NCBI GenBank assembly: GCA_905234865.1
Contig: CAJOJE010000009.1
Location: forward strand, 1 to 64,000
Reading direction: 5' to 3'
Origin: Candidatus Gastranaerophilales bacterium
GTDB taxonomy: Bacteria; Cyanobacteriota; Vampirovibrionia; Gastranaerophilales; Gastranaerophilaceae
Length of the DNA stretch: 64,000 bases
In this document: piece after piece, positions 1-64,000 of the stretch
Position numbering within the stretch: the stretch's first letter is position 1
Layout of the letters: each line of letters opens with the position of its first letter
Position numbers and translations under genes: made by a program
The notes under the pieces: model-generated
What the model saw: only the letters and a program-made list of their open reading frames with translations
Database searches by the model: none
Told to the model about the DNA's origin: nothing

Positions 1-2
1 CG

Positions 3-494
3 AATATGATAGGAAAAGATATCTCATTTTTTAATGCGACAAGTATCGGAAAAAATTGTGTCGTAGAGCTTGGGGATGCATGTTTCGGCGCTCTGTTCGT
101 GCCCGTTCCTCTTAACGTAACGGGAGATGATGATCCTAAGTGTATCGAATTAAAAAGACTCGGTGCTTCTTATTGCGCTAGAAATGACGATGATTACTGG
201 GGAGGTGCGGTTTTAGCATGCGGAGGAACGGATTTTATGCCTATTTACGCAGATTTTAACAAGTTTACTCAAAATGCTTATAAAGGCGGAAAATATATAT
301 CCGGAAAAGCCGAAGAATACGGGCTCCCGACACCTCCATCCAATAACGCCGTAGTATATTTTTGGCTGAGCCATGAAACCGGTCCTTCGGGTGCGGGTGT
401 ATTTTACTACAATAAAGGCGGTTTTTATTCAGGCAGTATGCAAAGGACTTCTTATTCTTCAAACGTCTTAGCTATATGTAAAATAATTGAATGA
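3..494 (+). CDS. Long prepilin-like (pseudopilin) protein, C-terminal part, cut by window edge
   Basis: The reading frame is open to the left edge, so the N-terminus is missing. The visible 164 codons match the C-terminal half of the prepilin-like proteins at 51331-52413 and 53222-54376: they share the block GKDISFxNATxxGxNC followed by GDACFGALF, a later ACGG motif, and a final Cys-Lys segment. The first ATG in the window (base 6) lies where the relatives read PNTIGKD, so it is internal and not a start. Cysteines are frequent, which suggests an exported, disulfide-stabilised domain. By homology the missing part should hold a type IV prepilin signal helix. Its role (pilus or secretion pseudopilus subunit) is inferred from those relatives. 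Confidence 0.7.
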   Translation, partial: NMIGKDISFFNATSIGKNCVVELGDACFGALFVPVPLNVTGDDDPKCIELKRLGASYCARNDDDYWGGAVLACGGTDFMPIYADFNKFTQNAYKGGKYISGKAEEYGLPTPPSNNAVVYFWLSHETGPSGAGVFYYNKGGFYSGSMQRTSYSSNVLAICKIIE

Positions 495-508
495 AAATAA
501 AAAAGCTT

Positions 509-952
509 TTATCCTGCGATAAATTCGAGGTATTTTTCCAAAACTTTATATCCGTCTTTAAATTCGTAAATTCTAATAAGGGCGCTGTTTGCCAAAATAT
601 ATTTCAACTCTTTAACTCTTATTTGAAAAATCTTTTCGCCCGTTTCTCTTTTGTTCTTTTCGTTAGAATTTGAAAATTCAATTAAGTTCATTAATTCTTT
701 GTATAAAGAATTGCCGTCGGTTTCTTCCAAAGGGTGCAGTCCCGAGGCTTTTAATATGCCGTATTCGACATTTGTAACTTTGGGCTGAACAATAGTGTAT
801 GAAAAAATTCTCCTTATTGTTACGTAGTTATTTGCAACAGATTTTTGGTATACGGGAATTTTTGAGCGCAAAAATAACCCCTGCATGCTAATTTCGTCCA
901 AATAACTGCAATTAAATGCCTTGTTTTGTTTTACATCGGTTTTATATGCCAT
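509..952 (-). CDS. Hypothetical protein
   Basis: An unrecognised 147-residue protein. The start at 952 is chosen because AAAGGGGAG lies 4 nt upstream; an in-frame ATG at 982 has no ribosome-binding site. There is no signal peptide or membrane segment. The middle is mixed alpha/beta and the C-terminal third is rich in Lys, Glu and Leu and looks helical. It converges on the prepilin-like gene with only 14 bases between the stops, and is divergent from ndk. No conserved motif is visible, so no function is proposed. Confidence 0.6.
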   Translation of the reverse strand: MAYKTDVKQNKAFNCSYLDEISMQGLFLRSKIPVYQKSVANNYVTIRRIFSYTIVQPKVTNVEYGILKASGLHPLEETDGNSLYKELMNLIEFSNSNEKNKRETGEKIFQIRVKELKYILANSALIRIYEFKDGYKVLEKYLEFIAG

Positions 953-1042
953 TAAACTCCCCTTTGAAAACCATAAGTTCATAATAATAAATCAACAGAA
1001 AAAATAAAGAGTTTTTTATAAAAATTTACAACATTTTTCGTG

Positions 1043-1048
1043 TATAAT
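1043..1048 (+). promoter_or_regulatory. -10 box of ndk-tgt promoter
   Basis: A perfect TATAAT lies 26 bases before the ndk start. No good -35 is seen at the usual distance. The leader that follows contains the Shine-Dalgarno GAGGAG. Confidence 0.4.
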
Positions 1049-1074
1049 AATTGTTGATACAGAGGAGAATAATC

Positions 1075-1527
1075 ATGGAAAGAACATTCACTGCGCTAAA
1101 ACCCGATGCCGTTAAAAGAAATCTTATGGGAAGAATAATTCAAAGAATTGAAGAAAAAGGATATAAAATTATCGGCATGAAGCTGATGGATGTGCCGCAT
1201 GAATTGGCGGAAAAACACTATGCCGAGCATAAAGGTAAACCATTTTACCCGAGATTGATTGATTACATAACTTCAGGGCCCGTTCTTGCCATGGTCTTGG
1301 AGGGGGATAATGTTATTATGGGTTTAAGACACATTGTCGGAAAAACAAACCCTGATGAAGCCGAAGCGGGTTCTATCCGAGCTGATTTTTGTACCGTAAA
1401 GGAATACAATATAATTCATGCCTCGGATTCAAAAGAAAGTGCGGAAAGAGAAATTAACCTTTGGTTCAAAAAAGAAGAAATATGCACCGACTACAAAACC
1501 GCTCTTGAATTTTTAATGGGTAACTAA
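1075..1527 (+). CDS. ndk: Nucleoside diphosphate kinase
   Basis: Transfers the gamma-phosphate from ATP to other nucleoside diphosphates through a phosphohistidine, balancing NTP and dNTP pools in the cytoplasm. The 150-residue length is typical. The N-terminal ERTFTALKPDAVKR, the GPVLAMVLEG segment, and NIIHASDS with the catalytic His at residue 115 are all present. The start at 1075 follows GAGGAG at 8 nt; an upstream in-frame TTG at 1051 is not preceded by a site. The stop codon abuts the tgt ATG, so the two genes are co-transcribed and probably translationally coupled. Confidence 0.97.
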   Translation: MERTFTALKPDAVKRNLMGRIIQRIEEKGYKIIGMKLMDVPHELAEKHYAEHKGKPFYPRLIDYITSGPVLAMVLEGDNVIMGLRHIVGKTNPDEAEAGSIRADFCTVKEYNIIHASDSKESAEREINLWFKKEEICTDYKTALEFLMGN

Positions 1528-2655
<1,128 letters not shown>

Positions 2656-2746
2656 TATACAAAACTCTTTTTGATTGTATATTTGACTTTAGAGTTTGTT
2701 TGTTGTGAAATGAATATACTTATTACTGATTAAAAAAGGAAAAAAT

Positions 2747-3127
2747 ATGCCCACAATTAACCAATTAGTTAAAACAGAAAGAAAAAGAATTACAGATAAA
2801 ACAAAATCACCGGCTCTTACAAACTGCCCTCAAAGAAGAGGCGTTTGCACAAGGGTTTATACAACCACTCCCAAAAAACCTAATTCCGCTTTGAGAAAGG
2901 TTGCAAGGGTAAGGCTTACCAATGGCTTTGAAGTTACTTCATACATCCCCGGTATCGGTCATAACTTACAAGAACACTCTGTTGTCATGATTAGAGGCGG
3001 AAGGGTTAAAGACCTTCCCGGTGTGAGATATCATATCATCAGAGGTACACTTGATACTGCCGGTGTTGCAAACAGAACTCAATCCCGTTCTAAATACGGT
3101 GCTAAAAAAGCGAAAGCAAAAAAATAG
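2747..3127 (+). CDS. rpsL: 30S ribosomal protein S12
   Basis: Decoding-centre protein of the small subunit. The 126 residues include [17 protein letters not shown] (residues 41-57) and [17 protein letters not shown] (84-100). Lys43/Lys44 and Lys88, the positions linked to streptomycin response, look wild type. Asp89 of KDLPG is the residue that RimO methylthiolates in other bacteria. The start follows AAAAAAGGAAAAA. It is followed by rpsG, but after an unusually long 205-base gap holding a structured repeat. Confidence 0.98.
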
Positions 3128-3140
3128 CGAAAAATCCGTA

Positions 3141-3230
3141 GGGTGAAGCGAACAAAGTGAGCATAACCCGCCAAGGTGAAAGTCTTATGAAGCGAAGTTG
3201 ATGAAATCAACGAAGCGAAATGAAAGACTT
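3141..3230. repeat. Structured GAAGCGAA-containing element between rpsL and rpsG
   Basis: The octamer GAAGCGAA occurs three times. Bases 3180-3186 and 3224-3230 form a 7-bp stem (AAGTCTT/AAGACTT). Nested inside is a 6-bp stem GTTGAT/ATCAAC (3197-3202 with 3206-3211) around a three-base loop. A smaller GGGT/ACCC pair flanks the first octamer (3141-3168). There is no open frame or T-run, so it is neither a gene nor a simple terminator. It sits within the expected rpsL-rpsG message and could affect processing or rpsG translation, or be an inserted palindromic repeat. Confidence 0.45.
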
Positions 3231-3332
3231 GAATTTAAAAAGTTAATTGGCCGTATCAAATGGCAAAATTAAAGAGTTGCAGTTAATTCGTGCTGAGTAA
3301 TTACAACAATTTATCAGAAAGGCAAAATAAAC

Positions 3333-3803
3333 ATGTCAAGACGTTCAAAACCCGCAAAGAGAATTCCTTCTCCGGATCCTATATATAATAGCGTTGATAT
3401 TGCAAAATTTATCAACCGTTTAATGACAAGAGGAAAAAAATCAATAGCTCAAAAGATTTTCTATTCTTCAATGGATAAAATTCAAGAAAGAACCAAAGAA
3501 AATCCTATTGACGTTTTCAAAAAAGCTCTTACAAACGCAACACCCCTAATCGAAGTTAAAGCTCGTCGTATCGGCGGTTCAACTTATCAAGTTCCTGTTG
3601 AAGTTAAGCCCGAAAGAGGACAAGCGTTGGGTTCATGCTGGTTAATCGAATCGGCAAGAAAAAGAAGCGGTAAATCTATGATTGAAAAATTAACCGCTGA
3701 AATCTTAGATGCTTCAAACGGTCAAGGTTCGTCATGCAAAAAACGTGAAGATACCCACAAAATGGCTGAAGCAAATAAAGCGTTCGCTCATTACAGATAC
3801 TAA
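3333..3803 (+). CDS. rpsG: 30S ribosomal protein S7
   Basis: Primary 16S rRNA-binding protein of the 30S head. The 156-residue protein shows the family N-terminus SRRSKPAKR, then FINRLMTRGKKSIAQKIFY, RRIGGSTYQVPVEV (near residues 80-93), and a C-terminal KREDTHKMAEANKAFAHYR. The start follows AGAAAGG. In most bacteria fusA and tuf follow; here a strong terminator comes 21 bases after the stop and the next gene is prepilin-like, so the str operon is truncated or split. Confidence 0.97.
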   Translation: MSRRSKPAKRIPSPDPIYNSVDIAKFINRLMTRGKKSIAQKIFYSSMDKIQERTKENPIDVFKKALTNATPLIEVKARRIGGSTYQVPVEVKPERGQALGSCWLIESARKRSGKSMIEKLTAEILDASNGQGSSCKKREDTHKMAEANKAFAHYRY

Positions 3804-3824
3804 TTTAATAAAAATTAATATTTT

Positions 3825-3856
3825 AAAAAGCCTGCAGCGTGCGTTGCGGGCTTTTT
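3825..3856 (+). terminator. Rho-independent terminator after rpsG
   Basis: A 12-bp stem (AAAAAGCCTGCA with TGCGGGCTTTTT, one wobble pair) around an 8-base loop, ending in a T-run. Confidence 0.85.
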
Positions 3857-3877
3857 GATTTTAATAATATTGTATGA

Positions 3878-3906
3878 TTGAAACAAAATTTTAAAAATCG
3901 TATAAT
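3878..3906 (+). promoter_or_regulatory. Sigma-70-type promoter of the prepilin-like gene
   Basis: TTGAAA (3878-3883) and TATAAT (3901-3906) are separated by exactly 17 bases, 28 bases before the start codon of the next gene. Confidence 0.65.
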
Positions 3907-3933
3907 AGAGATATAAGTATGTTTTAAGGTATT

Positions 3934-5103
3934 ATGCTAAGTATGAAACAAAGAACTACCCTTTATTACGGAATTTCTTCGGATGCTAATAAAAAGAAAG
4001 CTTTTTCTCTCGGGGAAACTCTTATTGCAATAGGCGTTTTAGGCATTATATTTGCCATTTTAATTCCTCTTGTCATGGCACTTCTTCATGACCGAGTAAG
4101 AGAAAGCCATGTTAATCTTTTTAAGAAGAAATTTCTTAAATCTATGGAAATGATGGCGCTTCAAGGCGAGGTTGGTCCTTATTACAGAAATACTCAAGAA
4201 TTTGTTGATTATCTTCAAGGACACCTGAAAATCAATGCTGTGTGCAGAGTCGGCTCCGAACCGGCTTCGCTCCCTCCGATTTCCGATTGCTGGGGCGATG
4301 ATTACCCCGGTATTACTCTTCCTAATGATACAATTTTGGATATTGATAAAATTGAAACGGGCGATGCTTTTCAAATGCCTTCAAACAGCAAAAATGATTG
4401 GTCTACGCATAATATTGCAATATTAACGATTGACGGCAATCATATGATTTTATCTTATAATCTTCAATGCGAAGCTTTGGTTGCGGGTGTTTATTCCGGT
4501 GATATTCCCGCCAAATGTGTTGCGGGTGTTATGGATGTTGACGGTATAAGAACCCCTAACAAGTTAGGAAAAGACGTTGCCATTTTTGCTAATGCAAACG
4601 GTTTGGGACCTACTTGTTATATTTCTCATGACGGACTTTGTCTTTCCGCCCCCAAGAGGGTTTCTGCCCCCGCAACACATTCAGAGTGTATTCAAAAAGC
4701 GGGCGAATTGGGATATGATGAAGGAAAATGTATGAATGCCGATAATGATGAGAATTATTTTGTTCCTATGGCTGAAGAATGCGGCGGCTGGGCAAACATC
4801 GCTTCTCCTCAACAAGTTAAAAAGGTAATTGATTATATGTATGATGAGGGGGTTCCTTCTAACGGCTCAAAAACCGATATTGAATATATAGGTCATGCCG
4901 ATATATTAGGTCTTCCAAATCCCTCTAAGCAATCAGTTATTTTATTAAATCATACTAATACGTGTAATACGGTTGAAGGAAGGATTGAATGTAAGATATC
5001 GGCTCAAAAACTTTCCAAAACTTCCGTTGAATCAATTGTAGAAGATGCTACATCATCCGGTATTATGGAATCCTACTTCTTTTGCAATAAAAGTGGGGGC
5101 TAG
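3934..5103 (+). CDS. Long prepilin-like (pseudopilin) protein
   Basis: A 389-residue protein with a type IV prepilin leader: a basic stretch ending KKKA, then the hydrophobic helix FSLGETLIAIGVLGIIFAIL with Glu at position 5 after the likely peptidase cut. The remainder is a large exported domain with many Cys. It is homologous to the proteins at 51331 and 53222: DCWG near residue 110, VMDVDGIRTPNKLGKD, and ANGLGPTC followed by GLCLSAP instead of GACFGALF. ATG 3934 (AAGG 4 nt upstream) and ATG 3943 are both possible starts. It has its own promoter and terminator. It is a pilus or pseudopilus component by signature; the specific role is unknown. Confidence 0.8.
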   Translation: MLSMKQRTTLYYGISSDANKKKAFSLGETLIAIGVLGIIFAILIPLVMALLHDRVRESHVNLFKKKFLKSMEMMALQGEVGPYYRNTQEFVDYLQGHLKINAVCRVGSEPASLPPISDCWGDDYPGITLPNDTILDIDKIETGDAFQMPSNSKNDWSTHNIAILTIDGNHMILSYNLQCEALVAGVYSGDIPAKCVAGVMDVDGIRTPNKLGKDVAIFANANGLGPTCYISHDGLCLSAPKRVSAPATHSECIQKAGELGYDEGKCMNADNDENYFVPMAEECGGWANIASPQQVKKVIDYMYDEGVPSNGSKTDIEYIGHADILGLPNPSKQSVILLNHTNTCNTVEGRIECKISAQKLSKTSVESIVEDATSSGIMESYFFCNKSGG

Positions 5104-5125
5104 AACAATTTCTAATTTTAATTTA

Positions 5126-5160
5126 AAAATCCCGAGCGTTTAAATTATGTTCGGGATTTT
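5126..5160. terminator. Bidirectional Rho-independent terminator
   Basis: AAAATCCCGA (5126-5135) pairs with TCGGGATTTT (5151-5160) around a 15-base loop. A- and T-runs on the two sides let it serve both the prepilin-like gene (+) and metW (-). Confidence 0.8.
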
Positions 5161-5190
5161 CTTATTAATATTTTTTATCGTGCTTTAAAA

Positions 5191-5787
5191 TTATTTTGTT
5201 AAAACAAAAATTGCTTCTTCGCTGAAAAAATTTGCAAGCGGTTTTGAAATTCCTTTTCTTGCTCTTTTTTTGGCAAGATAAATCGAATCGACAATTCTTA
5301 TGTTTCTTGATTTACAAAATTCAAAGAAATCTTCTATCGTATTTAAGTGTATATTCGGTGTATTATACCATTCATAAGGCAACGCTCTCGATTTTGGCAT
5401 TTTTCCCTTGAAAAACAAATAAAATCTTACTCTCCAGTATGCAAAATTCGGAAAAGCAACAATTGCTTTTTTGGAAACTCGTAGCATTTCATCAATTACA
5501 TAATCGGGTTTTTGCGTTGATTGAAGCGTAAAATTCAGTATTGCATAATCAAAACTTTTATCGGCAAATTGTTTTAACCCTTCGTCGATATTTCCCTGAA
5601 TAACGTTTAATCCTCTCTCGACGGATTTAATGACTTCGTCCGGATTAAGCTCTATGCCTATTCCCGTTATTTTTTTCTCTGTTTGTAATTTTTTAAAAAG
5701 GTAGCCGTCCCCCATGCCTAAATCTAAAACCTTTGAGCCTTCTTCGACAAGCCTTGTAACCTGTTTGTAATTAAGTGTTCTTGACAT
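5191..5787 (-). CDS. metW: MetW, methionine biosynthesis methyltransferase-like protein
   Basis: A SAM-methyltransferase-fold protein that works with MetX in homoserine acylation. The 198 residues show VLDLGMGDGYLFK (SAM loop, near residues 20-32), GIELN, GNIDEGL, and FDYAILNFTLQSTQKPD, all typical of MetW. PNFAYWRVR and LPYEWYNTPNIH follow. It starts one base after the metX stop, the usual metX-metW pairing, so the two are surely one transcript. No riboswitch is visible upstream of the pair. Confidence 0.93.
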   Translation of the reverse strand: MSRTLNYKQVTRLVEEGSKVLDLGMGDGYLFKKLQTEKKITGIGIELNPDEVIKSVERGLNVIQGNIDEGLKQFADKSFDYAILNFTLQSTQKPDYVIDEMLRVSKKAIVAFPNFAYWRVRFYLFFKGKMPKSRALPYEWYNTPNIHLNTIEDFFEFCKSRNIRIVDSIYLAKKRARKGISKPLANFFSEEAIFVLTK

Positions 5788-5788
5788 T

Positions 5789-6895
5789 TTATTCCTCTTT
5801 TAAGAAACTTTTTATTATTCTTGCCTGTTTTTCCCATTCGATTAAAAATGCGTCATGCCCGCATGGGCTTGACAGTTCTATGAAAGATACCTTTTTTTCT
5901 TTTTTTATCAGTGCGTTTACTATTTCTTTTGCGCTTTCCGTTGAAAAAAGCCAATCGGAATCAAATGTCATTATTAAAAATTTTGCATTTGTTTTATTAA
6001 AGGCGTTTTCAAGTCCTCCGTATTTTTCAATCGGGTCATAATAATCAAGTGCTTTAGTTATGTATAAATAACTGTTTGCATCAAATCTGTCGACAAAAAT
6101 TCTTCCTTGATAATCAAGATATGATTCAACTTCAAAATCTACGCCGAAATCAAAATTGGGTTTATCCTGCTTAAAATCTCTGCCGAATTTATTATGCATG
6201 GCTTGTTCCGATAAATAGGTAATATGTCCCACCATTCTTGCGATTGCCAGTCCTTTTTCGGGGTGATTTCCTTCGTAATAGTTGCCGTTATTAAAATTCG
6301 GGTCTTGTAAAATTGCGTTTCTGCCGACGGCATTAAATGCTATGCCTTGCGCCGAAACTCTTGCCGCTGCGGCTATGATAATTGCGGATTTAACATATTC
6401 GGGGTGCTTAATTGTCCATTCTATTGCCTGCATGCCCCCCATGGAACCGCCCGCAACGGTTAATTTTTTAACGTTAAGGTAGTCTATGAGTTCTTTTTGA
6501 ACTTTGACCATATCTTCAATCGTGATTACGGGAAAATCATGCCCGTATGGCTTGTTTGTATCGGGGTTAATCGAAGCGGGTCCCGTTGTTCCTTTGCAGC
6601 CGCCTAAAACATTTGAACAAATTACAAAAAATTTATTGGTGTCAAACGCTTTATTCGGGCCTATCATTGTGTCCCACCAGCCGGGTTTTTTATCGTCTTT
6701 TGAATGATAACCTGCTGCATGCGCATCCCCTGTCAGGGCATGACAAATTAAAATTGCATTATCCCCGTTTTCGTTTAATTTTCCGTAAGTTTCATAAGCA
6801 ATTTTAATGTTTGACAAAGTCTTAGAACTCTCTAAAACTATCGTTTTATTCAGGTTTAAATACTTTGTTTGTACCTGATTAATGCTCTCGTTCAT
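5789..6895 (-). CDS. metX: Homoserine O-acyltransferase
   Basis: Acylates the hydroxyl of L-homoserine, the committed step to methionine. An alpha/beta-hydrolase fold of 368 residues. The nucleophile is Ser151 in AGGSMGGMQAIEW, the acid is Asp in TFDSDWLF and the base is His in CGHDAFLIE. CHALTGDAHAAG and GGCKGTTGP match the MetX family. Acetyl- versus succinyl-CoA preference cannot be read with certainty here. The ATG lies 6 nt after a TAAAAT box and has no Shine-Dalgarno, so the message may be leaderless. metW follows one base downstream. Confidence 0.95.
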   Translation of the reverse strand: MNESINQVQTKYLNLNKTIVLESSKTLSNIKIAYETYGKLNENGDNAILICHALTGDAHAAGYHSKDDKKPGWWDTMIGPNKAFDTNKFFVICSNVLGGCKGTTGPASINPDTNKPYGHDFPVITIEDMVKVQKELIDYLNVKKLTVAGGSMGGMQAIEWTIKHPEYVKSAIIIAAAARVSAQGIAFNAVGRNAILQDPNFNNGNYYEGNHPEKGLAIARMVGHITYLSEQAMHNKFGRDFKQDKPNFDFGVDFEVESYLDYQGRIFVDRFDANSYLYITKALDYYDPIEKYGGLENAFNKTNAKFLIMTFDSDWLFSTESAKEIVNALIKKEKKVSFIELSSPCGHDAFLIEWEKQARIIKSFLKEE

Positions 6896-6901
6896 TCATA
6901 A

Positions 6902-6907
6902 ATTTTA
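6902..6907 (-). promoter_or_regulatory. -10 box 6 nt before the metX ATG (leaderless pattern)
   Basis: On the minus strand TAAAAT is followed by six bases and then the ATG. That places the expected transcript start at the start codon. Confidence 0.45.
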
Positions 6908-6959
6908 ATACATTTGTATGTTTTTTACAAACTAAAGTATAATTTTTGTAAATAATTAT

Positions 6960-6986
6960 AAAAGTTTTGATATTCTTTGCCGATAT
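6960..6986 (+). promoter_or_regulatory. Sigma-28 (FliA)-type promoter
   Basis: AAAAGTTT, 11 bases, then GCCGATAT. Compared with the enterobacterial FliA consensus TAAAGTTT-N11-GCCGATAA this is 7 of 8 in each element with exact spacing. It lies 41 bases before the start of the HD-GYP-like gene. A FliA/WhiG-family sigma gene is at 54379-55215. Confidence 0.65.
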
Positions 6987-7027
6987 AATTAGTATCAAAA
7001 GGTTATCAAGGAGGTAAGGTATTCGTG

Positions 7028-8314
7028 ATGAAAAATGCCGACAATAAAGATGAGATGAAAGAAATTAACGAAAACGGAGTATCTCTTTTTTCTCGCTCTC
7101 TTGATTTAATGGAAGATGATCCGCTTGAGGAAATTTTTGCGTTAAATCTCGGAGATTTTTTGTGCGAAAATCTTATTAATGATGAACTCGCAAGCAAAAT
7201 TTCCGTTAAAAAAGACAAAACGGAAAGCTTAAAAGAACAGTTGAAAGAGTTAATTTCAATATATTCTATTGACTCGACTTTGTCTTTATTGGGGTTTAGA
7301 GAAAGCGAAGACTATATAATTTACGATTCTGTCGCAAGAGCAATTAAAGTAATGCTCGGGCTCAGCGAATGCAATATTTATCTTTCCCAAAAAAGACAAC
7401 CTTTGTCGCTTCGTGGAACTTCTTCAAATAATCATAACGATTTCATAAGCGATAATGTTAAAACTTGTTTTGAAAAAGAAGAAGTTATAACGGTTCAAGA
7501 TGATGAATCATATATTAAAATTTTCCCCATGAAAAATAATTTTGAATGCATAGGTTCAATTGAAGTAATAAAACCTATCGACCATCCTTTAGAGAAAGAA
7601 TACGAAGATTTATTAAAAATTACCGCAGGACTGTTTGTTACGTCTTTGGGTATTCAAAAATTAATTGACGAAGTTAAAAAGGTTTTAAATCAAGAAATTG
7701 TTTCTACTTCGGAATTGCAAAATTTAAGAGCTCAACTTACCGCAATTATCGGCGATCTTCAAGAACAGCAGCAAAATTTTGTTGAAACCATGGCAAGAGC
7801 GGTTGATGTTAAGAGCAGGTATAAAAATAACCATTCCAGACATGTCGCAGAGCTTTCGAGAGAAATTTGCAAAGTTATAGGTTTAAATGAAAAAACGACC
7901 GATTTAATTTATTATGCCGGTTTGTTGCAAAATATCGGCAAAATCACGCTCAATGAACAGCTTTTTACCAAAAAGGACAAATTATCCAAAGAAGAATGGG
8001 AAAAACTTCAGCAATATCCGAATGCAGGCGTTGAACTTTTGATGAATATTAATTTCTTGTCGGAAGTCGTGCCTTATGTTTATTACCAAAAAGAACGCTG
8101 GGACGGTACCGGTCAGCCTGAAGGATTAAAAGGCATGAGCATTCCTTTCGGCTCAAGAATTATTGCGCTCAGTGATGCGTATTGTGCTCTCGTACAGGAC
8201 AGGAGCCATAGAAAAGCTCTAACCAATAAAGAAGCACTTGAAATTCTTAAATCCGAATGCGGAACAAAATGGGATAAGGCTGCTTTTGAAGCCTTAGAAA
8301 AAATAAAAGGATAA
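7028..8314 (+). CDS. Degenerate HD-GYP-domain protein with N-terminal GAF-like region
   Basis: 428 residues. The N-terminal 200 are GAF-like by pattern. The C-terminal half is clearly HD-GYP in layout, but the catalytic signatures are lost: HD of HDIGK reads Gln301-Asn302 (QNIGK), the HHE motif reads YQK, GYP is GQP, and DAYDAL is DAYCAL. The NHSRHVAELS motif and WDGTGQPEGL frame remain. Phosphodiesterase activity on c-di-GMP is therefore unlikely, and a binding or scaffold role is more plausible. Start is ATG 7028 or GTG 7025; AAGGAGG lies upstream. Transcription is probably from a sigma-28-type promoter. Confidence 0.85.
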   Translation: MKNADNKDEMKEINENGVSLFSRSLDLMEDDPLEEIFALNLGDFLCENLINDELASKISVKKDKTESLKEQLKELISIYSIDSTLSLLGFRESEDYIIYDSVARAIKVMLGLSECNIYLSQKRQPLSLRGTSSNNHNDFISDNVKTCFEKEEVITVQDDESYIKIFPMKNNFECIGSIEVIKPIDHPLEKEYEDLLKITAGLFVTSLGIQKLIDEVKKVLNQEIVSTSELQNLRAQLTAIIGDLQEQQQNFVETMARAVDVKSRYKNNHSRHVAELSREICKVIGLNEKTTDLIYYAGLLQNIGKITLNEQLFTKKDKLSKEEWEKLQQYPNAGVELLMNINFLSEVVPYVYYQKERWDGTGQPEGLKGMSIPFGSRIIALSDAYCALVQDRSHRKALTNKEALEILKSECGTKWDKAAFEALEKIKG

Positions 8315-8318
8315 ATTA

Positions 8319-8945
8319 TTAAACGCTTTTATTTATAACGTCCAATCCTTTAAACTCTGCAATTTTATCAAATTTTACGTTGTTTAATTCAATATCTCGT
8401 CCAAACATTGCAAATAACATTGCTTCCAAAGAGGATGAGGGCAAAAGGTTGTCGGGCATATTCCTGAAGTTATATTTCATTTTTAATCCGGCTTGAAAAT
8501 TTTTGCAATCTAGCGAAGTCTTTTCAAGATAATCGGGTTTCAAGCCGTAGGCTTGCCTTAGTAATAACGTGTTACACCTGTAAACATCGCATTTTGTATT
8601 GTTTAATTCCAAAAATAATTCTTTAAATCTGTCGTTTAATCTGTTTGTCCAGTTATTTTTGTTTATTTGAAACTTATTTTCAAGAGTTTTATAATTTTTG
8701 GAATGTATTCTCCATTTTCCTTCCAATAAGGATTCATCGGGTGTAAGCCCCGCAATTAATGTTGAATTTTTAACGTACGGGGATTTATCAAAAAATAATT
8801 TTATGTCATCCGAAAAATACAATTTATCAAGAAGGACAATTTCTTGATTTCTGTCTATAACGCAAACCGAACTTAAATGGCTCGAATTATACCCGAGCGA
8901 CAGCCCGATAAAATAAAATTTACTTGATTTTTCCGAATTTATCAT
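8319..8945 (-). CDS. Hypothetical protein, possibly RNase H-like fold
   Basis: 208 residues, not recognised with confidence. The opening strand pattern FIGLSLGYNSS followed by SVCVID, with a late helix SLEAMLFAMFG, recalls DUF429-type RNase H-like proteins, but the catalytic acids are not clear. No membrane segment or signal peptide. It converges on the HD-GYP-like gene (stops 4 bases apart) and diverges from the ABC exporter across 40 bases. A TATACT box sits 6 nt before the ATG with no Shine-Dalgarno. Confidence 0.6.
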   Translation of the reverse strand: MINSEKSSKFYFIGLSLGYNSSHLSSVCVIDRNQEIVLLDKLYFSDDIKLFFDKSPYVKNSTLIAGLTPDESLLEGKWRIHSKNYKTLENKFQINKNNWTNRLNDRFKELFLELNNTKCDVYRCNTLLLRQAYGLKPDYLEKTSLDCKNFQAGLKMKYNFRNMPDNLLPSSSLEAMLFAMFGRDIELNNVKFDKIAEFKGLDVINKSV

Positions 8946-8951
8946 ATTTAG

Positions 8952-8957
8952 AGTATA
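8952..8957 (-). promoter_or_regulatory. -10 box 6 nt before ATG (leaderless pattern)
   Basis: Minus-strand TATACT, six bases, ATG. There is no purine-rich ribosome site in between. Confidence 0.45.
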
Positions 8958-8988
8958 ATCATTATGAGGTTTATTTGCAAGAGGCGTG

Positions 8989-10746
8989 ATGTTTTTAAAA
9001 TATTTTTTTATTTTGTTAAGGCTTTTCGGTAAAAATTTTAAATCAGAACTTATTTCGCTTTTTATACTTTCGGTTATAGGCGGATTTTTGGAACTTATGG
9101 GAATTGCGATGATTTTTCCCGTAATTCTTGTAATAACATCAAAATCAAGCGGCGAAGGAAAAATTATTATAGATTTTATTTCCGATTATTTGCCTTCAAT
9201 GTCGAGTGAAACAATCGCGCTTCTGCTTTTATTGGTTATGGTCGGAATTTTTATTTTCAAAAATATCTTTATGATGGCGATAGTTAAATTTCAGAATGCC
9301 TTTGTAAAAAAATGGGCCGATTTTGTTGTAGATGATGTTCTTAAAAAAATCATGAATGCTCCATGCTATGAAACTTCAAAAATCCCTTACGGAGATAAAT
9401 TCACGATTATTTATTCCGCAATTAGGGATATTTCCCTTGATTTTGTTTTAAGATGTATAATTTTGCTTGCAAATGCGATAGTTGCGTTGTGTATAGTTTC
9501 GCTTTTATTTTTTAAGTTTACCGTTCCCGCTCTTTTGTCAGCTTTATTTATATTTTGTTTTGCATATTTTGAAAATTCTTTCTTTAAAAACAAGGCAAAA
9601 GCCTTTGGGGAGGTTGAAGTCGAACTTTTAAGAGAATTTTCAAATAATGTTAATTTTATAATAAGCTCCGAAAAAGAAATTAAAAGCGCAAGCAAAGAAG
9701 ATTATTTCAAAGATTACGTTTTAAACAATTCTAAGAACATATCGGATGTTTATTCAAAAAGTATTTCATACGGAACATACCCTTTGTATGTTACCGAAAT
9801 GGGAATTATTTTGTCGTTTTTGATTATGATTATTTCTCTCGTTACGGTTGAAAATATCTCAAAAACCGAAATTATATCTTCTCTTGCAATTATCGTTCTT
9901 ATGATATTAAGGCTTGTGCCGCAGCTTAATAAAGTTTTAATGGCAATGTATTCAATTAATAAAACCAAGCAAAAAGTTATATGGTTTCTTGAAAAATACG
10001 ATATTATCTCAAACTTTTCGCTTGAAAAAATCGGACCATCAAAGAGGCTTCCTTTTAATTCTTCTCTTGAATTTAAAAATGTTTCTTTTGAATACGACTC
10101 GAAAAGAGGTGTGAAAAACGTTTCTTTTGTTATTAATAAAGGAGAGTTTATCGGAATTATAGGCAAATCGGGTGCAGGAAAAACCACTCTTGCCGATTTA
10201 ATATCCGGGCTTAATTTGCCGTTGTCGGGAGAAATATTTGCGGATAATGTTTTACTTGATGAAGAAAAACTTGTCCGGTGGAGAAAAAATGTTTCCTTTT
10301 TAACTCAAGAGCCTGCTTTTTTGGCTGATACCATATTGCAAAATATTGCTTTTGGTGAAATTAACCCTGATATCGATAAAGCAAAGAGAGCGCTAAATCT
10401 TGCGGGAATTAATTTTGACTTAAATTCAAAAATTGATTTATCGACAGGGCAAAAAAGGCGTGTGGCACTTGCAAGAGCTTATTATTCAAATAATCCGATT
10501 TTAATACTTGATGAGGCAACGTCTGCACTTGATGTTCAATCCGAAAATATTGTCGTTGAAAATATCCTGAAACTAAAAGGTCAAAAAACCATAATTGCAA
10601 TAGCACACAGGCTTTCCACAATTAAAAATTGTGATAGAATTTTTTATCTTGAAGAAGGCAAAATCAAAGATATCGGAACATTTGCGCAGCTTCGTGAAAA
10701 ATACAATGAAATTGAAGATATGATAAAAATTTCTTCATTTGAATAA
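8989..10746 (+). CDS. ABC-type exporter (fused permease and ATPase)
   Basis: About 585 residues in the MsbA/lipid-exporter layout: roughly six membrane helices in the first 330 residues, then a nucleotide-binding domain. Walker A is GKSGAGKTT, the Q-loop is FLTQEP, the signature is DLSTGQKRRVALARA (LSTGQ instead of LSGGQ), Walker B is ILILDEATSALD, and the switch is IAHRLS. It probably works as a homodimer in the inner membrane. The substrate cannot be told; lipid, glycan or peptide are all possible. Start is ATG 8989 or GTG 8986, after AAGAGG. Confidence 0.9.
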   Translation: MFLKYFFILLRLFGKNFKSELISLFILSVIGGFLELMGIAMIFPVILVITSKSSGEGKIIIDFISDYLPSMSSETIALLLLLVMVGIFIFKNIFMMAIVKFQNAFVKKWADFVVDDVLKKIMNAPCYETSKIPYGDKFTIIYSAIRDISLDFVLRCIILLANAIVALCIVSLLFFKFTVPALLSALFIFCFAYFENSFFKNKAKAFGEVEVELLREFSNNVNFIISSEKEIKSASKEDYFKDYVLNNSKNISDVYSKSISYGTYPLYVTEMGIILSFLIMIISLVTVENISKTEIISSLAIIVLMILRLVPQLNKVLMAMYSINKTKQKVIWFLEKYDIISNFSLEKIGPSKRLPFNSSLEFKNVSFEYDSKRGVKNVSFVINKGEFIGIIGKSGAGKTTLADLISGLNLPLSGEIFADNVLLDEEKLVRWRKNVSFLTQEPAFLADTILQNIAFGEINPDIDKAKRALNLAGINFDLNSKIDLSTGQKRRVALARAYYSNNPILILDEATSALDVQSENIVVENILKLKGQKTIIAIAHRLSTIKNCDRIFYLEEGKIKDIGTFAQLREKYNEIEDMIKISSFE

Positions 10747-10753
10747 ACTATGC

Positions 10754-10759
10754 TAAAAT
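10754..10759 (+). promoter_or_regulatory. Extended -10 box 6 nt before ATG (leaderless pattern)
   Basis: TGcTAAAAT, an extended -10, ends six bases before the ATG at 10766. Confidence 0.5.
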
Positions 10760-10765
10760 ATTTCT

Positions 10766-11035
10766 ATGAGATTTCAAAGATTTTTTTACTGCTTAGGAAC
10801 TTTACTTTTGTTGTTTGCTTTTTTGGAGCTTACGATTTTTCCTTATGTTGTTCATATACTCTTTCCGAATTATTATATAGCCGTTGAACCTCATGTAAGA
10901 TTTGTCATGTATTTCTACATTGCTTCTTTTGTCCTTTATATTTTGTCTTTTGATTATTACAAAAAACAAATTGCAACCGTTTTGATTTTTTTCTTTTTGT
11001 ACGAAGTTTTTCAATATTGCGTTAAATATTTATAG
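10766..11035 (+). CDS. Small membrane protein, unknown
   Basis: 89 residues with three hydrophobic stretches (about residues 8-30, 45-62 and 68-83) and basic ends, so an integral membrane protein. Family not recognised. It starts 20 bases after the ABC exporter stop, and the extended -10 box lies between them, so it may be transcribed both with the exporter and alone as a leaderless message. A link to the exporter is possible but only by position. Confidence 0.5.
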   Translation: MRFQRFFYCLGTLLLLFAFLELTIFPYVVHILFPNYYIAVEPHVRFVMYFYIASFVLYILSFDYYKKQIATVLIFFFLYEVFQYCVKYL

Positions 11036-11095
11036 CAATTTTTCTTTTAAAATATACTTTATAAAAATATAGAGGAATTTTAAAAGAGGAGTTTT

Positions 11096-11389
11096 ATGGC
11101 TGATTATTCTTTAAATAATTTGCTTGTATCCGAATCAAGCATTAGAACCACCCCGCAGGATTCGTTGAGCGATTGTAAGAACGATTTTACGTCGGTATTC
11201 GGCAATTTCGGGGATGAATTTTTGGAAGGCATGCCTTTAAAACTCCATGAAGAAAACGAACATACACCTTTTGCGTATAGTACGATGATGAATAATATTT
11301 TTATGGATAATAATATTCATCAAGACAGTTATAGCGAATTGAACTGCTATGACGAGCATGAATCGCCCGGGCTGCAATTTGAATGTTAA
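11096..11389 (+). CDS. Small acidic hypothetical protein
   Basis: 97 residues, unrecognised. Acidic, rich in Ser, Asn, Asp and Met, with no membrane segment and probably largely disordered. The gene is supported by a strong AGAGGAG 5 nt before the ATG. Its stop overlaps the stop of the convergent HNH-type gene by 4 bases (TTAA). Confidence 0.5.
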   Translation: MADYSLNNLLVSESSIRTTPQDSLSDCKNDFTSVFGNFGDEFLEGMPLKLHEENEHTPFAYSTMMNNIFMDNNIHQDSYSELNCYDEHESPGLQFEC

Positions 11390-12897
11390 ATTGAGCTTTC
11401 CGTATTTTTGATTTTGTTTATCATATCGGTTATTATTTGCCTTTGCGCAAGAAGAGCCGTACATCTTTTTGTGTACGCTCTTGATACCGAATTGTACTGC
11501 CTTGAAAGTTCGGCATAATTTGCTTTTGCTTCGTTTATTTTATTTTCTTCGCCTGAAGTTTTTGCTTCTTCGAGCGCACTTTCCGCTTTTTTAAGACTTT
11601 GCAGAACTTCTTCCATTTTTGCTTTTTGTTTGATTGTTTTTTGAAGCATTTGGTCGTATTTTATTTTTTCTTCTTTAATTTGTCTTATTTCCGAAGTTGT
11701 GCAATACACTAAATCTTCGGGGCTTAACCTTATCGGCTCTTCGATTGTTTGTTTTATTTCGTCTTTCTTTTTGCGTTTGCTTGTTTTTTTTGGTTTTTTT
11801 AATATTAATTCACCGTTAGATTCTCTTTTGAATGCTTCAATTATGTCATCAACGTATGTGTCATACCCTTCGTAATCGTCAAATTTTCCGTTTTGAATTA
11901 AATTATTTGCAATGTATAAATATTTTTGCAAATTTTCTCTCATGGCAGGGTGTTCTTGAAGCCAAACGTTATATGGCGTATTGCCTCTTTTTGAGTTACA
12001 ATCTGCACAGAGCGGTATATAGTTTCCCGTATTGTTTTCGCCCCTGTTTGATTGCGGTTTGATGTGTTCCGTCGTAGAACATGAGCTTCTTAAAAGTTTT
12101 GCCGCTATTTCTTGCCCCGAGCGTCTTGAGTGTTTAACATAAAAAGCGTGCTTATTGTTTGTCGAATTTGGCATTTTGCAGGAAGTATTCAAAAGGTTAT
12201 TGAAAAATTCTTCATTTTCGCTTCCTTCACTTTCATTGAGCCAAATTCTAAATTGTTTTATGAAATTTTTTCTTTTAAAATGTTTGTCATTTTCTTCATT
12301 TGTTAATATTTCATCAATTTTGCCTATTTTTTCTTCCGATTCGCCTAAAAAATCGAAAATTTCCTGCTTTTTACATCTTTCCAAATCTTTATTTTTAACC
12401 GCTTCTTTTATTTCTTCTATTACCGTCAACTGGCTTTCTTGGAGCGGTTTTATCGATGTTTTTGCTTTGTCGTCTACAAGTTCTTCGATATTTTTTTCGG
12501 GCTTTTCTTTTGAAAGATTAAGTAAATCTTCCGCAATTTCTTTTTCAAACGGCTTAAAATATTTAAAACATTTTGAAAATTCTTCTTGAAATTCTTCGCC
12601 TCTTAATGTTGAAACTTGGTTGGATATACTTAAAATTTCCCTGTTTGTTACCATTGGAATTCCGCAGCATGGGCAGGAAAGCCCCTCAATTTGTCTTATT
12701 GCAAAGTTATCTTGTGCACATTGTGCGCCCTTGAACGTGATTAAATTATTTCTATACCATTCAAAAGGAATTTTAAATTCTGATGATGTTTTATTTTGGC
12801 AGGCATTTTGACGTGATAAGTTGCACTTATCCTTGTTTATTATGGGTTTATAAGGGTATTCCCTTTGAAAAGGCTGAGTATAAAAAGCCACTTTCAT
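11386..12897 (-). CDS. HNH-type zinc-finger nuclease-like protein with C-terminal coiled coil
   Basis: 503 residues. The N-terminal part carries CPCC (residues 75-78). The centre has an HNH-like ββα-metal module: TEHIKP with His278, GNYIPLCADCNSKRGNTPY with Asn292, Cys297 and Cys300. The last 130 residues are Lys/Glu-rich and predicted coiled coil. The ββα module fits HNH endonucleases that act on DNA or RNA. No restriction methylase, integrase or toxin partner is beside it, so its substrate is unknown. No signal peptide. The ribosome site is weak (AAGAAG). Confidence 0.65.
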   Translation of the reverse strand: MKVAFYTQPFQREYPYKPIINKDKCNLSRQNACQNKTSSEFKIPFEWYRNNLITFKGAQCAQDNFAIRQIEGLSCPCCGIPMVTNREILSISNQVSTLRGEEFQEEFSKCFKYFKPFEKEIAEDLLNLSKEKPEKNIEELVDDKAKTSIKPLQESQLTVIEEIKEAVKNKDLERCKKQEIFDFLGESEEKIGKIDEILTNEENDKHFKRKNFIKQFRIWLNESEGSENEEFFNNLLNTSCKMPNSTNNKHAFYVKHSRRSGQEIAAKLLRSSCSTTEHIKPQSNRGENNTGNYIPLCADCNSKRGNTPYNVWLQEHPAMRENLQKYLYIANNLIQNGKFDDYEGYDTYVDDIIEAFKRESNGELILKKPKKTSKRKKKDEIKQTIEEPIRLSPEDLVYCTTSEIRQIKEEKIKYDQMLQKTIKQKAKMEEVLQSLKKAESALEEAKTSGEENKINEAKANYAELSRQYNSVSRAYTKRCTALLAQRQIITDMINKIKNTESSI

Positions 12898-12984
12898 TTT
12901 TTACTTCTTTTTAAAATTATTTTCATGTAGTAAAACATAAAAACGATTTTTTTCGTTATTTTAAGCAAAAAAATTAATGAAAAT

Positions 12985-14343
12985 TTACATCTTAACCGTA
13001 ACCACTTTGTTTCTCCCGCTCTCTTTTGCGGAATATAGCCCCTTATCAGCATTTTTGTATAAATCTTCCGGATTTTTCATTGTTTTTTCGTCATATTTTG
13101 CAACTCCGATTGAAATCGTAACGGAAATTTCTTTTTTATCAAAAGAATAATCCTCAAGACTTATTTTTTTCTTTTCAATTTTTTTTCTTAATCTTTCCGC
13201 TACTTTTGCGGCTTCTTCAAGCGGAGTATTCGGGAGTAATATTGCAAATTCTTCTCCGCCGTAGCGGGACGGGATATCATATTCTCTTAATTCTTTTTTA
13301 ATTGTCTTGGCAACCGTTTTTAATACCAAATCACCGACGGCATGCCCATAGGTATCGTTTACGGATTTAAAAAAGTCAATATCCGTCATAATGCAGCATA
13401 AATCAGTTTTTTGTCTTTTGGAATTTGAAACGGTTTCAAAAAGTCTTTGATGAAACATATGTCTGTTGTTTAGTCCCGTTAGTGCGTCCAACGTGGCATT
13501 TTCCAAAACTTTCATATATTCCTTTGCTTTATTAACGGTAATTGATGCTTGCATTGTAAGTTGTTCCAGATATTCAATTTCCGCTTTATTCAAAGTTTCA
13601 ATCGGGTTATATGCAACAATTGCACCTGTCGGCTTTCCGCTGTTTGTAAGAGGGAAAATGCAAACTTTCCCGTCATCTTTTGAAATGTATCGTATATCTT
13701 TCATTTCCGATAAATAGGTTTCAATGTTATTTATCATGCATTTTGCGGGCCAAATTAATTTATATTCCTTTTTTCCGTTCTTTTTCAGAAAAATATAAAT
13801 CAAATGTTCCGATATAAAACCGTCTATCATCTCTCCCATAATCGGAAGAATATAACTTAAATCGTATTGAGTTTCCGTTATTTTGGTTATGTTTCTTATT
13901 GTTTTGTAAAAATTCGCATTGTTTTTAACTCCCTCAAAATATTCAAGGTTAATAACGGCAAGCGAGATTTGTCTTGATAAAAGAGGAATTGTATCTTTAA
14001 TTTTATCTTCGTTTATTTTTCCTTCAAGTTTTATCAATCCTTCCTGTTTTCTTTGCTTATAAAGAGGGAAATAAATTTCATTTTCATTTTTAATATAATT
14101 TTTGTTTGAATTTTTCAGTTCTTCAAATTTTAAGTTTATTTTATTATTTATAGGCAAATTTTCCCATGGTTTGGAAAAATCTTTCAGAGTATTCGTCAGA
14201 GAATTTTTTGTGTAAATTGAAACCTCTTCGCAATTAAAAAATATTTTAAAAACATTTTTTAACCCTAAAATCAGCTCATTTGCCGTTGTTGAACTTTCAA
14301 ACACCGTTGTTAATTCATACATAATTTTGTATAAATCAGTCAT
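12985..14343 (-). CDS. Diguanylate cyclase (GAF-GGDEF)
   Basis: 452 residues. A GAF-like sensor occupies the first two thirds. The GGDEF domain starts near LDALTGLNNRHMF and has the active site RYGGEEF (GGEEF at 362-366), the metal-binding FFKSVNDTYGH, and an inhibitory I-site REYD five residues before GGEEF. It should make c-di-GMP from two GTP and be feedback inhibited. Start 14343 is preferred because GGGGGAAA lies immediately upstream; an upstream ATG at 14385 has no site. It overlaps the stop of the upstream TPR gene by 8 bases, forming a three-gene operon. Confidence 0.9.
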   Translation of the reverse strand: MTDLYKIMYELTTVFESSTTANELILGLKNVFKIFFNCEEVSIYTKNSLTNTLKDFSKPWENLPINNKINLKFEELKNSNKNYIKNENEIYFPLYKQRKQEGLIKLEGKINEDKIKDTIPLLSRQISLAVINLEYFEGVKNNANFYKTIRNITKITETQYDLSYILPIMGEMIDGFISEHLIYIFLKKNGKKEYKLIWPAKCMINNIETYLSEMKDIRYISKDDGKVCIFPLTNSGKPTGAIVAYNPIETLNKAEIEYLEQLTMQASITVNKAKEYMKVLENATLDALTGLNNRHMFHQRLFETVSNSKRQKTDLCCIMTDIDFFKSVNDTYGHAVGDLVLKTVAKTIKKELREYDIPSRYGGEEFAILLPNTPLEEAAKVAERLRKKIEKKKISLEDYSFDKKEISVTISIGVAKYDEKTMKNPEDLYKNADKGLYSAKESGRNKVVTVKM

Positions 14344-15427
14344 TTTCCCCCGTTTCGGCGGCTTCAAAATATTCTTTATCCGCACATGTTCTAAAATTAT
14401 CGTTCATTGCTTTGTCGAATTCTTCCGATATTATAAGTTTCCCGTTTATCCAGCTTACTTTGCCTTTGTTAAAATTTTCGTCGCTTAATTCTTCCATCAT
14501 ATCTTTATATTCGGGTTCAAGCGCTATTTTTTGGCTGACTTCGTTTAAAACGTCATATACATATCTTGTTTTGTTGGCATCGTTATTGCCGCTTATTAAC
14601 AAACCCGCTTTTTTAAATTCTTCCCATGAAGCAATATAATTATCCATTGACCTTAATAAAATCGCAAGATTGTAGTGTGCTTCGTAGTTTAAGGGTTCTT
14701 TTTCAATTGCTTTACAATAGTTTTTCCCTGCCTCATGATTTCTTTTTAAAATTTGGTTTACTATTCCCAAATTATAATAAACATCATATTCTTTTAGTGT
14801 TTTGAGCGCATTTTGATATGATTCTACGGCATTTAAAAGGTACTTTCTTGATTCAAATTTATCTTTTCCCGCTAAAATTGATTTGTTTCTCCAGGCAACT
14901 CCTTGATTATAGTAAGCCACACCTTTATTATAGTTGTAATTTTTTTTGGAATCTATTATGTACGGTATATAAATCCATTTTTTCGGCTTATTTTTTACTG
15001 CCAGTTCATACTCGTCAATTGCTTTATCGTAATTATATGTTGCCGTTGTTAAAACTATCGCATAGTCTATTCTTGCAACCATAAAATCCGGTTTTAAAAT
15101 GAGCGCTTGTTCATAGTTCTCCAATGCCGAATAGTAATCTTCGTATACTACATATAAATTTGCCAAATTATATCTTGCCCTTATATGTTTCGGGTGCAAT
15201 TCGAGAGCATGGGTGTAGTTTTTGATTGCTTCTTCCTTCAGGTTTTTTTTGTATGCTTTATCACCTTTATAAACATAATAATAACTTTGTATTTTATACC
15301 ATTGCTTTTTGTAAAATCGAGGATATATAAAATATCCGCCGATCAAACACAAAACCAGTAAGAGCGAAATTACCCTTACCGTCGTGTTTTTTGTAAATAA
15401 TAAAAGTCTGTATAAAAATTCCCTCAT
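14336..15427 (-). CDS. Membrane-anchored TPR protein
   Basis: 363 residues. One N-terminal membrane helix (about residues 17-35) is followed by tandem tetratricopeptide repeats. The clearest units read AIKNYTHALELHPKHIRARYN and ALENYEQALILKPDF, about residues 65-125, with further repeats to about 270. A protein-interaction scaffold, likely at the inner membrane. It overlaps the upstream TPR gene by 4 bases (ATGA) and the downstream GGDEF gene by 8 bases. Confidence 0.85.
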   Translation of the reverse strand: MREFLYRLLLFTKNTTVRVISLLLVLCLIGGYFIYPRFYKKQWYKIQSYYYVYKGDKAYKKNLKEEAIKNYTHALELHPKHIRARYNLANLYVVYEDYYSALENYEQALILKPDFMVARIDYAIVLTTATYNYDKAIDEYELAVKNKPKKWIYIPYIIDSKKNYNYNKGVAYYNQGVAWRNKSILAGKDKFESRKYLLNAVESYQNALKTLKEYDVYYNLGIVNQILKRNHEAGKNYCKAIEKEPLNYEAHYNLAILLRSMDNYIASWEEFKKAGLLISGNNDANKTRYVYDVLNEVSQKIALEPEYKDMMEELSDENFNKGKVSWINGKLIISEEFDKAMNDNFRTCADKEYFEAAETGEND

Positions 15428-17055
15428 GTTCTAAAAAGTTCGTGAAGTTTAGTTTGTATTTCGGCTTCGTCTATCTCGTTTGTTACGTTGTTTAAGTCGA
15501 TGGCTTTTTGATATTCTTTTGCCGCTTCTATTTTTAAATTCATCATATCATAGCAGCGTCCCAAATTAAAGTGCGCAAGCATATAGTCGGGTTTTAGTTC
15601 AACGGCTTTTTCAAAACAATCCAAAGCTCTTTGAATATCGTTTATGCTGTCTAAATAAATAACTCCAAGGTTATTGTATGCAACATCATAATTTTCATCT
15701 TCGTTTATTGCTTGTTTGTACCCGTTTATCGCATCTTCTATATGATTATTTTGCCAGTATGCCATTGCAAGTCTTGAGTATATTTTAGAATCCTTTACTC
15801 CTTCTTGGAGGCTCATATTATAGTATTTTATTGAAGCTTCCGCATTTTCGTTTTCAAAATATATATCGCCGAACAGCGAATATATTCCGCCTTTTTCTTT
15901 TGTTAAAGTAAGTGCATGCTCAAGACATGTTATCGCAGCTTCATAATCTCCCTTAACTTTAAAATATATGGCAGAAAGCGCCTGTTCCACAATTGATGTC
16001 CATTCGTTATCGGGGTTTAATTTTATTGCTTTTTTGTATAAATCAATTGCGGCATCATACTGTTCCAGCTGAACGTATGTATAAGCCAATGAATTTAAGT
16101 AAAAAGGATTATCTTTTTCGTAATCTATTGCAAACCTGAATGCGTTTGAAGCGCTTATATAATCGCCTTTTCTCAGGTAAAGATGTCCTAAATCATAATA
16201 CGGTCTTGCAAAATTCGGTATTTTTTCAACAAGAATATTATAATAATCAATTAACTCATCAATATTTTCAGGATACGCCCGTTGTATAAATTCGATTGTA
16301 TTAACTAATTTTTCAGGGTCGTAATTAGAAATAATATGAGCATTTTGATAGCATTCTAAGGCAACGGACGGACGATTTTTCCTGATTGCTATTTTTGCCA
16401 TTTTTTCATAAAAGCAAGGTGCATTTTTTGAATTATCGAGCGCATCTAAATAAACCGAATATGCATCTTTATCTTTCTTAAAAGTTTCTAAAATTTTTCC
16501 TACGGTTGAATATTTAAGATAGTTTATATCCTCAAGAACATTTTTGGCAAACATTTTAATTGCGGCTTTGTCGAAAACACTTTCGATTGTAGCTTGCGTC
16601 AAGCAATAAGCGCCCTTTAAAAAGTTTGATATATTTTTCTTTTCCAGAAGATTGATTGCCATAAGCATTTTTGCTCTTGATGTTCCTTTCGGACTCATAC
16701 TTACGGCTTTTTTTAATTCTTGTTTTGCAAGAATATCTTCTCCTTTAAGCGAGAGAAAATATCCTAAATACATTCTCGCATCGGGATTTTCGGGTTCAAG
16801 CCGCACTGCTTTTTGACATTGCTCAATTGCGCTTTCGAGACCGATTTGTTTATTTTCATACATTAAAAGCGCAAGTCTGTAATAAGCACTTGCTTCGAAC
16901 GGGTCGTCGTTTATTGCTTCTATATAGCATTCAATGGCTTTTGTAAGCTGTTCAGCCGAACCTTTCAGCAAATATTCACGATGGTATTTTGTTGCTAATT
17001 CCAGCTTATTTGTTGATTTTTCAGCTTCTTGTCTAATTAACGTTTTTCCCGTCAT
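15424..17055 (-). CDS. TPR-repeat protein
   Basis: 543 residues made almost wholly of tetratricopeptide repeats. Examples are AIEQCQKAVRLEPENPDARM, AIDLYKKAIKLNPDNEW and ALDCFEKAVELKPDYMLAHF. There is no signal peptide or membrane helix, so probably cytoplasmic. It is first in the TPR-TPR-GGDEF operon and may assemble partners for the cyclase. The partners themselves cannot be named. Confidence 0.88.
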   Translation of the reverse strand: MTGKTLIRQEAEKSTNKLELATKYHREYLLKGSAEQLTKAIECYIEAINDDPFEASAYYRLALLMYENKQIGLESAIEQCQKAVRLEPENPDARMYLGYFLSLKGEDILAKQELKKAVSMSPKGTSRAKMLMAINLLEKKNISNFLKGAYCLTQATIESVFDKAAIKMFAKNVLEDINYLKYSTVGKILETFKKDKDAYSVYLDALDNSKNAPCFYEKMAKIAIRKNRPSVALECYQNAHIISNYDPEKLVNTIEFIQRAYPENIDELIDYYNILVEKIPNFARPYYDLGHLYLRKGDYISASNAFRFAIDYEKDNPFYLNSLAYTYVQLEQYDAAIDLYKKAIKLNPDNEWTSIVEQALSAIYFKVKGDYEAAITCLEHALTLTKEKGGIYSLFGDIYFENENAEASIKYYNMSLQEGVKDSKIYSRLAMAYWQNNHIEDAINGYKQAINEDENYDVAYNNLGVIYLDSINDIQRALDCFEKAVELKPDYMLAHFNLGRCYDMMNLKIEAAKEYQKAIDLNNVTNEIDEAEIQTKLHELFRT

Positions 17056-17165
17056 TGTGTTACCCGAAACCTTATAATATTTCTTTTATTATCTCAAAAA
17101 AATCTCTTTTTGAGGGAAAAATCGTAAAAAATCAACCGTTTAAATTAGTTTTCCGACAGGGTGAA

Positions 17166-17200
17166 AAAACCGCCGCATAAGTAGTTTACGAGGCGGTTTT
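17166..17200 (-). terminator. Rho-independent terminator after clpP
   Basis: AAAACCGCC pairs with GGCGGTTTT (9 bp) around a 17-base loop. On the minus strand the stem is followed by further T residues, 22 bases beyond the clpP stop. Confidence 0.8.
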
Positions 17201-17221
17201 AAAAATTTTATCCTGTTTGGG

Positions 17222-17821
17222 TTATATTTTTTCTATAATCCTGTCTATTAAACCGTATTCAAGAGCTTCCTTTGCCGTCATAAAGTTATCTCTTTCGGTA
17301 TCTTCTTTAATTTTTTCGATTGCCTGACCCGTATGCTCGGATAATAAAGATGATAACATGTGTTTCATTCTTAAAATTTCTTTTGCCTCAATTTCAATAT
17401 CCGTAGCTTGCCCCTTAGCTCCGCCTAAAGGTTGATGAATCATAACTCTTGCATTCGGGAGTGCAAGTCTTTTACCTTTTGTTCCTGCCGAAAGCAAAAA
17501 GGCGCCCATTGAAGCCGCATCTCCCAAACAAATTGTTGAAACGTCCGCTTTAATGAGTTTCATAGTATCGTATATTGCCATTCCTGCCGTTATAACGCCA
17601 CCCGGAGAATTAATATAAAGCATAATGTCTTTATCCGGATTTTCGGAATCCAAAAGCAACAGCTGCGCAACGATTGAATTTGCAACATCATCGTCTATTT
17701 CGGAACCCAAGAAAATTATTCTTTCTCTCAGTAATCTTGAAAATATATCAAATGACCTCTCGCCTCTTGATGAATTTTCAATGACGGTCGGCATATAGTC
17801 TAAAATTTTGTATTCATTCAT
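17222..17821 (-). CDS. clpP: ATP-dependent Clp protease proteolytic subunit
   Basis: Serine peptidase forming the tetradecameric barrel fed by Clp ATPases. With the start at 17821 (GGAGA 6 nt upstream; an upstream ATG at 17857 lacks a site) it is 199 residues and the catalytic triad is Ser104 (DAASMGAF), His129 (RVMIHQP) and Asp178 (ERDNFM). NSPGG lines the substrate site. No clpX or clpA is adjacent, and it stands alone with its own terminator. Confidence 0.97.
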
Positions 17822-17957
17822 AATTATTCTCCGTATAGTGAAATTATTATATAACAAAAAGTAATTAATTGTAAAAAAAATACGCTAAAATATTTAAAAT
17901 TTTTCTTTTTCGTATTAAACTAAACAGGTTTGGTACACCGTAATTTTGAGGTAATTT

Positions 17958-19331
17958 ATGTATAATGTTGCAATAGTCGGAGCAGGTCCCGCAGGAATTT
18001 TCACCGCTCTTGAAATCACTAAGTTAAAACCCGATTGGAAAGTTGTTTTAATAGAAAAAGGTTCTAAAATCGAAAAAAGAGTATGCCTTTTAAGAGAAGG
18101 ATATAAAAATTGTCCTTCCTGCAAAACTTGCGGACTTCTTTGCGGCTGGGGCGGAGCAGGAGCTTTTTCCGACGGAAAATTAACTTTAACTCCCGATGTC
18201 GGCGGTCACCTTGTTGATTATATGAGTTTTAAAGATGTTGAAAATTTAATTCAATACTGTGATGATATTTATTTGGAACATGGTGCAACGGAAGTTGTAT
18301 ACGGGCGTAATAAAGCCGAATTTGCGGATATTGAAAGGGCAGCGACGCTTGCCGAATTAAAATTGGTTCATTCTCCCGTAAGACACTTGGGAACAGAAAA
18401 ATCGCTTCATGTTTTAAAACACATGCAAGACTTTTTAGATGATAAAATCAAAATCATTAACAATTTAACCGTTAAAGAGCTTAATGTTAAAGATAATGTT
18501 GTAACGGGAGTTACCTTATCTAACAATGAAGTAATCGATGCCGAATATGTCGTCGTGGCTCCGGGGCGTGAGGGTGCCGATTGGTTTTCTAAAGAACTTT
18601 TGAAAAACGGAGTTGACGTTATTAATAATGCCGTTGACGTCGGAGTTCGAGTAGAATTGCCTGCAGCCGTCATGGAACCTATTACAAGCAGATTATATGA
18701 ATCAAAATTGATTTATTATTCTCCTACCTTTGGAGATGAAGTAAGAACATTTTGTATGAATCCCAACGGTGAAGTGGTTTCCGAAAATTATAACGGAATT
18801 CAAACCGTTAACGGACATTCTTATGCCGACAAGAAAACGCAAAATACAAACTTTGCGCTTCTTGTTTCCAAAAAGTTTACGGAACCTTTTAAAGAACCGA
18901 TTAAATACGGGCAACATGTTGCATCTTTGGCTAATATGCTCTCGGGCGGAATTTTGGTTCAAAGATTCGGAGATTTGCTTGACGGTAAGCGTTCTACGCC
19001 GGATAGAATTAAAGAAAGTATTTTGCAGCCGACTTTAGAATGCGCAACTCCGGGTGATTTAAGCCTTGTTTTACCGTACAGACAATTATTGAGCATAATT
19101 GAAATGCTTTATGCGCTCGATAAAATTGCTCCGGGTGTTGCTTCAAGATATACGTTATTATACGGAGTCGAAGTTAAATTCTATTCTGCAAGACCGAAAT
19201 TAACCAACGAGCTTGAAACAAAAGATATTAAAAACCTGTTTGCAATCGGCGATGGCGCAGGCGTGACCAGAGGCTTAATGCAGGCATCGGCATCAGGCGT
19301 ACATTGTGCAAGAGTAATTGCCGAAAGATAA
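17958..19331 (+). CDS. FAD-dependent dehydrogenase of the COG2509 type
   Basis: 457 residues. An N-terminal dinucleotide-binding motif VAIVGAGPAGIFTAL and a C-terminal FAD motif FAIGDGAGVTRGLMQA bracket the protein. The Cys-rich stretch NCPSCKTCGLLCGWGGAGA (about residues 54-72) and FSDGKLTL are hallmarks of the uncharacterised FAD-dependent dehydrogenases of COG2509. The natural substrate is unknown; the cysteines may be redox-active or metal-binding. The start follows GAGG. A small membrane protein gene follows after 11 bases. Confidence 0.88.
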   Translation: MYNVAIVGAGPAGIFTALEITKLKPDWKVVLIEKGSKIEKRVCLLREGYKNCPSCKTCGLLCGWGGAGAFSDGKLTLTPDVGGHLVDYMSFKDVENLIQYCDDIYLEHGATEVVYGRNKAEFADIERAATLAELKLVHSPVRHLGTEKSLHVLKHMQDFLDDKIKIINNLTVKELNVKDNVVTGVTLSNNEVIDAEYVVVAPGREGADWFSKELLKNGVDVINNAVDVGVRVELPAAVMEPITSRLYESKLIYYSPTFGDEVRTFCMNPNGEVVSENYNGIQTVNGHSYADKKTQNTNFALLVSKKFTEPFKEPIKYGQHVASLANMLSGGILVQRFGDLLDGKRSTPDRIKESILQPTLECATPGDLSLVLPYRQLLSIIEMLYALDKIAPGVASRYTLLYGVEVKFYSARPKLTNELETKDIKNLFAIGDGAGVTRGLMQASASGVHCARVIAER

Positions 19332-19342
19332 AAAGGAGAATA

Positions 19343-19585
19343 ATGGAACCGTATCAATATTGGACAATATCAGCATTCATACTTGTTTTTGTCGGATTTT
19401 TGACATCGGGGAATTTATTGCTTGTGATATCGGGAGCATTATTTACCGGAGCGGTTATTGCTTTTAAGTTTCCCGATTTATATATTTTACAACTTGGCAC
19501 AGCGCTTTTTGTTGCGCCAATGTTTTATAACGCTTTGAACAAAAATAAAAAACTCCAAAAAGGAGGTAAAAATGGAAACCGATAA
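19343..19585 (+). CDS. Small membrane protein, NfeD-like
   Basis: 80 residues with hydrophobic stretches around 5-45 and 50-65. The pattern of a Trp near the N-terminus and glycine-rich helices resembles the membrane part of NfeD proteins, but the C-terminal OB domain is absent, so the family call is tentative. The start at 19343 follows AAAAGGAG at 5 nt. Its 3' end overlaps the response-regulator start by 14 bases, linking it to that operon. Confidence 0.55.
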   Translation: MEPYQYWTISAFILVFVGFLTSGNLLLVISGALFTGAVIAFKFPDLYILQLGTALFVAPMFYNALNKNKKLQKGGKNGNR

Positions 19586-20291
19586 AAGAATATTAATAGC
19601 TGACGATGATGATGAAATAAGGGAACTTCTCGTTTTTGACATTCAATCATCGGGGTATGTGACAGACAGCGCTTCAAACGGTGAAATTGCCCTTAAAAAG
19701 GCTCTTGAAAATAATTACGACCTTATTATGCTTGATGTAATGATGCCAAAAATGAACGGATATGACGTTTGTAAAAATATTAGAATGGTAAAACCGAAAG
19801 TACCTGTTTTAATGCTTACCGCAAAAGGTTCCATTGAGGATAAAACCGAAGGATTTGACGTCGGTGCGGATGATTATTTGGTGAAGCCTTTCGAAATTCA
19901 AGAGGTTTTGCTTAGAATAAGAGCTTTATTAAGAAGAAATGCCGATGTTGAAAAAAAAGAGGCAAATAAAGAAATTTTAAGAGCAGGGGACATTGAAATT
20001 CTTGCAGATTCCCTTGAAGCTGTTATTGGAGGCAAAAAGGTTAAATTAACTCCAACCGAATTTGAAATTTTATATTGCCTTATGCAGCATTTGAACAAAC
20101 CCGTTACGCTTGCCGTCCTTCTTGATGAAGTTTGGGGCTATGGCTCGGATGAGGATGTTAGAATGGTAAGAGTACATGTGGGCGGTTTAAGACAAAAAAT
20201 CGAAAAAAATTCAAGAAATCCCAAATATCTTCATACGGTTGTAAATGTCGGATATAAATTAACACCTTTTGGCGGTTTGGAGGAAAATTGA
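19572..20291 (+). CDS. OmpR-family response regulator
   Basis: 239 residues. The receiver domain has the acidic pocket ADDDDE, phosphoacceptor Asp55 (LIMLDVMMPKMNGYDVC), the switch Thr in LTAKG, and Lys in VKPFE. The C-terminal winged helix shows LTPTEFEILYCLMQHLNKPV and VRVHVGGLRQKIE. It resembles cyanobacterial RpaA/RpaB-type regulators in its motifs. It starts after GGAGG inside the previous gene and overlaps the kinase start by 4 bases (TTGA), so it forms a pair with it. Confidence 0.93.
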   Translation: METDKRILIADDDDEIRELLVFDIQSSGYVTDSASNGEIALKKALENNYDLIMLDVMMPKMNGYDVCKNIRMVKPKVPVLMLTAKGSIEDKTEGFDVGADDYLVKPFEIQEVLLRIRALLRRNADVEKKEANKEILRAGDIEILADSLEAVIGGKKVKLTPTEFEILYCLMQHLNKPVTLAVLLDEVWGYGSDEDVRMVRVHVGGLRQKIEKNSRNPKYLHTVVNVGYKLTPFGGLEEN

Positions 20292-21937
20292 AGCGTCTTA
20301 GAATAGTTCAACAAATTATCATCGTAAGTTTGTTTGCGGTTATTGTTCCTTTTATTACAATCGGGCTTATCATAACAAATGTTTCTCAACAATATGTCCG
20401 AAGGGAATTAAATTACGGCGTTAAACAAATTTCCATGTATATTGCGGATGCTATTGAAAGATATATTTTAGGCTCTGATAAAGAATTTGATTATATTACT
20501 TTTGCCCTGAAAAACATTCCGACAAATTCTTCAAGACAAAAATTTTTAAAAGATACAACCAAAGTTTCCGATAAATTTTCTAACCTTGAGATTATAAATG
20601 CTTCTCGTCAGGGTGAAAATTATCAATTTAATCCAAAGACGAGAACGGTTAAGCTATATACGCCAATTAACGATAAAGAAGTTTTAACGGGCGATTTGAA
20701 TATAGACGGGCTGGATAATCTTGTTGCCGACAAAACAACAAATTTTACCCAATCTATTTTCATTTTTGATGAGCAAATGCACCTTGTTGTGTCAAACGAC
20801 TATGGAACAGAAGCCATAAAAGAGGTGACGGAGACGCTTCCTGCCAATAAACAGGAAGGTGTCGGCGTGATTTTTTCTAAAAGAAAAAATCAACCCTTTG
20901 CATATTATAAATTATCCAATCCTGATTGGACGGTTGTCGTTATGACTCAGCCTTCGGTTACAAAAAATACAATTACGAAAGCGAAAGTAAAAATTGTTCT
21001 CTCTCTTTTAATTGCGGCAATTTGTATACTTTTAGCGGTATCCGTTTACGTTTATTATCTTTATGTTAATATACGGCAGCTTTTCAAGGGAATTATCGCA
21101 ATTTCAAAGGGAAGTTATGACAGAAAAATACGTCTTTTAAAAAGCATATTTACTCCTCATGAAATCGTTTTTCTTGAAAAAGAATTTAATTATATGACCC
21201 AAAAAGTTTCTCAGGCATATTCGGAAATTCGTCAAAGAAATTTGGAATTAAAAAGGCTGAATGAATATCGTGACAGCCTCGTAAGTGCCGTTTCCCACGA
21301 ATTTAGGACTCCTCTTACAAGTATTATCGGGTATTCAAGCCGCCTTATGCGCCAAGATATTTCAATTAGCGAAGAAATGAAACAAAAATCTCTCCATATT
21401 ATAAAAGATCAAGCCCAAAGGCTTTCGAGAATGGTTGACGATTTGTTGACCGTTCCCGATATTGAGAGTTCTCATCTTGCTTTTAAATCGGAACCGGTTG
21501 ATTTATCGAAAATCGTCGAACTTTGTGCGGAATATTCAAAAAAAGACAATGTTGAATTTGGTTTTGAAGTTGATGAACATATTCCTTTAATCAATTCTGA
21601 TTATGATAAATTAATTCAAATTATTTTAAATCTTTTTTCCAATGCATTAAAATATAACCTTGATGATGAAATAATTTCAATTTCTCTCAAAAATTACGAC
21701 AGGATGATTGAATTTAAAATTTCCAATAAGTCGGAAAATATCTCGCCCGAATTTTTGGATAAACTTTATGATAAGTTTATTCGTCTTGATACCGAGCTTA
21801 CAAGAACAACAAGAGGTACGGGGCTCGGTTTATACATTGTAAAGGGCTTGTGCGATGCTATGGGGATTATTGTTTTTGTATCTTGCGTTGATAATAAATT
21901 TACGGCAACTTTAAGGTTTAATAAAAATAATGAATAA
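20288..21937 (+). CDS. Membrane sensor histidine kinase
   Basis: 549 residues. Membrane helices near residues 9-31 and 235-258 enclose an extracytoplasmic Cache-like sensor region. A HAMP-like linker leads to the H-box VSHEFRTPLTSIIGYSSRL with phosphoacceptor His337, then the N-box NLFSNALKYN and the G-box TRGTGLGLYIVKGL. The start codon is TTG, chosen because GGAGG lies 4 nt upstream; it overlaps the regulator stop as TTGA. It very probably phosphorylates the regulator encoded just before it. The stimulus is unknown. Confidence 0.92.
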   Translation: MKRLRIVQQIIIVSLFAVIVPFITIGLIITNVSQQYVRRELNYGVKQISMYIADAIERYILGSDKEFDYITFALKNIPTNSSRQKFLKDTTKVSDKFSNLEIINASRQGENYQFNPKTRTVKLYTPINDKEVLTGDLNIDGLDNLVADKTTNFTQSIFIFDEQMHLVVSNDYGTEAIKEVTETLPANKQEGVGVIFSKRKNQPFAYYKLSNPDWTVVVMTQPSVTKNTITKAKVKIVLSLLIAAICILLAVSVYVYYLYVNIRQLFKGIIAISKGSYDRKIRLLKSIFTPHEIVFLEKEFNYMTQKVSQAYSEIRQRNLELKRLNEYRDSLVSAVSHEFRTPLTSIIGYSSRLMRQDISISEEMKQKSLHIIKDQAQRLSRMVDDLLTVPDIESSHLAFKSEPVDLSKIVELCAEYSKKDNVEFGFEVDEHIPLINSDYDKLIQIILNLFSNALKYNLDDEIISISLKNYDRMIEFKISNKSENISPEFLDKLYDKFIRLDTELTRTTRGTGLGLYIVKGLCDAMGIIVFVSCVDNKFTATLRFNKNNE

Positions 21938-22364
21938 TTCTTTTATGCTGTGTGCAATAAACGAAGCCAATAAATCAAACAATGATATTCCGATTGGATG
22001 TGTTATTACAAAAGATAATAAAATAATCTCAACGGCGCACAATGAAAAAGAATTAAAAAATGATGTTTCGCTTCATGCTGAAATTGTTGCGATGAAAAGA
22101 GCGGGAGAATATTTCAAAAACTGGCGCCTTATTGACTGTGATTTATATGTTACTCTTGAACCTTGCCCTATGTGCGCTTTTGCAATTTTATCGTCAGGAA
22201 TTAAAAATGTTTATTTTGGAGCATACGATATAAATTATGGTTCATTCGGTTCAAAAATCGACATGAGGAATTTATTAAACAGAAAAATCAACGTCTATGG
22301 CGGTATAATGGAAAAAGAGTGTGAAAAAATTTTAGTTGATTATTTTAAAAATATCAGGGAATAA
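21930..22364 (+). CDS. tadA: tRNA-specific adenosine deaminase
   Basis: Converts A34 to inosine in tRNA-Arg(ACG). The 144 residues carry the zinc and catalytic motif HAE (His49, Glu51) and PCPMC (Cys79, Cys82), spaced as in TadA, and a conserved GAYDINYGSFGS segment. The family also holds other nucleobase deaminases, but length and motif context favour TadA. It overlaps the kinase gene by 8 bases, so translation is coupled to the signalling operon, though the functions look unrelated. Confidence 0.88.
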   Translation: MNNSFMLCAINEANKSNNDIPIGCVITKDNKIISTAHNEKELKNDVSLHAEIVAMKRAGEYFKNWRLIDCDLYVTLEPCPMCAFAILSSGIKNVYFGAYDINYGSFGSKIDMRNLLNRKINVYGGIMEKECEKILVDYFKNIRE

Positions 22365-22367
22365 AAT

Positions 22368-23105
22368 TTATACAATTATTTTTTTGTACCGCAGTTTGTT
22401 TTTTGCTTCTTTGTAATCGGGCATGCATTTTTCTACAAGTCTCCAAAAACTTTCTTTATGGTTTTTTTCAACCGTATGGCATAATTCATGGATTAAAACG
22501 TAATCAATCAAATCATCTTCAAGTAACATTAAATTTATGTTTAAATTTATGTTGTTAAGCGAAGAACAGCTTCCCCATCGTGTTTTTTCGCTTTTTAGGG
22601 AAATATTTTTGTATTTAAAATTGTATTTTTTGGATAATTCATTAAGTCTTTTTGGTAAATAGTTTTTTGCTTCGTTATAAAGAGCTTTTTTAATTGCCTT
22701 TTTTAAGAAATCTTGAATTTCTTTTGAGTAAAAATCAGCGCCAATCGGGTATGTAAAACTTACCATACCTTTTGATGTCGTGATTTTCGGAGATTTGATA
22801 AGCCCTGTCGTGATTATTAAGTTTCCTGATTTGGTCGTGAAATTTTCATTGATTTTACAGGATTTATAATTATTTATAGTATCATTAATCCAGTCTTTTT
22901 TTAAGTCAACAAACTCTTTTGCTTTTTTGTACGGGCAATTTTTCGGATATGTAATTTTTACTCTGAAAGGGTCATTGACCGTAATTTTAATTGATTTTGA
23001 TTTTGGATTTTTAACATATTTGTATTCAACCCCGTCAATTTCAAAAATTTTTGGCGGGGTTGAAGTTTTTATCTTTTCTTTTTTGAATAAATCAAATAAA
23101 ATCAT
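22368..23105 (-). CDS. YgjP-like (DUF45) metallopeptidase-fold protein
   Basis: 245 residues. The C-terminal half shows RWGSCSSLNNINLNINLML and LIHELCHTVEKNH, the WGSC and HExxH signatures of the YgjP/DUF45 family. A third ligand is probably contributed by the later FWRLVEKCMPDY region. Family members are predicted zinc metallopeptidases; one has been reported as a nucleotide hydrolase, so the reaction is not settled. The start codon abuts the ilvD stop, so it is read with ilvD. Confidence 0.85.
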   Translation of the reverse strand: MILFDLFKKEKIKTSTPPKIFEIDGVEYKYVKNPKSKSIKITVNDPFRVKITYPKNCPYKKAKEFVDLKKDWINDTINNYKSCKINENFTTKSGNLIITTGLIKSPKITTSKGMVSFTYPIGADFYSKEIQDFLKKAIKKALYNEAKNYLPKRLNELSKKYNFKYKNISLKSEKTRWGSCSSLNNINLNINLMLLEDDLIDYVLIHELCHTVEKNHKESFWRLVEKCMPDYKEAKNKLRYKKIIV

Positions 23106-24764
23106 CTATTCTGTTATTGCGCCTCTGTCTGCGCCTGATACGGTTTTTGCATATTTTGTCAAATAGCCTTTTTCGATTTTCTTTGTTTTTGGAACAAAAA
23201 CCTTTAATCTTTTTGCGATTTCGTTTTCATCTACAAGGAGCTCTATTTTTCTTTTTTCAATATCAATATGAATTTTGTCACCGTCTTTAATTACGCCTAT
23301 TATGCCGTTATCAACCGCTTCAGGGCAAATGTGTCCGACACACAATCCTCTTGTTCCGCCCGAAAATCTTCCGTCGGTTATAAGAGCGCATTTTTTGCCC
23401 AATCCTTTTCCGACAAGTAAAGATGTCGGCGCAAGCATTTCTCTCATGCCGGGTCCGCCCTTAGGTCCTTCATATCTTATAACTACAACATCACCCTCTT
23501 TTACGATATCGTCTTCAATTGCTCTCATGGCGTCTTCTTCGCTGTCGTAACATTTTGCATTTCCCGTAAAATCAAAACAGCTTTCGTCAACTCCCGATAT
23601 TTTGACAACTGCGCCGTTTGGAGCTAAGTTACCATGCAGAATTGCAAGACCGGGGTTTTTTGTAATGGGATTGTCAAACGGTTTAATTACCTCATTATCA
23701 GCCCATGCATTTTTTGCAATTTCTTCCGTTGTTTTCATTTCAACGTTTGTCGTATTTTTTAGTTCATTTGTTTTTCCCCATAATGTTTTAATTGCGCCCG
23801 ATATGCCGCCTGCATTGTCAAAATCCGTCATGGTAAGAGTAGCTGACGGGTCGAGTTTAATTAATTGGGGAATTTTAAAACTTAATTCTTCAAAATCGTT
23901 TAAACTTAAATCAACTTCTGCTGCATTTGCAATTGCAAGTAAATGTAAAATTGAATTTGTTGAACCTCCCAATGCAAGGTCAACTATAATTGCATTTCTC
24001 ATCGAAGTTTTTGTAATGATGTCTTTCGGGCAAATATTTTGTCTTACCAAATCCACTGCCAAAAATCCCGAATCAAAAGCAATTCTTCTTTTTTTGGATG
24101 AAACGGCGGATGCGGTTGCGCAGCCTTCGATTGATAAACCCATAACTTCCGTCAGGCATGCAAGAGTGTTTGCCGTATATAAACCTTGACATGCGCCCAT
24201 TGTAGGACATGCAAAATGCTCCATTTCATGGAGTTTTTCTTCCGTTATTTCTCCTGCTCTGTATCGCCCGACAGCTTCTGACGAACCTCTTATAAAGGTT
24301 AAAGTTTCGCCTTTACAATGTCCTTCAAGTGAAGGCCCTGCCGTTACTACAACGGTCGGGATATTTAATCTTAACGCACCTATAATCATGCCGGGGGTAA
24401 TTTTGTCGCAATTTGAAAGCAAAACAAGTCCGTCCAGTTGGTGTGCGCCTGCAACCGATTCAACGCAATCAGCTATTAAATCACGACTGGGCAGAGAATA
24501 TCTCATGCCTGAATGCCCCATTGAAATTCCGTCACAAATTGCGGGAGTTCCAAAAATGAAAGCATGTCCGCCGTTTGAATGTATTCCTTTTTCGATTTGT
24601 CTTTCTAAATCTCTCATGCCGATGTGTCCGGGGACAAGGTCCGAAAAGCTTGAAGCAATACCGATATAAGGCTTATGAATATTTTTATCGGAAATACCGC
24701 CTGCGTATAATAAAGCTCTGTGAGGAGCGTGGGCAATTCCTTTTTTAATTGCGTCTGATTTCAT
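23106..24764 (-). CDS. ilvD: Dihydroxy-acid dehydratase
   Basis: Dehydrates 2,3-dihydroxy-isovalerate and its homologue, the third common step in valine and isoleucine synthesis, using an Fe-S cluster and Mg2+. The 552 residues include [12 protein letters not shown] and [15 protein letters not shown] with cluster cysteines, [10 protein letters not shown], and [19 protein letters not shown]. Length is normal. The start follows AAAAGGAG at 9 nt, and a TATAAT box is seen on the minus strand at 24799-24804. ilvC is 9 kb away rather than adjacent. Confidence 0.97.
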
Positions 24765-24798
24765 TTTATAAAAACTCCTTTTGATATACTTTTGTCTA

Positions 24799-24804
24799 AT
24801 TATA
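24799..24804 (-). promoter_or_regulatory. -10 box of ilvD promoter
   Basis: Minus-strand TATAAT, about 35 bases before the ilvD start. No convincing -35 or leader-peptide attenuator is seen. Confidence 0.35.
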
Positions 24805-24945
24805 CTATAAATATTGGGCTCGGCACATAAAAATAAAATTTTTTCAGGGTCAAATGATGTATTATTTAATTGTGGGCTTGTTTTTTTAAATTTAGCGTTG
24901 CATAATATTTTTGTTGAAGTTATTTCAATGAAAACTTAATATTTT

Positions 24946-25025
24946 GGGTAGAACAGCTCCGTTAACTTCGTCAGGAGTTAAGGATAATTACCGAGTCGGG
25001 CAAGAACTCGACGAGATACCTGCTC
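24946..25025. other. Structured non-coding segment before the initiator tRNA
   Basis: In the 282-base gap between ilvD and the tRNA, these 80 bases have higher G+C than the surroundings and pairing potential: TTAACT/AGTTAA, CTCC/GGAG and CGAGT/ACTCG. GGGTAGAACAGCT at its start resembles the D-arm side of the following tRNA (GGGTAGAGCAGCT). It could be a tRNA relic, a processed leader or a small RNA. No family was recognised. The rest of the gap is plain AT-rich sequence. Confidence 0.3.
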
Positions 25026-25046
25026 AAAAGACAATTTAATATATAT

Positions 25047-25120
<74 letters not shown>

Positions 25121-25123
<3 letters not shown>

Positions 25124-25333
25124 TTTGTTACAACACCGTATATCGGTGTTATTTTTTATGTAGGATTTGAACCCTTGAATTACTTCATTTTCAAGCTCGT
25201 CGCTTAAAAAGTCCTACCCTTTTCATCCATTTGTTACAACACCGTATATCGGTGTTATTTTTTTATGTAGGATTTGAACCTTTGAATTACTTCATTTTCA
25301 AGCTCGTCGCTTAAAAAGTCCTACCCTTTTCAT
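25121..25333. repeat. Tandem duplication of a 106/107-bp element beginning at the tRNA CCA end
   Basis: Copy 1 is 25121-25226 and copy 2 is 25227-25333; they differ by one inserted T and one substitution by eye. Each copy holds a terminator-like hairpin (AACACCG/CGGTGTT plus T-run), then GTAGGATTTGAACC, the exact reverse complement of 14 bases of the tRNA T-arm, and ends in a tRNA-end-like GTCCTACCC. On the minus strand each unit can fold as GTAGGA/TCCTAC enclosing AAGC/GCTT and TTGAA/TTCAA stems. There is no open frame. The 144 bases after copy 2, up to the next gene, show nothing else recognisable. Confidence 0.8.
25132..25157 (+). terminator. Terminator of the initiator tRNA
   Basis: A perfect 7-bp stem AACACCG/CGGTGTT, five-base loop, then ATTTTTT. 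A second copy is at 25238-25263 in the duplicated unit. Confidence 0.7.
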
Positions 25334-25477
25334 CGGTTTAAACTTTCAAATATTGTCCTTGTTAATTTTTGTAACGGTATTTTCTTGTGTCTAAATTAAA
25401 AAGTCAAATTTCATTCTATATACTTTTTTATATTTCTATATCAAGTGTGTGCTTACAAAAAAGGAAAGGTTGTTTTT

Positions 25478-26416
25478 ATGGAAAGTGTTCAAGGTTTTAC
25501 TGCGCCTAATTTTAGTGTGTCTAATGACGAAGGTAACGCAGAGTCTAAGGGAGCTCAAAAATACAAAAGCCCCGGTGCGCTTGCTACCGCAGGCGGTGTA
25601 ACTGCAGGTCTCGTTGTAAACGGTTTGGTTCAATCGCCGACAAATATCGTTGCAGGAAAAATCCTTGATAAAATGCATACGGTTTGCGGCTCAGTCACAA
25701 AAGATGAATTTATTCAAGCTGACAGAGCTGCTGCCGCAACTCTTAAAAGTACGGGCTTAGAAGAAAAGGGTGTCGGAATTATAAATGCTTCTTTTTCCAA
25801 TTTGGATGAAATAAGAAAGATTATGAGCAAAGAAATAGACAACAGCTTTTTAAAACATTTGCCGAAAGACGTAAAAGAGGTTTTGGGGTACATGGCCTCT
25901 TCTCCCATGGCAAACGGCGATAATGCCTGTTATACTTTTGCAAGCAAGAAAATTCTTTTACCCGAAAACGGGCTCAGGCTGTCCGTTTTCCATGAAATGG
26001 GACATGCGGTTAATGCCAATTTGAGTACGGCCGGTAAACTCCTTCAAAAGTGCAGGCCGATGTCTTTGCTCGCAATACCTGTTGCTTTAACGGGAATTTT
26101 TAAAACCAAAAAAGCGCCCGGTGAAGAACCTAACGGCAAAATAGATAAAGTAACGACTTTTGTTAAGGATAATGCCGGCAAACTTGCTTTCTGTGCATTT
26201 TTACCCACAATTTTAGAAGAAGGGCTTGCAACCATGAGGGGTAATAAATACGCTAAAGAACTTTTAAGCCCCGAACTTGCAAAAAAAGTCGCAAAAACCA
26301 ACGCTTTAGGATTTTCAACTTATGTTCTTGCCGCCGCTTTATCGGGACTCGGAGCTTGTCTTGGTTCTAAGGCAAGAGATTATATTGCAGGCAGAAAGCC
26401 TGTTGAAGAAAAATAA
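25478..26416 (+). CDS. Putative membrane-associated HExxH metallopeptidase
   Basis: 312 residues of a family I do not recognise by name. A zincin motif FHEMGHAVNA puts His172, Glu173 and His176 in place, and Glu247/Glu248 in LPTILEEGLATMRG is a candidate third ligand. Hydrophobic segments lie near 33-52, 194-207, 236-246 and 273-292. There is no cleavable signal peptide. The N-terminus reads TAPNFSV, like the PNF motifs of other proteins in this window. Start 25478 follows AAGGAAAGG; an upstream in-frame ATG is less likely. Confidence 0.6.
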   Translation: MESVQGFTAPNFSVSNDEGNAESKGAQKYKSPGALATAGGVTAGLVVNGLVQSPTNIVAGKILDKMHTVCGSVTKDEFIQADRAAAATLKSTGLEEKGVGIINASFSNLDEIRKIMSKEIDNSFLKHLPKDVKEVLGYMASSPMANGDNACYTFASKKILLPENGLRLSVFHEMGHAVNANLSTAGKLLQKCRPMSLLAIPVALTGIFKTKKAPGEEPNGKIDKVTTFVKDNAGKLAFCAFLPTILEEGLATMRGNKYAKELLSPELAKKVAKTNALGFSTYVLAAALSGLGACLGSKARDYIAGRKPVEEK

Positions 26417-26433
26417 TAATTACGGCTAAAAAA

Positions 26434-27006
26434 TTATATCTTAAATTTCATCGTAAATAACTTAGGTGCTTTTATATCTCGCATCATTTTACTTATTCTT
26501 TTCGCTCTGGAGAGCATTCTTGCTCTCCAGACCTGTTTATCAACGCCCGTTATATCGGTTCTTTCGGTGTATTGAATTGAAATTGCGCCGTCCTCAATAT
26601 TTTCCAAAGTTGTCACTTTTGCAACAACATGGTCTATATATGATTTTTTGGACCTATCGTTAAAAAACGTGTAGTAATTTATCATATCGTATGTACTTCT
26701 TGTTTCAATCCAAAATGCCGTATCGTATGAACTTTTAATTTTTTTTGCCAATTCATGGAAATTATCCGTTTTTTCATAATAAATATTGATAATCTCCGTC
26801 CAATTTTCAGCACCTTCATTATCTTTATAGTATGTGTTTATGCAGGGGTTTTGCGTGCCTGCGCAGGTTGAAACTTTTAATTTATATATTTCTTCGTCAA
26901 ACGTAATTGTTTCCGCACGTAAAACGGCTGTATATTTGTACCCTGCGACAAACAGAATAATCAAAATAATCAATAAGCATATTATAAGTTTTGTGCCGTT
27001 TTTCAT
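26434..27006 (-). CDS. Hypothetical protein with N-terminal membrane anchor
   Basis: 190 residues. A strong hydrophobic helix (about residues 6-24) after a short basic start is a signal anchor or signal peptide, so the remainder should be extracytoplasmic. The body is mixed alpha/beta, ends in a basic region, and includes two nearby Cys (TCAGTQNPC) that could form a disulfide. Not recognised. The start follows AAGAGG. It converges on the HExxH gene. Confidence 0.6.
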   Translation of the reverse strand: MKNGTKLIICLLIILIILFVAGYKYTAVLRAETITFDEEIYKLKVSTCAGTQNPCINTYYKDNEGAENWTEIINIYYEKTDNFHELAKKIKSSYDTAFWIETRSTYDMINYYTFFNDRSKKSYIDHVVAKVTTLENIEDGAISIQYTERTDITGVDKQVWRARMLSRAKRISKMMRDIKAPKLFTMKFKI

Positions 27007-27056
27007 ACTATGCCTCTTAATATAATCAGCTTATCATTTTTTGACATCAATGTAAA

Positions 27057-28502
27057 TTATAAATTTTTGCTGTCTTGAACTATATCGTCAATTAATTTTT
27101 TAGCGCTTCTAATCGGATTTACGGTTGCATTTCCTCCGAGGCAGCCGCCTTTGCACGCCATAACTTCGATTATGTTACCGTTAGGACAGCTTGATGTTTT
27201 TGCAAATTTTTTCAAATTTCTTATGTTCTCTTTGTCGAGTCCGTTGATAATAAAGGGGTTAATTTTGTCCTTATCTTTTACCAAATGTTTAACGGCTCCC
27301 GCAACGCCGCCCGTGATAGCAAAATTCCTACCCTGTTTTGACGGAAAATTTTCGTCTTTATAAGGTGCACAGTTTGAAATTTCAATATCCCTGCCCGTAA
27401 AAATTGCTTCAAGTTCTTCGGCATTTAAAATGTAGTCAATATTGTCATTGTCTTGAACTTCTTTTCTTTTTGCAACGCAAGGGCTTATAAAAACAAGTTT
27501 CGCATCTTTATATTTTTCCCTGACGATTTTCGCCGTATGGTAAAGAGGAGTTTTGGCAGAAGATACAAAAGGTTTAATTTCCGATAAATGTTTTTTTATA
27601 AGCTCGTTATAACCGGCGCAACAAGATGTTGTCATAAACGGCTCGTTATTTTCCATCCTTTCTTCAAATTCTTTTGCTTCTTCTTTTGTCGTTATATCCG
27701 CCCCTAAAGCAACTTCAAAAACATCACTGAAGCCTGCTTTTATAATCGCCGATTTTAATTGCCCTAAATTCCCCGTAAATTGTCCTGCAATTGCGGGTGC
27801 AAACATGGCTATAACTTTTGTGTCATTGGATTTAACGTGTTTTAATACGTCAATAATTTGGCTTTTTTCATGAATTGCTCCAAACGGGCAGCTTGCAACA
27901 CATTTTCCGCATGATATGCATTCGTCATGGTTTATAACGGCTTGCCCCTGCTCATTTTTAATAATTGCATCGACAGGGCAGGCATCTTCGCAAGGAACCG
28001 CAAGTTTTACGATAGCATTATAAGGGCATGCCGATATGCACATTTTGCAACCTTTGCATTTTGTGCCGTCTATGTGGGATTTTCCTTCGGTGACGGTTAT
28101 CGCTCCAAAGTGACAGCTTTTTTCGCAAGGTCTTGCAACGCATCCTCTGCAAAGGTCGGTTACATATATTTTGCTCGGAACGCACCCTTGACATGCATCT
28201 TCCAATACCGTTAAAACGTTTTTGTCGGGTGTTTGTCTTAAAAGCGCTTGTTCGGCATATTCTTTAATTGACGTAATCTCGTCATCATCCTCGATTGCAA
28301 ACCCTAAATCCGCAATTATCCTGTCTTTTATAATTGCTCTTTCTTTATGAATACAGCAACGGTAAGGAACTTCAAAATGTTTGGGACGCATTTCAACGTG
28401 GATTTTTTTGACGCCGTTCTCAAAATCTTCGCTGAAAAATGCCTTTACAATCCTTACCAAAATATCCTTTTTGATTTGTATGGACTGAATATTATTTAGC
28501 AT
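27057..28502 (-). CDS. Monomeric [FeFe] hydrogenase, group B-like
   Basis: 481 residues. An N-terminal region with RCCIHKERAIIKDR is typical of group B sequences, followed by a Cys-rich ferredoxin-like part (CKGCKMCISACPYNA, CISCGKCVASCPFGA) for several [4Fe-4S] clusters. The H-cluster domain shows three motifs: TTSCCAGY, SPCVAKRKEVQ and EVMACKGGCLGG. The first has Ala where group A enzymes have Pro. Interconverts protons and H2 with ferredoxin as likely partner, in the cytoplasm. The maturases HydEFG are not in the window. It follows a PQ-loop gene by 16 bases. Confidence 0.9.
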   Translation of the reverse strand: MLNNIQSIQIKKDILVRIVKAFFSEDFENGVKKIHVEMRPKHFEVPYRCCIHKERAIIKDRIIADLGFAIEDDDEITSIKEYAEQALLRQTPDKNVLTVLEDACQGCVPSKIYVTDLCRGCVARPCEKSCHFGAITVTEGKSHIDGTKCKGCKMCISACPYNAIVKLAVPCEDACPVDAIIKNEQGQAVINHDECISCGKCVASCPFGAIHEKSQIIDVLKHVKSNDTKVIAMFAPAIAGQFTGNLGQLKSAIIKAGFSDVFEVALGADITTKEEAKEFEERMENNEPFMTTSCCAGYNELIKKHLSEIKPFVSSAKTPLYHTAKIVREKYKDAKLVFISPCVAKRKEVQDNDNIDYILNAEELEAIFTGRDIEISNCAPYKDENFPSKQGRNFAITGGVAGAVKHLVKDKDKINPFIINGLDKENIRNLKKFAKTSSCPNGNIIEVMACKGGCLGGNATVNPIRSAKKLIDDIVQDSKNL

Positions 28503-28518
28503 GTTTTATCCTTTTGTT

Positions 28519-28773
28519 TTAATTATTATTTCTGTATTTTAAGTATAACGATATATCACAGAGAACAAACCCCATGTTTACTAAATACAGCCATATTACC
28601 CAATCGTAACAGAAAAATATTTTGTGAATAATTCCAAAAATATACCCTGTCATAATAAGGCATAAAAATCTTAAACTTTTTCCTTTAACGGATTTTGCTT
28701 TATATGTTTTATAAACCGCAATGGGCCAGCTTGCTCCAAAACAAACCATCATTCCCGCTTCAAATACGCTCAT
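28519..28773 (-). CDS. PQ-loop (SemiSWEET-like) small membrane protein
   Basis: 84 residues with three membrane helices. The first helix carries WPIAVYKTYKAKSVKGKS, the PQ-loop-type motif with Trp-Pro in place of Pro-Gln. This fits bacterial half-transporters that dimerise. The substrate is unknown. The start follows AAAGGAAA. Read before the hydrogenase gene with 16 bases between, so probably one transcript. Confidence 0.75.
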   Translation of the reverse strand: MSVFEAGMMVCFGASWPIAVYKTYKAKSVKGKSLRFLCLIMTGYIFGIIHKIFFCYDWVIWLYLVNMGFVLCDISLYLKYRNNN

Positions 28774-28883
28774 AAATTTCCTTTGGAATTATTACCAAAA
28801 AATATTAACACAAAAAAGCAATTTATTTGTATGTTTTGTTTATAAACGTTTATAATTGTTTTATCGGAATTGTTAAAGTAATC

Positions 28884-29704
28884 ATGAAATTTTTTGTATT
28901 ATTTTTTATCATTGCTTTTAATTCAAAATCAAATTTTTGCATTTTGGAACTTCCGGAAAAGGGAACCCCGATTAATCGGGCGCAACTCAAGTGATTGAAC
29001 CTTTTAAAAGAGGGGTTAGAAAAAAATATATAAAACTTATTTTGTTCTTGTGAATAACGGGGTTAATTCCAAAGAATTTAATATAAAAATGAATGTCAGG
29101 GAAAAATATATAAATCTTGCTTATAAAAAATCAATTCTTTTTATTTTGAATAACAGATATGAACTTTTAAAGCAGGTTTTAAAAATAGAAAAAGACCAAT
29201 CAAGCGAAGATGATATTGACGTTATTCAAGCCCAAATCGCAATAAATAAGCTTGAGGGCGAAATAAGCGTTGCAAGAAAAGATGTTAAAGAGGCGCTTTT
29301 GAAGTTTAATGAAGTTTTAAACATTGCGGATAAAGAACGTTTCGATATTATTGACAACAATTTGTTTGATAATAAATTAATACTTGATGTAACCGTTCCT
29401 GATTGTAAATTGGAAATTCCTTCCGTTGACGATATTATAAAAGCCGGTATTCAAAATATGTATGACGTTATGGAAGCAAAAAAGAAAATCGAAACGGCAA
29501 AATATCTTTTATCTCAAGCAAAAAGACAAAGAATTCCCGATATTGAGCTTCAAAGCGGGTGGGCGTTTGAAAATAAGCATTCTTCGGATGACGGCACTTT
29601 TAAAAACGGTGCTTATTTAGGAGTAAACTTTTGAATATTATATGGACCGGCTTAATTTTTTAAAAATCATAAATGTTGAAAATATCGAGGAGCTTTCTTT
29701 ATAA
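28884..29704 (+). pseudogene. Decayed TolC-family outer-membrane efflux protein gene
   Basis: The ATG at 28884 opens a signal-peptide-like N-terminus that leads into LELPEKGTPINRAQLK and a TGA at 28992. A different frame is open from 29020 to the TGA at 29632. It encodes a TolC/OEP-like stretch: DVIQAQIAINKLEGEISVAR, a proline-rich link, then AKYLLSQAKRQRIPDIELQS. One base on, another frame runs to 29704 and reads like a C-terminus (MDRLNFLKIINVENIEEL). So there is at least one in-frame stop, two frameshifts, and loss of most of the second half of the gene. No partner pump genes are near. Confidence 0.7.
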
Positions 29705-30391
29705 TTTTAATTCTTTTTTCCATTTGTATTTAAAATAAAATGCAAGAAAAATATAAACAAACCACATAAATACGGTATTTAGAGCATGAGAATTATTTAT
29801 AAAATATGCAATATTCCACATAATAAATGATACGATATTAACAAAAATCCAAACCCACCATTGCTCGTAACATCTTTTAACCGTTAAAAGCTGTCCCAAA
29901 ATCGAAAAAATAACGGTTGTGATGTCTAAAAAAGGGTAATTCCATCCGCTTATAGAATTTGCTAAAAACCCTGAAATAATTGAAATAATCAAGACTGTTG
30001 AAAAATATAAAATCCTTTCTTTCTTTGAAAGAACGGTTTTTATAATCTCGTTTTTATCTTTTTTTAAGTGTTTTTTCCATTTTATAATCCCTATAATCTC
30101 CATTGGAAGAAAATATCCGCCGTATAAAGCCAAATTTCCGAAAAAGCCGTTTTTATACGCTATATAACAATAACAAAACGTCCCTATAAGCCCTGTGTAA
30201 TAACAATAAATTTTTCCTTTGCCTGCAAAAAACGTGTAACTTATGCCGCATAAAGCAGATATTAAAGCAATTTTATCGTCATGTGCAAAATAAGATACGG
30301 AAAAAGTTATTAATAATACGGTAAGAAAAAAATATTTCTCAAAAACCGAGTAATAATTAAGTTCAGACTTTATAAACGAAAGTATTTTCAT
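29699..30391 (-). CDS. pnuC: PnuC-type nicotinamide riboside/mononucleotide transporter
   Basis: 230 residues with about seven membrane helices. The segment RCYEQWWVWIFVNIVSFIMW and the earlier GKIYCYYTGLIGT are characteristic of PnuC, which facilitates uptake of vitamin B3 nucleosides for NAD synthesis. The exact vitamin is uncertain because PnuT and PnuX relatives carry thiamin or riboflavin. A TATAAT lies 8 nt before the ATG, so the leader would be two bases or none. It is divergent from the next gene across 52 bases. Confidence 0.85.
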   Translation of the reverse strand: MKILSFIKSELNYYSVFEKYFFLTVLLITFSVSYFAHDDKIALISALCGISYTFFAGKGKIYCYYTGLIGTFCYCYIAYKNGFFGNLALYGGYFLPMEIIGIIKWKKHLKKDKNEIIKTVLSKKERILYFSTVLIISIISGFLANSISGWNYPFLDITTVIFSILGQLLTVKRCYEQWWVWIFVNIVSFIMWNIAYFINNSHALNTVFMWFVYIFLAFYFKYKWKKELKL

Positions 30392-30431
30392 ACTATTGAA
30401 TTATATTGCAAAAAAAAGAATTTTTCGATTT

Positions 30432-30437
30432 TATAAT
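30432..30437 (+). promoter_or_regulatory. -10 box 6 nt before ATG (leaderless pattern)
   Basis: TATAAT, six bases, ATG at 30444. There is no Shine-Dalgarno. Confidence 0.5.
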
Positions 30438-30443
30438 ATTGAA

Positions 30444-31511
30444 ATGAAAATATCAAGGACGGAAACTTCACCTAATTTTAGAGGAGTTCTGAACAATAAG
30501 TATACACTAAAAGGATTGGAAACAATTTCCGACCATGGAGCAACTTTTAATCAGGCTGCCTCGTTTTTGGGCGCAGCACTATTAAGGCCTGCCGCTATTT
30601 CTCTGACTCCTGATTTTGTTGATGATGAAAATAAAAATTACGCAAAAGCAAATTCAATAGCTTCGGGAGTTGCAAAACTCGCAATTGCGGAATTGTTTAT
30701 TCTGCCTCTTGAGATTGGCATGAAACAAGTTGAAAAAGAACCCGAAAAGTTTTTAAAAAAAGAAACGATTGATAAATTAAAAGGAGGTGCTTCAAGTATA
30801 AACAAATCCAAAGATTTTAAATTCTTAGCTCAATGTTTTAAATTAGGCGGAAATTTGGTGAGCGCAATCCCGAAATCCATGCTAACGATTGCCATGATTC
30901 CGTTTTTGAACGATATTTTTAAAAACAAAGAAAAACTTCCGATTAATTTTAATTCCAAAAAAGAAGGAAACGCTAAAAATCCCCCCGTCCAAAAATATGA
31001 AATAAATCCCGTATTTTCTCCCGTCAGAAACTCGATTTCATTTAAAGGTAATGAAAAAATCGCCAAAGGCATAGGTAAAATTATTGATATTGAAAGCGTT
31101 CAAAACTTTGCAAAAAAACATTCCGATAATGCGCATAATATTTCAAGAGATATGACAAATGTAACGGATGCCGTTCTAACGGGAACATTTGCGCTGTCGG
31201 TTAAAAAATCTTCAAAAATTGATGAGGAAAGAAAAAACCCTCTAATCTATAATACCGTAATTTCAACCGCAATAAGCATTGTCGGGGGAAGCGCACTTGA
31301 TTCTCTTGTACAAAAAGGTTCAAAAGGTTTTATTGAAAAATTCAAAAAAGCAAACGAAAATAACCCTAAATTATCAAAATATATTGAAGGAATAAATATT
31401 TTAAGACCTACGGTTATTTTTGCTTTTATTTATTACGGTTTACTTCCCTATTTTTCCACAATCATGGCAGACAACATAGATAAAAAAACAAAAACCGATA
31501 AAAACGCTTGA
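30444..31511 (+). CDS. Membrane-associated protein with NFRG/SFKG motifs, unknown
   Basis: 355 residues. The N-terminus reads SPNFRG and a later linker SISFKGN; such short Phe-Lys/Arg-Gly motifs recur in uncharacterised proteins that I associate with this lineage. Several moderately hydrophobic helices occur (about residues 40-60, 75-100, 140-165, 270-290, 325-350) with Lys-rich linkers. No signal peptide. Start 30444 is preferred over an upstream in-frame TTG because it begins the conserved-looking segment and sits at the expected transcript start. Function unknown. Confidence 0.6.
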   Translation: MKISRTETSPNFRGVLNNKYTLKGLETISDHGATFNQAASFLGAALLRPAAISLTPDFVDDENKNYAKANSIASGVAKLAIAELFILPLEIGMKQVEKEPEKFLKKETIDKLKGGASSINKSKDFKFLAQCFKLGGNLVSAIPKSMLTIAMIPFLNDIFKNKEKLPINFNSKKEGNAKNPPVQKYEINPVFSPVRNSISFKGNEKIAKGIGKIIDIESVQNFAKKHSDNAHNISRDMTNVTDAVLTGTFALSVKKSSKIDEERKNPLIYNTVISTAISIVGGSALDSLVQKGSKGFIEKFKKANENNPKLSKYIEGINILRPTVIFAFIYYGLLPYFSTIMADNIDKKTKTDKNA

Positions 31512-31586
31512 TTATTTGTTTTGAGGTTGTTAAGATAATTTCCGTATTTTTGTTATAAAAACTTGTTTTTGAGGAATTATTAATTT

Positions 31587-32477
31587 ATGAAGGCAGATAA
31601 TTTTTTCGTTATAGAAGTTGTTGATAAACTTTCAAGAATATTTATCCTGATGTTTGCGGGAATAATTTTGGGCGCCGTTGTAGGACTTGCATTTCATTAC
31701 GGTTTTAGGGCGGATATCGTTAAAACGTTAGGCATGCTTATTCTTTATTATGTTATTTTTACATCTTATGTTTTTGTTACAAATACAAGAAGAAGATTTT
31801 CTTCGATAGAAATTTACAAAGACAGACTTGCTTTGATTTCTCAAGAAGCGGGGCAAGTTTGTGAAAGAAAAGAAATTTATTACGATGAAATTAAATTGTA
31901 CAAAATCAGTTCTCTTTCCGATAAAAAAACTCTTGAGCTTCAAAACCCGAACAGAGATAAATTTTCGCTTCGTGAATTCGGGTATTCAACGTTAATTGAA
32001 ACTCAAGACGGGGAGAAAATCGAATTTGCAACCAAAAAATCCGACGGAGTTTTAATTTATTCTCCTGCGTATGTTTATAGAATGCTTGACGTTAAAAGGT
32101 GTGTCAAAGATTTTCCTTTGGTATTGGAAAGGTTTGATTCAAGACGTGATACGGAAGATTTCGATGCTCAATTCAGGTATTATGATGAAAATGAGAAAAA
32201 TCTTTCGCTTTGGAAAAATGAAAATTATATAACAAGTCTTTTAAAATATACGGTATTTTTCGTTTCTATTGCAATACTGGTTGCCCTGTTCATCGCTTAT
32301 ATAATGTGGGCTGATATTAAAGACCAAGAAAGCGCAATGAAACTCCTTACAGCTACATTTTCGCTGTTGTTTACGGTAACGGCGCTTATGTATCTTGTTG
32401 CTTCCATGTCATCCTTCTTCGGCGGCATTGTTAATCGCATAAACGGCAAAAAAATTAAGTCGGTTATAGAAGCCTAA
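31587..32477 (+). CDS. Four-helix membrane protein with soluble middle domain
   Basis: 296 residues. Two N-terminal membrane helices (about 17-38 and 47-66) and two C-terminal ones (about 215-238 and 248-270) flank a charged cytoplasmic-looking domain. That domain has a beta-rich start (FSSIEIYKDRLALIS) that recalls a PH-like fold. Not recognised. GAGG lies 12 bases before the start. An EamA transporter gene follows after 5 bases, so the two are probably co-transcribed. Confidence 0.6.
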   Translation: MKADNFFVIEVVDKLSRIFILMFAGIILGAVVGLAFHYGFRADIVKTLGMLILYYVIFTSYVFVTNTRRRFSSIEIYKDRLALISQEAGQVCERKEIYYDEIKLYKISSLSDKKTLELQNPNRDKFSLREFGYSTLIETQDGEKIEFATKKSDGVLIYSPAYVYRMLDVKRCVKDFPLVLERFDSRRDTEDFDAQFRYYDENEKNLSLWKNENYITSLLKYTVFFVSIAILVALFIAYIMWADIKDQESAMKLLTATFSLLFTVTALMYLVASMSSFFGGIVNRINGKKIKSVIEA

Positions 32478-32482
32478 CCAAA

Positions 32483-33313
32483 ATGTTTACCGTATTGGCA
32501 CTGTTAGCAAGGATTGTTTCAAACCCCCTTGCTAACATGCTTCAAAAAAAGAATGCCGAATTTAACTCATCTTTTGCAATAAATTTGTTTACTTCTTTTT
32601 TCATGTTTGTTTTAATTTCCCCTTTTGGTTTTACGATTAACTTTTTTCGATTTTCTTGTGATTTTTATATATTGGTTTTTTTATCGGGGTTTCTTTGCTT
32701 TTTGGGTACTTTATGCCTTATTAAAGCTCTTTCTTTGGGCGAGATGTCCGTTTTGGGCCCCGTTAATTCTTATAAATCGGTTATAGGACTTTTGGGCGCT
32801 TTTTTTATATTGGGTGAAATTCCCTCAAATAAAAGTATAATCGGATTTTTAATCATAATTTTTGCAAGTTTTTTGTTTCAAGACGAAAACGGCAGATTTT
32901 TATTTAATAAAAGCGTTGTTTTAAGATTATCGGCGCTTATATTTACAGGCATGGAAGCCGTTATTTTGAAGAAAATAATTCTTTTGTCAAATCCCGAAAC
33001 TTGCCTTTTCTTTTGGGTTGTAACAAGTTTTATGTTTTCTTTCCTTGCTGCAATTATTTTTAAAAAAACCAAAATTGAAAATAAAAAGACGATTTTTGAT
33101 TGTTTAAAAATTGCAATTTTGCTTTTACTTATGCAATATTCCACGAATTATGTCTTTAAACATCTTGAAGTCGGGCTTTCCTTGTCTTTGTTTCAGCTTT
33201 CAAACGTTATCGCATTGATAATCGGATTTAAAATTTTTAACGAAAAAAATGTGCTAAAAAAGAGCATAGGCACATTGCTTATGCTCTTTGGTTCAATATT
33301 AATTCTCAAGTGA
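32483..33313 (+). CDS. EamA/DMT-family transporter
   Basis: 276 residues with about ten membrane helices arranged as two homologous halves. The end of each half shows the family pattern: SLGEMSVLGPVNSYKSVIGL with FFILGEIPS in the first, and GLSLSLFQLSNVIALIIGF then IFNEK in the second. Drug/metabolite transporters move small metabolites or amino acids; the substrate is not predictable here. Its stop abuts the stop of the convergent ilvC. Confidence 0.85.
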   Translation: MFTVLALLARIVSNPLANMLQKKNAEFNSSFAINLFTSFFMFVLISPFGFTINFFRFSCDFYILVFLSGFLCFLGTLCLIKALSLGEMSVLGPVNSYKSVIGLLGAFFILGEIPSNKSIIGFLIIIFASFLFQDENGRFLFNKSVVLRLSALIFTGMEAVILKKIILLSNPETCLFFWVVTSFMFSFLAAIIFKKTKIENKKTIFDCLKIAILLLLMQYSTNYVFKHLEVGLSLSLFQLSNVIALIIGFKIFNEKNVLKKSIGTLLMLFGSILILK

Positions 33314-34324
<1,011 letters not shown>

Positions 34325-34420
34325 TCATTTTGATAATTAATGATATTTTAAGTTTAAAACGTAAAAATCTTTAGTCAATCTTTGTTTTTGCTTTATAATT
34401 TATGAAATGAGGTATTTTTT

Positions 34421-35659
34421 ATGAATAATCAAATTTGTGTAAAATCGCTTTTAATGAATTTTTCCGCTTTATCCGTTTTTAAAAATTTCTTATCGGATAA
34501 CAACGGCGCTTCTTTTTTATTATTTTTGGAATCAATTAATAATCAAGATGAATTTTATCAGGTAATTGAAAGTTATACCGATTTCATATCCGAACTTTAC
34601 AATTCCGAATTTTCGGGTAATTGGTCAAAATATGTCAAAAACTTTGTTTTAAGCGACGAAAATCCCGTATCTCGTAAATTTGCTTCTCAAAGCGAAGATG
34701 AAATTCCTGCTTTTATTTTATCCGCTTTTGAATATGAATTAAGAATTTTAAGCGATATTGCGGGAATTTCGACAAATGACATTAAACAGCTTTTAATTTC
34801 TTTTTACCCCGATGAAGAAGATGCTGTTAATTCTCTTCCTTCTTTTGAGTCTGATAAATTCTTATTTACAAAAGATTTAATTTTGAAATCGTACAAAGAA
34901 AACGGATACGGGATAGTTTCCAAATATCATGCGTTTAAGTATGATTTTGATTTGAATTTAAAGCCCGTTCTTGTTCCTGATGACATCAAACTCGATGATT
35001 TAAAATTGTACGATTATCAAAAAAATACTTTAAAAAATAATACTTTGTCTTTTTTGAAAGGAAATCCCGCAAATAACGTACTTTTATACGGGGACAGAGG
35101 TTGCGGAAAATCATCTCTCGTTAAAGCCGTTTGCTTTGAATATGCACATTTGGGGCTTAAAATTATTCAGATTTATAAAGAAAATTTAGGAGAAATCGAA
35201 AGTTTAACCGAATATCTTTCAAACTTTCCCTCTAAGTTTATTCTTTTTATTGATGATTTGGTTTTTGACGAAAATGACCCGAAATTCGCTTCTTCTAAAG
35301 CGGTTTTAGAGGGGTCTTTACAAAAAAGAGCGGAAAATATTTTAATTTACGCAACAACGAACAGAAGACATCTTGTCAAAGAAAGTTTTTCTTCAAGACA
35401 GGGTGATGAAATTCATATTAACGATACTCTGGATGAAACGGCATCTTTAGCGGATAGGTTCGGTATAACGATTATTTTTTCTTCGCCCGATAAAAATAAT
35501 TATTTGGAAATCGTAAAACTTTTAGCGGAAGAGTCGGGAATTAAAAATATTAATGCCGAATTTTTCAAAAAGGCGGAAGCGTTTTCGCTTTTAAAAGGCA
35601 ACAGGGCGCCAAGAGTCGCAAAACAGTTTTTGTCCGATTTTCTTGCAAATGAGGTTTAA
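34421..35659 (+). CDS. DUF815-family AAA-type ATPase
   Basis: 412 residues. The C-terminal half is an ATPase with Walker A LLYGDRGCGKSSLVKA, Walker B FILFIDDLVFDEND, sensor ATTNRRHLVKE and a later DRFGITIIF, matching COG2607/DUF815. The N-terminal 170 residues are helical and less conserved. Cytoplasmic; function of the family is unknown. GAGG lies 9 nt before the start. oadG follows 32 bases downstream but has its own promoter. Confidence 0.88.
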   Translation: MNNQICVKSLLMNFSALSVFKNFLSDNNGASFLLFLESINNQDEFYQVIESYTDFISELYNSEFSGNWSKYVKNFVLSDENPVSRKFASQSEDEIPAFILSAFEYELRILSDIAGISTNDIKQLLISFYPDEEDAVNSLPSFESDKFLFTKDLILKSYKENGYGIVSKYHAFKYDFDLNLKPVLVPDDIKLDDLKLYDYQKNTLKNNTLSFLKGNPANNVLLYGDRGCGKSSLVKAVCFEYAHLGLKIIQIYKENLGEIESLTEYLSNFPSKFILFIDDLVFDENDPKFASSKAVLEGSLQKRAENILIYATTNRRHLVKESFSSRQGDEIHINDTLDETASLADRFGITIIFSSPDKNNYLEIVKLLAEESGIKNINAEFFKKAEAFSLLKGNRAPRVAKQFLSDFLANEV

Positions 35660-35670
35660 TGTATTATAAT
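35643..35670 (+). promoter_or_regulatory. Promoter before the OadG-like gene
   Basis: TTGCAA and TATAAT separated by 16 bases, ending 21 bases before the start codon. It overlaps the end of the DUF815 gene. Confidence 0.45.
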
Positions 35671-35691
35671 TTTATTAAAAGGAGTTAATAT

Positions 35692-35919
35692 ATGGATTTA
35701 GTTTTATTACAACAAGGATTGACGGTTTTGTGCCTCGGCTTTGCCGTTGTTTTTGCTTTTTTATCGGTAATGATTTTTGCAATGGGAATTATGGGCAGGG
35801 TTATCGGTTACTTAAATGAAGTGTTCCCGCCCCAAGTTACATCTGCCGTTCCCGTTAAAAAGACGGCAAATGAAGATGAAGAAATTGCCGTTGCAATTGC
35901 TGCAGTTTACGCAAGATAA
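35692..35919 (+). CDS. OadG-like decarboxylase gamma subunit
   Basis: 75 residues. A single N-terminal membrane helix (residues 8-32) starts with LQQGLTVLCLGFAVVF, the pattern of the gamma subunit of sodium-pumping oxaloacetate or methylmalonyl-CoA decarboxylases. A short acidic tail ends VAIAAVYAR, typical of the family. The gamma chain anchors and stabilises the membrane complex. Alpha (carboxyltransferase/biotin) and beta (membrane pump) genes are not in the window. The start follows AAAAGGAG, and a strong terminator ends the gene. Confidence 0.8.
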   Translation: MDLVLLQQGLTVLCLGFAVVFAFLSVMIFAMGIMGRVIGYLNEVFPPQVTSAVPVKKTANEDEEIAVAIAAVYAR

Positions 35920-35937
35920 TTAATCATCAATAAATTT

Positions 35938-35965
35938 AAAGCCCTCGTTTTGCGGGGGCTTTTTT
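35938..35965 (+). terminator. Rho-independent terminator after the OadG-like gene
   Basis: AAAGCCCTCG pairs with CGGGGGCTTT (one wobble) with a five-base loop, then a T-run. Confidence 0.85.
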
Positions 35966-36076
35966 GGTATATAATTGTTACATATTATTAAGATAAAGTT
36001 TATTTTCTTCGCAATTTTTAGGTGAAAATTTTTTTTAATTAATCATAGGTATTATAAACAAGAGAGGAATTTGAAC

Positions 36077-37609
36077 ATGCTGAACCAACCTAACGGTACG
36101 GGTCGTTTGGGTGCTTTGCCGTCTGCTTACGGTACTTTTGGACATCCTTCAGGAATGCATAATGCAACAATAAACTACATGACGGGTATGCCGAATACTC
36201 CGCCTTTAACAAATACGGGTTCAAACCCGCAAATTACGGGAGGGATGCCCGTTCAGGACATGTATACTCCGCAAACACGAGCTGCAAAAATACAAACGGC
36301 TCAATCTTTGCTTGATAATACAAAAACGGAACAAGGCATGATTTCACGTCTTTGGGACGGGATTAAAGGCTTTACGGGATTTGGCACAAGTTCCGTTGAT
36401 TGCCAAAAATATATAAATAAAGCAAAATCGGGTGAAATTTCACCCGACAGAGCTTTGCAAAAAGTGCATGAATACAGAGCCGCACAAAAAGGCGGTATAA
36501 ATTTATTCTCGGGCATTTTGGCAGGTGCCGCAAGTTTAGTTGCGCTTAAAGTTTCTCCTTCGGGTGCAAGTTCAATGAAAACACTTGCTTACGGAGCTTT
36601 AATCGGGGCAGGTACAAAAGCGGGATTTAATCTTGTCGACAGAGCTACAAACGATGTAGACGGAGATGCTCTTAATGCGGTAAGAATAGTAAAAGACGGG
36701 CTTCAAGGGGCGCTTGACGGTGCTGTTATAACGGGAGTTGTTTCAAAATCAAACCCCGTTGATTTGCAAAATGTCGACAAAGCTTGGCAAAACGGCGCAA
36801 TAACGGGTGCTAAAGCGGGAGCAATTTCAGGTGCCGCAATTGGTGCGGGAGATTATACGATTGATTGTGCATTCGGAGAACAAAGTTTTGATTCGGGTGC
36901 TTTTGTCGATAATACATTAACGGGCGCAATGACAGGTGCAGTTGTGGGTTCCGTTGCGGGAGGATATAAAGCAAATAAAGCTGCAAATGCTGCTCCTCCT
37001 CCTTCGCCAAATCCAAATCCAAACCCAAACCCAAACCCTAACCCGCCGCCGCCCAATCCAAATCCAAATCCAAATCCGCCGCCACCTAATCCAAATCCTA
37101 ATCCAAATCCAAATCCAAATCCGCCTTCGCCAAACCCGAATTCGGTTTCACCGACGGTTACAATCGGCGGTTCGCAAAATGTAATAACGGCAGGAGGTTC
37201 GTCTACCCTGCCTGTCAACACCCAAGCGGGCGGTGCTGCAGGTTCTCCGACGGTTACGTTATCGGGCGGTCCTTCAACAATTGCCGCTTCCCCGACAATT
37301 ACACCCGCAAGCTCGGCTTCAATAACGGGAACGGGAAGTTCATCAACAGTAACTTTATCAGGCGGTCCTTCGACCGTTTCACCTACCATAACGCCTTTCG
37401 GCGGGGGTTCTCCGACGGTTACGTTAACGGGCGGAAATCCTACAATTTCAACCGCAGCGGAAGGCGGTTCGATAAATCCGCTGACAGGAAAACCAAAACG
37501 TGGCAGAAAAGCTTCTTCAAAGCCTGCCGCTTCTAAAACTTCGGGCACAAAAACAAGAACAAAAGCCAAAGCAAAGACAGACCCTGCTCAGCTTCAGCTT
37601 TTCCCGTAA
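36077..37609 (+). CDS. Asn-Pro repeat protein with glycine-zipper core, unknown
   Basis: 510 residues in four zones. Residues 1-75 are Gly/Asn/Pro/Thr-rich. About 140-300 are Ala/Gly-rich amphipathic helices of glycine-zipper type, a possible membrane-inserting part. About 310-354 are an uninterrupted (Pro-Asn)n and poly-Pro linker. The rest holds four repeats of the type SPTVTLSGGPSTI, then a Lys-rich tail ending QLQLFP. No signal peptide. ATG 36077 follows GAGG at 9 nt. Probably surface-exposed or exported by an unknown route; no family recognised. Confidence 0.65.
   Translation: MLNQPNGTGRLGALPSAYGTFGHPSGMHNATINYMTGMPNTPPLTNTGSNPQITGGMPVQDMYTPQTRAAKIQTAQSLLDNTKTEQGMISRLWDGIKGFTGFGTSSVDCQKYINKAKSGEISPDRALQKVHEYRAAQKGGINLFSGILAGAASLVALKVSPSGASSMKTLAYGALIGAGTKAGFNLVDRATNDVDGDALNAVRIVKDGLQGALDGAVITGVVSKSNPVDLQNVDKAWQNGAITGAKAGAISGAAIGAGDYTIDCAFGEQSFDSGAFVDNTLTGAMTGAVVGSVAGGYKANKAANAAPPPSPNPNPNPNPNPNPPPPNPNPNPNPPPPNPNPNPNPNPNPPSPNPNSVSPTVTIGGSQNVITAGGSSTLPVNTQAGGAAGSPTVTLSGGPSTIAASPTITPASSASITGTGSSSTVTLSGGPSTVSPTITPFGGGSPTVTLTGGNPTISTAAEGGSINPLTGKPKRGRKASSKPAASKTSGTKTRTKAKAKTDPAQLQLFP
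37007..37138 (+). repeat. Hexamer minisatellite encoding (Pro-Asn)n
   Basis: Imperfect repeats of CCAAAT/CCAAAC with two CCGCCGCC interruptions, all in frame inside the preceding gene. Such tracts change length by slippage, always by two residues per unit, so the frame is kept. Confidence 0.85.
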
Positions 37610-37686
37610 AATAAAGCGGTTTAGTTAAATTTTATAAATAAAAGTGATATCTTATTTATAATTAACGAAACAAAAATGATTAAAAT

Positions 37687-37724
37687 AAATACGGCAAACA
37701 ACCATTTAAAGTTTTGCCGTATTT
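37687..37724 (+). terminator. Rho-independent terminator after the Asn-Pro repeat gene
   Basis: AAATACGGCAAA pairs with TTTGCCGTATTT (12 bp, perfect), followed by T residues. Confidence 0.8.
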
Positions 37725-37844
37725 TTATGTTTAAAATGCCCTTGCAGTAGGCTTATAACATATATATTAAGAATTATTACAATACAAGTATATAAAAAAG
37801 CAATATTTTTGTCATACAAAACTTTATATAAGTACAAGAGAGAA

Positions 37845-37996
37845 TTAGAGAAAACCAAAAAACCACATAAACAGAGAGTAAAAAAGAGAGAAAAAAACCG
37901 CAAAATACGAGGAAAAAAGAGAAACCCTAACTACCACACCACAAAAAGAGGAACAAAACCAAAATTAACCCCCGCTTAATGAGCGGGGCTTATTTT
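37845..37996 (+). ncRNA. Candidate small RNA with own terminator
   Basis: The 387-base gap between two convergent genes holds a segment nearly free of T on the plus strand (10 T in bases 37831-37970 by my count), ending at a stem-loop with a T-run (37970-37996). The upstream gene already has its own terminator, so this one has no coding gene to serve on the plus strand. A weak promoter, TTGTCA (37809) and TACAAG (37833) 18 bases apart, would give a transcript of about 150 bases. No open frame with a ribosome site is present. The exact 5' end is a guess. Confidence 0.35.
37970..37988 (+). terminator. Stem-loop terminator
   Basis: CCCCGCT pairs with AGCGGGG (7 bp, G+C rich) with a five-base loop, followed on the plus strand by CTTATTTTTTATT. 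On the minus strand the tail is weaker (GTTAATTTTGG), though it may also serve the convergent regulator gene. Confidence 0.7.
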
Positions 37997-39298
37997 TTAT
38001 TGTAATAAACTTTTAATTGCCGACATTAAAACGGAAATTTCATAAGGCTTTGGAATGTAATAATCAGCCCCATGGGATAAAATTTCTTTTTTCTCGAGTA
38101 CGTCTGTTGAAAAAATGACATAAGGCATTTTTTTATTTAATGTTTTATAATATTCTTTCGCTCTGTCAAGGGCGGCAATACCGTTGTTTTCGCCGTCTTT
38201 TCCCCAATCGAGAATTATTAAATCGGGATTAAAATTTTTCAGACAATCTTCAAAATCGTCGTATTTTTCGCAAACTTTTGCGCTAAAACCATTTATATGA
38301 CAGGTTGTTTCAATTAAAAGTCCCATGGCATCGTCGTTTTCCATTATCAAAACTTTATTTCTTTCGATGTTGTCGACTTTGCCGTATAGCTTTGGTCTGT
38401 CTATGATGTAACCTGATTTTTCTTCTTTTTTTAACGGTTTAATTAAATTAATTGCAGATTGAATAACTTCTTGTTCGCTTTTATACTTTGACGGGGTAAA
38501 TTCCATGACGGCCGCCGTTAATTTCATAAGGGACGTTTTCTTTTCTTCTTTTGAATTTGTCGAGAGCATAATAAAGTTGTTTTCAAAATCATATTTTGAA
38601 TAAAACTTATCAAGAACGTTATCAAAAGCATACACAAGGTATTCGGCGAGTTTTTCCGCCTTTACGGGGTTTGTGAAAATTAAAAAAGAATTTTCGCTCA
38701 AATGTCCGACGGTATCTTCTTTTATAAGGGTTGAAGATATTATTGCGCCTATTGTTTGAAGAACTTTTTCTCCCGCAATTTCTCCGTAAATTTCTTTATA
38801 TGTATCAAGTTTATCAATATATACATAAATAATACAAATTCTTGCTTCTTTGGATAAGGTTCTTTTTAATGTTTTTCTTGTCAACTTTTCCGTTAAAAAA
38901 CCTGTCAGGTGGTTTGTAAGATTTTCGATATGTCGTCTGATATGTGCATTGAGCCTTGCTTGAAATTCTCGATTTGGCATGCTTTCCGATAAAAAATCAT
39001 CCGCTCCCGCATTTAAAAGTTCGAGCTTATCGGATAATTCCGCCGATTTTGAAACCGCAATAACTGTCGGCCTAAAGCCGCATGTAAGTATTCTTACTTT
39101 TTTTATAAATTCCTTGATATTTTCTTCTATCGTGTCTGAAATTATTATAAATTCAAATTCCTGTTTTTTAATTTCAAGTGTTGCGTCCGATAAATTTTCG
39201 ACGATTACCGTTTCTGCTTCAAGAAGTCTTAAAATTTTCTTGTATCTTATCGAAAGCTCTTTTCTTTTGCTTATGATTAAAACGGAAGGATTATACAT
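37997..39298 (-). CDS. REC-degenerate GGDEF-REC response regulator
   Basis: 433 residues. An N-terminal receiver (about 1-120) has IIISDT with a possible phospho-Asp. The middle (about 130-285) has the GGDEF fold pattern, but the active-site motif reads HLSENSFLIF, so GGDEF is replaced by SENSF and cyclase activity is unlikely. The C-terminal receiver (about 315-433) has NDD, LIILDWG with phospho-Asp, and the Lys in PKPYE. It overlaps the stop of the kinase gene by 8 bases, so the two form a pair. Confidence 0.85.
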   Translation of the reverse strand: MYNPSVLIISKRKELSIRYKKILRLLEAETVIVENLSDATLEIKKQEFEFIIISDTIEENIKEFIKKVRILTCGFRPTVIAVSKSAELSDKLELLNAGADDFLSESMPNREFQARLNAHIRRHIENLTNHLTGFLTEKLTRKTLKRTLSKEARICIIYVYIDKLDTYKEIYGEIAGEKVLQTIGAIISSTLIKEDTVGHLSENSFLIFTNPVKAEKLAEYLVYAFDNVLDKFYSKYDFENNFIMLSTNSKEEKKTSLMKLTAAVMEFTPSKYKSEQEVIQSAINLIKPLKKEEKSGYIIDRPKLYGKVDNIERNKVLIMENDDAMGLLIETTCHINGFSAKVCEKYDDFEDCLKNFNPDLIILDWGKDGENNGIAALDRAKEYYKTLNKKMPYVIFSTDVLEKKEILSHGADYYIPKPYEISVLMSAIKSLLQ

Positions 39299-40016
39299 TC
39301 AATCTCCTTTCCTGTGCAAATTTTTCATCGGTAAAAATCGGAAAAGATACGATAAATTCCGAGTAAATTATGGGCTTTTCTTCGCTTTTTACCGTTATTT
39401 CGCCGTTCATTTTATTGACAAGCGTTTTGACGATATACAAGCCCAGTCCGCTTCCTTGCGTTTTTGACGTCAGATATGAATTTGCCCTGTAAAATTTCTC
39501 GAAGATTTTTTCTTTATTGTTGTTATCAATATGAATTCCGAAATTTTTTATCGAGATAATGTTTTTATCGGAAAAATAGTTTGTTTTAATTTCTATTACA
39601 TTTGAATTAAGCGAATATTTTGAAGCATTATCTAAAAGGTTTACAAAAATTTGTTGCAAATTGTCCGTATCCAGCATTGAATATAAAGGGAATTTTGTTA
39701 AATCGGTTTTATAAATTTTATCTTTATAATTTATTTTTACAATATCAATCGATTTGTTTAAAATCAAATTTATATCAGCCTTTTTTAAAACCGATGAATT
39801 ATACTTATTGCTTGAATCTGCAACAAAAATCGCATTTTCGACTAAATTGGAAAGTCTTTTTGATTGTTCGTAAATAATATTTATAAATTTCTTTTTTTGT
39901 TCGTCAGATAAATTATCCCAAGAATCAAGCATGGTTTTGGAAAACCCTTTTATGCTCGTAAGGGGTGTTCTTATTTCGTGGGATATTGTCGATAAAAATT
40001 CTTTAATTGCATCCAT
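39291..40016 (-). CDS. Sensor-less cytoplasmic histidine kinase
   Basis: 241 residues. The H-box FLSTISHEIRTPLTS begins almost at once with phospho-His13, followed by the N-box NLLDNASKYS and the G-box TQGSGLGLYIVKTLV. There is no sensor, HAMP or membrane helix, so input must come through a partner or through the start being elsewhere; no alternative start is visible between the Mini-III stop and this ATG. It lies 7 bases after mrnC and overlaps the REC-GGDEF-REC gene. Confidence 0.9.
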   Translation of the reverse strand: MDAIKEFLSTISHEIRTPLTSIKGFSKTMLDSWDNLSDEQKKKFINIIYEQSKRLSNLVENAIFVADSSNKYNSSVLKKADINLILNKSIDIVKINYKDKIYKTDLTKFPLYSMLDTDNLQQIFVNLLDNASKYSLNSNVIEIKTNYFSDKNIISIKNFGIHIDNNNKEKIFEKFYRANSYLTSKTQGSGLGLYIVKTLVNKMNGEITVKSEEKPIIYSEFIVSFPIFTDEKFAQERRLNV

Positions 40017-40023
40017 TTACTTA

Positions 40024-40377
40024 TTATAACGCATTTTTTTCTATAAATTCAAATATTTCACAAAGTCTTTCTTTGTTGTTTAAATATAAATATCCGATTA
40101 AAACTTCAAAAGCGGTTGCGTACCTGTGGGTACTTTGATTATTTTTTTTGTTTATCGTAAGAGGAAGGTTGCGTCCTCTTTTTATAAGTTCCCGTTCTTC
40201 ATCGGTTAGCGCAAGTAACGTTAAAACTTGGCTTTGAAATTCGGCTCTTACGAATTTAACGGTATTTTGATGTAATAATTTAAGATTTGGGCTGAATTTA
40301 ACGATTTTTTCTCTTATAAATAATTCCCAAACCGCATCTCCTATGTGTGCGTATTGTTTTAAATTATATTCACTCAT
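40024..40377 (-). CDS. mrnC: Mini-ribonuclease III
   Basis: A 117-residue RNase III catalytic domain without the dsRNA-binding domain, used in 23S rRNA maturation. The motif AHIGDAVWELFIRE (residues 10-23) carries the catalytic Asp. RGRNL and RYATAFEVLIGYLYL supply the second acidic cluster. First gene of a run with the sensor-less kinase and its regulator. A TACAAT box ends 6 nt before the ATG, with no Shine-Dalgarno. Confidence 0.93.
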   Translation of the reverse strand: MSEYNLKQYAHIGDAVWELFIREKIVKFSPNLKLLHQNTVKFVRAEFQSQVLTLLALTDEERELIKRGRNLPLTINKKNNQSTHRYATAFEVLIGYLYLNNKERLCEIFEFIEKNAL

Positions 40378-40383
40378 TTTTAA

Positions 40384-40392
40384 ATTGTACCA
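40384..40392 (-). promoter_or_regulatory. Extended -10 box 6 nt before the mrnC ATG (leaderless pattern)
   Basis: On the minus strand TGgTACAAT is followed by six bases and the ATG. Confidence 0.5.
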
Positions 40393-40496
40393 TGGTAATT
40401 GTAATATTACTTAATAATTTTTTTTATTTTGTAAATTAATTTATTAAATATAACTTTATTAATATATAGGATAAGGTTAAACTTTTAGGAGTTTTT

Positions 40497-41732
40497 ATGA
40501 GTATTAACAATGTGCAGGCCGTATCGGATGCGCTTAAATACATTAACGGGGTTGAAATTGAAGATAAATCGTCTTCGGTTCTTCAAGATGTTAAAAATTC
40601 GATTTTTAATCCGATTAGCGTAGGTTTTGGCGGTTTGCAGGTTGTAACGGGCGTAAAAGATATAACAAAAGCATCAAGCGTGAAAGAGGCTTTCGAAGTT
40701 TTGAAATCAGGCACTTTTGCAATGGAAGAAGCCACTTTTGAAAACTCTATTAAATATTTTCAAGATCTTGCAGCGCCAAAACCCGTTACGACGGCTGTTG
40801 CGGAAGCAGGTGCAAATACGGGCTTTTTTGCAACAATAAAATCGGGGTTAAGTAAAGCATTTAATTTAATTCCGGGGTCATCATGCTTAAAATCCGGTTG
40901 GGAACAGTTTGGAAATACGGGTTTAGGCAAAGTCGTAAAAGGTTCGGGCGCTTCCATGGTTGCTGTTTTGGAAGGAGTTATCGGACTTGTAACGGAAGTT
41001 GTCCCCGCATTTATGGAAGGCGGATTTGAATCGGGCATTAAACAGCTCGGGAAAACAACCCTCAAAGCAACGGGCGCAGGCTTAGGTTGGGCAGGAGGTT
41101 CTGTCGCAGGCAGGGCAGTCGGCGGTGCAATAGGTACGGTTCTCGGAGGTCCTGCAGGAACGGCAATCGGTTGCTTAATAGGCGGTTTTATCGGTAGCGT
41201 TGCGGGGTCTGTTGTAGGGGCAGGCGTTGCAAAGAAAATAACCGGTAAATCAGAAGTTGAAATTCTTCGTGATCAAAAAATTGATGAACAAGCTCAAATG
41301 ATAGCTCAAGATAAAGATGCCATGAAAGAATTAAATGAGCTTGTAATACAAAAAGTTTTGGACGATGAAGCGTTGGGAGAAACTTCAAAAGATACCGAAA
41401 TTATGGTCAATCATTTAACGGAAGGTGCTTATTCGGTTAATCAAAATGCACCTTCCTGCAATCAAAATTTATATAAACAAGCAGATGAATTACATCAAAC
41501 ATTAAATTCTAATCCCGATTTCAGTCAGCAGCAAATTAAAAAACAGGCAATAACAAATGCAAACTATTTTGAAGAAATGGCCGAAAGAATCGCTAAAGGT
41601 GATACGTCAATGTATAATATTTCGGATGAAAAATTAAACAGCGTATTCCATGCTTCAAACCCTTCTTCCTCATCAAATTCGACATCGGTATTTGACCAAA
41701 GGAAGAAAGAAGTTGTCAATTATTACGGTTAA
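40497..41732 (+). CDS. Glycine-zipper protein, unknown
   Basis: 411 residues. The N-terminal 140 are mixed helix. About residues 195-250 form a long Gly/Ala repeat with GxxxG spacing (for example GGAIGTVLGGPAGTAIG), a glycine zipper able to insert in or span membranes. The C-terminal 160 are polar, Gln/Asn/Lys-rich and helical. No signal peptide. The start follows TTTTAGGAG at 6 nt. Proteins with such zippers include secreted toxins and outer-membrane lipoproteins, but no family motif allows a choice. Confidence 0.65.
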   Translation: MSINNVQAVSDALKYINGVEIEDKSSSVLQDVKNSIFNPISVGFGGLQVVTGVKDITKASSVKEAFEVLKSGTFAMEEATFENSIKYFQDLAAPKPVTTAVAEAGANTGFFATIKSGLSKAFNLIPGSSCLKSGWEQFGNTGLGKVVKGSGASMVAVLEGVIGLVTEVVPAFMEGGFESGIKQLGKTTLKATGAGLGWAGGSVAGRAVGGAIGTVLGGPAGTAIGCLIGGFIGSVAGSVVGAGVAKKITGKSEVEILRDQKIDEQAQMIAQDKDAMKELNELVIQKVLDDEALGETSKDTEIMVNHLTEGAYSVNQNAPSCNQNLYKQADELHQTLNSNPDFSQQQIKKQAITNANYFEEMAERIAKGDTSMYNISDEKLNSVFHASNPSSSSNSTSVFDQRKKEVVNYYG

Positions 41733-41748
41733 TCATTTTTTAAAAATC

Positions 41749-41774
41749 AAGGCGGATAAATTATCCGCCTTTTA
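41749..41774. terminator. Bidirectional terminator
   Basis: AAGGCGGA pairs with TCCGCCTT around TAAATTA, with T-rich flanks on both strands. It can serve the glycine-zipper gene (+) and the small gene on the minus strand. Confidence 0.8.
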
Positions 41775-41784
41775 ATTTTAAAAG

Positions 41785-42009
41785 TTATCTTACTACGGCC
41801 CGAAGCGCCATTAAATTTTCGTACGGCACTCCCGCCTCTGACAACTCCTCAGCTGATAATCCGAATAACGTAATAATATCGGACACCCTGTCGTTCTCCG
41901 TTATAATTGACCTTCTTATGATGTCGGAAACTTTGTTGACTGCGTTTTCCCTTGTCATATAAAGGTTTGAATTAGTTTTATGAAGTATTCTTTTCTTAGC
42001 CTTGCCCAT
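41785..42009 (-). CDS. Small hypothetical protein
   Basis: 74 residues. A basic N-terminus (MGKAKKRILHK) is followed by helical segments, ending in LFGLSAEELSEAGVPYENLMAL. Not recognised. The case for a real gene rests on the balanced composition, the terminator just downstream and the absence of any plus-strand gene here. No ribosome site is visible before the ATG. The next 205 bases, up to the plus-strand gene, hold only a possible TTGACT/TATTAC promoter. Confidence 0.45.
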   Translation of the reverse strand: MGKAKKRILHKTNSNLYMTRENAVNKVSDIIRRSIITENDRVSDIITLFGLSAEELSEAGVPYENLMALRAVVR

Positions 42010-42214
42010 TTCGTTAATTAGTATCCGTTAAATCATTTTGTTTGTAAATCGTTTATATCGTAATGTAAAAACTTATTTAATTACTTGACTATTGCAAAAA
42101 ATATGTTCTATTACCATGCTTTTCCCATAATACGACATTTGTAAAAATTTTTTAAAATATAACAATAAAATTTCTTTTTTTGTTTTACATATTTGTGTGT
42201 GAGTAAGAGATACT

Positions 42215-42964
42215 ATGGAAGCAATTAACTCTGTTAACGTAAATCAAAATTTACCCGTAAGTTTGCCTCAAGACAAAAATACTCCTCATCCGCATAAAAA
42301 AACCCTAAATGAGAGAAGAAAAGAAATAGATATCTATATTGAATCACATTTAAGAAAATTGGGGTATATGGATGAGGTAGGAGAGTCTTTGCGTCCGATT
42401 TTAGAAACTTCAAATAACGGTTTTGTACGACAAATTCCAAACCTATCTTATATTCCTGCCGCAACTTATATGGCGCTTGACGTTGCGGATAAATATAAAA
42501 AAGGAGAGGATGGAACGGGTCATAAACCGAGTTTAAAAATGGCGGCAAGAGAAGCCTTATATCAAGGCATTGTTTCTTTTGCACTTCCCATGGCAATTGT
42601 TGTAAACAGTGTTAATAAATTAACTCAAGTTGCCGCAAATGTTTTGCCTGAGCCGCCAAAAGTTTTAAAGGAGGGGGCAGATAAAGTTGATGAATTTATA
42701 AAAGGCAGAAAAGATTTAGACGCATACGCAGGTAAAATCGGCACCGTACCTAAGCTTGTCGCAGCGGGAATTTCAATTTTTGCTCTCTTGAAATTATCTA
42801 AACCGATAGACGTTGCCATGCACAAAATTTTTAGTTGGACGGTTGACCCTATTTTAGGAATTAAAGACGGAAAAGAAAAAACGGCAGATGATACAAAGCC
42901 GGTTAAATTAAGCGAAGTAAACAAAGCCCATGCACAAAAGGCGGGCGAGACAGTTAATGCGTAA
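42215..42964 (+). CDS. Lineage-type membrane-associated protein, unknown
   Basis: 249 residues. The N-terminus (MEAINSVNVNQNL) resembles those of several other unknown proteins in this window. Moderately hydrophobic helices lie near 105-135 and 175-200, and the ends are charged. Its order of features (helical start, AREALYQGIVSFALPMAI, Lys-rich tail) is similar to the protein at 30444-31511, so the two may be distant relatives. No signal peptide, no catalytic motif. Function unknown. Confidence 0.6.
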   Translation: MEAINSVNVNQNLPVSLPQDKNTPHPHKKTLNERRKEIDIYIESHLRKLGYMDEVGESLRPILETSNNGFVRQIPNLSYIPAATYMALDVADKYKKGEDGTGHKPSLKMAAREALYQGIVSFALPMAIVVNSVNKLTQVAANVLPEPPKVLKEGADKVDEFIKGRKDLDAYAGKIGTVPKLVAAGISIFALLKLSKPIDVAMHKIFSWTVDPILGIKDGKEKTADDTKPVKLSEVNKAHAQKAGETVNA

Positions 42965-43075
42965 TTGAACTTTATGCTTTTATCCGTTAAAATATAAGTA
43001 TACGGTTAGCTAAAATGTTGAGTCGTTGTTGTTTAAAATAAAAAGAAAGAAAATATAAAATCCTCTCACCTTGTT

Positions 43076-43271
43076 AATTCCGCTCTCTTGGAATTTCCGG
43101 CGGTTTTTGTCCGTCATTTCGCTTCAAAACGCAAAAGCATTTTTTCGCTTCATCGGACTAAAACCTTGGCGTGCCTTCGCTTTCCTTACGGTCGCTCCGC
43201 ACTGCGAAATTCCGCCCCCTTGGAATTTCCGGCGGTTTTTGTCCGTCATTTCGCTTCAAAACGCAAAAGCA
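43076..43271. repeat. Pair of 64-bp direct repeats
   Basis: Bases 43076-43139 and 43208-43271 are identical except for two positions by eye, separated by 68 bases. Both begin AATTCCGC and end CGCAAAAGCA. They are more G+C rich than the surroundings and lie in the 390-base gap between the lineage protein gene and nifS. Short open frames through the repeats encode the same peptide twice and look spurious. No transposase or tRNA is adjacent. Confidence 0.75.
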
Positions 43272-43355
43272 AGGCTTCTTTTCAATCTGTAATCAGAACA
43301 TCGCATGGCCTGAGTTTCAGCGGTGATTATTACGCAATTTGCCGATTATAAAATT

Positions 43356-44540
43356 TTATTTCAGCATTTGGGCGAGTTCTTTTTGGAAAGGTGAAATTTC
43401 CGCTAATTTTTTAATTATGACGGGAATTGTATTTATTGCATAATCAATTTCTTCTTCCGTCGTAAAACGGCTTAAAGAAAATCTTATGCTTCCATGGAGA
43501 GATGTAAACGGTGTTTTCATTGCCCTTAAAACATGGCTCGGCTCTAAGCTTCCCGATGTGCAGGCAGAGCCCGAGCTTGCGCAAATTCCCGCCTCATCAA
43601 GATGAAGCAATATCAGTTCGCCTTCAATATATTGAAAGCCGATATTTGTCGTGTTCGGAACTCTTTTTTTAGTTCTTGAATTTAATTTTGCACATTTAAC
43701 TTTTTCTAAAATGCCTTGTTCTAATTTATCTCTTAATTCTTTTACTTTTGTTTCTTCAAATTCAAGATATTGAACGGCAAGTTCAGCAGCTTTTCCGAGC
43801 CCCACTATATATGGAGTATTTTCCGTTCCTGCTCTCAAGCCTTTTTCTTGGTGTCCGCCCGTTATAATCGGGGAAATTTTCGTCCCTTCCTTTATGTAAA
43901 GAGCGCCTATGCCTTTTGGAGCATGGAATTTGTGTCCGGATATTCCCATTAAGTCCACTTTTGTATTTTGTACATCAAGTTTAATTTTTCCCGCTGCTTG
44001 TGTTGCATCAACAAAAAAGACCGTATTTCCGTTTATTGATTTTACGATTTCCGCTGCTTCTTCATAAGGATAAATTGCCCCCGTTTCGTTGTTTGCCGCC
44101 ATAATTGCAACAAGCGCCGTATTCGAGGTTACTTTTGATTTTAATTCTTCAATGTTCAATTCACCGTTTTCGTCAACGCCGATATAATCTGCCCGATAAC
44201 CTTCCTGTTCCAATTCTTTGAAGGTATTTAAAACGCATGGATGTTCAACTTTTGTTGTGATTATATGTTTATTTTCACAATTTTTTAATACGCCCCTTAT
44301 TGCCATATTTGCGCTTTCGGAGCCCGAAGCGGTAAACAAAATTTCTTTTGATTTTTTTGCTCCGAAAAGGTTTTTTACTTTTTCTCTTGCTTCTTCGATT
44401 GCATCGTGAGCCGTATGCGCCATTTCATATATACTGGAAGCGTTGCCGTAGTTTTCCGTAAAGTACGGAACCATTTCTTCAAAAACCTCGGGGTCAACTT
44501 TTGTTGTTGCGTTATTGTCAAGATAGATTACATCTTTCAT
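43356..44540 (-). CDS. nifS: Cysteine desulfurase (NifS/IscS type)
   Basis: A PLP enzyme that takes sulfur from cysteine for Fe-S assembly. The 394 residues show YLDNNATTKVD at the start, EHPC with the PLP-stacking His, the PLP-lysine in GISGHKFHAPKG, and the persulfide cysteine in ASSGSACTSG. RAGTENTP is conserved. The start at 44540 follows GAGG; an in-frame TTG at 44552 is less likely. It begins one base after the nifU stop, so the pair is co-translated. No nitrogenase genes are near, so this is a general Fe-S system. Confidence 0.95.
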   Translation of the reverse strand: MKDVIYLDNNATTKVDPEVFEEMVPYFTENYGNASSIYEMAHTAHDAIEEAREKVKNLFGAKKSKEILFTASGSESANMAIRGVLKNCENKHIITTKVEHPCVLNTFKELEQEGYRADYIGVDENGELNIEELKSKVTSNTALVAIMAANNETGAIYPYEEAAEIVKSINGNTVFFVDATQAAGKIKLDVQNTKVDLMGISGHKFHAPKGIGALYIKEGTKISPIITGGHQEKGLRAGTENTPYIVGLGKAAELAVQYLEFEETKVKELRDKLEQGILEKVKCAKLNSRTKKRVPNTTNIGFQYIEGELILLHLDEAGICASSGSACTSGSLEPSHVLRAMKTPFTSLHGSIRFSLSRFTTEEEIDYAINTIPVIIKKLAEISPFQKELAQMLK

Positions 44541-44541
44541 A

Positions 44542-45354
44542 TTATGCCTCAAATATCGTTATTTCATTATCAATAAGTTCTTTTAATTTTTTTTCGACAA
44601 AACTTTTCAAGGTTGCCGTTGAATTGGGGCAGCTTGAACAGGTTCCTTTTAATCTAACGTAGACGTCTTTACCTTTAATGTCGACAAGTTCAATTCCGCC
44701 GTTATCTTTTACGAGTTCGGGTAAAATTTTTGTTTCTATGACGGTATTAACCTTAATTGCAAACTGAACGGGAGTAAGTTCGTTTTCTTTAATAACGGGT
44801 TTCGGAATAACAGAGTCGATAATTTTTTGTATTGCACCCTTACATCTGCCGCAAGCCGAACCCGCATAAGTTAAATCGGAAACTTCCTTAACGGTTTTTG
44901 CCCCATGTTCGACAGCTTCTCTTATGGCGCTTTCCGTTACGGAATAACAGTTGCAAATTATTTTGTCGGTTGAATTATCTCCGATTTTATATCCTCTGTA
45001 ATTATTCAGAGCATCTTCGAGCGCTTCTCTGCCCATAACCGAGCAATGGGTTTTTTCGGGCGGCAGACCGCCTAATTTTTCAATAATATCTTTATTTGTT
45101 ATTTTTTCTACTTCATCAAGCGATTTTCCTATAATCATTTCCGTTAAAATGCTTGATGAAGCAACTGCGGAGCCGCAACCGAACGTTTGAAATTTTGCGT
45201 CAACCACAATATTGTTTTCGATTTTTAAATATAACTTTAAAGCGTCGCCGCATGCAAGTGCGCCTGCTTCGCCGATTGCATCCGCATTTTCTATCGAACC
45301 TACGTTTTTCGGATTTTTATAATGTTCTTTAACTGTTTCAGTATATTCCCACAT
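44542..45354 (-). CDS. nifU: NifU-type Fe-S scaffold (three domains)
   Basis: 270 residues. The N-terminal IscU-like domain has conserved Cys in ACGD, FGCGSA and THCSVMG. The middle is a BFD-like [2Fe-2S] domain with CNCYSV and SACGRCKG. The C-terminal Nfu domain ends with GTCSSCPNST. Assembles clusters with sulfur from NifS and hands them on. The start at 45354 follows GAGG at 9 nt; an upstream ATG (45375) has no site. All three domains look intact. Confidence 0.95.
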   Translation of the reverse strand: MWEYTETVKEHYKNPKNVGSIENADAIGEAGALACGDALKLYLKIENNIVVDAKFQTFGCGSAVASSSILTEMIIGKSLDEVEKITNKDIIEKLGGLPPEKTHCSVMGREALEDALNNYRGYKIGDNSTDKIICNCYSVTESAIREAVEHGAKTVKEVSDLTYAGSACGRCKGAIQKIIDSVIPKPVIKENELTPVQFAIKVNTVIETKILPELVKDNGGIELVDIKGKDVYVRLKGTCSSCPNSTATLKSFVEKKLKELIDNEITIFEA

Positions 45355-45445
45355 AGTCTTGTACCTCTTTTTCATTCAAAATTATAAATCAAAAATACAA
45401 CTTGCATAGGGTGTTAAAACAAAATTAATAATTAATAATAATTAT

Positions 45446-46114
45446 ATGACTGACGAGTATTCAAAAAATTCCCTTTTGGGACAATTAAAATCAAGCGGTA
45501 TCCTGAAAAATTCCGATGAAAGCGAACATTTGCCTTTCGGCGCTTTGTCGGGAATGAATGATACCGAAGACGTTGCTTTTGAAGAGGAATTTGTTGATGA
45601 CGATAAAGAAAACATAAGTCCCAAAAAACGTATAAACGATACGGATTCAAACCTCCTTAATACGGGCGGAATTGATGTTAATAATAAAAATTTATCGGAT
45701 GAAGAAAAAATTAAAAATATTAAACAAATGATTAAAAAAATCGACGATAAAATATATATGCTCGAAGATTTTGACGATAAAATAATGTTAAAAAAATTAA
45801 AAGATGAAAAGGAAGCCTTGTTGTTTACGTTATGCTCAATGCTTGACGATAAAGAAAAAAATGAGGCGTATGACGACATTCAAGAGGTCATACCTCCTTT
45901 TTTAAAAATATTGTTTAAAATATTTCCCGTTATAAGAAAAACTTATCTTATGAAAAGTGCTTTAAAAAAACTTGTCGTACTGAATGAAAATGCTGCGGAA
46001 ATGGTATCCAAAAAAGTTCCGTACGGGGAATTTGAAGGAAGATACAGCCAGTTTTCGGCTTGTTTAAAGTGCGCTAATGCAATAAGTTTAAAACTTGAAA
46101 AGAAAATTCGTTAA
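45446..46114 (+). CDS. Acidic hypothetical protein
   Basis: 222 residues. The first 75 are acidic and probably disordered (Asp, Glu, Ser, Asn). A Lys/Glu helical hairpin lies near 80-130, and the C-terminal 80 are helical and basic, with FLKILFKIFPVIRK possibly membrane-associating. Not recognised. No Shine-Dalgarno; an AT-only stretch with AATAAT precedes the ATG by 6 bases, but at this composition that means little. Confidence 0.5.
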   Translation: MTDEYSKNSLLGQLKSSGILKNSDESEHLPFGALSGMNDTEDVAFEEEFVDDDKENISPKKRINDTDSNLLNTGGIDVNNKNLSDEEKIKNIKQMIKKIDDKIYMLEDFDDKIMLKKLKDEKEALLFTLCSMLDDKEKNEAYDDIQEVIPPFLKILFKIFPVIRKTYLMKSALKKLVVLNENAAEMVSKKVPYGEFEGRYSQFSACLKCANAISLKLEKKIR

Positions 46115-46195
46115 TTTTTGCATAACAACTGACCTTATTTTAAAAAATAAGGATAAAATTTATATCTGCAAAAACTTTGATGAAAATACGGGAAA

Positions 46196-46417
46196 TTACC
46201 CGAATTTATTCAGTTTTTTGCCTTCGGTTCCTTTTGCGTCGACAAAACGTCTTAGTGACCTCGTTCCCGATGTCACCTGTTGTCGACTCAGCGCTTGTAC
46301 ATAAAGGTCGTTAATACGGCTTGCTATGTATGCATGCGAATTGTCGGAATTTGATCGGCCGGTGTTTATGGCACTGAAGCCGAATCTTACGCTGTTTACA
46401 GGAGTTATGCCTGTCAT
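46196..46417 (-). CDS. Small hypothetical protein
   Basis: 73 residues beginning MTGITPVNSVRFGFSAIN. A clear GAAGGAAG lies 3 nt before the ATG, which is the main support. Basic, with no membrane segment. The N-terminal motif resembles those of the glycine-zipper and lineage-type proteins in this window. Its function is unknown. It is encoded against the argS direction. Confidence 0.55.
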   Translation of the reverse strand: MTGITPVNSVRFGFSAINTGRSNSDNSHAYIASRINDLYVQALSRQQVTSGTRSLRRFVDAKGTEGKKLNKFG

Positions 46418-46578
46418 AGACTTCCTTCTCTTATGTTGTTGTAGTTTTAGCGGTTAATCGTCTTGTTTTTTCTTTTTTGACCTTTCTATTTTAACTAAAA
46501 AACAAAAAAAGTCAAAATTTCACAAATCTCGTCTTTTGTAACAAAAAATTTACAAAACTCGCATTTTGGTGTTTAGGG

Positions 46579-46584
46579 TATAAT
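46579..46584 (+). promoter_or_regulatory. -10 box 6 nt before the argS ATG (leaderless pattern)
   Basis: TATAAT, CTTCTT, ATG. There is no ribosome-binding site in the six bases. Confidence 0.55.
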
Positions 46585-46590
46585 CTTCTT

Positions 46591-48282
46591 ATGAGAGTTA
46601 AAGAAATTTTTGAAAATAAAGTTAAAGAAGCAATAATTAAAGCGGTTGAAAAAGGCGAGCTGCAGGGTATTAATGCCGTAAATGATTTTAAGTTTTTTTG
46701 CGAGGTGCCTAAAAATAAAGAATTTGGCGACTTTGCAATAAACATATCTTCTCTTTCAAGATATGCAAAACTTCCTCCCGTTAAAATTGCGGAAATTATC
46801 AAAAATAATATTAATGCGGATAATTTCGACATAAATATTGTTGCGGGGTTTATTAATTTTAAACTGCATGAAAAATTATTAATCGGTATTTTGCTTGAAA
46901 TTCTTTCAAAAAAAGAAAACTACGGTAAAATTAATTTAGGAAACGGAAAAAAAGTCAATATCGAATATGTTTCCGCTAATCCGACCGGTCCTTTTCATAT
47001 CGGTCATGGAAGATGGGCGGCAATCGGTTCTTCGCTTGCCGAAATTCTAAAATTTACGGGATATGATGTTTTTCAGGAATTTTATATTAACGATGCGGGC
47101 GCCCAAATCAAGCGCCTCGGTAAATCGCTCGAAAACAGAGTAAAGGAGCTTCAAGGCGAAAATGTCGTTTGGGAAGAAGACTTATATAAAGGCGACTATT
47201 TAATTCCTTGCGCCGAAAAATATATTAAAGATAATATGGGAATGAATTTTGAAGAATTTGCAAAAGCCGATATGCTGAACTTGCAAAAAGAGCTCCTTGA
47301 AAAATTCCAAACTCACTTTGATTTATTTTTCTCTGAAACTTCTTTATATAAAAATAATGAAGTTAAAGCCTGTTTGGATGAACTTAAGAAGAGAAATAAA
47401 CTTTATGAAAAAGACGGTGCCGTTTGGTTTAAATCATCTGAATATACCGATTCTCAAGACCGAGTTTTGAAAAAGTCCGACGGAACCAATACATATTTAA
47501 CGGCGGATATTGCGTACCATATTAATAAATTGAAACGTTCCGATTTATTAATTGATATTTGGGGTGCGGATCATCATGGGTATATTCCGAGAATGAAGGC
47601 CGCAATTGATGCTCTCGGGTATAATTCCGATAATCTTGAAGTTCTTTTGGGACAGCTTGTAAATATTATTGAAAACGGCGAAGCCGTCAGAATGGGCAAA
47701 AGAAAAAAAATGGTTACTTTGGGCGAATTGGTTGATGAAGTAGGCGTTGATTCCACAAGGTATTGGATGTTAATGCGTTCAATCGATACGACGCTTGATT
47801 TTGATGTTGAGCTTGCTAAAACAAAGAGTGATAAAAACCCTGTTTTTTATGCTCAATATGCTCATGCAAGATGCGCTTCGATTTTAAGGAAGGCAACCGA
47901 AGAAAGTGTTGACATTGTGACAAAAGAAACGGTTGCTCCGTATGTTTTGACGGATGAATTTAATAATAAAATCAACAATCCCGTTATTAATTCGATTTTT
48001 TCGGATGACGAAAAATCTAACGAGTCAATTAAAAACCTTCTTTTAAGGCTTGAAGAATTTAAGTCTGTTGTTGAAGTTTCTTCAAGGTTACGAGCGCCTT
48101 ATATGATATGCAAGTATTTGCAGGATTTGGCATGTGACCTTCATCATTTTTATAATTTTACAAGAGTTATGTGTGATGATAAAGAAAAGGGAAACGTTCG
48201 CCTTTTAATTGTCTATGCGGTTAAAAATGTCTTAAAACAAGGATTTTCGCTGTTAAAAGTAAGTGCTCCCGAGAAGATGTAA
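46591..48282 (+). CDS. argS: Arginyl-tRNA synthetase
   Basis: A class I synthetase charging tRNA-Arg. The 563 residues show an N-terminal Add-1 domain (1-110), the HIGH motif in NPTGPFHIGHGRWAAIG (about residues 130-146), the family segment YINDAGAQIKRLG, and GQLVNIIENGEAVRMGKR with the degenerate KMSKS region usual in ArgS. The C-terminal DALR anticodon-binding domain ends with LLKVSAPEKM. Length is normal. The message may be leaderless (see promoter). Confidence 0.97.
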   Translation: MRVKEIFENKVKEAIIKAVEKGELQGINAVNDFKFFCEVPKNKEFGDFAINISSLSRYAKLPPVKIAEIIKNNINADNFDINIVAGFINFKLHEKLLIGILLEILSKKENYGKINLGNGKKVNIEYVSANPTGPFHIGHGRWAAIGSSLAEILKFTGYDVFQEFYINDAGAQIKRLGKSLENRVKELQGENVVWEEDLYKGDYLIPCAEKYIKDNMGMNFEEFAKADMLNLQKELLEKFQTHFDLFFSETSLYKNNEVKACLDELKKRNKLYEKDGAVWFKSSEYTDSQDRVLKKSDGTNTYLTADIAYHINKLKRSDLLIDIWGADHHGYIPRMKAAIDALGYNSDNLEVLLGQLVNIIENGEAVRMGKRKKMVTLGELVDEVGVDSTRYWMLMRSIDTTLDFDVELAKTKSDKNPVFYAQYAHARCASILRKATEESVDIVTKETVAPYVLTDEFNNKINNPVINSIFSDDEKSNESIKNLLLRLEEFKSVVEVSSRLRAPYMICKYLQDLACDLHHFYNFTRVMCDDKEKGNVRLLIVYAVKNVLKQGFSLLKVSAPEKM

Positions 48283-48355
48283 AAAAACGGTTGATTTTCT
48301 TTTTTGTCCATGGTAACTTAATAAATGTCGAAAGATTGATAACAAAAATCTTTAA

Positions 48356-48432
48356 GGGCTATTAGCTCAGGTGGCTAGAGCGCACCCCTGATAAGGGTGA
48401 GGTCCTTGGTTCGAGTCCAAGATGGCCCACCA
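48356..48432 (+). tRNA. tRNA-Ile (GAT)
   Basis: 77 bases with CCA encoded. The acceptor stem is GGGCTAT/ATGGCCC with one wobble. The anticodon GAT at 48390-48392 lies in the loop CTGATAA. The T-arm is GGTTCGAGTCC. It stands alone, not inside an rRNA operon, which is a common place for this tRNA in other bacteria. Confidence 0.95.
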
Positions 48433-48466
48433 TATAGGACAGGATAGTTTATATTCTGTCCTATAT
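48432..48466 (+). terminator. Terminator-like hairpin after tRNA-Ile
   Basis: ATATAGGACAG pairs with CTGTCCTATAT (11 bp) starting at the last base of CCA, followed by a T-rich stretch. Confidence 0.65.
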
Positions 48467-48614
48467 TGTTATTTATTTACTCTCTAATTCTCCGATTATC
48501 GGCGCAGAAATTTGAAAAAATAAAATACCCGTCACCGTAATTTATTGTAAGTGCTTTAATTTTACCGATTCAATATTTTCTTAACGCTTATTATTGACGA
48601 ATATATTTAAAATT

Positions 48615-48623
48615 TGTTAAAAT
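48615..48623 (+). promoter_or_regulatory. Extended -10 box 6 nt before ATG (leaderless pattern)
   Basis: TGtTAAAAT, then six bases and the ATG at 48630. Same architecture as at 10751-10766. Confidence 0.5.
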
Positions 48624-48629
48624 TATTGT

Positions 48630-49088
48630 ATGAGTCGTTGTTTTTTGATTTATCTTTCGGTTATCCTGTTATCTCTCGGTTTTGCTGCTCACATGATAGA
48701 TAGGTGTTTGCAGTTATATTCCGGATTTTCAAATTTTAAAATTGATGAAGCAATGCGCTGCATTAAGCTTAACGGCGAAATAATAAAATTTTCCGAAATT
48801 AAAAATATCACGATAGATAACGACATATCAAATTATTCCCCTGTTGACAGACTTGCCGTAAGAGATACGGGCAGGCTTATTTCGGATAGAATAAATATTG
48901 AATTAAAAAGCGGAATAATCAAACACATAACAACAAGAAGAAGAATGCAGGTTTACCATTTTTGTAAAATTTTAATGAAATATAAAAAGTTTCCGATAGA
49001 TATTGATTTTTACAAAGAACCCTTCATGACTCCTTATGAATTTATTTTGGGTGTAGTTGTTTTTGTAATGCTGCTTATTATGACTTAA
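48630..49088 (+). CDS. Membrane protein with PH-like middle domain, unknown
   Basis: 152 residues. Hydrophobic helices at both ends (about 5-24 and 133-151) enclose a basic, beta-rich domain (FKIDEAMRCIKLNGEIIKF and following) that resembles bacterial PH-like domains in pattern only. No family recognised. Probably leaderless. The gap before it (about 160 bases after the tRNA hairpin) holds only AT-rich sequence. Confidence 0.55.
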   Translation: MSRCFLIYLSVILLSLGFAAHMIDRCLQLYSGFSNFKIDEAMRCIKLNGEIIKFSEIKNITIDNDISNYSPVDRLAVRDTGRLISDRINIELKSGIIKHITTRRRMQVYHFCKILMKYKKFPIDIDFYKEPFMTPYEFILGVVVFVMLLIMT

Positions 49089-49156
49089 AAATATTGAATA
49101 CTTCTTCTTTCTTTGTTAGAATTACCTTAATTGTGTTCTAAGTTTTTTGAGGAGCT

Positions 49157-49774
49157 ATGCTTAAAAAAATTTTTGTTTATCTTCTAACTTTTTTAATGTT
49201 TACTTTTACAAATCTTCCTGTTTTGGCGCTTGATGAATTTGAATATGAAGATGAAACAAATTACAAACATACCGTTAATGTTGAATTTGTCGATAATTTG
49301 AACGTTAATGAAACTCCAAAACATGCGGTTGTTCAATTTGTTTCAACCGAAGATTATAAAGGAGCGGACGGCATTTTTATTCCAAAAGGTACAACCTTTA
49401 AAGGACATGTACATGGTATAAAGCACAGCCGTTGGGCATACCGCAGAGCAAAAATACGAATTATCGTAAATGAAATGACCTATCCTTCAGGCGAAACTTA
49501 TAAAATAAAAGCAATTACAAAACGCCATGTACTTAAAGGTTCGGCTTTGAAAAATATTGCAAAAGGTATAGTCGTAACTCCGCCTGCTTTAGCGGTAACG
49601 GTAGCCGGGAGCGCCATCATGTTTGTTGAAGCCGTAACAATTGTGGGACTTGCGATTGTCGTTCCGACAGGAACCGTTGTAGGCGGTGTTGTCGGAAAGA
49701 TGACCAACGGTGTAAACTGTAAGAAAAATGCGGGTGACGATATTCAACTTAAAATTAAATACGTTAAACCCTGA
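49157..49774 (+). CDS. Exported protein, unknown
   Basis: 205 residues. A Sec signal peptide (residues 1-24; LPVLALDEF suggests a cut after LALA-like VLA) is followed by a beta-rich domain with FIPKGTTFKGHVHGI, a pattern seen in surface or pilus-assembly proteins that store hydrophobic loops. A Gly/Val/Ala-rich hydrophobic stretch at about 145-180 may be membrane-interacting. The start follows GAGGAG at 3 nt. Function unknown. Confidence 0.65.
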   Translation: MLKKIFVYLLTFLMFTFTNLPVLALDEFEYEDETNYKHTVNVEFVDNLNVNETPKHAVVQFVSTEDYKGADGIFIPKGTTFKGHVHGIKHSRWAYRRAKIRIIVNEMTYPSGETYKIKAITKRHVLKGSALKNIAKGIVVTPPALAVTVAGSAIMFVEAVTIVGLAIVVPTGTVVGGVVGKMTNGVNCKKNAGDDIQLKIKYVKP

Positions 49775-49780
49775 ATGTTG

Positions 49781-51247
49781 TTATTTAACAAGCTCAATTA
49801 AATCTTCCGTTGTCTTTCCGTTTAAATAATTTGCATAAATAAAATTTGCAAGAGAATCGCCCCAGCCCCCTTGGTATAAATCGGGTCTTTCTTTTGAAAC
49901 TACAAAGCCCGTATCTGTATAGATATTGTTTATTTTATTGTTTTTTGTGTCATCCAAAAGTACAAGTCCTTTTGAATTTAGCCAATCTTTAAATTTTAAG
50001 TTTTTTTTATTTTTTGAATTTATTTGGTTTGCATCCTGCATAATTGCCCAGCCGCCCGCAAATTTAGAGGTTTTTCTGTTATAGACGGGTGTAATTTTCG
50101 GGTTTGCCAAATACAACTTTGGAACATTTGCAATGTTTGCCGCATTTGCTTCTTTCAAAATTCCGATACCGCCATATATCCCTGATGGCGCAAATGTAAT
50201 ATTTGCATCCGAAAAAGGAGAATCAATAAAATAATTTTTCATAATAACGGGGGGATTTTTCTCATCCGTAATTGAAAAAACACACCCCTCATGCCCATTT
50301 CCTAAAGCCTTCATTTTAAAATTTTTATTTGATATCGAAAAGTTAATTTCAACCCCTTCTTGGCAGCAAAAACGTTTATTTCCTCTTAAAAGGTTAGACA
50401 ATATGTCGAGTTTTTTTACTAATTCTTCTTGGTTAACTTCTTTAAAAAGTTCGGGAATTTCTTCTTTTATATATGCACTGCCCCTAATTGCATTTGTATT
50501 ATAAACCGCACTTGCAAACTTTAGAGGAAAATCGTATATATCGTCCTTTCCATAGTAATCTTTTAATAATGAGCCGCTATCAAGCGTTAAATTTTTTGAA
50601 CCTTCCAATATTTCCTTCAATTCTTTTTTGGAAATCGGGTCGTTGTGTTCTTTAATTCCGAATGCAAAATCTTTTTCATTTATGTTGAAAGTTCTTTTTC
50701 TTAAATTATCGTCCAATCTGTCCAAATTCGGCCTTGTAAAGTATGCTTGTTGAAAATATAGTTCATTTTCATATTGATAATTTTTACCGGCTTCACTTTT
50801 ATCTTTCAGTTCAAAAAAAGTTTCTGCGGAAAATAAAAATGCCGCTATCGTTTCACTTGTATTTAATAAATAAATATCGGGAATTTTACCTAAAATTCTT
50901 CTGTATTCATCATCCGAAAGCGACTCGGGTTTTTCTTTAAGAAGCAGTTCGATAACTCCTTTTGCCTCTTCAAAATCACGAATTTCATCGGGTTCCCTTA
51001 AATCATGAGAATAAAATTCTTCGGTTTGCTTTTGAGCATATTCTTTTAGATTTTCTTTTAATTCTTCTTCCGTTTTATATTTTTTAACGCCAAAAATTGC
51101 CTGCAAGGTTCCGGGTTCTGTTTTGCAAATTTTTTGATAAGCTGCTTCTTGTACGGGCGGTTTTTCTTTTTCTTTCTTTTCGGTTTCACTTTTGCTGTTG
51201 CCAAAAAGTGCTCCTATATATTTTGTCAGGCTGAAATTAAAATTCAT
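49781..51247 (-). CDS. Putative divergent protein-kinase-like protein
   Basis: 488 residues. The N-terminal 290 are helical, Lys/Glu-rich and unrecognised. The C-terminal 190 read like a kinase fold: a Gly-rich loop GNGHEGCVF (316-324), VIMK with Lys337, a helix Glu366 in LKEANAANIANVPKLYL, a hinge-like GGWAIMQDA (399-406), an Asp-rich loop LLDDTKNN (430-437) and Asp445 in TDTG where kinases have DFG. The His-Arg-Asp motif is not recognisable. It could be an active atypical kinase, a pseudokinase, or chance resemblance. No signal peptide; no ribosome site seen. Confidence 0.5.
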   Translation of the reverse strand: MNFNFSLTKYIGALFGNSKSETEKKEKEKPPVQEAAYQKICKTEPGTLQAIFGVKKYKTEEELKENLKEYAQKQTEEFYSHDLREPDEIRDFEEAKGVIELLLKEKPESLSDDEYRRILGKIPDIYLLNTSETIAAFLFSAETFFELKDKSEAGKNYQYENELYFQQAYFTRPNLDRLDDNLRKRTFNINEKDFAFGIKEHNDPISKKELKEILEGSKNLTLDSGSLLKDYYGKDDIYDFPLKFASAVYNTNAIRGSAYIKEEIPELFKEVNQEELVKKLDILSNLLRGNKRFCCQEGVEINFSISNKNFKMKALGNGHEGCVFSITDEKNPPVIMKNYFIDSPFSDANITFAPSGIYGGIGILKEANAANIANVPKLYLANPKITPVYNRKTSKFAGGWAIMQDANQINSKNKKNLKFKDWLNSKGLVLLDDTKNNKINNIYTDTGFVVSKERPDLYQGGWGDSLANFIYANYLNGKTTEDLIELVK

Positions 51248-51330
51248 ATTTGTTGTTAATGTTTGTTGCTTTAATTATATGCGGCATAATATTCAAAACA
51301 TGAAAAAAAATTTATTGCATGTTTAAAATA

Positions 51331-52413
51331 TCAGTCAAGTTTGCACATTACATAAGAATTGACCGCTTCTCTTGAAATAACTGCCCATGAATGGCTGCCC
51401 ATATTACTGTTTATGTTATTAAAATATTCTATTGCATAGTAACTTTCTTTACCTGAATTTATTGTTTCACCACGATTAGTCATAATTCTTATTCTATTAT
51501 TACCGGGGTCGGGAAGACCGTATTTGATAACATCTTTTTGTTTATAGCTTGAAGTAGCTGTGGGAAAAATTTCCAAAAAGTCATTTCTTTCGGGTAATTT
51601 ATCTATTCCTCCGCATGCGACAACGCCTCCCGCAAAATAATCATTTTTATTATAAAGGCAGGTTGTAATTCCCAATTCTTTTATTTCCCTGCATTCCCCA
51701 TCGGTTGTAACTTTTATTGGTGTCGGGTAGAAAAGTGCGCCAAAACAGGCATCCCCTATTTCAACCATGCAATTTTTCCCTATTCCCGTTGCATTGATAA
51801 ATGAAATATCCTTCCCTATGGTGTTTGGCGCCTTGTTGCCGTCAATATCCATAATTGCGCTTATGCAGCCCATTGCCGTATTGTTTGTGCCGTCGTCAGT
51901 CCAAGCATAAACGGCGGGGTCTATGCTTTTGCAATTTTTATTAAAAGCCATAATGTATCTTGTGCCGTCGGTTGCAAGTACTCCTGCGGTATCAACGTCG
52001 TAATCGTCGCTTAAACTTTCATTTCCGCCGATTTTAAAAAGTTTGCCGTTTATTGCTTGATTTATTTCGTAAGAATTTCCGTTTGCAAATTTAATTTTGG
52101 AATATCCCCAACAATCTTCAAGTGAAACCGAACTGCAAATTTTATTTATTCTGTAATATTTTTTTAGCCTGTCCGCAAATTCTGCCGTAGCGTTCCGTTT
52201 GTCGTCGCCTGTGCCGTAATATGCCCCCATATCATAATTTAGTGCCATATTTTCAATTGCTTTCGCAAATTTATGCTTAGCGATGAGAGTTTGTTTATTT
52301 CTGGCATTATCAAGTACTGAATTTTGAATATTTGTTATTACAATAGCGGCAATTACACCTAATATTGCAAATACAATAAGAATTTCCGCTAAACTGAACC
52401 CTGATTTCTTCAT
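51331..52413 (-). CDS. Long prepilin-like (pseudopilin) protein
   Basis: 360 residues. A short leader MKKSG is followed by the methylation-type helix FSLAEILIVFAILGVIAAIV with Glu at position 5, the classic type IV prepilin signal. The helical spine has a KHKFAKAIENMALNYDMGAYYG segment shared with the protein at 53222. The globular part has IMDIDGNKAPNTIGKD, NATGIGKNC, GDACFGALF and a final MCKLD. Several Cys. Exported and processed by a prepilin peptidase not encoded here. The start follows AGG 6 nt upstream. Confidence 0.88.
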   Translation of the reverse strand: MKKSGFSLAEILIVFAILGVIAAIVITNIQNSVLDNARNKQTLIAKHKFAKAIENMALNYDMGAYYGTGDDKRNATAEFADRLKKYYRINKICSSVSLEDCWGYSKIKFANGNSYEINQAINGKLFKIGGNESLSDDYDVDTAGVLATDGTRYIMAFNKNCKSIDPAVYAWTDDGTNNTAMGCISAIMDIDGNKAPNTIGKDISFINATGIGKNCMVEIGDACFGALFYPTPIKVTTDGECREIKELGITTCLYNKNDYFAGGVVACGGIDKLPERNDFLEIFPTATSSYKQKDVIKYGLPDPGNNRIRIMTNRGETINSGKESYYAIEYFNNINSNMGSHSWAVISREAVNSYVMCKLD

Positions 52414-52547
52414 ACGCTACCTATTGATATTATATAAAATTTGACATCTCCTTACAACCCCAATTGTTCCGTTAATTTTAATTAAAGCAATTGCAATAAA
52501 CAAAATGTGTGCTTATAATGAAAAAATAATAAATAAGGGATGATATC

Positions 52548-53219
52548 ATGTTTAATAAAGCCGTTTTAAGGAACTTGTCTTACGGAGTGTATGTAGTAAG
52601 TTCATTTGATAAAGAAAATAATCCGAAAGGATGTGTTGCAAATTCTGCAATGCAGCTTACTTATAATACGATTTGCGTTAGTTTAAACCATGAAAATTAT
52701 ACAAATAACGTAATTAAGGAAAACGGAATTTTTTCTCTTTCGATATTACCCGAAAAAGTTAAACCGAATTTAATTGCGGTATTCGGGTTTACAAGCTCAA
52801 AAGATGTGAATAAATTTAAGGATTTTGAATACGAAAATATTGATAATGCACCCGTATTAAAAGATTCTTTAGGGTATTTGGTTTTAAAAACGGTTCAAGC
52901 GGTGGAACTTGAAACCCATACGTTGTTTATAGCGGAAATTATATCGGGGGATAACTTAAATAATGAAACTCCGATGACGTACAAATTTTACCATGAGCAA
53001 TTAAAAGGTAATGCGCCAAAAAAAGCTCCGACATATATCGAGCCTGATGAATTAAAACAAGAGCAGGCAAAGGCCTCTCCCATAACCGATAAAAAGATGT
53101 TCAGGTGTAAAATTTGCGGTTATGTATATAACGGGGATATTACAAAAGAGGTGCCTAATTTTGTTTGTCCTGTTTGCAAACAGCCTTTAAGCGCATTTGA
53201 AGAAATTGCAACCGTTTAA
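52548..53219 (+). CDS. Flavin reductase-like domain fused to rubredoxin (high-molecular-weight rubredoxin type)
   Basis: 223 residues. Residues 1-160 are an FMN-binding flavin reductase-like domain (KAVLRNLSYGVYVVSS, CVANSAMQLTY). Residues about 185-223 are a rubredoxin with two metal-binding pairs, CKICGYVYNGD and VCPVCKQP. The combination matches Hrb, which passes electrons to flavodiiron proteins that reduce O2 or NO in anaerobes. No flavodiiron gene is in the window. The start follows AAGGGATGA. It lies between two prepilin-like genes, apparently by chance. Confidence 0.88.
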   Translation: MFNKAVLRNLSYGVYVVSSFDKENNPKGCVANSAMQLTYNTICVSLNHENYTNNVIKENGIFSLSILPEKVKPNLIAVFGFTSSKDVNKFKDFEYENIDNAPVLKDSLGYLVLKTVQAVELETHTLFIAEIISGDNLNNETPMTYKFYHEQLKGNAPKKAPTYIEPDELKQEQAKASPITDKKMFRCKICGYVYNGDITKEVPNFVCPVCKQPLSAFEEIATV

Positions 53220-53221
53220 AA

Positions 53222-54376
53222 TTATTGCTTGCAAATTGTGCGCATGGTTCCGTAGCCGTAGCGTGGAATAGTGGTCCATGTTGTGGATGCCTTTTTTTTG
53301 GAATATGAAGCTACGCTTGCAAAAGTACCTCCATAAAGCGGTTCTTCGTCGTTTAACCATATATAAGAAAATTTGTTATTTTCTAAAGGTTCCATTAAAC
53401 CTAATTTGCTTGCGCTGCCTTCTATATAATCCGTAAATTCATTTGTTCCTTTTGTTTTATACATAAGATTGAACATGCCTTGAATATCTTCTCTTGTAGG
53501 CAAATTTTCTTTATTTCCGCATGCTTTTATTGCACCTGCATAGTAATCGCCGCCTTTTTCGGTGTAGTATACTCTTTCTCTTGTGAGGCGATAATCTTCT
53601 CCCATGCAATAAGTCAGACCCCAAGCGTTTTTATTATTTATGCATTCTTCATAACTTGAAACGGGCGGCGCTTCAAACATCAATCCAAAACAAGCTTCAC
53701 CTATTTTAATTATGCAATTATCCCCAAGTCCCGTTGCATTAATAAATGATATATCTTTTCCCACTCTATTTGGCGCCTTGTTTCCGTCAATATCAAGTAT
53801 TGCTGCTACACATCCCATTCCGTTATGGCTTGTTCCGTCATTTGACCATACAAAAACTTGCGGTTCAACTTGTGTGCAATATTTGTCGAATGCAATTATA
53901 AATCTTGTTCCGTCAACTGCAAACATTCCTCTTGTTTCGTTGTCAAAACCGTCATTTACGTTTTCGTTGCCACCATATTTGAACAATTTTCCGTTCGTAG
54001 CATTTTTAATGTCGTATTTTTCCCCGCTCGGAAAATTAATTGTTTCATACCCCCAACAATCATCAAGATTTGTTGTGGTGCAAATTTGATTTATTTTATA
54101 ATATTTTCTTAACTTATCCGTAAACTCGTTTGTTGCATCGTATTTTTCCGCCCCCGTTCCGTAATAAGGACCTATGTCATAGTTCATCGCCATATTTTCA
54201 ATTGCTTTTGCAAATTTGTGCTTTGCAATTGCGGTTTGCCTTGTTCTTGCCCTATCCTCCATGGAATTTGTCATATATCCTATGATGATAACCGCAACTA
54301 CACCTATGATTGTTATTGTGATTAAAGTTTCCGCAAGGGTAAACGAAGGCTTTTTCTGTTTTTTGTTTTTTAACAT
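53222..54376 (-). CDS. Long prepilin-like (pseudopilin) protein
   Basis: 384 residues. A basic leader ending KKPS precedes FTLAETLITITIIGVVAVIII with Glu at position 5. The body shows DDCWGYETINFPSGE, FAVDGTRFIIAFD, ILDIDGNKAPNRVGKD, NATGLGDNC and GEACFGLMF, so it is a close relative of the gene at 51331. Start 54376 sits 2 bases after the sigma-factor stop; a far upstream start inside the sigma gene would give an unlikely N-terminus. The gene is thus coupled to the sigma gene. Confidence 0.87.
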   Translation of the reverse strand: MLKNKKQKKPSFTLAETLITITIIGVVAVIIIGYMTNSMEDRARTRQTAIAKHKFAKAIENMAMNYDIGPYYGTGAEKYDATNEFTDKLRKYYKINQICTTTNLDDCWGYETINFPSGEKYDIKNATNGKLFKYGGNENVNDGFDNETRGMFAVDGTRFIIAFDKYCTQVEPQVFVWSNDGTSHNGMGCVAAILDIDGNKAPNRVGKDISFINATGLGDNCIIKIGEACFGLMFEAPPVSSYEECINNKNAWGLTYCMGEDYRLTRERVYYTEKGGDYYAGAIKACGNKENLPTREDIQGMFNLMYKTKGTNEFTDYIEGSASKLGLMEPLENNKFSYIWLNDEEPLYGGTFASVASYSKKKASTTWTTIPRYGYGTMRTICKQ

Positions 54377-54378
54377 TA

Positions 54379-55215
54379 TTATCTTCTTGTGGGAACGATT
54401 GTTTTTATCATTCTGTCTTGTCTTGTTGCGCTTAAAATGTTTCTTAATTTCATGATTGCCTGCGCATGAAGTTGACATACTCTTGATTCGGATACATTGA
54501 TTGCTTCGCCGATTTCTTTCAGGGTCATATTTTCATGGTAATAAAACACGAGAAGCATTCTTTCTCTTTCGGGGAGTTTTTTAAGCGCTTTTTCAAGTTC
54601 TTTTTTGGCGTCTTTTTTCTCTGCGGCTTCTTCGGGGCGTTCGCTTTTTGAATCTTCTATCGTGTCAATAATTTCAACCGATTCATCGCCTAAATTCTTT
54701 TTATCGTACAGTGAATCAATGCTTGTATCGGATGCTAAAATTTCATCTACTTTTTCTTTTTCAATTCCTAATTTTGCTCCGACTTCGGAACTTGTAGGCA
54801 TTCTTCCCAATTCATTTTTTAATTCTTGAAAAGCATTTTTTACATCTTTTATTTTTTTTCTTACGGTTCTGGGGAGCCAATCGTTTGCACGAATTTTATC
54901 AATAATTGCTCCTCTTATTCTCATAAGTGCATACGTTTCAAATTTTGCGCCTCTGTCGGGTGAGTATTTTTCAACTGCGTCTATTAACCCCTCTATGCCG
55001 TAGCTTGTTATATCTTCATAAGAAAAACTCGGCGGTAAACTTACCTTAATTCTTCCTATAACATATCTTGTAAGATAAATATATTGAACAATGAGTTTAT
55101 CTCTTGTCTGCTTATCTTGTTTATTTGCCTGATAAGTTTTCCAAAGTTCTACAAGTTCTTTATCGGAAACTCTAACAACTTTTTTATAGGAATCCGCTTC
55201 AAAATTCTCACTCAT
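54379..55215 (-). CDS. RNA polymerase sigma factor, FliA/WhiG (sigma-28) family
   Basis: 278 residues with regions 2, 3 and 4 and no region 1. Region 2 has FSYEDITSYGIEGLIDAVEK and GAKFETYALMRIRGAIIDKI. Region 3 has DWLPRTVRKKIK and LGRMPTSSEVG. Region 4 has LKKLPERERMLLVFYYHENM and LKEIGEAINVSESRVCQLHA. This matches flagellar/developmental sigma factors, which read TAAA...GCCGATAA-type promoters. No anti-sigma FlgM is adjacent. The next gene is a prepilin-like gene, 2 bases after the stop. Confidence 0.92.
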   Translation of the reverse strand: MSENFEADSYKKVVRVSDKELVELWKTYQANKQDKQTRDKLIVQYIYLTRYVIGRIKVSLPPSFSYEDITSYGIEGLIDAVEKYSPDRGAKFETYALMRIRGAIIDKIRANDWLPRTVRKKIKDVKNAFQELKNELGRMPTSSEVGAKLGIEKEKVDEILASDTSIDSLYDKKNLGDESVEIIDTIEDSKSERPEEAAEKKDAKKELEKALKKLPERERMLLVFYYHENMTLKEIGEAINVSESRVCQLHAQAIMKLRNILSATRQDRMIKTIVPTRR

Positions 55216-55243
55216 TTATTATTTTTTCCCCAAGTGTCTTAAT

Positions 55244-55257
55244 AATTGTTAACAATT
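55244..55257. promoter_or_regulatory. Perfect 14-bp palindrome before the sigma-factor gene
   Basis: AATTGTTAACAATT lies 29 bases before the sigma start and overlaps or abuts a minus-strand TATAAT, so a dimeric repressor could bind there. AT-rich palindromes also arise by chance. Confidence 0.3.
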
Positions 55258-55358
55258 ATATTCTACACAAGCAGTCTTTTTAGTGCTTCGTTTATAAGTA
55301 TGAACTTAAATAACGCAGCTCGTCTTATTGGGGGAAGTTTTACAAAAATAATTAAAGT

Positions 55359-55607
55359 TTAATCTTCAATAATTTCGTACAACGATGAAGCTTCGTTTAT
55401 ACTGACGTTTCCTTGAGGAATTTTTAAAACTTTTGCTCTAAAAGTTTTAACCTTGTATTCAATAGTTATTATATCCCCCTCTTTTAGTTGCTTTGCAGGT
55501 TTTGCGGGGTTATCGTTTACGAAAACTTTTGCACTGTCGCAAGCATCGTTTGCAACGGTTCTTCTTTTTATTATTCTTGAAACTTTTAAAAATTTATCGA
55601 GCCTCAT
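55359..55607 (-). CDS. rqcP: S4-domain RNA-binding protein RqcP-like
   Basis: 82 residues consisting of one S4 domain: MRLDKFLKVSRIIKRRTVA at the start, and VFVNDNPAKPAKQLKEGD at the centre. Matches RqcP/YabO/Hsp15-type proteins that bind 50S-tRNA complexes and act in ribosome quality control with RqcH. Starts within the stop of the PfkB kinase gene (4-base ATGA overlap). RqcH itself is not in the window. Confidence 0.85.
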   Translation of the reverse strand: MRLDKFLKVSRIIKRRTVANDACDSAKVFVNDNPAKPAKQLKEGDIITIEYKVKTFRAKVLKIPQGNVSINEASSLYEIIED

Positions 55608-56647
55608 ATAATTTCAACCTTATAATTCGGGTTATTCTTCAATTTTTCTTCGATTTTATCGAATGTTATAAGTCCTTCCTGTGCTCCAAAAACTTCAACG
55701 CAGGAAGCAGAATTAACGGAAGCGTATTTAATTGATTTTTCAATATCTAAATTAAATTTTTCCATAGAAGCGGTGAAAGTTGAAGCGAATGCATCTCCTG
55801 CGCCTAAGGTTGATCTTACTTTTGCGGGAAATTCGGGAGCTTTATAATATTTATTCCCGTCGTATGCAATAGCGCCGTTTTTACCGTCAGTTATTATTAT
55901 AATTGATTTGTTATCGGCTTTCAGGGTTTTAAAAATTTCTTTTAAATCGGGGTGAATTTTTTCTTGTGAGAAAAATTCCGTTTTTGTGTCGGGGCGAACC
56001 TGTATTCCTGTCAGCATTGAAGCTTCTTCACGATTTAAAATCAAAATGTCGCATGCGTTTATTATTTTTTCAAAATAATGCTTCCCTTTTTTAATTGCGG
56101 TGGTACCTGCGTTGATTGCAAGTTTAATGTCGTTTTCTTTTGCAAAAGAAGCAATTTTATCGAGAAGTTTGTTTGAACTTCCTGCAAGCGGAGCGACATA
56201 AATCAATTTTGTATTTTTCAGATTTTCAAAATTTATATCCGTTTTTAAAATGTCGGAATTTTCGCCTCTGTGGGCAAGAACGGTTCTATCTCCCTGAAAA
56301 CTTACAAGAATGATTGAAAACCCGGTAAGTCCCGATTGAGAATAAATGATGTTTGATGTATCAATGTTATTTTCTTGAATTTTTCTTGTAATAACGGGTG
56401 CCATTTCGTCTTTACCCATTTTTACGATTGTTGAAGTATTAAAACCCAAGTTGCTGAAATTAATTGCCGTATTAATTGCGCCTCCGCCTATGCTTCTTGA
56501 AAAATCCGTTATTTCTATTTTTGAGCCGTACGGAAATGCCATTAAATCGGAATTTTTTTCTTTTGAGCTGACTGATACGATTTTTGCATCGTCCGATTCA
56601 ACAAAAACATCTAAAGTTGCAGAACCTATCGTTATTACATCAAACAT
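55604..56647 (-). CDS. PfkB-family sugar/nucleoside kinase
   Basis: 347 residues of the ribokinase fold. The N-terminal signature has SIGGGAINTAINFSNLG, and the C-terminal one STLGAGDAFASTFTASM with the catalytic Asp in GAGDA. Phosphorylates a sugar, nucleoside or similar alcohol with ATP; the substrate is not predictable. Start 56647 follows AAAGG at 8 nt; a TTG two codons upstream is less likely. Overlaps rqcP by 4 bases. Confidence 0.9.
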   Translation of the reverse strand: MFDVITIGSATLDVFVESDDAKIVSVSSKEKNSDLMAFPYGSKIEITDFSRSIGGGAINTAINFSNLGFNTSTIVKMGKDEMAPVITRKIQENNIDTSNIIYSQSGLTGFSIILVSFQGDRTVLAHRGENSDILKTDINFENLKNTKLIYVAPLAGSSNKLLDKIASFAKENDIKLAINAGTTAIKKGKHYFEKIINACDILILNREEASMLTGIQVRPDTKTEFFSQEKIHPDLKEIFKTLKADNKSIIIITDGKNGAIAYDGNKYYKAPEFPAKVRSTLGAGDAFASTFTASMEKFNLDIEKSIKYASVNSASCVEVFGAQEGLITFDKIEEKLKNNPNYKVEII

Positions 56648-56703
56648 AAACAATACCTTTTAAACTCAATAATTTTATTATAATATAATTTCGGTATACT
56701 ATT

Positions 56704-57801
56704 ATGTTTTTAAAAAAAATTAACTTAAAAAATTACAGAAATTATTCGGAACTGGATTTTGATTTTAAGCAAAATAAGACTCTTTTTACGGGGAAAAATG
56801 CTCAAGGAAAAACCAATCTTCTTGAAGCCGTTTATTATTTATCTTCACTTGATTCTCAAAGAATAAAGAAAGATTCCGAACTGATTAAATTTAATGAAAC
56901 GGAAACAAGAATATCGGGTGTTGTTTCAAAAGATAACGTTGATATCGATCTTGATGTTTTAATTAATCCTCCGAAAAATAAAATCATTAAGGTAAACGGT
57001 TTAAAAAAAAATAAACACAAAGATTTTGTTCGTGTATTATCGGTTGTGAGTTTTTCTTCTTCAGACCTTTGTTTATTAAGAGGCGATCCGAGCGACAGAA
57101 GAAAATGGCTTGATTGTGCAATTTTACAGGTTTATCCTCAGTATTTGGATAAACTTGCAAAATTTAATAAAATAAGGTTACAAAAAGCGAATTATCTTTC
57201 TAATTTCGGTATATCAAAAGATATGCTGGATGTTTTTAATTCTCAGCTTGCAATAGCTTCATCCAATATTGTTTATTTAAGGATGAAATATTTGAACGAA
57301 ATAAAATCCGTTTCTTGTGATAAACATTTTTCAATTTCAGGATATGAAGAACTTAATATTAAATATGAATCAAATGAAATAAAAGAGCTTATGGATTTAT
57401 CCGATATGCAGGAAATTTTTTTAAAAACGCTGTCTGAAAACAAGGATAAAGAAATTATGAGGGGAACTTGTTTAATAGGACCTCACAGAGATGATATAAT
57501 GTTTGAAATTAATAATCGGGACGCAAGAAAATTTGCTTCGCAAGGGCAGCAAAGAACGCTCATTTTGGCGCTAAAACTTGCAGAACTCGACATTATTAAA
57601 AATAAAACGGGTGATAACCCCTTGCTTTTATTGGATGACGTTTTAGCGGAGCTTGATGATAAGAGGCAGAATTTTCTTTTAAAATCAATAAAAAATGACA
57701 TCCAAACAATAATAACAAGTGTTGATACATTCTTTTTTGATGAAAAATTTTTAAAAGACGTAGAAATAGTGAAGATTAAAGAGGGTAAAATTTTTACATA
57801 A
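56704..57801 (+). CDS. recF: DNA replication and repair protein RecF
   Basis: A 365-residue SMC-like ATPase that loads RecA on gapped DNA with RecO and RecR. Walker A is TGKNAQGKTN (residues 29-38), the signature ASQGQQRTLILALKLAE, and Walker B LLLLDDVLAELDD. IGPHRDD is the family D-loop region. Length normal. dnaA, dnaN and gyrB, its common neighbours, are absent. A TATACT lies three bases before the ATG, and there is no Shine-Dalgarno. Confidence 0.96.
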   Translation: MFLKKINLKNYRNYSELDFDFKQNKTLFTGKNAQGKTNLLEAVYYLSSLDSQRIKKDSELIKFNETETRISGVVSKDNVDIDLDVLINPPKNKIIKVNGLKKNKHKDFVRVLSVVSFSSSDLCLLRGDPSDRRKWLDCAILQVYPQYLDKLAKFNKIRLQKANYLSNFGISKDMLDVFNSQLAIASSNIVYLRMKYLNEIKSVSCDKHFSISGYEELNIKYESNEIKELMDLSDMQEIFLKTLSENKDKEIMRGTCLIGPHRDDIMFEINNRDARKFASQGQQRTLILALKLAELDIIKNKTGDNPLLLLDDVLAELDDKRQNFLLKSIKNDIQTIITSVDTFFFDEKFLKDVEIVKIKEGKIFT

Positions 57802-57807
57802 AAAAAT

Positions 57808-57824
57808 GCCTGCAAAAAGCAGGC
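57808..57824 (-). terminator. Rho-independent terminator of the first 800-residue gene
   Basis: GCCTGC pairs with GCAGGC with a five-base loop. On the minus strand it is followed by ATTTTTTT, 58 bases after the stop of the gene at 57882. Confidence 0.75.
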
Positions 57825-57881
57825 TGAATTGTAGTTTACAGTTTAAAAAGAGCATGAAATGTAGTCAGTTGTTAATATATT

Positions 57882-60305
57882 TTATTTATCTTCGGAATCT
57901 TTATCTTTTTCTTCTTCGGATTCTTCTTCGGATTCAATTTCTATGTTATTGTCTTTGTATATTCTGTTTTCGAAATAATCGTCAACCGCTTCTTCGGCTG
58001 CGTTTTTAGCTTCTTTTTTGTCGTCAATTTTGTCTTCTGCGGCTTTTCTTGCGTTTTCCATAACGCTTGTTAAATATGCAAGACCCGTTATTGAATGAAT
58101 GTCGTCTTCGGTGAGTGTTATATCGCCGTATTTAAAATCGGTTTCGGGAGAATTTTTTAATTCTCTTAAAGTATTCAATATGCTTGTTATTGTTTCGGAT
58201 TCGATGTTTTTGCTTTTGAATACGTTTTCAAAATCCTGTTCGCTTACGGATGATGAAATTGTTCCGGCATTACCCGCATGGTTTGCTGCCTGACCGTAGA
58301 AAATATTTAAGTTTTCTTCCGTATTCAAGGTTTCGTCAGCCGTAATTTGAGCGCCGTCTTTGGTAATCGTAAATTGATTTATTAAGTTGGAGCCGTTTAC
58401 GTTGACATAGTTTTCTTCAACGTTATCTTCGCCGTTAATCAACCCTGATTCTTTAATATCTCTTAAATCAATCCGTGTTATTCCCGCTTCTTTTGCGTTG
58501 GTGTATGTAATATTAAAGTCTACCTGATTTTCAAATATGTTGTTTGCTTTGTAATTTTCGATTTCTTGAGGAGTATTAACACTCTCGTCTTGATAGTTTG
58601 ACATTAATAAAAGATTATCTAGTGCGCTGTTGCCGTTTTCGTCAATGTCGTTATTATCAATTATACCGTCCTCGTTGTAATCGTAAGCGAGTAATTCGGA
58701 TATTCCGTCTTTTGAACCTAAAAGTTCATTTTTGGTTCCGTTTGTATAATTGAATTTTCCGTCATTATTTCTGTCTGTTATGAATGCAAAAGTTGTGTTG
58801 CCTTCTTGGAACGTTATCGGGTCGCAATGTGCTCTTGTGGTTGTGATTGCTTTTGCTCTCGTATCAACCGTTTTTTCTGCGGTTACAAACCAAAATTCCT
58901 GTATTTTGTTTGAAATATCCTGATAGATTGTTCCGGTATCTTGAGTATCGTTAGGTACCTGATAATTTCTTTCCTGCGATTGTTGCGACAAATCATATTG
59001 TATACCCGAATTAGGGTATGCTATTGATAAAGTATACATTGCTTCCTTAAACGTAAATCCTGCGTTGTACATTTTATCCAAAGCATCAAGAGCGTTTGTT
59101 TGCATGCTTCTTAAACATTCTGTATCAACTTCGTTATTATTGCTTTCGTTTGTTGACATTGCAAGAGCATTTAATTTTGAAAATACCGCTTCTTCACCGC
59201 CCGAGTTGTTTGGAATTAAATAATTTACGCTGCCGTCGGGAGCTTCCGTTCTTTGAATACCGACTTGCCAATTTTCAGCCACGAAAGACAATATTTCATC
59301 TGCGCTCATCCCTTGTTCTTGAAGGGTTTCAAGCATGTTATCTTCATTTATTCTTTCGCTTAAATTTTGTAATTGCGGGTTTTTGGATAAAGTTGCATAC
59401 CATACGGAATTATACCCCGTTCCTGCATTTTTTGCCCTGTATCCTGCTTTTAATTCTTCGATATTAACGTTTTCTCTATGCTCGTTTTCAATATCGCCCG
59501 CATTAATTACGACTTCATCTTTATCTTCCGTTGCATCTTCAACATGACCTATATTGCCCATGCTGAGTCCTGCGCTTGCAATAATTTCGTTTGCAACTTT
59601 TTCTTTTGCTCCCGAAAATACTGGAATTGTTGAATCCATATCGTAATTTGTATAGGCATTTTCAACCGTACTTCCAACCATTGCGTTTTTGGTTGTTGTT
59701 AAAAGCTGTATTGTTGCATTAATATTTTTAAGTTGAGTTTCGTATCCTTCTACTTGATTGATAGCGGTTTCAATATCCGATGATATTGATATGACGGCAC
59801 CTCTGTTTGATTGGTATAATTCCCATAAAATTTGCAACTCTGCCTGATTTGCCTGAAGTCCGCCAAGACGTTTTCTGAATGCTTGATCAAAACATTCTTG
59901 AAAACTTGAGGAGTCGTTTGAAATTCTAAAGGAGTGAATTGCATCTTCTGCCGCATATCTTGCGGCTTTTTCGGTATCTTTTTGAAATTTGGCCATAGCG
60001 GACGTGATTTCAGCGGTTGTATAAGCCAAAACGTTTTGTTTTGATTTAACCTCGTTATTTTTTTCTTCAATCCTATCCATCACTTTTTGAGCCTTTTCTT
60101 CAAGGCTGCTTATTTTTTCCTCAAGTTCCGCAATTCTTGCAGCAATTTTTTCTGCACCGACATCCCCCGCATTCATCGTGTTTGTGTCTGAAAACAGGGT
60201 TTCAAGCTCATTTTTTACGCTTTGTGATTCGTATGTGCTTCCAAAATTTATATTGTTTATTCTTGATAAAAGAGTATCCACATTTTGATTATTGATGGCA
60301 CTCAT
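57882..60305 (-). CDS. Large coiled-coil protein with EF-hand-like loops (paralog 1)
   Basis: 807 residues. The N-terminus (MSAINNQNVDTLLSRIN) is followed by a coiled coil at about 50-120, then SFQECFDQAFRKRLGGLQAN, shared with paralog 2. Two calcium-loop-like motifs appear at about 506 (DRNNDGKFNY) and 538 (DYNEDGIIDNND), dockerin/EF-hand in style. The C-terminus is a long acidic tail. No signal peptide or membrane helix. Two of three thirds align with the next gene by motif order. The start follows GGAGAATGAGGC. Unknown function; export by a non-Sec route is possible. Confidence 0.8.
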   Translation of the reverse strand: MSAINNQNVDTLLSRINNINFGSTYESQSVKNELETLFSDTNTMNAGDVGAEKIAARIAELEEKISSLEEKAQKVMDRIEEKNNEVKSKQNVLAYTTAEITSAMAKFQKDTEKAARYAAEDAIHSFRISNDSSSFQECFDQAFRKRLGGLQANQAELQILWELYQSNRGAVISISSDIETAINQVEGYETQLKNINATIQLLTTTKNAMVGSTVENAYTNYDMDSTIPVFSGAKEKVANEIIASAGLSMGNIGHVEDATEDKDEVVINAGDIENEHRENVNIEELKAGYRAKNAGTGYNSVWYATLSKNPQLQNLSERINEDNMLETLQEQGMSADEILSFVAENWQVGIQRTEAPDGSVNYLIPNNSGGEEAVFSKLNALAMSTNESNNNEVDTECLRSMQTNALDALDKMYNAGFTFKEAMYTLSIAYPNSGIQYDLSQQSQERNYQVPNDTQDTGTIYQDISNKIQEFWFVTAEKTVDTRAKAITTTRAHCDPITFQEGNTTFAFITDRNNDGKFNYTNGTKNELLGSKDGISELLAYDYNEDGIIDNNDIDENGNSALDNLLLMSNYQDESVNTPQEIENYKANNIFENQVDFNITYTNAKEAGITRIDLRDIKESGLINGEDNVEENYVNVNGSNLINQFTITKDGAQITADETLNTEENLNIFYGQAANHAGNAGTISSSVSEQDFENVFKSKNIESETITSILNTLRELKNSPETDFKYGDITLTEDDIHSITGLAYLTSVMENARKAAEDKIDDKKEAKNAAEEAVDDYFENRIYKDNNIEIESEEESEEEKDKDSEDK

Positions 60306-60339
60306 GCCTCATTCTCCTTTGTTAGTTCTTATATTTTAT

Positions 60340-60366
60340 ATTTCGTCATATTTTTTTGTGCCTTTA
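60340..60366 (-). promoter_or_regulatory. Weak sigma-28-like promoter before paralog 1
   Basis: Minus strand TAAAGGCA, 11 bases, GACGAAAT. TAAA and five of eight bases of GCCGATAA agree, with the correct spacing. Weak alone; supported by a similar site before paralog 2. Confidence 0.35.
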
Positions 60367-60401
60367 GACATGGTACTTCTTTTTTTAACAAATGTTAACA
60401 T

Positions 60402-60437
60402 AACAAAACCCCCTGCATTAAGCAGAGGGTTTTTGTT
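60402..60437. terminator. Rho-independent terminator between the two paralogs
   Basis: AACAAAACCC with CTGC pairs with GCAG and GGGTTTTTGTT, one internal mismatch and a five-base loop. It ends the message of the gene at 60467, so the paralogs are separately transcribed. Confidence 0.8.
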
Positions 60438-60466
60438 GAACCAATAAAGTATGACCTTTGATTTAA

Positions 60467-62827
60467 CTATTTTGAGTTATTTGTTTTCTTTTTATCGTCA
60501 TCATCCTCGTCTTCTTTTTTGCCGAGAATTCTTGTTTCAAAATAATCGTCAATTGCTTCCGCAGCGTCCTCTTTTGCTTCTTTTATATGATCGACCTTGT
60601 TTTCCGCTGCTATTCTTGCCGCATCCATTGCACCCGTTAAGTATGCAAGGCCGGTTAAGTTGTGGATATCATCTTCGGTGAGGGCAATTCCGTCGTATGT
60701 CCAGCCTGTTGTTTGAGAATTTTTGATATCCGTCAGAGATTTTAAGATGTTATCCATATTCTGGCTGCCTTCGGCTTCATTGAAGGCTGCTTCAAATTCC
60801 GCATTGCTTAATTTATTTGAAATTTTGCCTGCATTGCTTGCATCTTTTGCAACCTGACCATAGAACGTATTGAGGTTTTCGCAAGTGTTCAAAGTTTCTT
60901 TACCCGTTAATTTTTTACCGTCTTTTTTAATCGTAAATTGGTTAATAATACTCGAACCGTTAATGTCGTCGTATTTTTCCTGAATGCCGTCATAATCTTT
61001 GGTGGAGCCTGCAAGCGATTCGCCATGTCCTTCGCCTTCGGTGAGTCCTGCCAAACTGATTTCGGTTATGCCTGCATCATAAGCATTTGTGTAACTCATG
61101 GAGAAGTCTACGGAGTTTGTATAGTTATTATTTGCTAAATTATTGACATCATTTGCATTTGAACTTGATTCTTGTTGGTTATTTGCCATTAATGTTATAT
61201 TTTTAAGTTCATTGCCCGTTAATTTACCGTCGCCGTTGGTGTCAAATGCGGTAAGTTCGGATATACCTTCTTTTGAACCCAACAATTCGTTATCTGCGCA
61301 ATTATTGTAATCAAATTTCCCGTCGCCGTTTCTGTCGGTTATGAATGTATATGTCGTATTTCCGTCTTGGAACGTAATCGGGTCGAATTTATTAACAACA
61401 CCCGTCGTGGAATCGTCGCCCTGTTTTTCTTGAGTTCCGTTTACACCCCAGTATTGTTGAATTTGACCTGAAATGTTTCCGTAGAGGTTTCCCGAAGAGT
61501 CTGAATCTGCTACGATTGAATAGTTTCTGTCACCGTTTTGTTTTGATAAATCGTATGTAATACCTGCATCAGGGAATGCTTTATTTAATGTGTACATTGC
61601 TTCTTTGAACGTAAAGCCCGCTTCGTACATTTTTGTTAAAATACCGTCTTTCTCAACAGCTTTTTTCAGTTCTTTCATCTGATTTTGATTAACGGAATCT
61701 GCCGTTGCGGTTTTTGAGCCGTTTTGAATTAATGCCGTTAATTTTTCAAATACGGGTTCTTGAGTCCAGGCGTCTGACGAGTGACCTTTCGGGATGTTCC
61801 ATGTGCCGTTTGCGCCTTTTGTTATGCCTACATCCCAGTTTGAAGAAATAAATTGCATGATTTCTTCCGTTGACATGCCGGAATTTTGGAGATTTTCAAT
61901 CATTCCGCTTTCGTTCAAGGCTCTTAAATTTGCAAGTTCGGGGTTTGAAGATACGCTGTATTTATCGCCGCCTGCGTACGTTCCTTGTTTTTGACCAAGC
62001 CATGTTTGTTGTGCGGCATCTTTCGTTGTTTGGCTCGTTGCAACTGCCGCTTCCGCTGAAGCTTCACCTGCGTTATTTCTTGATTGATAAGTTGATAAAA
62101 TTGAGTTTGCAAGCTCTGCTTTTGCGCCTGAAAATACGGGAACATTAATGTCGGTGTCGATATTTTTATAAGCATCGTCAACCGTACTGTTTTTCATGAT
62201 GTTCATTGTTCTTGTAAGCAAACTTATTGTTCCTTGAACGTTTTTCAGTTGTGCTTCAAGTCCGTTTACTTGGTTGACCGCATTTTCAATATCCGATGTA
62301 ATTGAAGTTATAGCGCCTCTGTTTGCTTCATAAAGCGTCCATAACATTTTAATTTCGGATTGGTTTGCCTCAAGTCCGCCCAGACGTTTTCTGAACGCTT
62401 GGTCGAAACATTCCTGAAATGTCGATTCGCCCGTATCTCTTTGATATGAATAAATTGCATCTTGTGCGGCAAGTCTTGCGGCGGATTTTGTTTTAGCCTG
62501 AAATTCGGTTGTTGCCTCCGTCAAGTCTGTTGCCGAAGCTGCAAGTGCTTCTTGTTTTTCTTTTAAGCCGTCGTTTTCGTCAGCGATATTGTCGAAGATT
62601 TTTTGTGCTTTTTCTTCCAGTTTATCAATTTTACTTTGCAGTTCATTAATTTGTGCTTGAATTTTTTCTGCGCCTGCAGAGCCTCCGTTGTATGTTGCAA
62701 CGTCGGTAAATAAAGTGTCCAGCTCGTTTTTAACGTTTTCTGCCTGAGTTTCCGAAGTTCCCGAGAAATTCAGTTTTGAAATTTGCTTCAGTAAACTGTC
62801 AACGCTCTGGTTGTTTACGGATGTCAT
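60467..62827 (-). CDS. Large coiled-coil protein with EF-hand-like loops (paralog 2)
   Basis: 786 residues, paralogous to the gene at 57882 along its length: start MTSVNNQSVDSLLKQIS, coiled coil about 55-110, FQECFDQAFRKRLGGLEANQ, TFKEAMYTLNKAFPDAGI, and two loops at about 494 (DRNGDGKFDY) and 526 (DTNGDGKLTG). The C-terminus is acidic and Lys-rich. No signal peptide. The start follows AAAGGAG at 7 nt. The regular DxNxDGxx loops point to Ca2+ binding. A tandem duplication with clear divergence. Confidence 0.82.
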   Translation of the reverse strand: MTSVNNQSVDSLLKQISKLNFSGTSETQAENVKNELDTLFTDVATYNGGSAGAEKIQAQINELQSKIDKLEEKAQKIFDNIADENDGLKEKQEALAASATDLTEATTEFQAKTKSAARLAAQDAIYSYQRDTGESTFQECFDQAFRKRLGGLEANQSEIKMLWTLYEANRGAITSITSDIENAVNQVNGLEAQLKNVQGTISLLTRTMNIMKNSTVDDAYKNIDTDINVPVFSGAKAELANSILSTYQSRNNAGEASAEAAVATSQTTKDAAQQTWLGQKQGTYAGGDKYSVSSNPELANLRALNESGMIENLQNSGMSTEEIMQFISSNWDVGITKGANGTWNIPKGHSSDAWTQEPVFEKLTALIQNGSKTATADSVNQNQMKELKKAVEKDGILTKMYEAGFTFKEAMYTLNKAFPDAGITYDLSKQNGDRNYSIVADSDSSGNLYGNISGQIQQYWGVNGTQEKQGDDSTTGVVNKFDPITFQDGNTTYTFITDRNGDGKFDYNNCADNELLGSKEGISELTAFDTNGDGKLTGNELKNITLMANNQQESSSNANDVNNLANNNYTNSVDFSMSYTNAYDAGITEISLAGLTEGEGHGESLAGSTKDYDGIQEKYDDINGSSIINQFTIKKDGKKLTGKETLNTCENLNTFYGQVAKDASNAGKISNKLSNAEFEAAFNEAEGSQNMDNILKSLTDIKNSQTTGWTYDGIALTEDDIHNLTGLAYLTGAMDAARIAAENKVDHIKEAKEDAAEAIDDYFETRILGKKEDEDDDDKKKTNNSK

Positions 62828-62860
62828 ACTTTTACTCCTTTCGATGTTAGTTCATATTTG

Positions 62861-62888
62861 TAATCGTCACATTCTCAATTTAACTTTA
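62861..62888 (-). promoter_or_regulatory. Sigma-28-like promoter before paralog 2
   Basis: Minus strand TAAAGTTA, 12 bases, GACGATTA: 7 of 8 and 6 of 8 against TAAAGTTT and GCCGATAA, with one extra spacer base. The leader would be about 27 bases and includes AAAGGAG. Confidence 0.45.
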
Positions 62889-63147
62889 ATAATCTTATCT
62901 TCGATTATTAAGTACTTGTAACATTTATCAATAAAATACTAATAAATGTTATTTTGTTAATATATACTAATTATTTTTAATTTTATGCAATACCTTTTAA
63001 AAACATTAAAAATTGCATTTAAGGTAAAAACTTTTTTTGTAACGGTTTTAAAGCGGTATTATTTTATCTCACATGCTCCTTTCTTTTCTTGAAACAATCC
63101 TGTTGAAGATAAAATTTAGCTTATTTTTTTAGGGGGAAATTTTTCAG
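62889..63147. other. AT-rich intergenic region
   Basis: No gene is visible. Two inverted repeats occur, TAATAATC/GATTATTA (62887-62910) and AACATTTAT/ATAAATGTT (62920-62950). The first touches the sigma-28-like promoter. The rest is plain AT-rich sequence. Confidence 0.4.
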
Positions 63148-63432
63148 CTAAACAATCTCTTGTGATTGTTTAAACATTACAAGAAAGTCGTCCATGTTGT
63201 TAAAAATTTCGCCGATGGCATTTGCAGCGTTATTTTTCCAATCGTTATCTTTTGTAAAGCAGGTTTCCTCTTTTAAATCATACTTTTTAGTTTCTTTTTC
63301 ATTTGTTAAAAAGGCGATTGGCATTTGTTGATTATATTTTACGATTTTATTCTCAATGCTCAAGGGTTTCTCCTGTTTTTTCCTTACTCTGTATATCGGT
63401 AAATTTAAAGAAACCTTTAGATGTGTTAACAT
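63148..63432 (-). CDS. Small hypothetical protein
   Basis: 94 residues, basic at the N-terminus and mixed helical after. Not recognised. The ATG is 4 bases past the stop of the upstream gene, and there is no separate ribosome site, so translation is probably coupled. The second half contains several Asp, Asn and Lys. No membrane segment. Confidence 0.5.
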   Translation of the reverse strand: MLTHLKVSLNLPIYRVRKKQEKPLSIENKIVKYNQQMPIAFLTNEKETKKYDLKEETCFTKDNDWKNNAANAIGEIFNNMDDFLVMFKQSQEIV

Positions 63433-63436
63433 TTTG

Positions 63437-64000
63437 TTACATTTTTTTATAAAGCGTTAAAGATTTTATTGTTTCGTTTTCTCTAAATTTTAGGTGTTTC
63501 GGAGTATCGACGGCAACGTCTCTTATTGCTTTAAAGCCTGCTCTTTCTAAGGCATCGGGGTTTAATTTGCAAATTGCCTGATTTGCTTTATTTATTCCGT
63601 TGTAATTTAATAATATTTCATTTCTTTTTTCATCGCGTCCGACAAAATGACATGCCACGTTATAATCGTTGAATAACGGATTTTTTATATCGTTTTGATT
63701 TATTACATCTAATTGTTGAATTAAATTTGTTTGTATAATCAAATAATCATAATCAAGATTTTTTATATGCAAAAGATTTATCGTGTCGATTTTACAGCTA
63801 TTGTTCAATTCAAGATATTTTGTACTGAACATCATAAAAACGTTTGGCGCAACAAAACCTATACGGTTGTTTGAGTTACATACGGGTTCAATTGTTTCTT
63901 TTAAAACTCTGCCTTCGGTAAAACTTGAATAAAAAGGTAAGTTTAAATCTCTCATTTTTGTTTGGACATATTCTAAATTATGTTTTTTGATTTCTTTTGT
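63437..64000 (-). CDS. Hypothetical protein, N-terminus cut by window edge
   Basis: The frame stays open from the ATG at 63955 to the right edge (15 more codons, no stop) and reads as ordinary protein, so the true start is probably outside. The ATG has no ribosome site. The visible 187 codons include FVAPNVFMMFS and DYLIIQTNLIQQLDV, with a mixed alpha/beta look. Not recognised. The small gene at 63148 follows after 4 bases. Confidence 0.5.
   Translation of the reverse strand, partial: TKEIKKHNLEYVQTKMRDLNLPFYSSFTEGRVLKETIEPVCNSNNRIGFVAPNVFMMFSTKYLELNNSCKIDTINLLHIKNLDYDYLIIQTNLIQQLDVINQNDIKNPLFNDYNVACHFVGRDEKRNEILLNYNGINKANQAICKLNPDALERAGFKAIRDVAVDTPKHLKFRENETIKSLTLYKKM

Follow-up and report, generated by a model that had tools for sequence, protein, structure and literature searches.

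The window, i.e. the whole stretch of 64,000 nucleotides analysed here, contains two genes in tandem, copy A and copy B (Table 1), whose products are 47% identical in a protein alignment (381/804 identities, E = 0) and share their domain order. Both are exact open reading frames, with a separate terminator hairpin behind each of them, as the preliminary description of this DNA had it in speaking of separately terminated tandem paralogs of about 800 residues. A search of the own genome returned no matches at E ≤ 1 besides the two copies. Neither protein possesses a Sec signal or a transmembrane span; indeed, the highest mean hydropathy over 19 residues (Kyte-Doolittle) is 0.76 in copy A and 0.87 in copy B, which agrees with the signal peptide having been described as absent. 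The DNA upstream of copy A holds a small open reading frame of 94 amino acids as well as the terminal part of a large membrane protein (window 63148-64000, minus strand). At the same position, relatives possess two similar membrane proteins of ~670-690 amino acids in tandem (L034:512-4584).

Table 1. Features of the gene pair and of associated genes. Coordinates without a prefix refer to the window; residue numbers refer to copy A.
Feature	Residues	Position	Strand	Remarks
Copy A	1-786	60467-62827	-	786 aa ORF; predicted type III substrate / surface protein
Copy B		57882-60305	-	807 aa ORF; predicted type III substrate / surface protein
Sigma-28-like promoter of copy A, TAAAGTTAAATTGAGAATGTGACGAT		62888-62863	-	TAAAG..GACGAT; 13/16 against TAAAGTTT-N12-GCCGATAA
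Sigma-28-like promoter of copy B, TAAAGGCACAAAAAAATATGACGAA		60366-60342	-	TAAAG..GACGAA; weaker, 10/16
10-bp direct repeat GTTAACATTTGTTAA 5' of copy B		60385..60399	-	candidate activator site
Terminator 3' of copy A		60433-60405	-	12-pair stem, T tail
Terminator hairpin 3' of copy B		57824-57808	-	
Long helical hairpin / coiled coil (predicted)	49-212	62192..62683	-	AlphaFold2 helices 49-130 and 137-212
FQECFDQAFRKRLGG block	137-151	62375..62419	-	present in both copies
FTFKEAMY core, family signature	405-412	61592..61615	-	(nearly) invariant across the 29 members
EF-hand-like loop 1, DRNGDGKFDYNN	498-509	61301..61336	-	last position non-canonical
EF-hand-like loop 2, DTNGDGKLTGNE	529-540	61208..61243	-	canonical 12-residue EF loop
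FliA/WhiG sigma-28 gene		54379..55215	-	presumed driver; TIGR02479, 249.5 bits vs cut-off 189.6
MGMAASQARFL... proteins		L103:2403-3701, 3868-4860	+	G000, contig C1
Rod operon FlgF-FlgG-FlgB-FlgC		L137:8438-10672	+	

The pair constitutes a new protein family that no known family matches by sequence or structure. Searches of both copies against Pfam, NCBIfam and PHROGs gave nothing above cut-off, and the curated Pfam and NCBIfam models for flagellin, hook and cap families match neither copy. In the PDB, sequence searches (with single sequences as well as with profiles) retrieved solely coiled coils and calmodulin-like EF loops. An AlphaFold2 model of copy A built on the family alignment (mean pLDDT 79.5, pTM 0.62) predicts a helical N-terminal third with a long hairpin, in line with the coiled coil proposed earlier, followed by further helices in the middle, a mixed beta region (residues 484-648) and C-terminal helices. 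When models of the whole copy A and of its residues 285-670 were compared with PDB folds, nothing was found at E ≤ 1e-3, and the EF-hand pair fold was not recognised; the best resemblances were to SH3BP5 and other generic coiled coils, several of them intracellular. A weak likeness to alpha-pore-forming toxins (MakA, AhlB; E ≥ 0.14) was not credited. The profile and structure searches thus revealed no structural match to a cytoplasmic family.

The family alignment comprises 29 members end to end, which are 20-57% identical to copy A. The FQECFDQAFRKRLGG block, previously described as conserved, is found in both copies, but in the alignment its conservation is confined to close relatives, and it is the FTFKEAMY core that is kept family-wide; a second conserved region begins with DPITF (A 482-486). 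Both DxNxDG loops of the preliminary description are present and fall inside the predicted mixed beta region, although just the second of them is a canonical EF loop. With one canonical and one non-canonical EF-type loop the pair resembles EF-hand proteins, from which it differs in giving weak single-loop matches below cut-off. The best match of copy A among EF-hand models is Pfam EF-hand_5 (E = 3e-4, under the Pfam cut-off). Such models match 16-18 of the 29 members weakly at E ≤ 0.1, and none of the 29 reaches a curated EF-hand cut-off (best score, 24.0 bits vs cut-off 25.4). As the matches remain below the curated cut-offs, the earlier argument that calcium loops place the proteins outside the cell is weak, even though the EF-like loops themselves exist.

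The same region could be taken as a sign of another Sec-independent export route, e.g. type I secretion, in which it would act like the calcium-folded domains of large type I cargo. As a lead only, the DP...DxNxDG...GIxxIDL pattern resembles the calcium-dependent modules of RTX-like proteins. No such match emerged from the Pfam, NCBIfam, PDB sequence or fold searches, no linked ABC/MFP genes adjoin the family genes, and the sigma-28 promoter discussed below points to a type III regulon instead. We therefore regard a type I route as very improbable.

Each copy is preceded by a TAAAG-N14/15-TGACGA-type site located 61-62 bases 5' of the start. In the window alone, the promoter pattern was matched three times against 0.86 expected matches; as 7 of 100 shuffles reach this count, the window by itself is not decisive. 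Because this result was merely suggestive, the upstream regions of relatives were scored against a fixed consensus. The sigma-28 consensus known from E. coli is TAAAGTTT-N11-GCCGATAA; we allowed spacers of 10-12 and counted at least 12 of 16 positions as a pass. This score was reached by 18 of the 27 family genes; among 171 further genes taken from the same contigs as controls, a single one passed, an MGMAASQ gene (see below). The family genes with such a promoter include homologues down to ~23% identity. The scores of family and control genes differ with a Mann-Whitney p of 1.5e-15, a value that overstates independence because the rows are related. Genome-wide, a loose promoter pattern showed a modest excess (56 vs 39 in the control), since most loose-pattern matches fall in coding DNA; this made it necessary to compare gene by gene against a fixed consensus. 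The sigma-28-like promoters noted earlier are thus substantiated, with that of copy B being the weaker one. Further upstream than the promoter, repeats of the class GTWAA-N4..6-GTWAM precede 19 of 27 family genes vs 4 of 170 others; this motif was chosen after inspection of the sequences and is therefore a lead only.

The gene for the presumed cognate sigma factor, fliA, is located at a distance of 2.7 kb from copy B, and the genome has no other copy of it at E ≤ 1e-40. FlgM was looked for as well and was not found. The arrangement family gene-recF-pfkB-S4-fliA is seen again in G026 (same genus) and in G066 (another genus). Linkage to fliA was dropped as a general proof, as in the genus g22 the family gene, which is longer there (about 930-1000 amino acids), sits at another locus. 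Note also that a pilin-like protein is encoded at window positions 53222-54478 (minus strand), with an N-methylation motif below cut-off; its open reading frame overlaps the 3' end of fliA by ~100 bases, which is probably due to a wrong start in the list of open reading frames.

Besides the pair, several other genes have promoters of this type. In the stretches of this genome that were analysed, the genes with a score of at least 12 include those for a 171-aa protein, for two MGMAASQ proteins, for an EF-loop protein of 400 aa and for a CHAP protein, none of which has an evident signal peptide. The CHAP hydrolase (L105:15005-15937, plus strand; promoter 14/16) combines an EF-like N-terminal loop with a C-terminal CHAP domain (PF05257, 3.3e-10). 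As this enzyme acts on peptidoglycan, i.e., outside the cytoplasm, an export route is expected for it. Of 38 genomes of the order, 37 encode MGMAASQ proteins (2-18 matches per genome), which have conserved ends and variable middles. Their genes carry sigma-28-like promoters in the window's genus, and in one stretch (L041) an MGMAASQ gene and a family gene are about 2.5 kb apart; the MGMAASQ proteins are candidates for a main subunit or cargo. The CHAP hydrolase shares its N-terminus, IGxYxIxSxxxY followed by an EF-type loop, with the proteins encoded at L095:3021-4223 and L104:19-1155, possibly as a common export or sorting signal. Within the window, a sigma-28-like site (13/16) is also found upstream of a 429-aa open reading frame (7025-8314, plus strand).

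FliA-regulated proteins are not all exported, as exemplified by the chemotaxis proteins of E. coli. The pair could accordingly represent long coiled-coil scaffolds or regulators of the FliA regulon that work with calcium or other ions in the cytoplasm and never leave it. Such a role would be compatible with the acidic and soluble nature of both proteins, with the finding of no export signal in them, and with the generic, partly intracellular coiled coils among their best fold resemblances. Nevertheless, the regulon also holds the CHAP cell-wall hydrolase, likewise without signal peptide, and the conserved ends and variable middles of the MGMAASQ paralogues are typical of exposed proteins, so that we consider a purely cytoplasmic function unlikely.

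In the sample of 191 genomes of the GTDB family (homologue threshold, E ≤ 1e-5), the protein family is present in 30, i.e. in all genomes of the own genus and in parts of several other genera. The records of the relatives are nearly all named Gastranaerophilales (including Candidatus Galligastranaerophilus). A phage origin was rejected, as 2.9 million viral contigs contain no relative. Members of the own genus typically possess two copies, often in tandem and adjoining recF.

This distribution bears on whether the pair are remnants or accessory components of an ordinary flagellum, such as hook-associated or filament-like proteins, that were kept after its loss. A sigma-28 promoter and linkage to FliA are standard for late flagellar genes, and the partial gene sets of the order have been read as flagellum loss (Soo et al. 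2014, PMC4040986). Nonetheless, all nine genomes of the own genus carry the family and none of them carries flagellin, the family is spread evenly over flagellin-bearing and flagellin-free genomes, and promoters and reading frames are intact across highly diverged genes, which is not expected from decay. Together with the lack of any match to flagellin, hook or cap families, this makes a flagellar leftover very improbable.

The genome does encode a flagellar-type export machine. One contig carries the genes for FlhA, FliH, FliF and FliE together with a lytic transglycosylase, another one those for FliR, FliQ, FliP, FliO and a FliN/SctQ-like ring protein (TIGR02551, 1.4e-15), and FlhB is encoded on a third contig. 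In addition, there is a rod operon (Table 1); a sigma-28-like site 5' of flgF matches the consensus in some genomes only. FlhA of this genome scores nearer to FlhA than to SctV, but below both cut-offs. Flagellin (PF00669) gave no match in the genome at E ≤ 0.1. The rod family PF00460 has three matches in this genome (G000), rod-sized where listed, and up to nine in flagellated relatives; with three matches only, those listed being rod-sized, the gene content makes a hook in this machine unlikely. The export gate (FHIPEP) is found in 29 of the 30 genomes carrying the protein family, the exception being a 63%-complete genome (G031) with a marginal partial match only; carriers devoid of any secretion or appendage system, which would have spoken against the earlier interpretation, thus did not come to light. 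The family genes do not cluster genetically with those of the machine. The preliminary description had suggested a non-Sec route linked to an appendage: an appendage-type export machine is indeed encoded, but as the genome lacks flagellin, the appendage is not an ordinary flagellum. A 483-aa protein (L063:9678-11129, minus strand; G000, contig C3) comprises nothing of FlhA but its cytoplasmic C-terminal domain (PF00771 positions 321-656) and could act as a soluble docking platform. A few other genomes have no FHIPEP match except one of the weak, second kind (E about 1e-42 to 1e-48).

Across the family, the sigma factor and the gate outlast the filament, since flagellin (76 of 191 genomes) is far rarer than FliA (185) and the FHIPEP gate (190); the same holds for the 159 good-quality genomes, where flagellin is present in 61, and FliA and the gate in all. 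The FHIPEP gate scores form two tiers, and a tree of 19 FlhA proteins separates a divergent from a true flagellar FlhA clade (100/100 support, very long branches). Flagellated genomes such as G112, G092, G033, G046, G040 and G030 possess one FlhA of each clade. Furthermore, FlgF-FlgG-FlgB-FlgC, constant in order and sizes, were found in almost every one of 20 further genomes, irrespective of flagellin (in a few of the stretches covered, FlgC is outside or at the edge). The separate FlhA clades and the constant rod operon imply a second conserved set rather than a decaying flagellum. Judged by its genes, the divergent export machine is a near-universal paralogous set in the family.

We propose that the pair belongs to the FliA regulon and most likely represents late substrates of this divergent, probably hook-less flagellar-type III export machine (probability about 60%). 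FliA would transcribe both genes as well as those for the MGMAASQ and other signal-less proteins. The N-terminal region would steer the pair to the FlhA/FlhB gate, and the proteins would then pass the FliPQR pore and the FlgB/C/F/G rod. After folding outside the cell, where calcium could fill the EF-type loops, they may serve as parts of the surface or of an appendage, or be released. We counted the weak promoter of copy B, the EF-hand matches below cut-off, the lack of clustering with the machine genes, the failure to find FlgM and the rod operon promoter fitting the consensus in some genomes only against export through a type III machine. A wider and more tentative proposal, which we hold to be possible though short of probable, is that the second, rod-ended machine, present in nearly all Gastranaerophilaceae and controlled by FliA, builds a new extracellular appendage or secretes new cargo. 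In this case, MGMAASQ proteins may form the main subunit, with the calcium-loop proteins of 800 residues as large components of its surface or tip.

Although widespread in the gut of animals and humans, Gastranaerophilales are nearly uncultured, and their "incomplete flagella" have so far been read as loss. If functional, the machine would exemplify, in living Cyanobacteria, the conversion of a flagellum into a system for secretion or for an appendage, sitting beside a true flagellum in many species and equipped with a defined regulon of candidate cargo. It would then bear directly on the origin of injectisomes from flagella and on the encounters of these gut bacteria with their host and neighbours.

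Several known systems are similar in part. With FliA class 3 late flagellar substrates, the pair shares the sigma-28 promoter, a nearby fliA, the lack of a Sec signal and a flagellar-type gate; unlike these, it is not homologous to flagellin, hook-associated, cap or stator proteins, and its host genome is without flagellin. Partial flagellar gene sets have been described for Gastranaerophilales, with loss of function inferred in several of them (Soo et al. 2014; Utami et al. 2018, PMC5877343). Part of these genes are very probably the same as those described here, but they were read as lost or partial flagella, whereas we find a near-universal paralogous set with a conserved rod operon and, in addition, a sigma-28 regulon. 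A literature search on Melainabacteria and type III secretion (subscription papers being outside its scope) found nothing on point. An injectisome likewise possesses export gate and ring homologues without a filament, and the machine here includes a SctQ-like C-ring protein; it differs in having FliE, FlgB, FlgC and FlgF/G and in its genes being scattered on several contigs. FlgB, FlgC and FliE are markers separating flagella from injectisomes (Abby and Rocha 2012, PMC3459982); as all three are encoded here, the machine would count as flagellar by gene content, though without filament. Finally, Buchnera keeps flagellar basal bodies that lack a filament and whose function is unknown (Schepers et al. 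2021, PMC8109811). In both cases, genes for a basal body and type III export are retained without a filament; the present machine differs from that of Buchnera in coexisting with a separate true flagellum in relatives, in the retention of FliA and in having a regulon that supplies candidate cargo.
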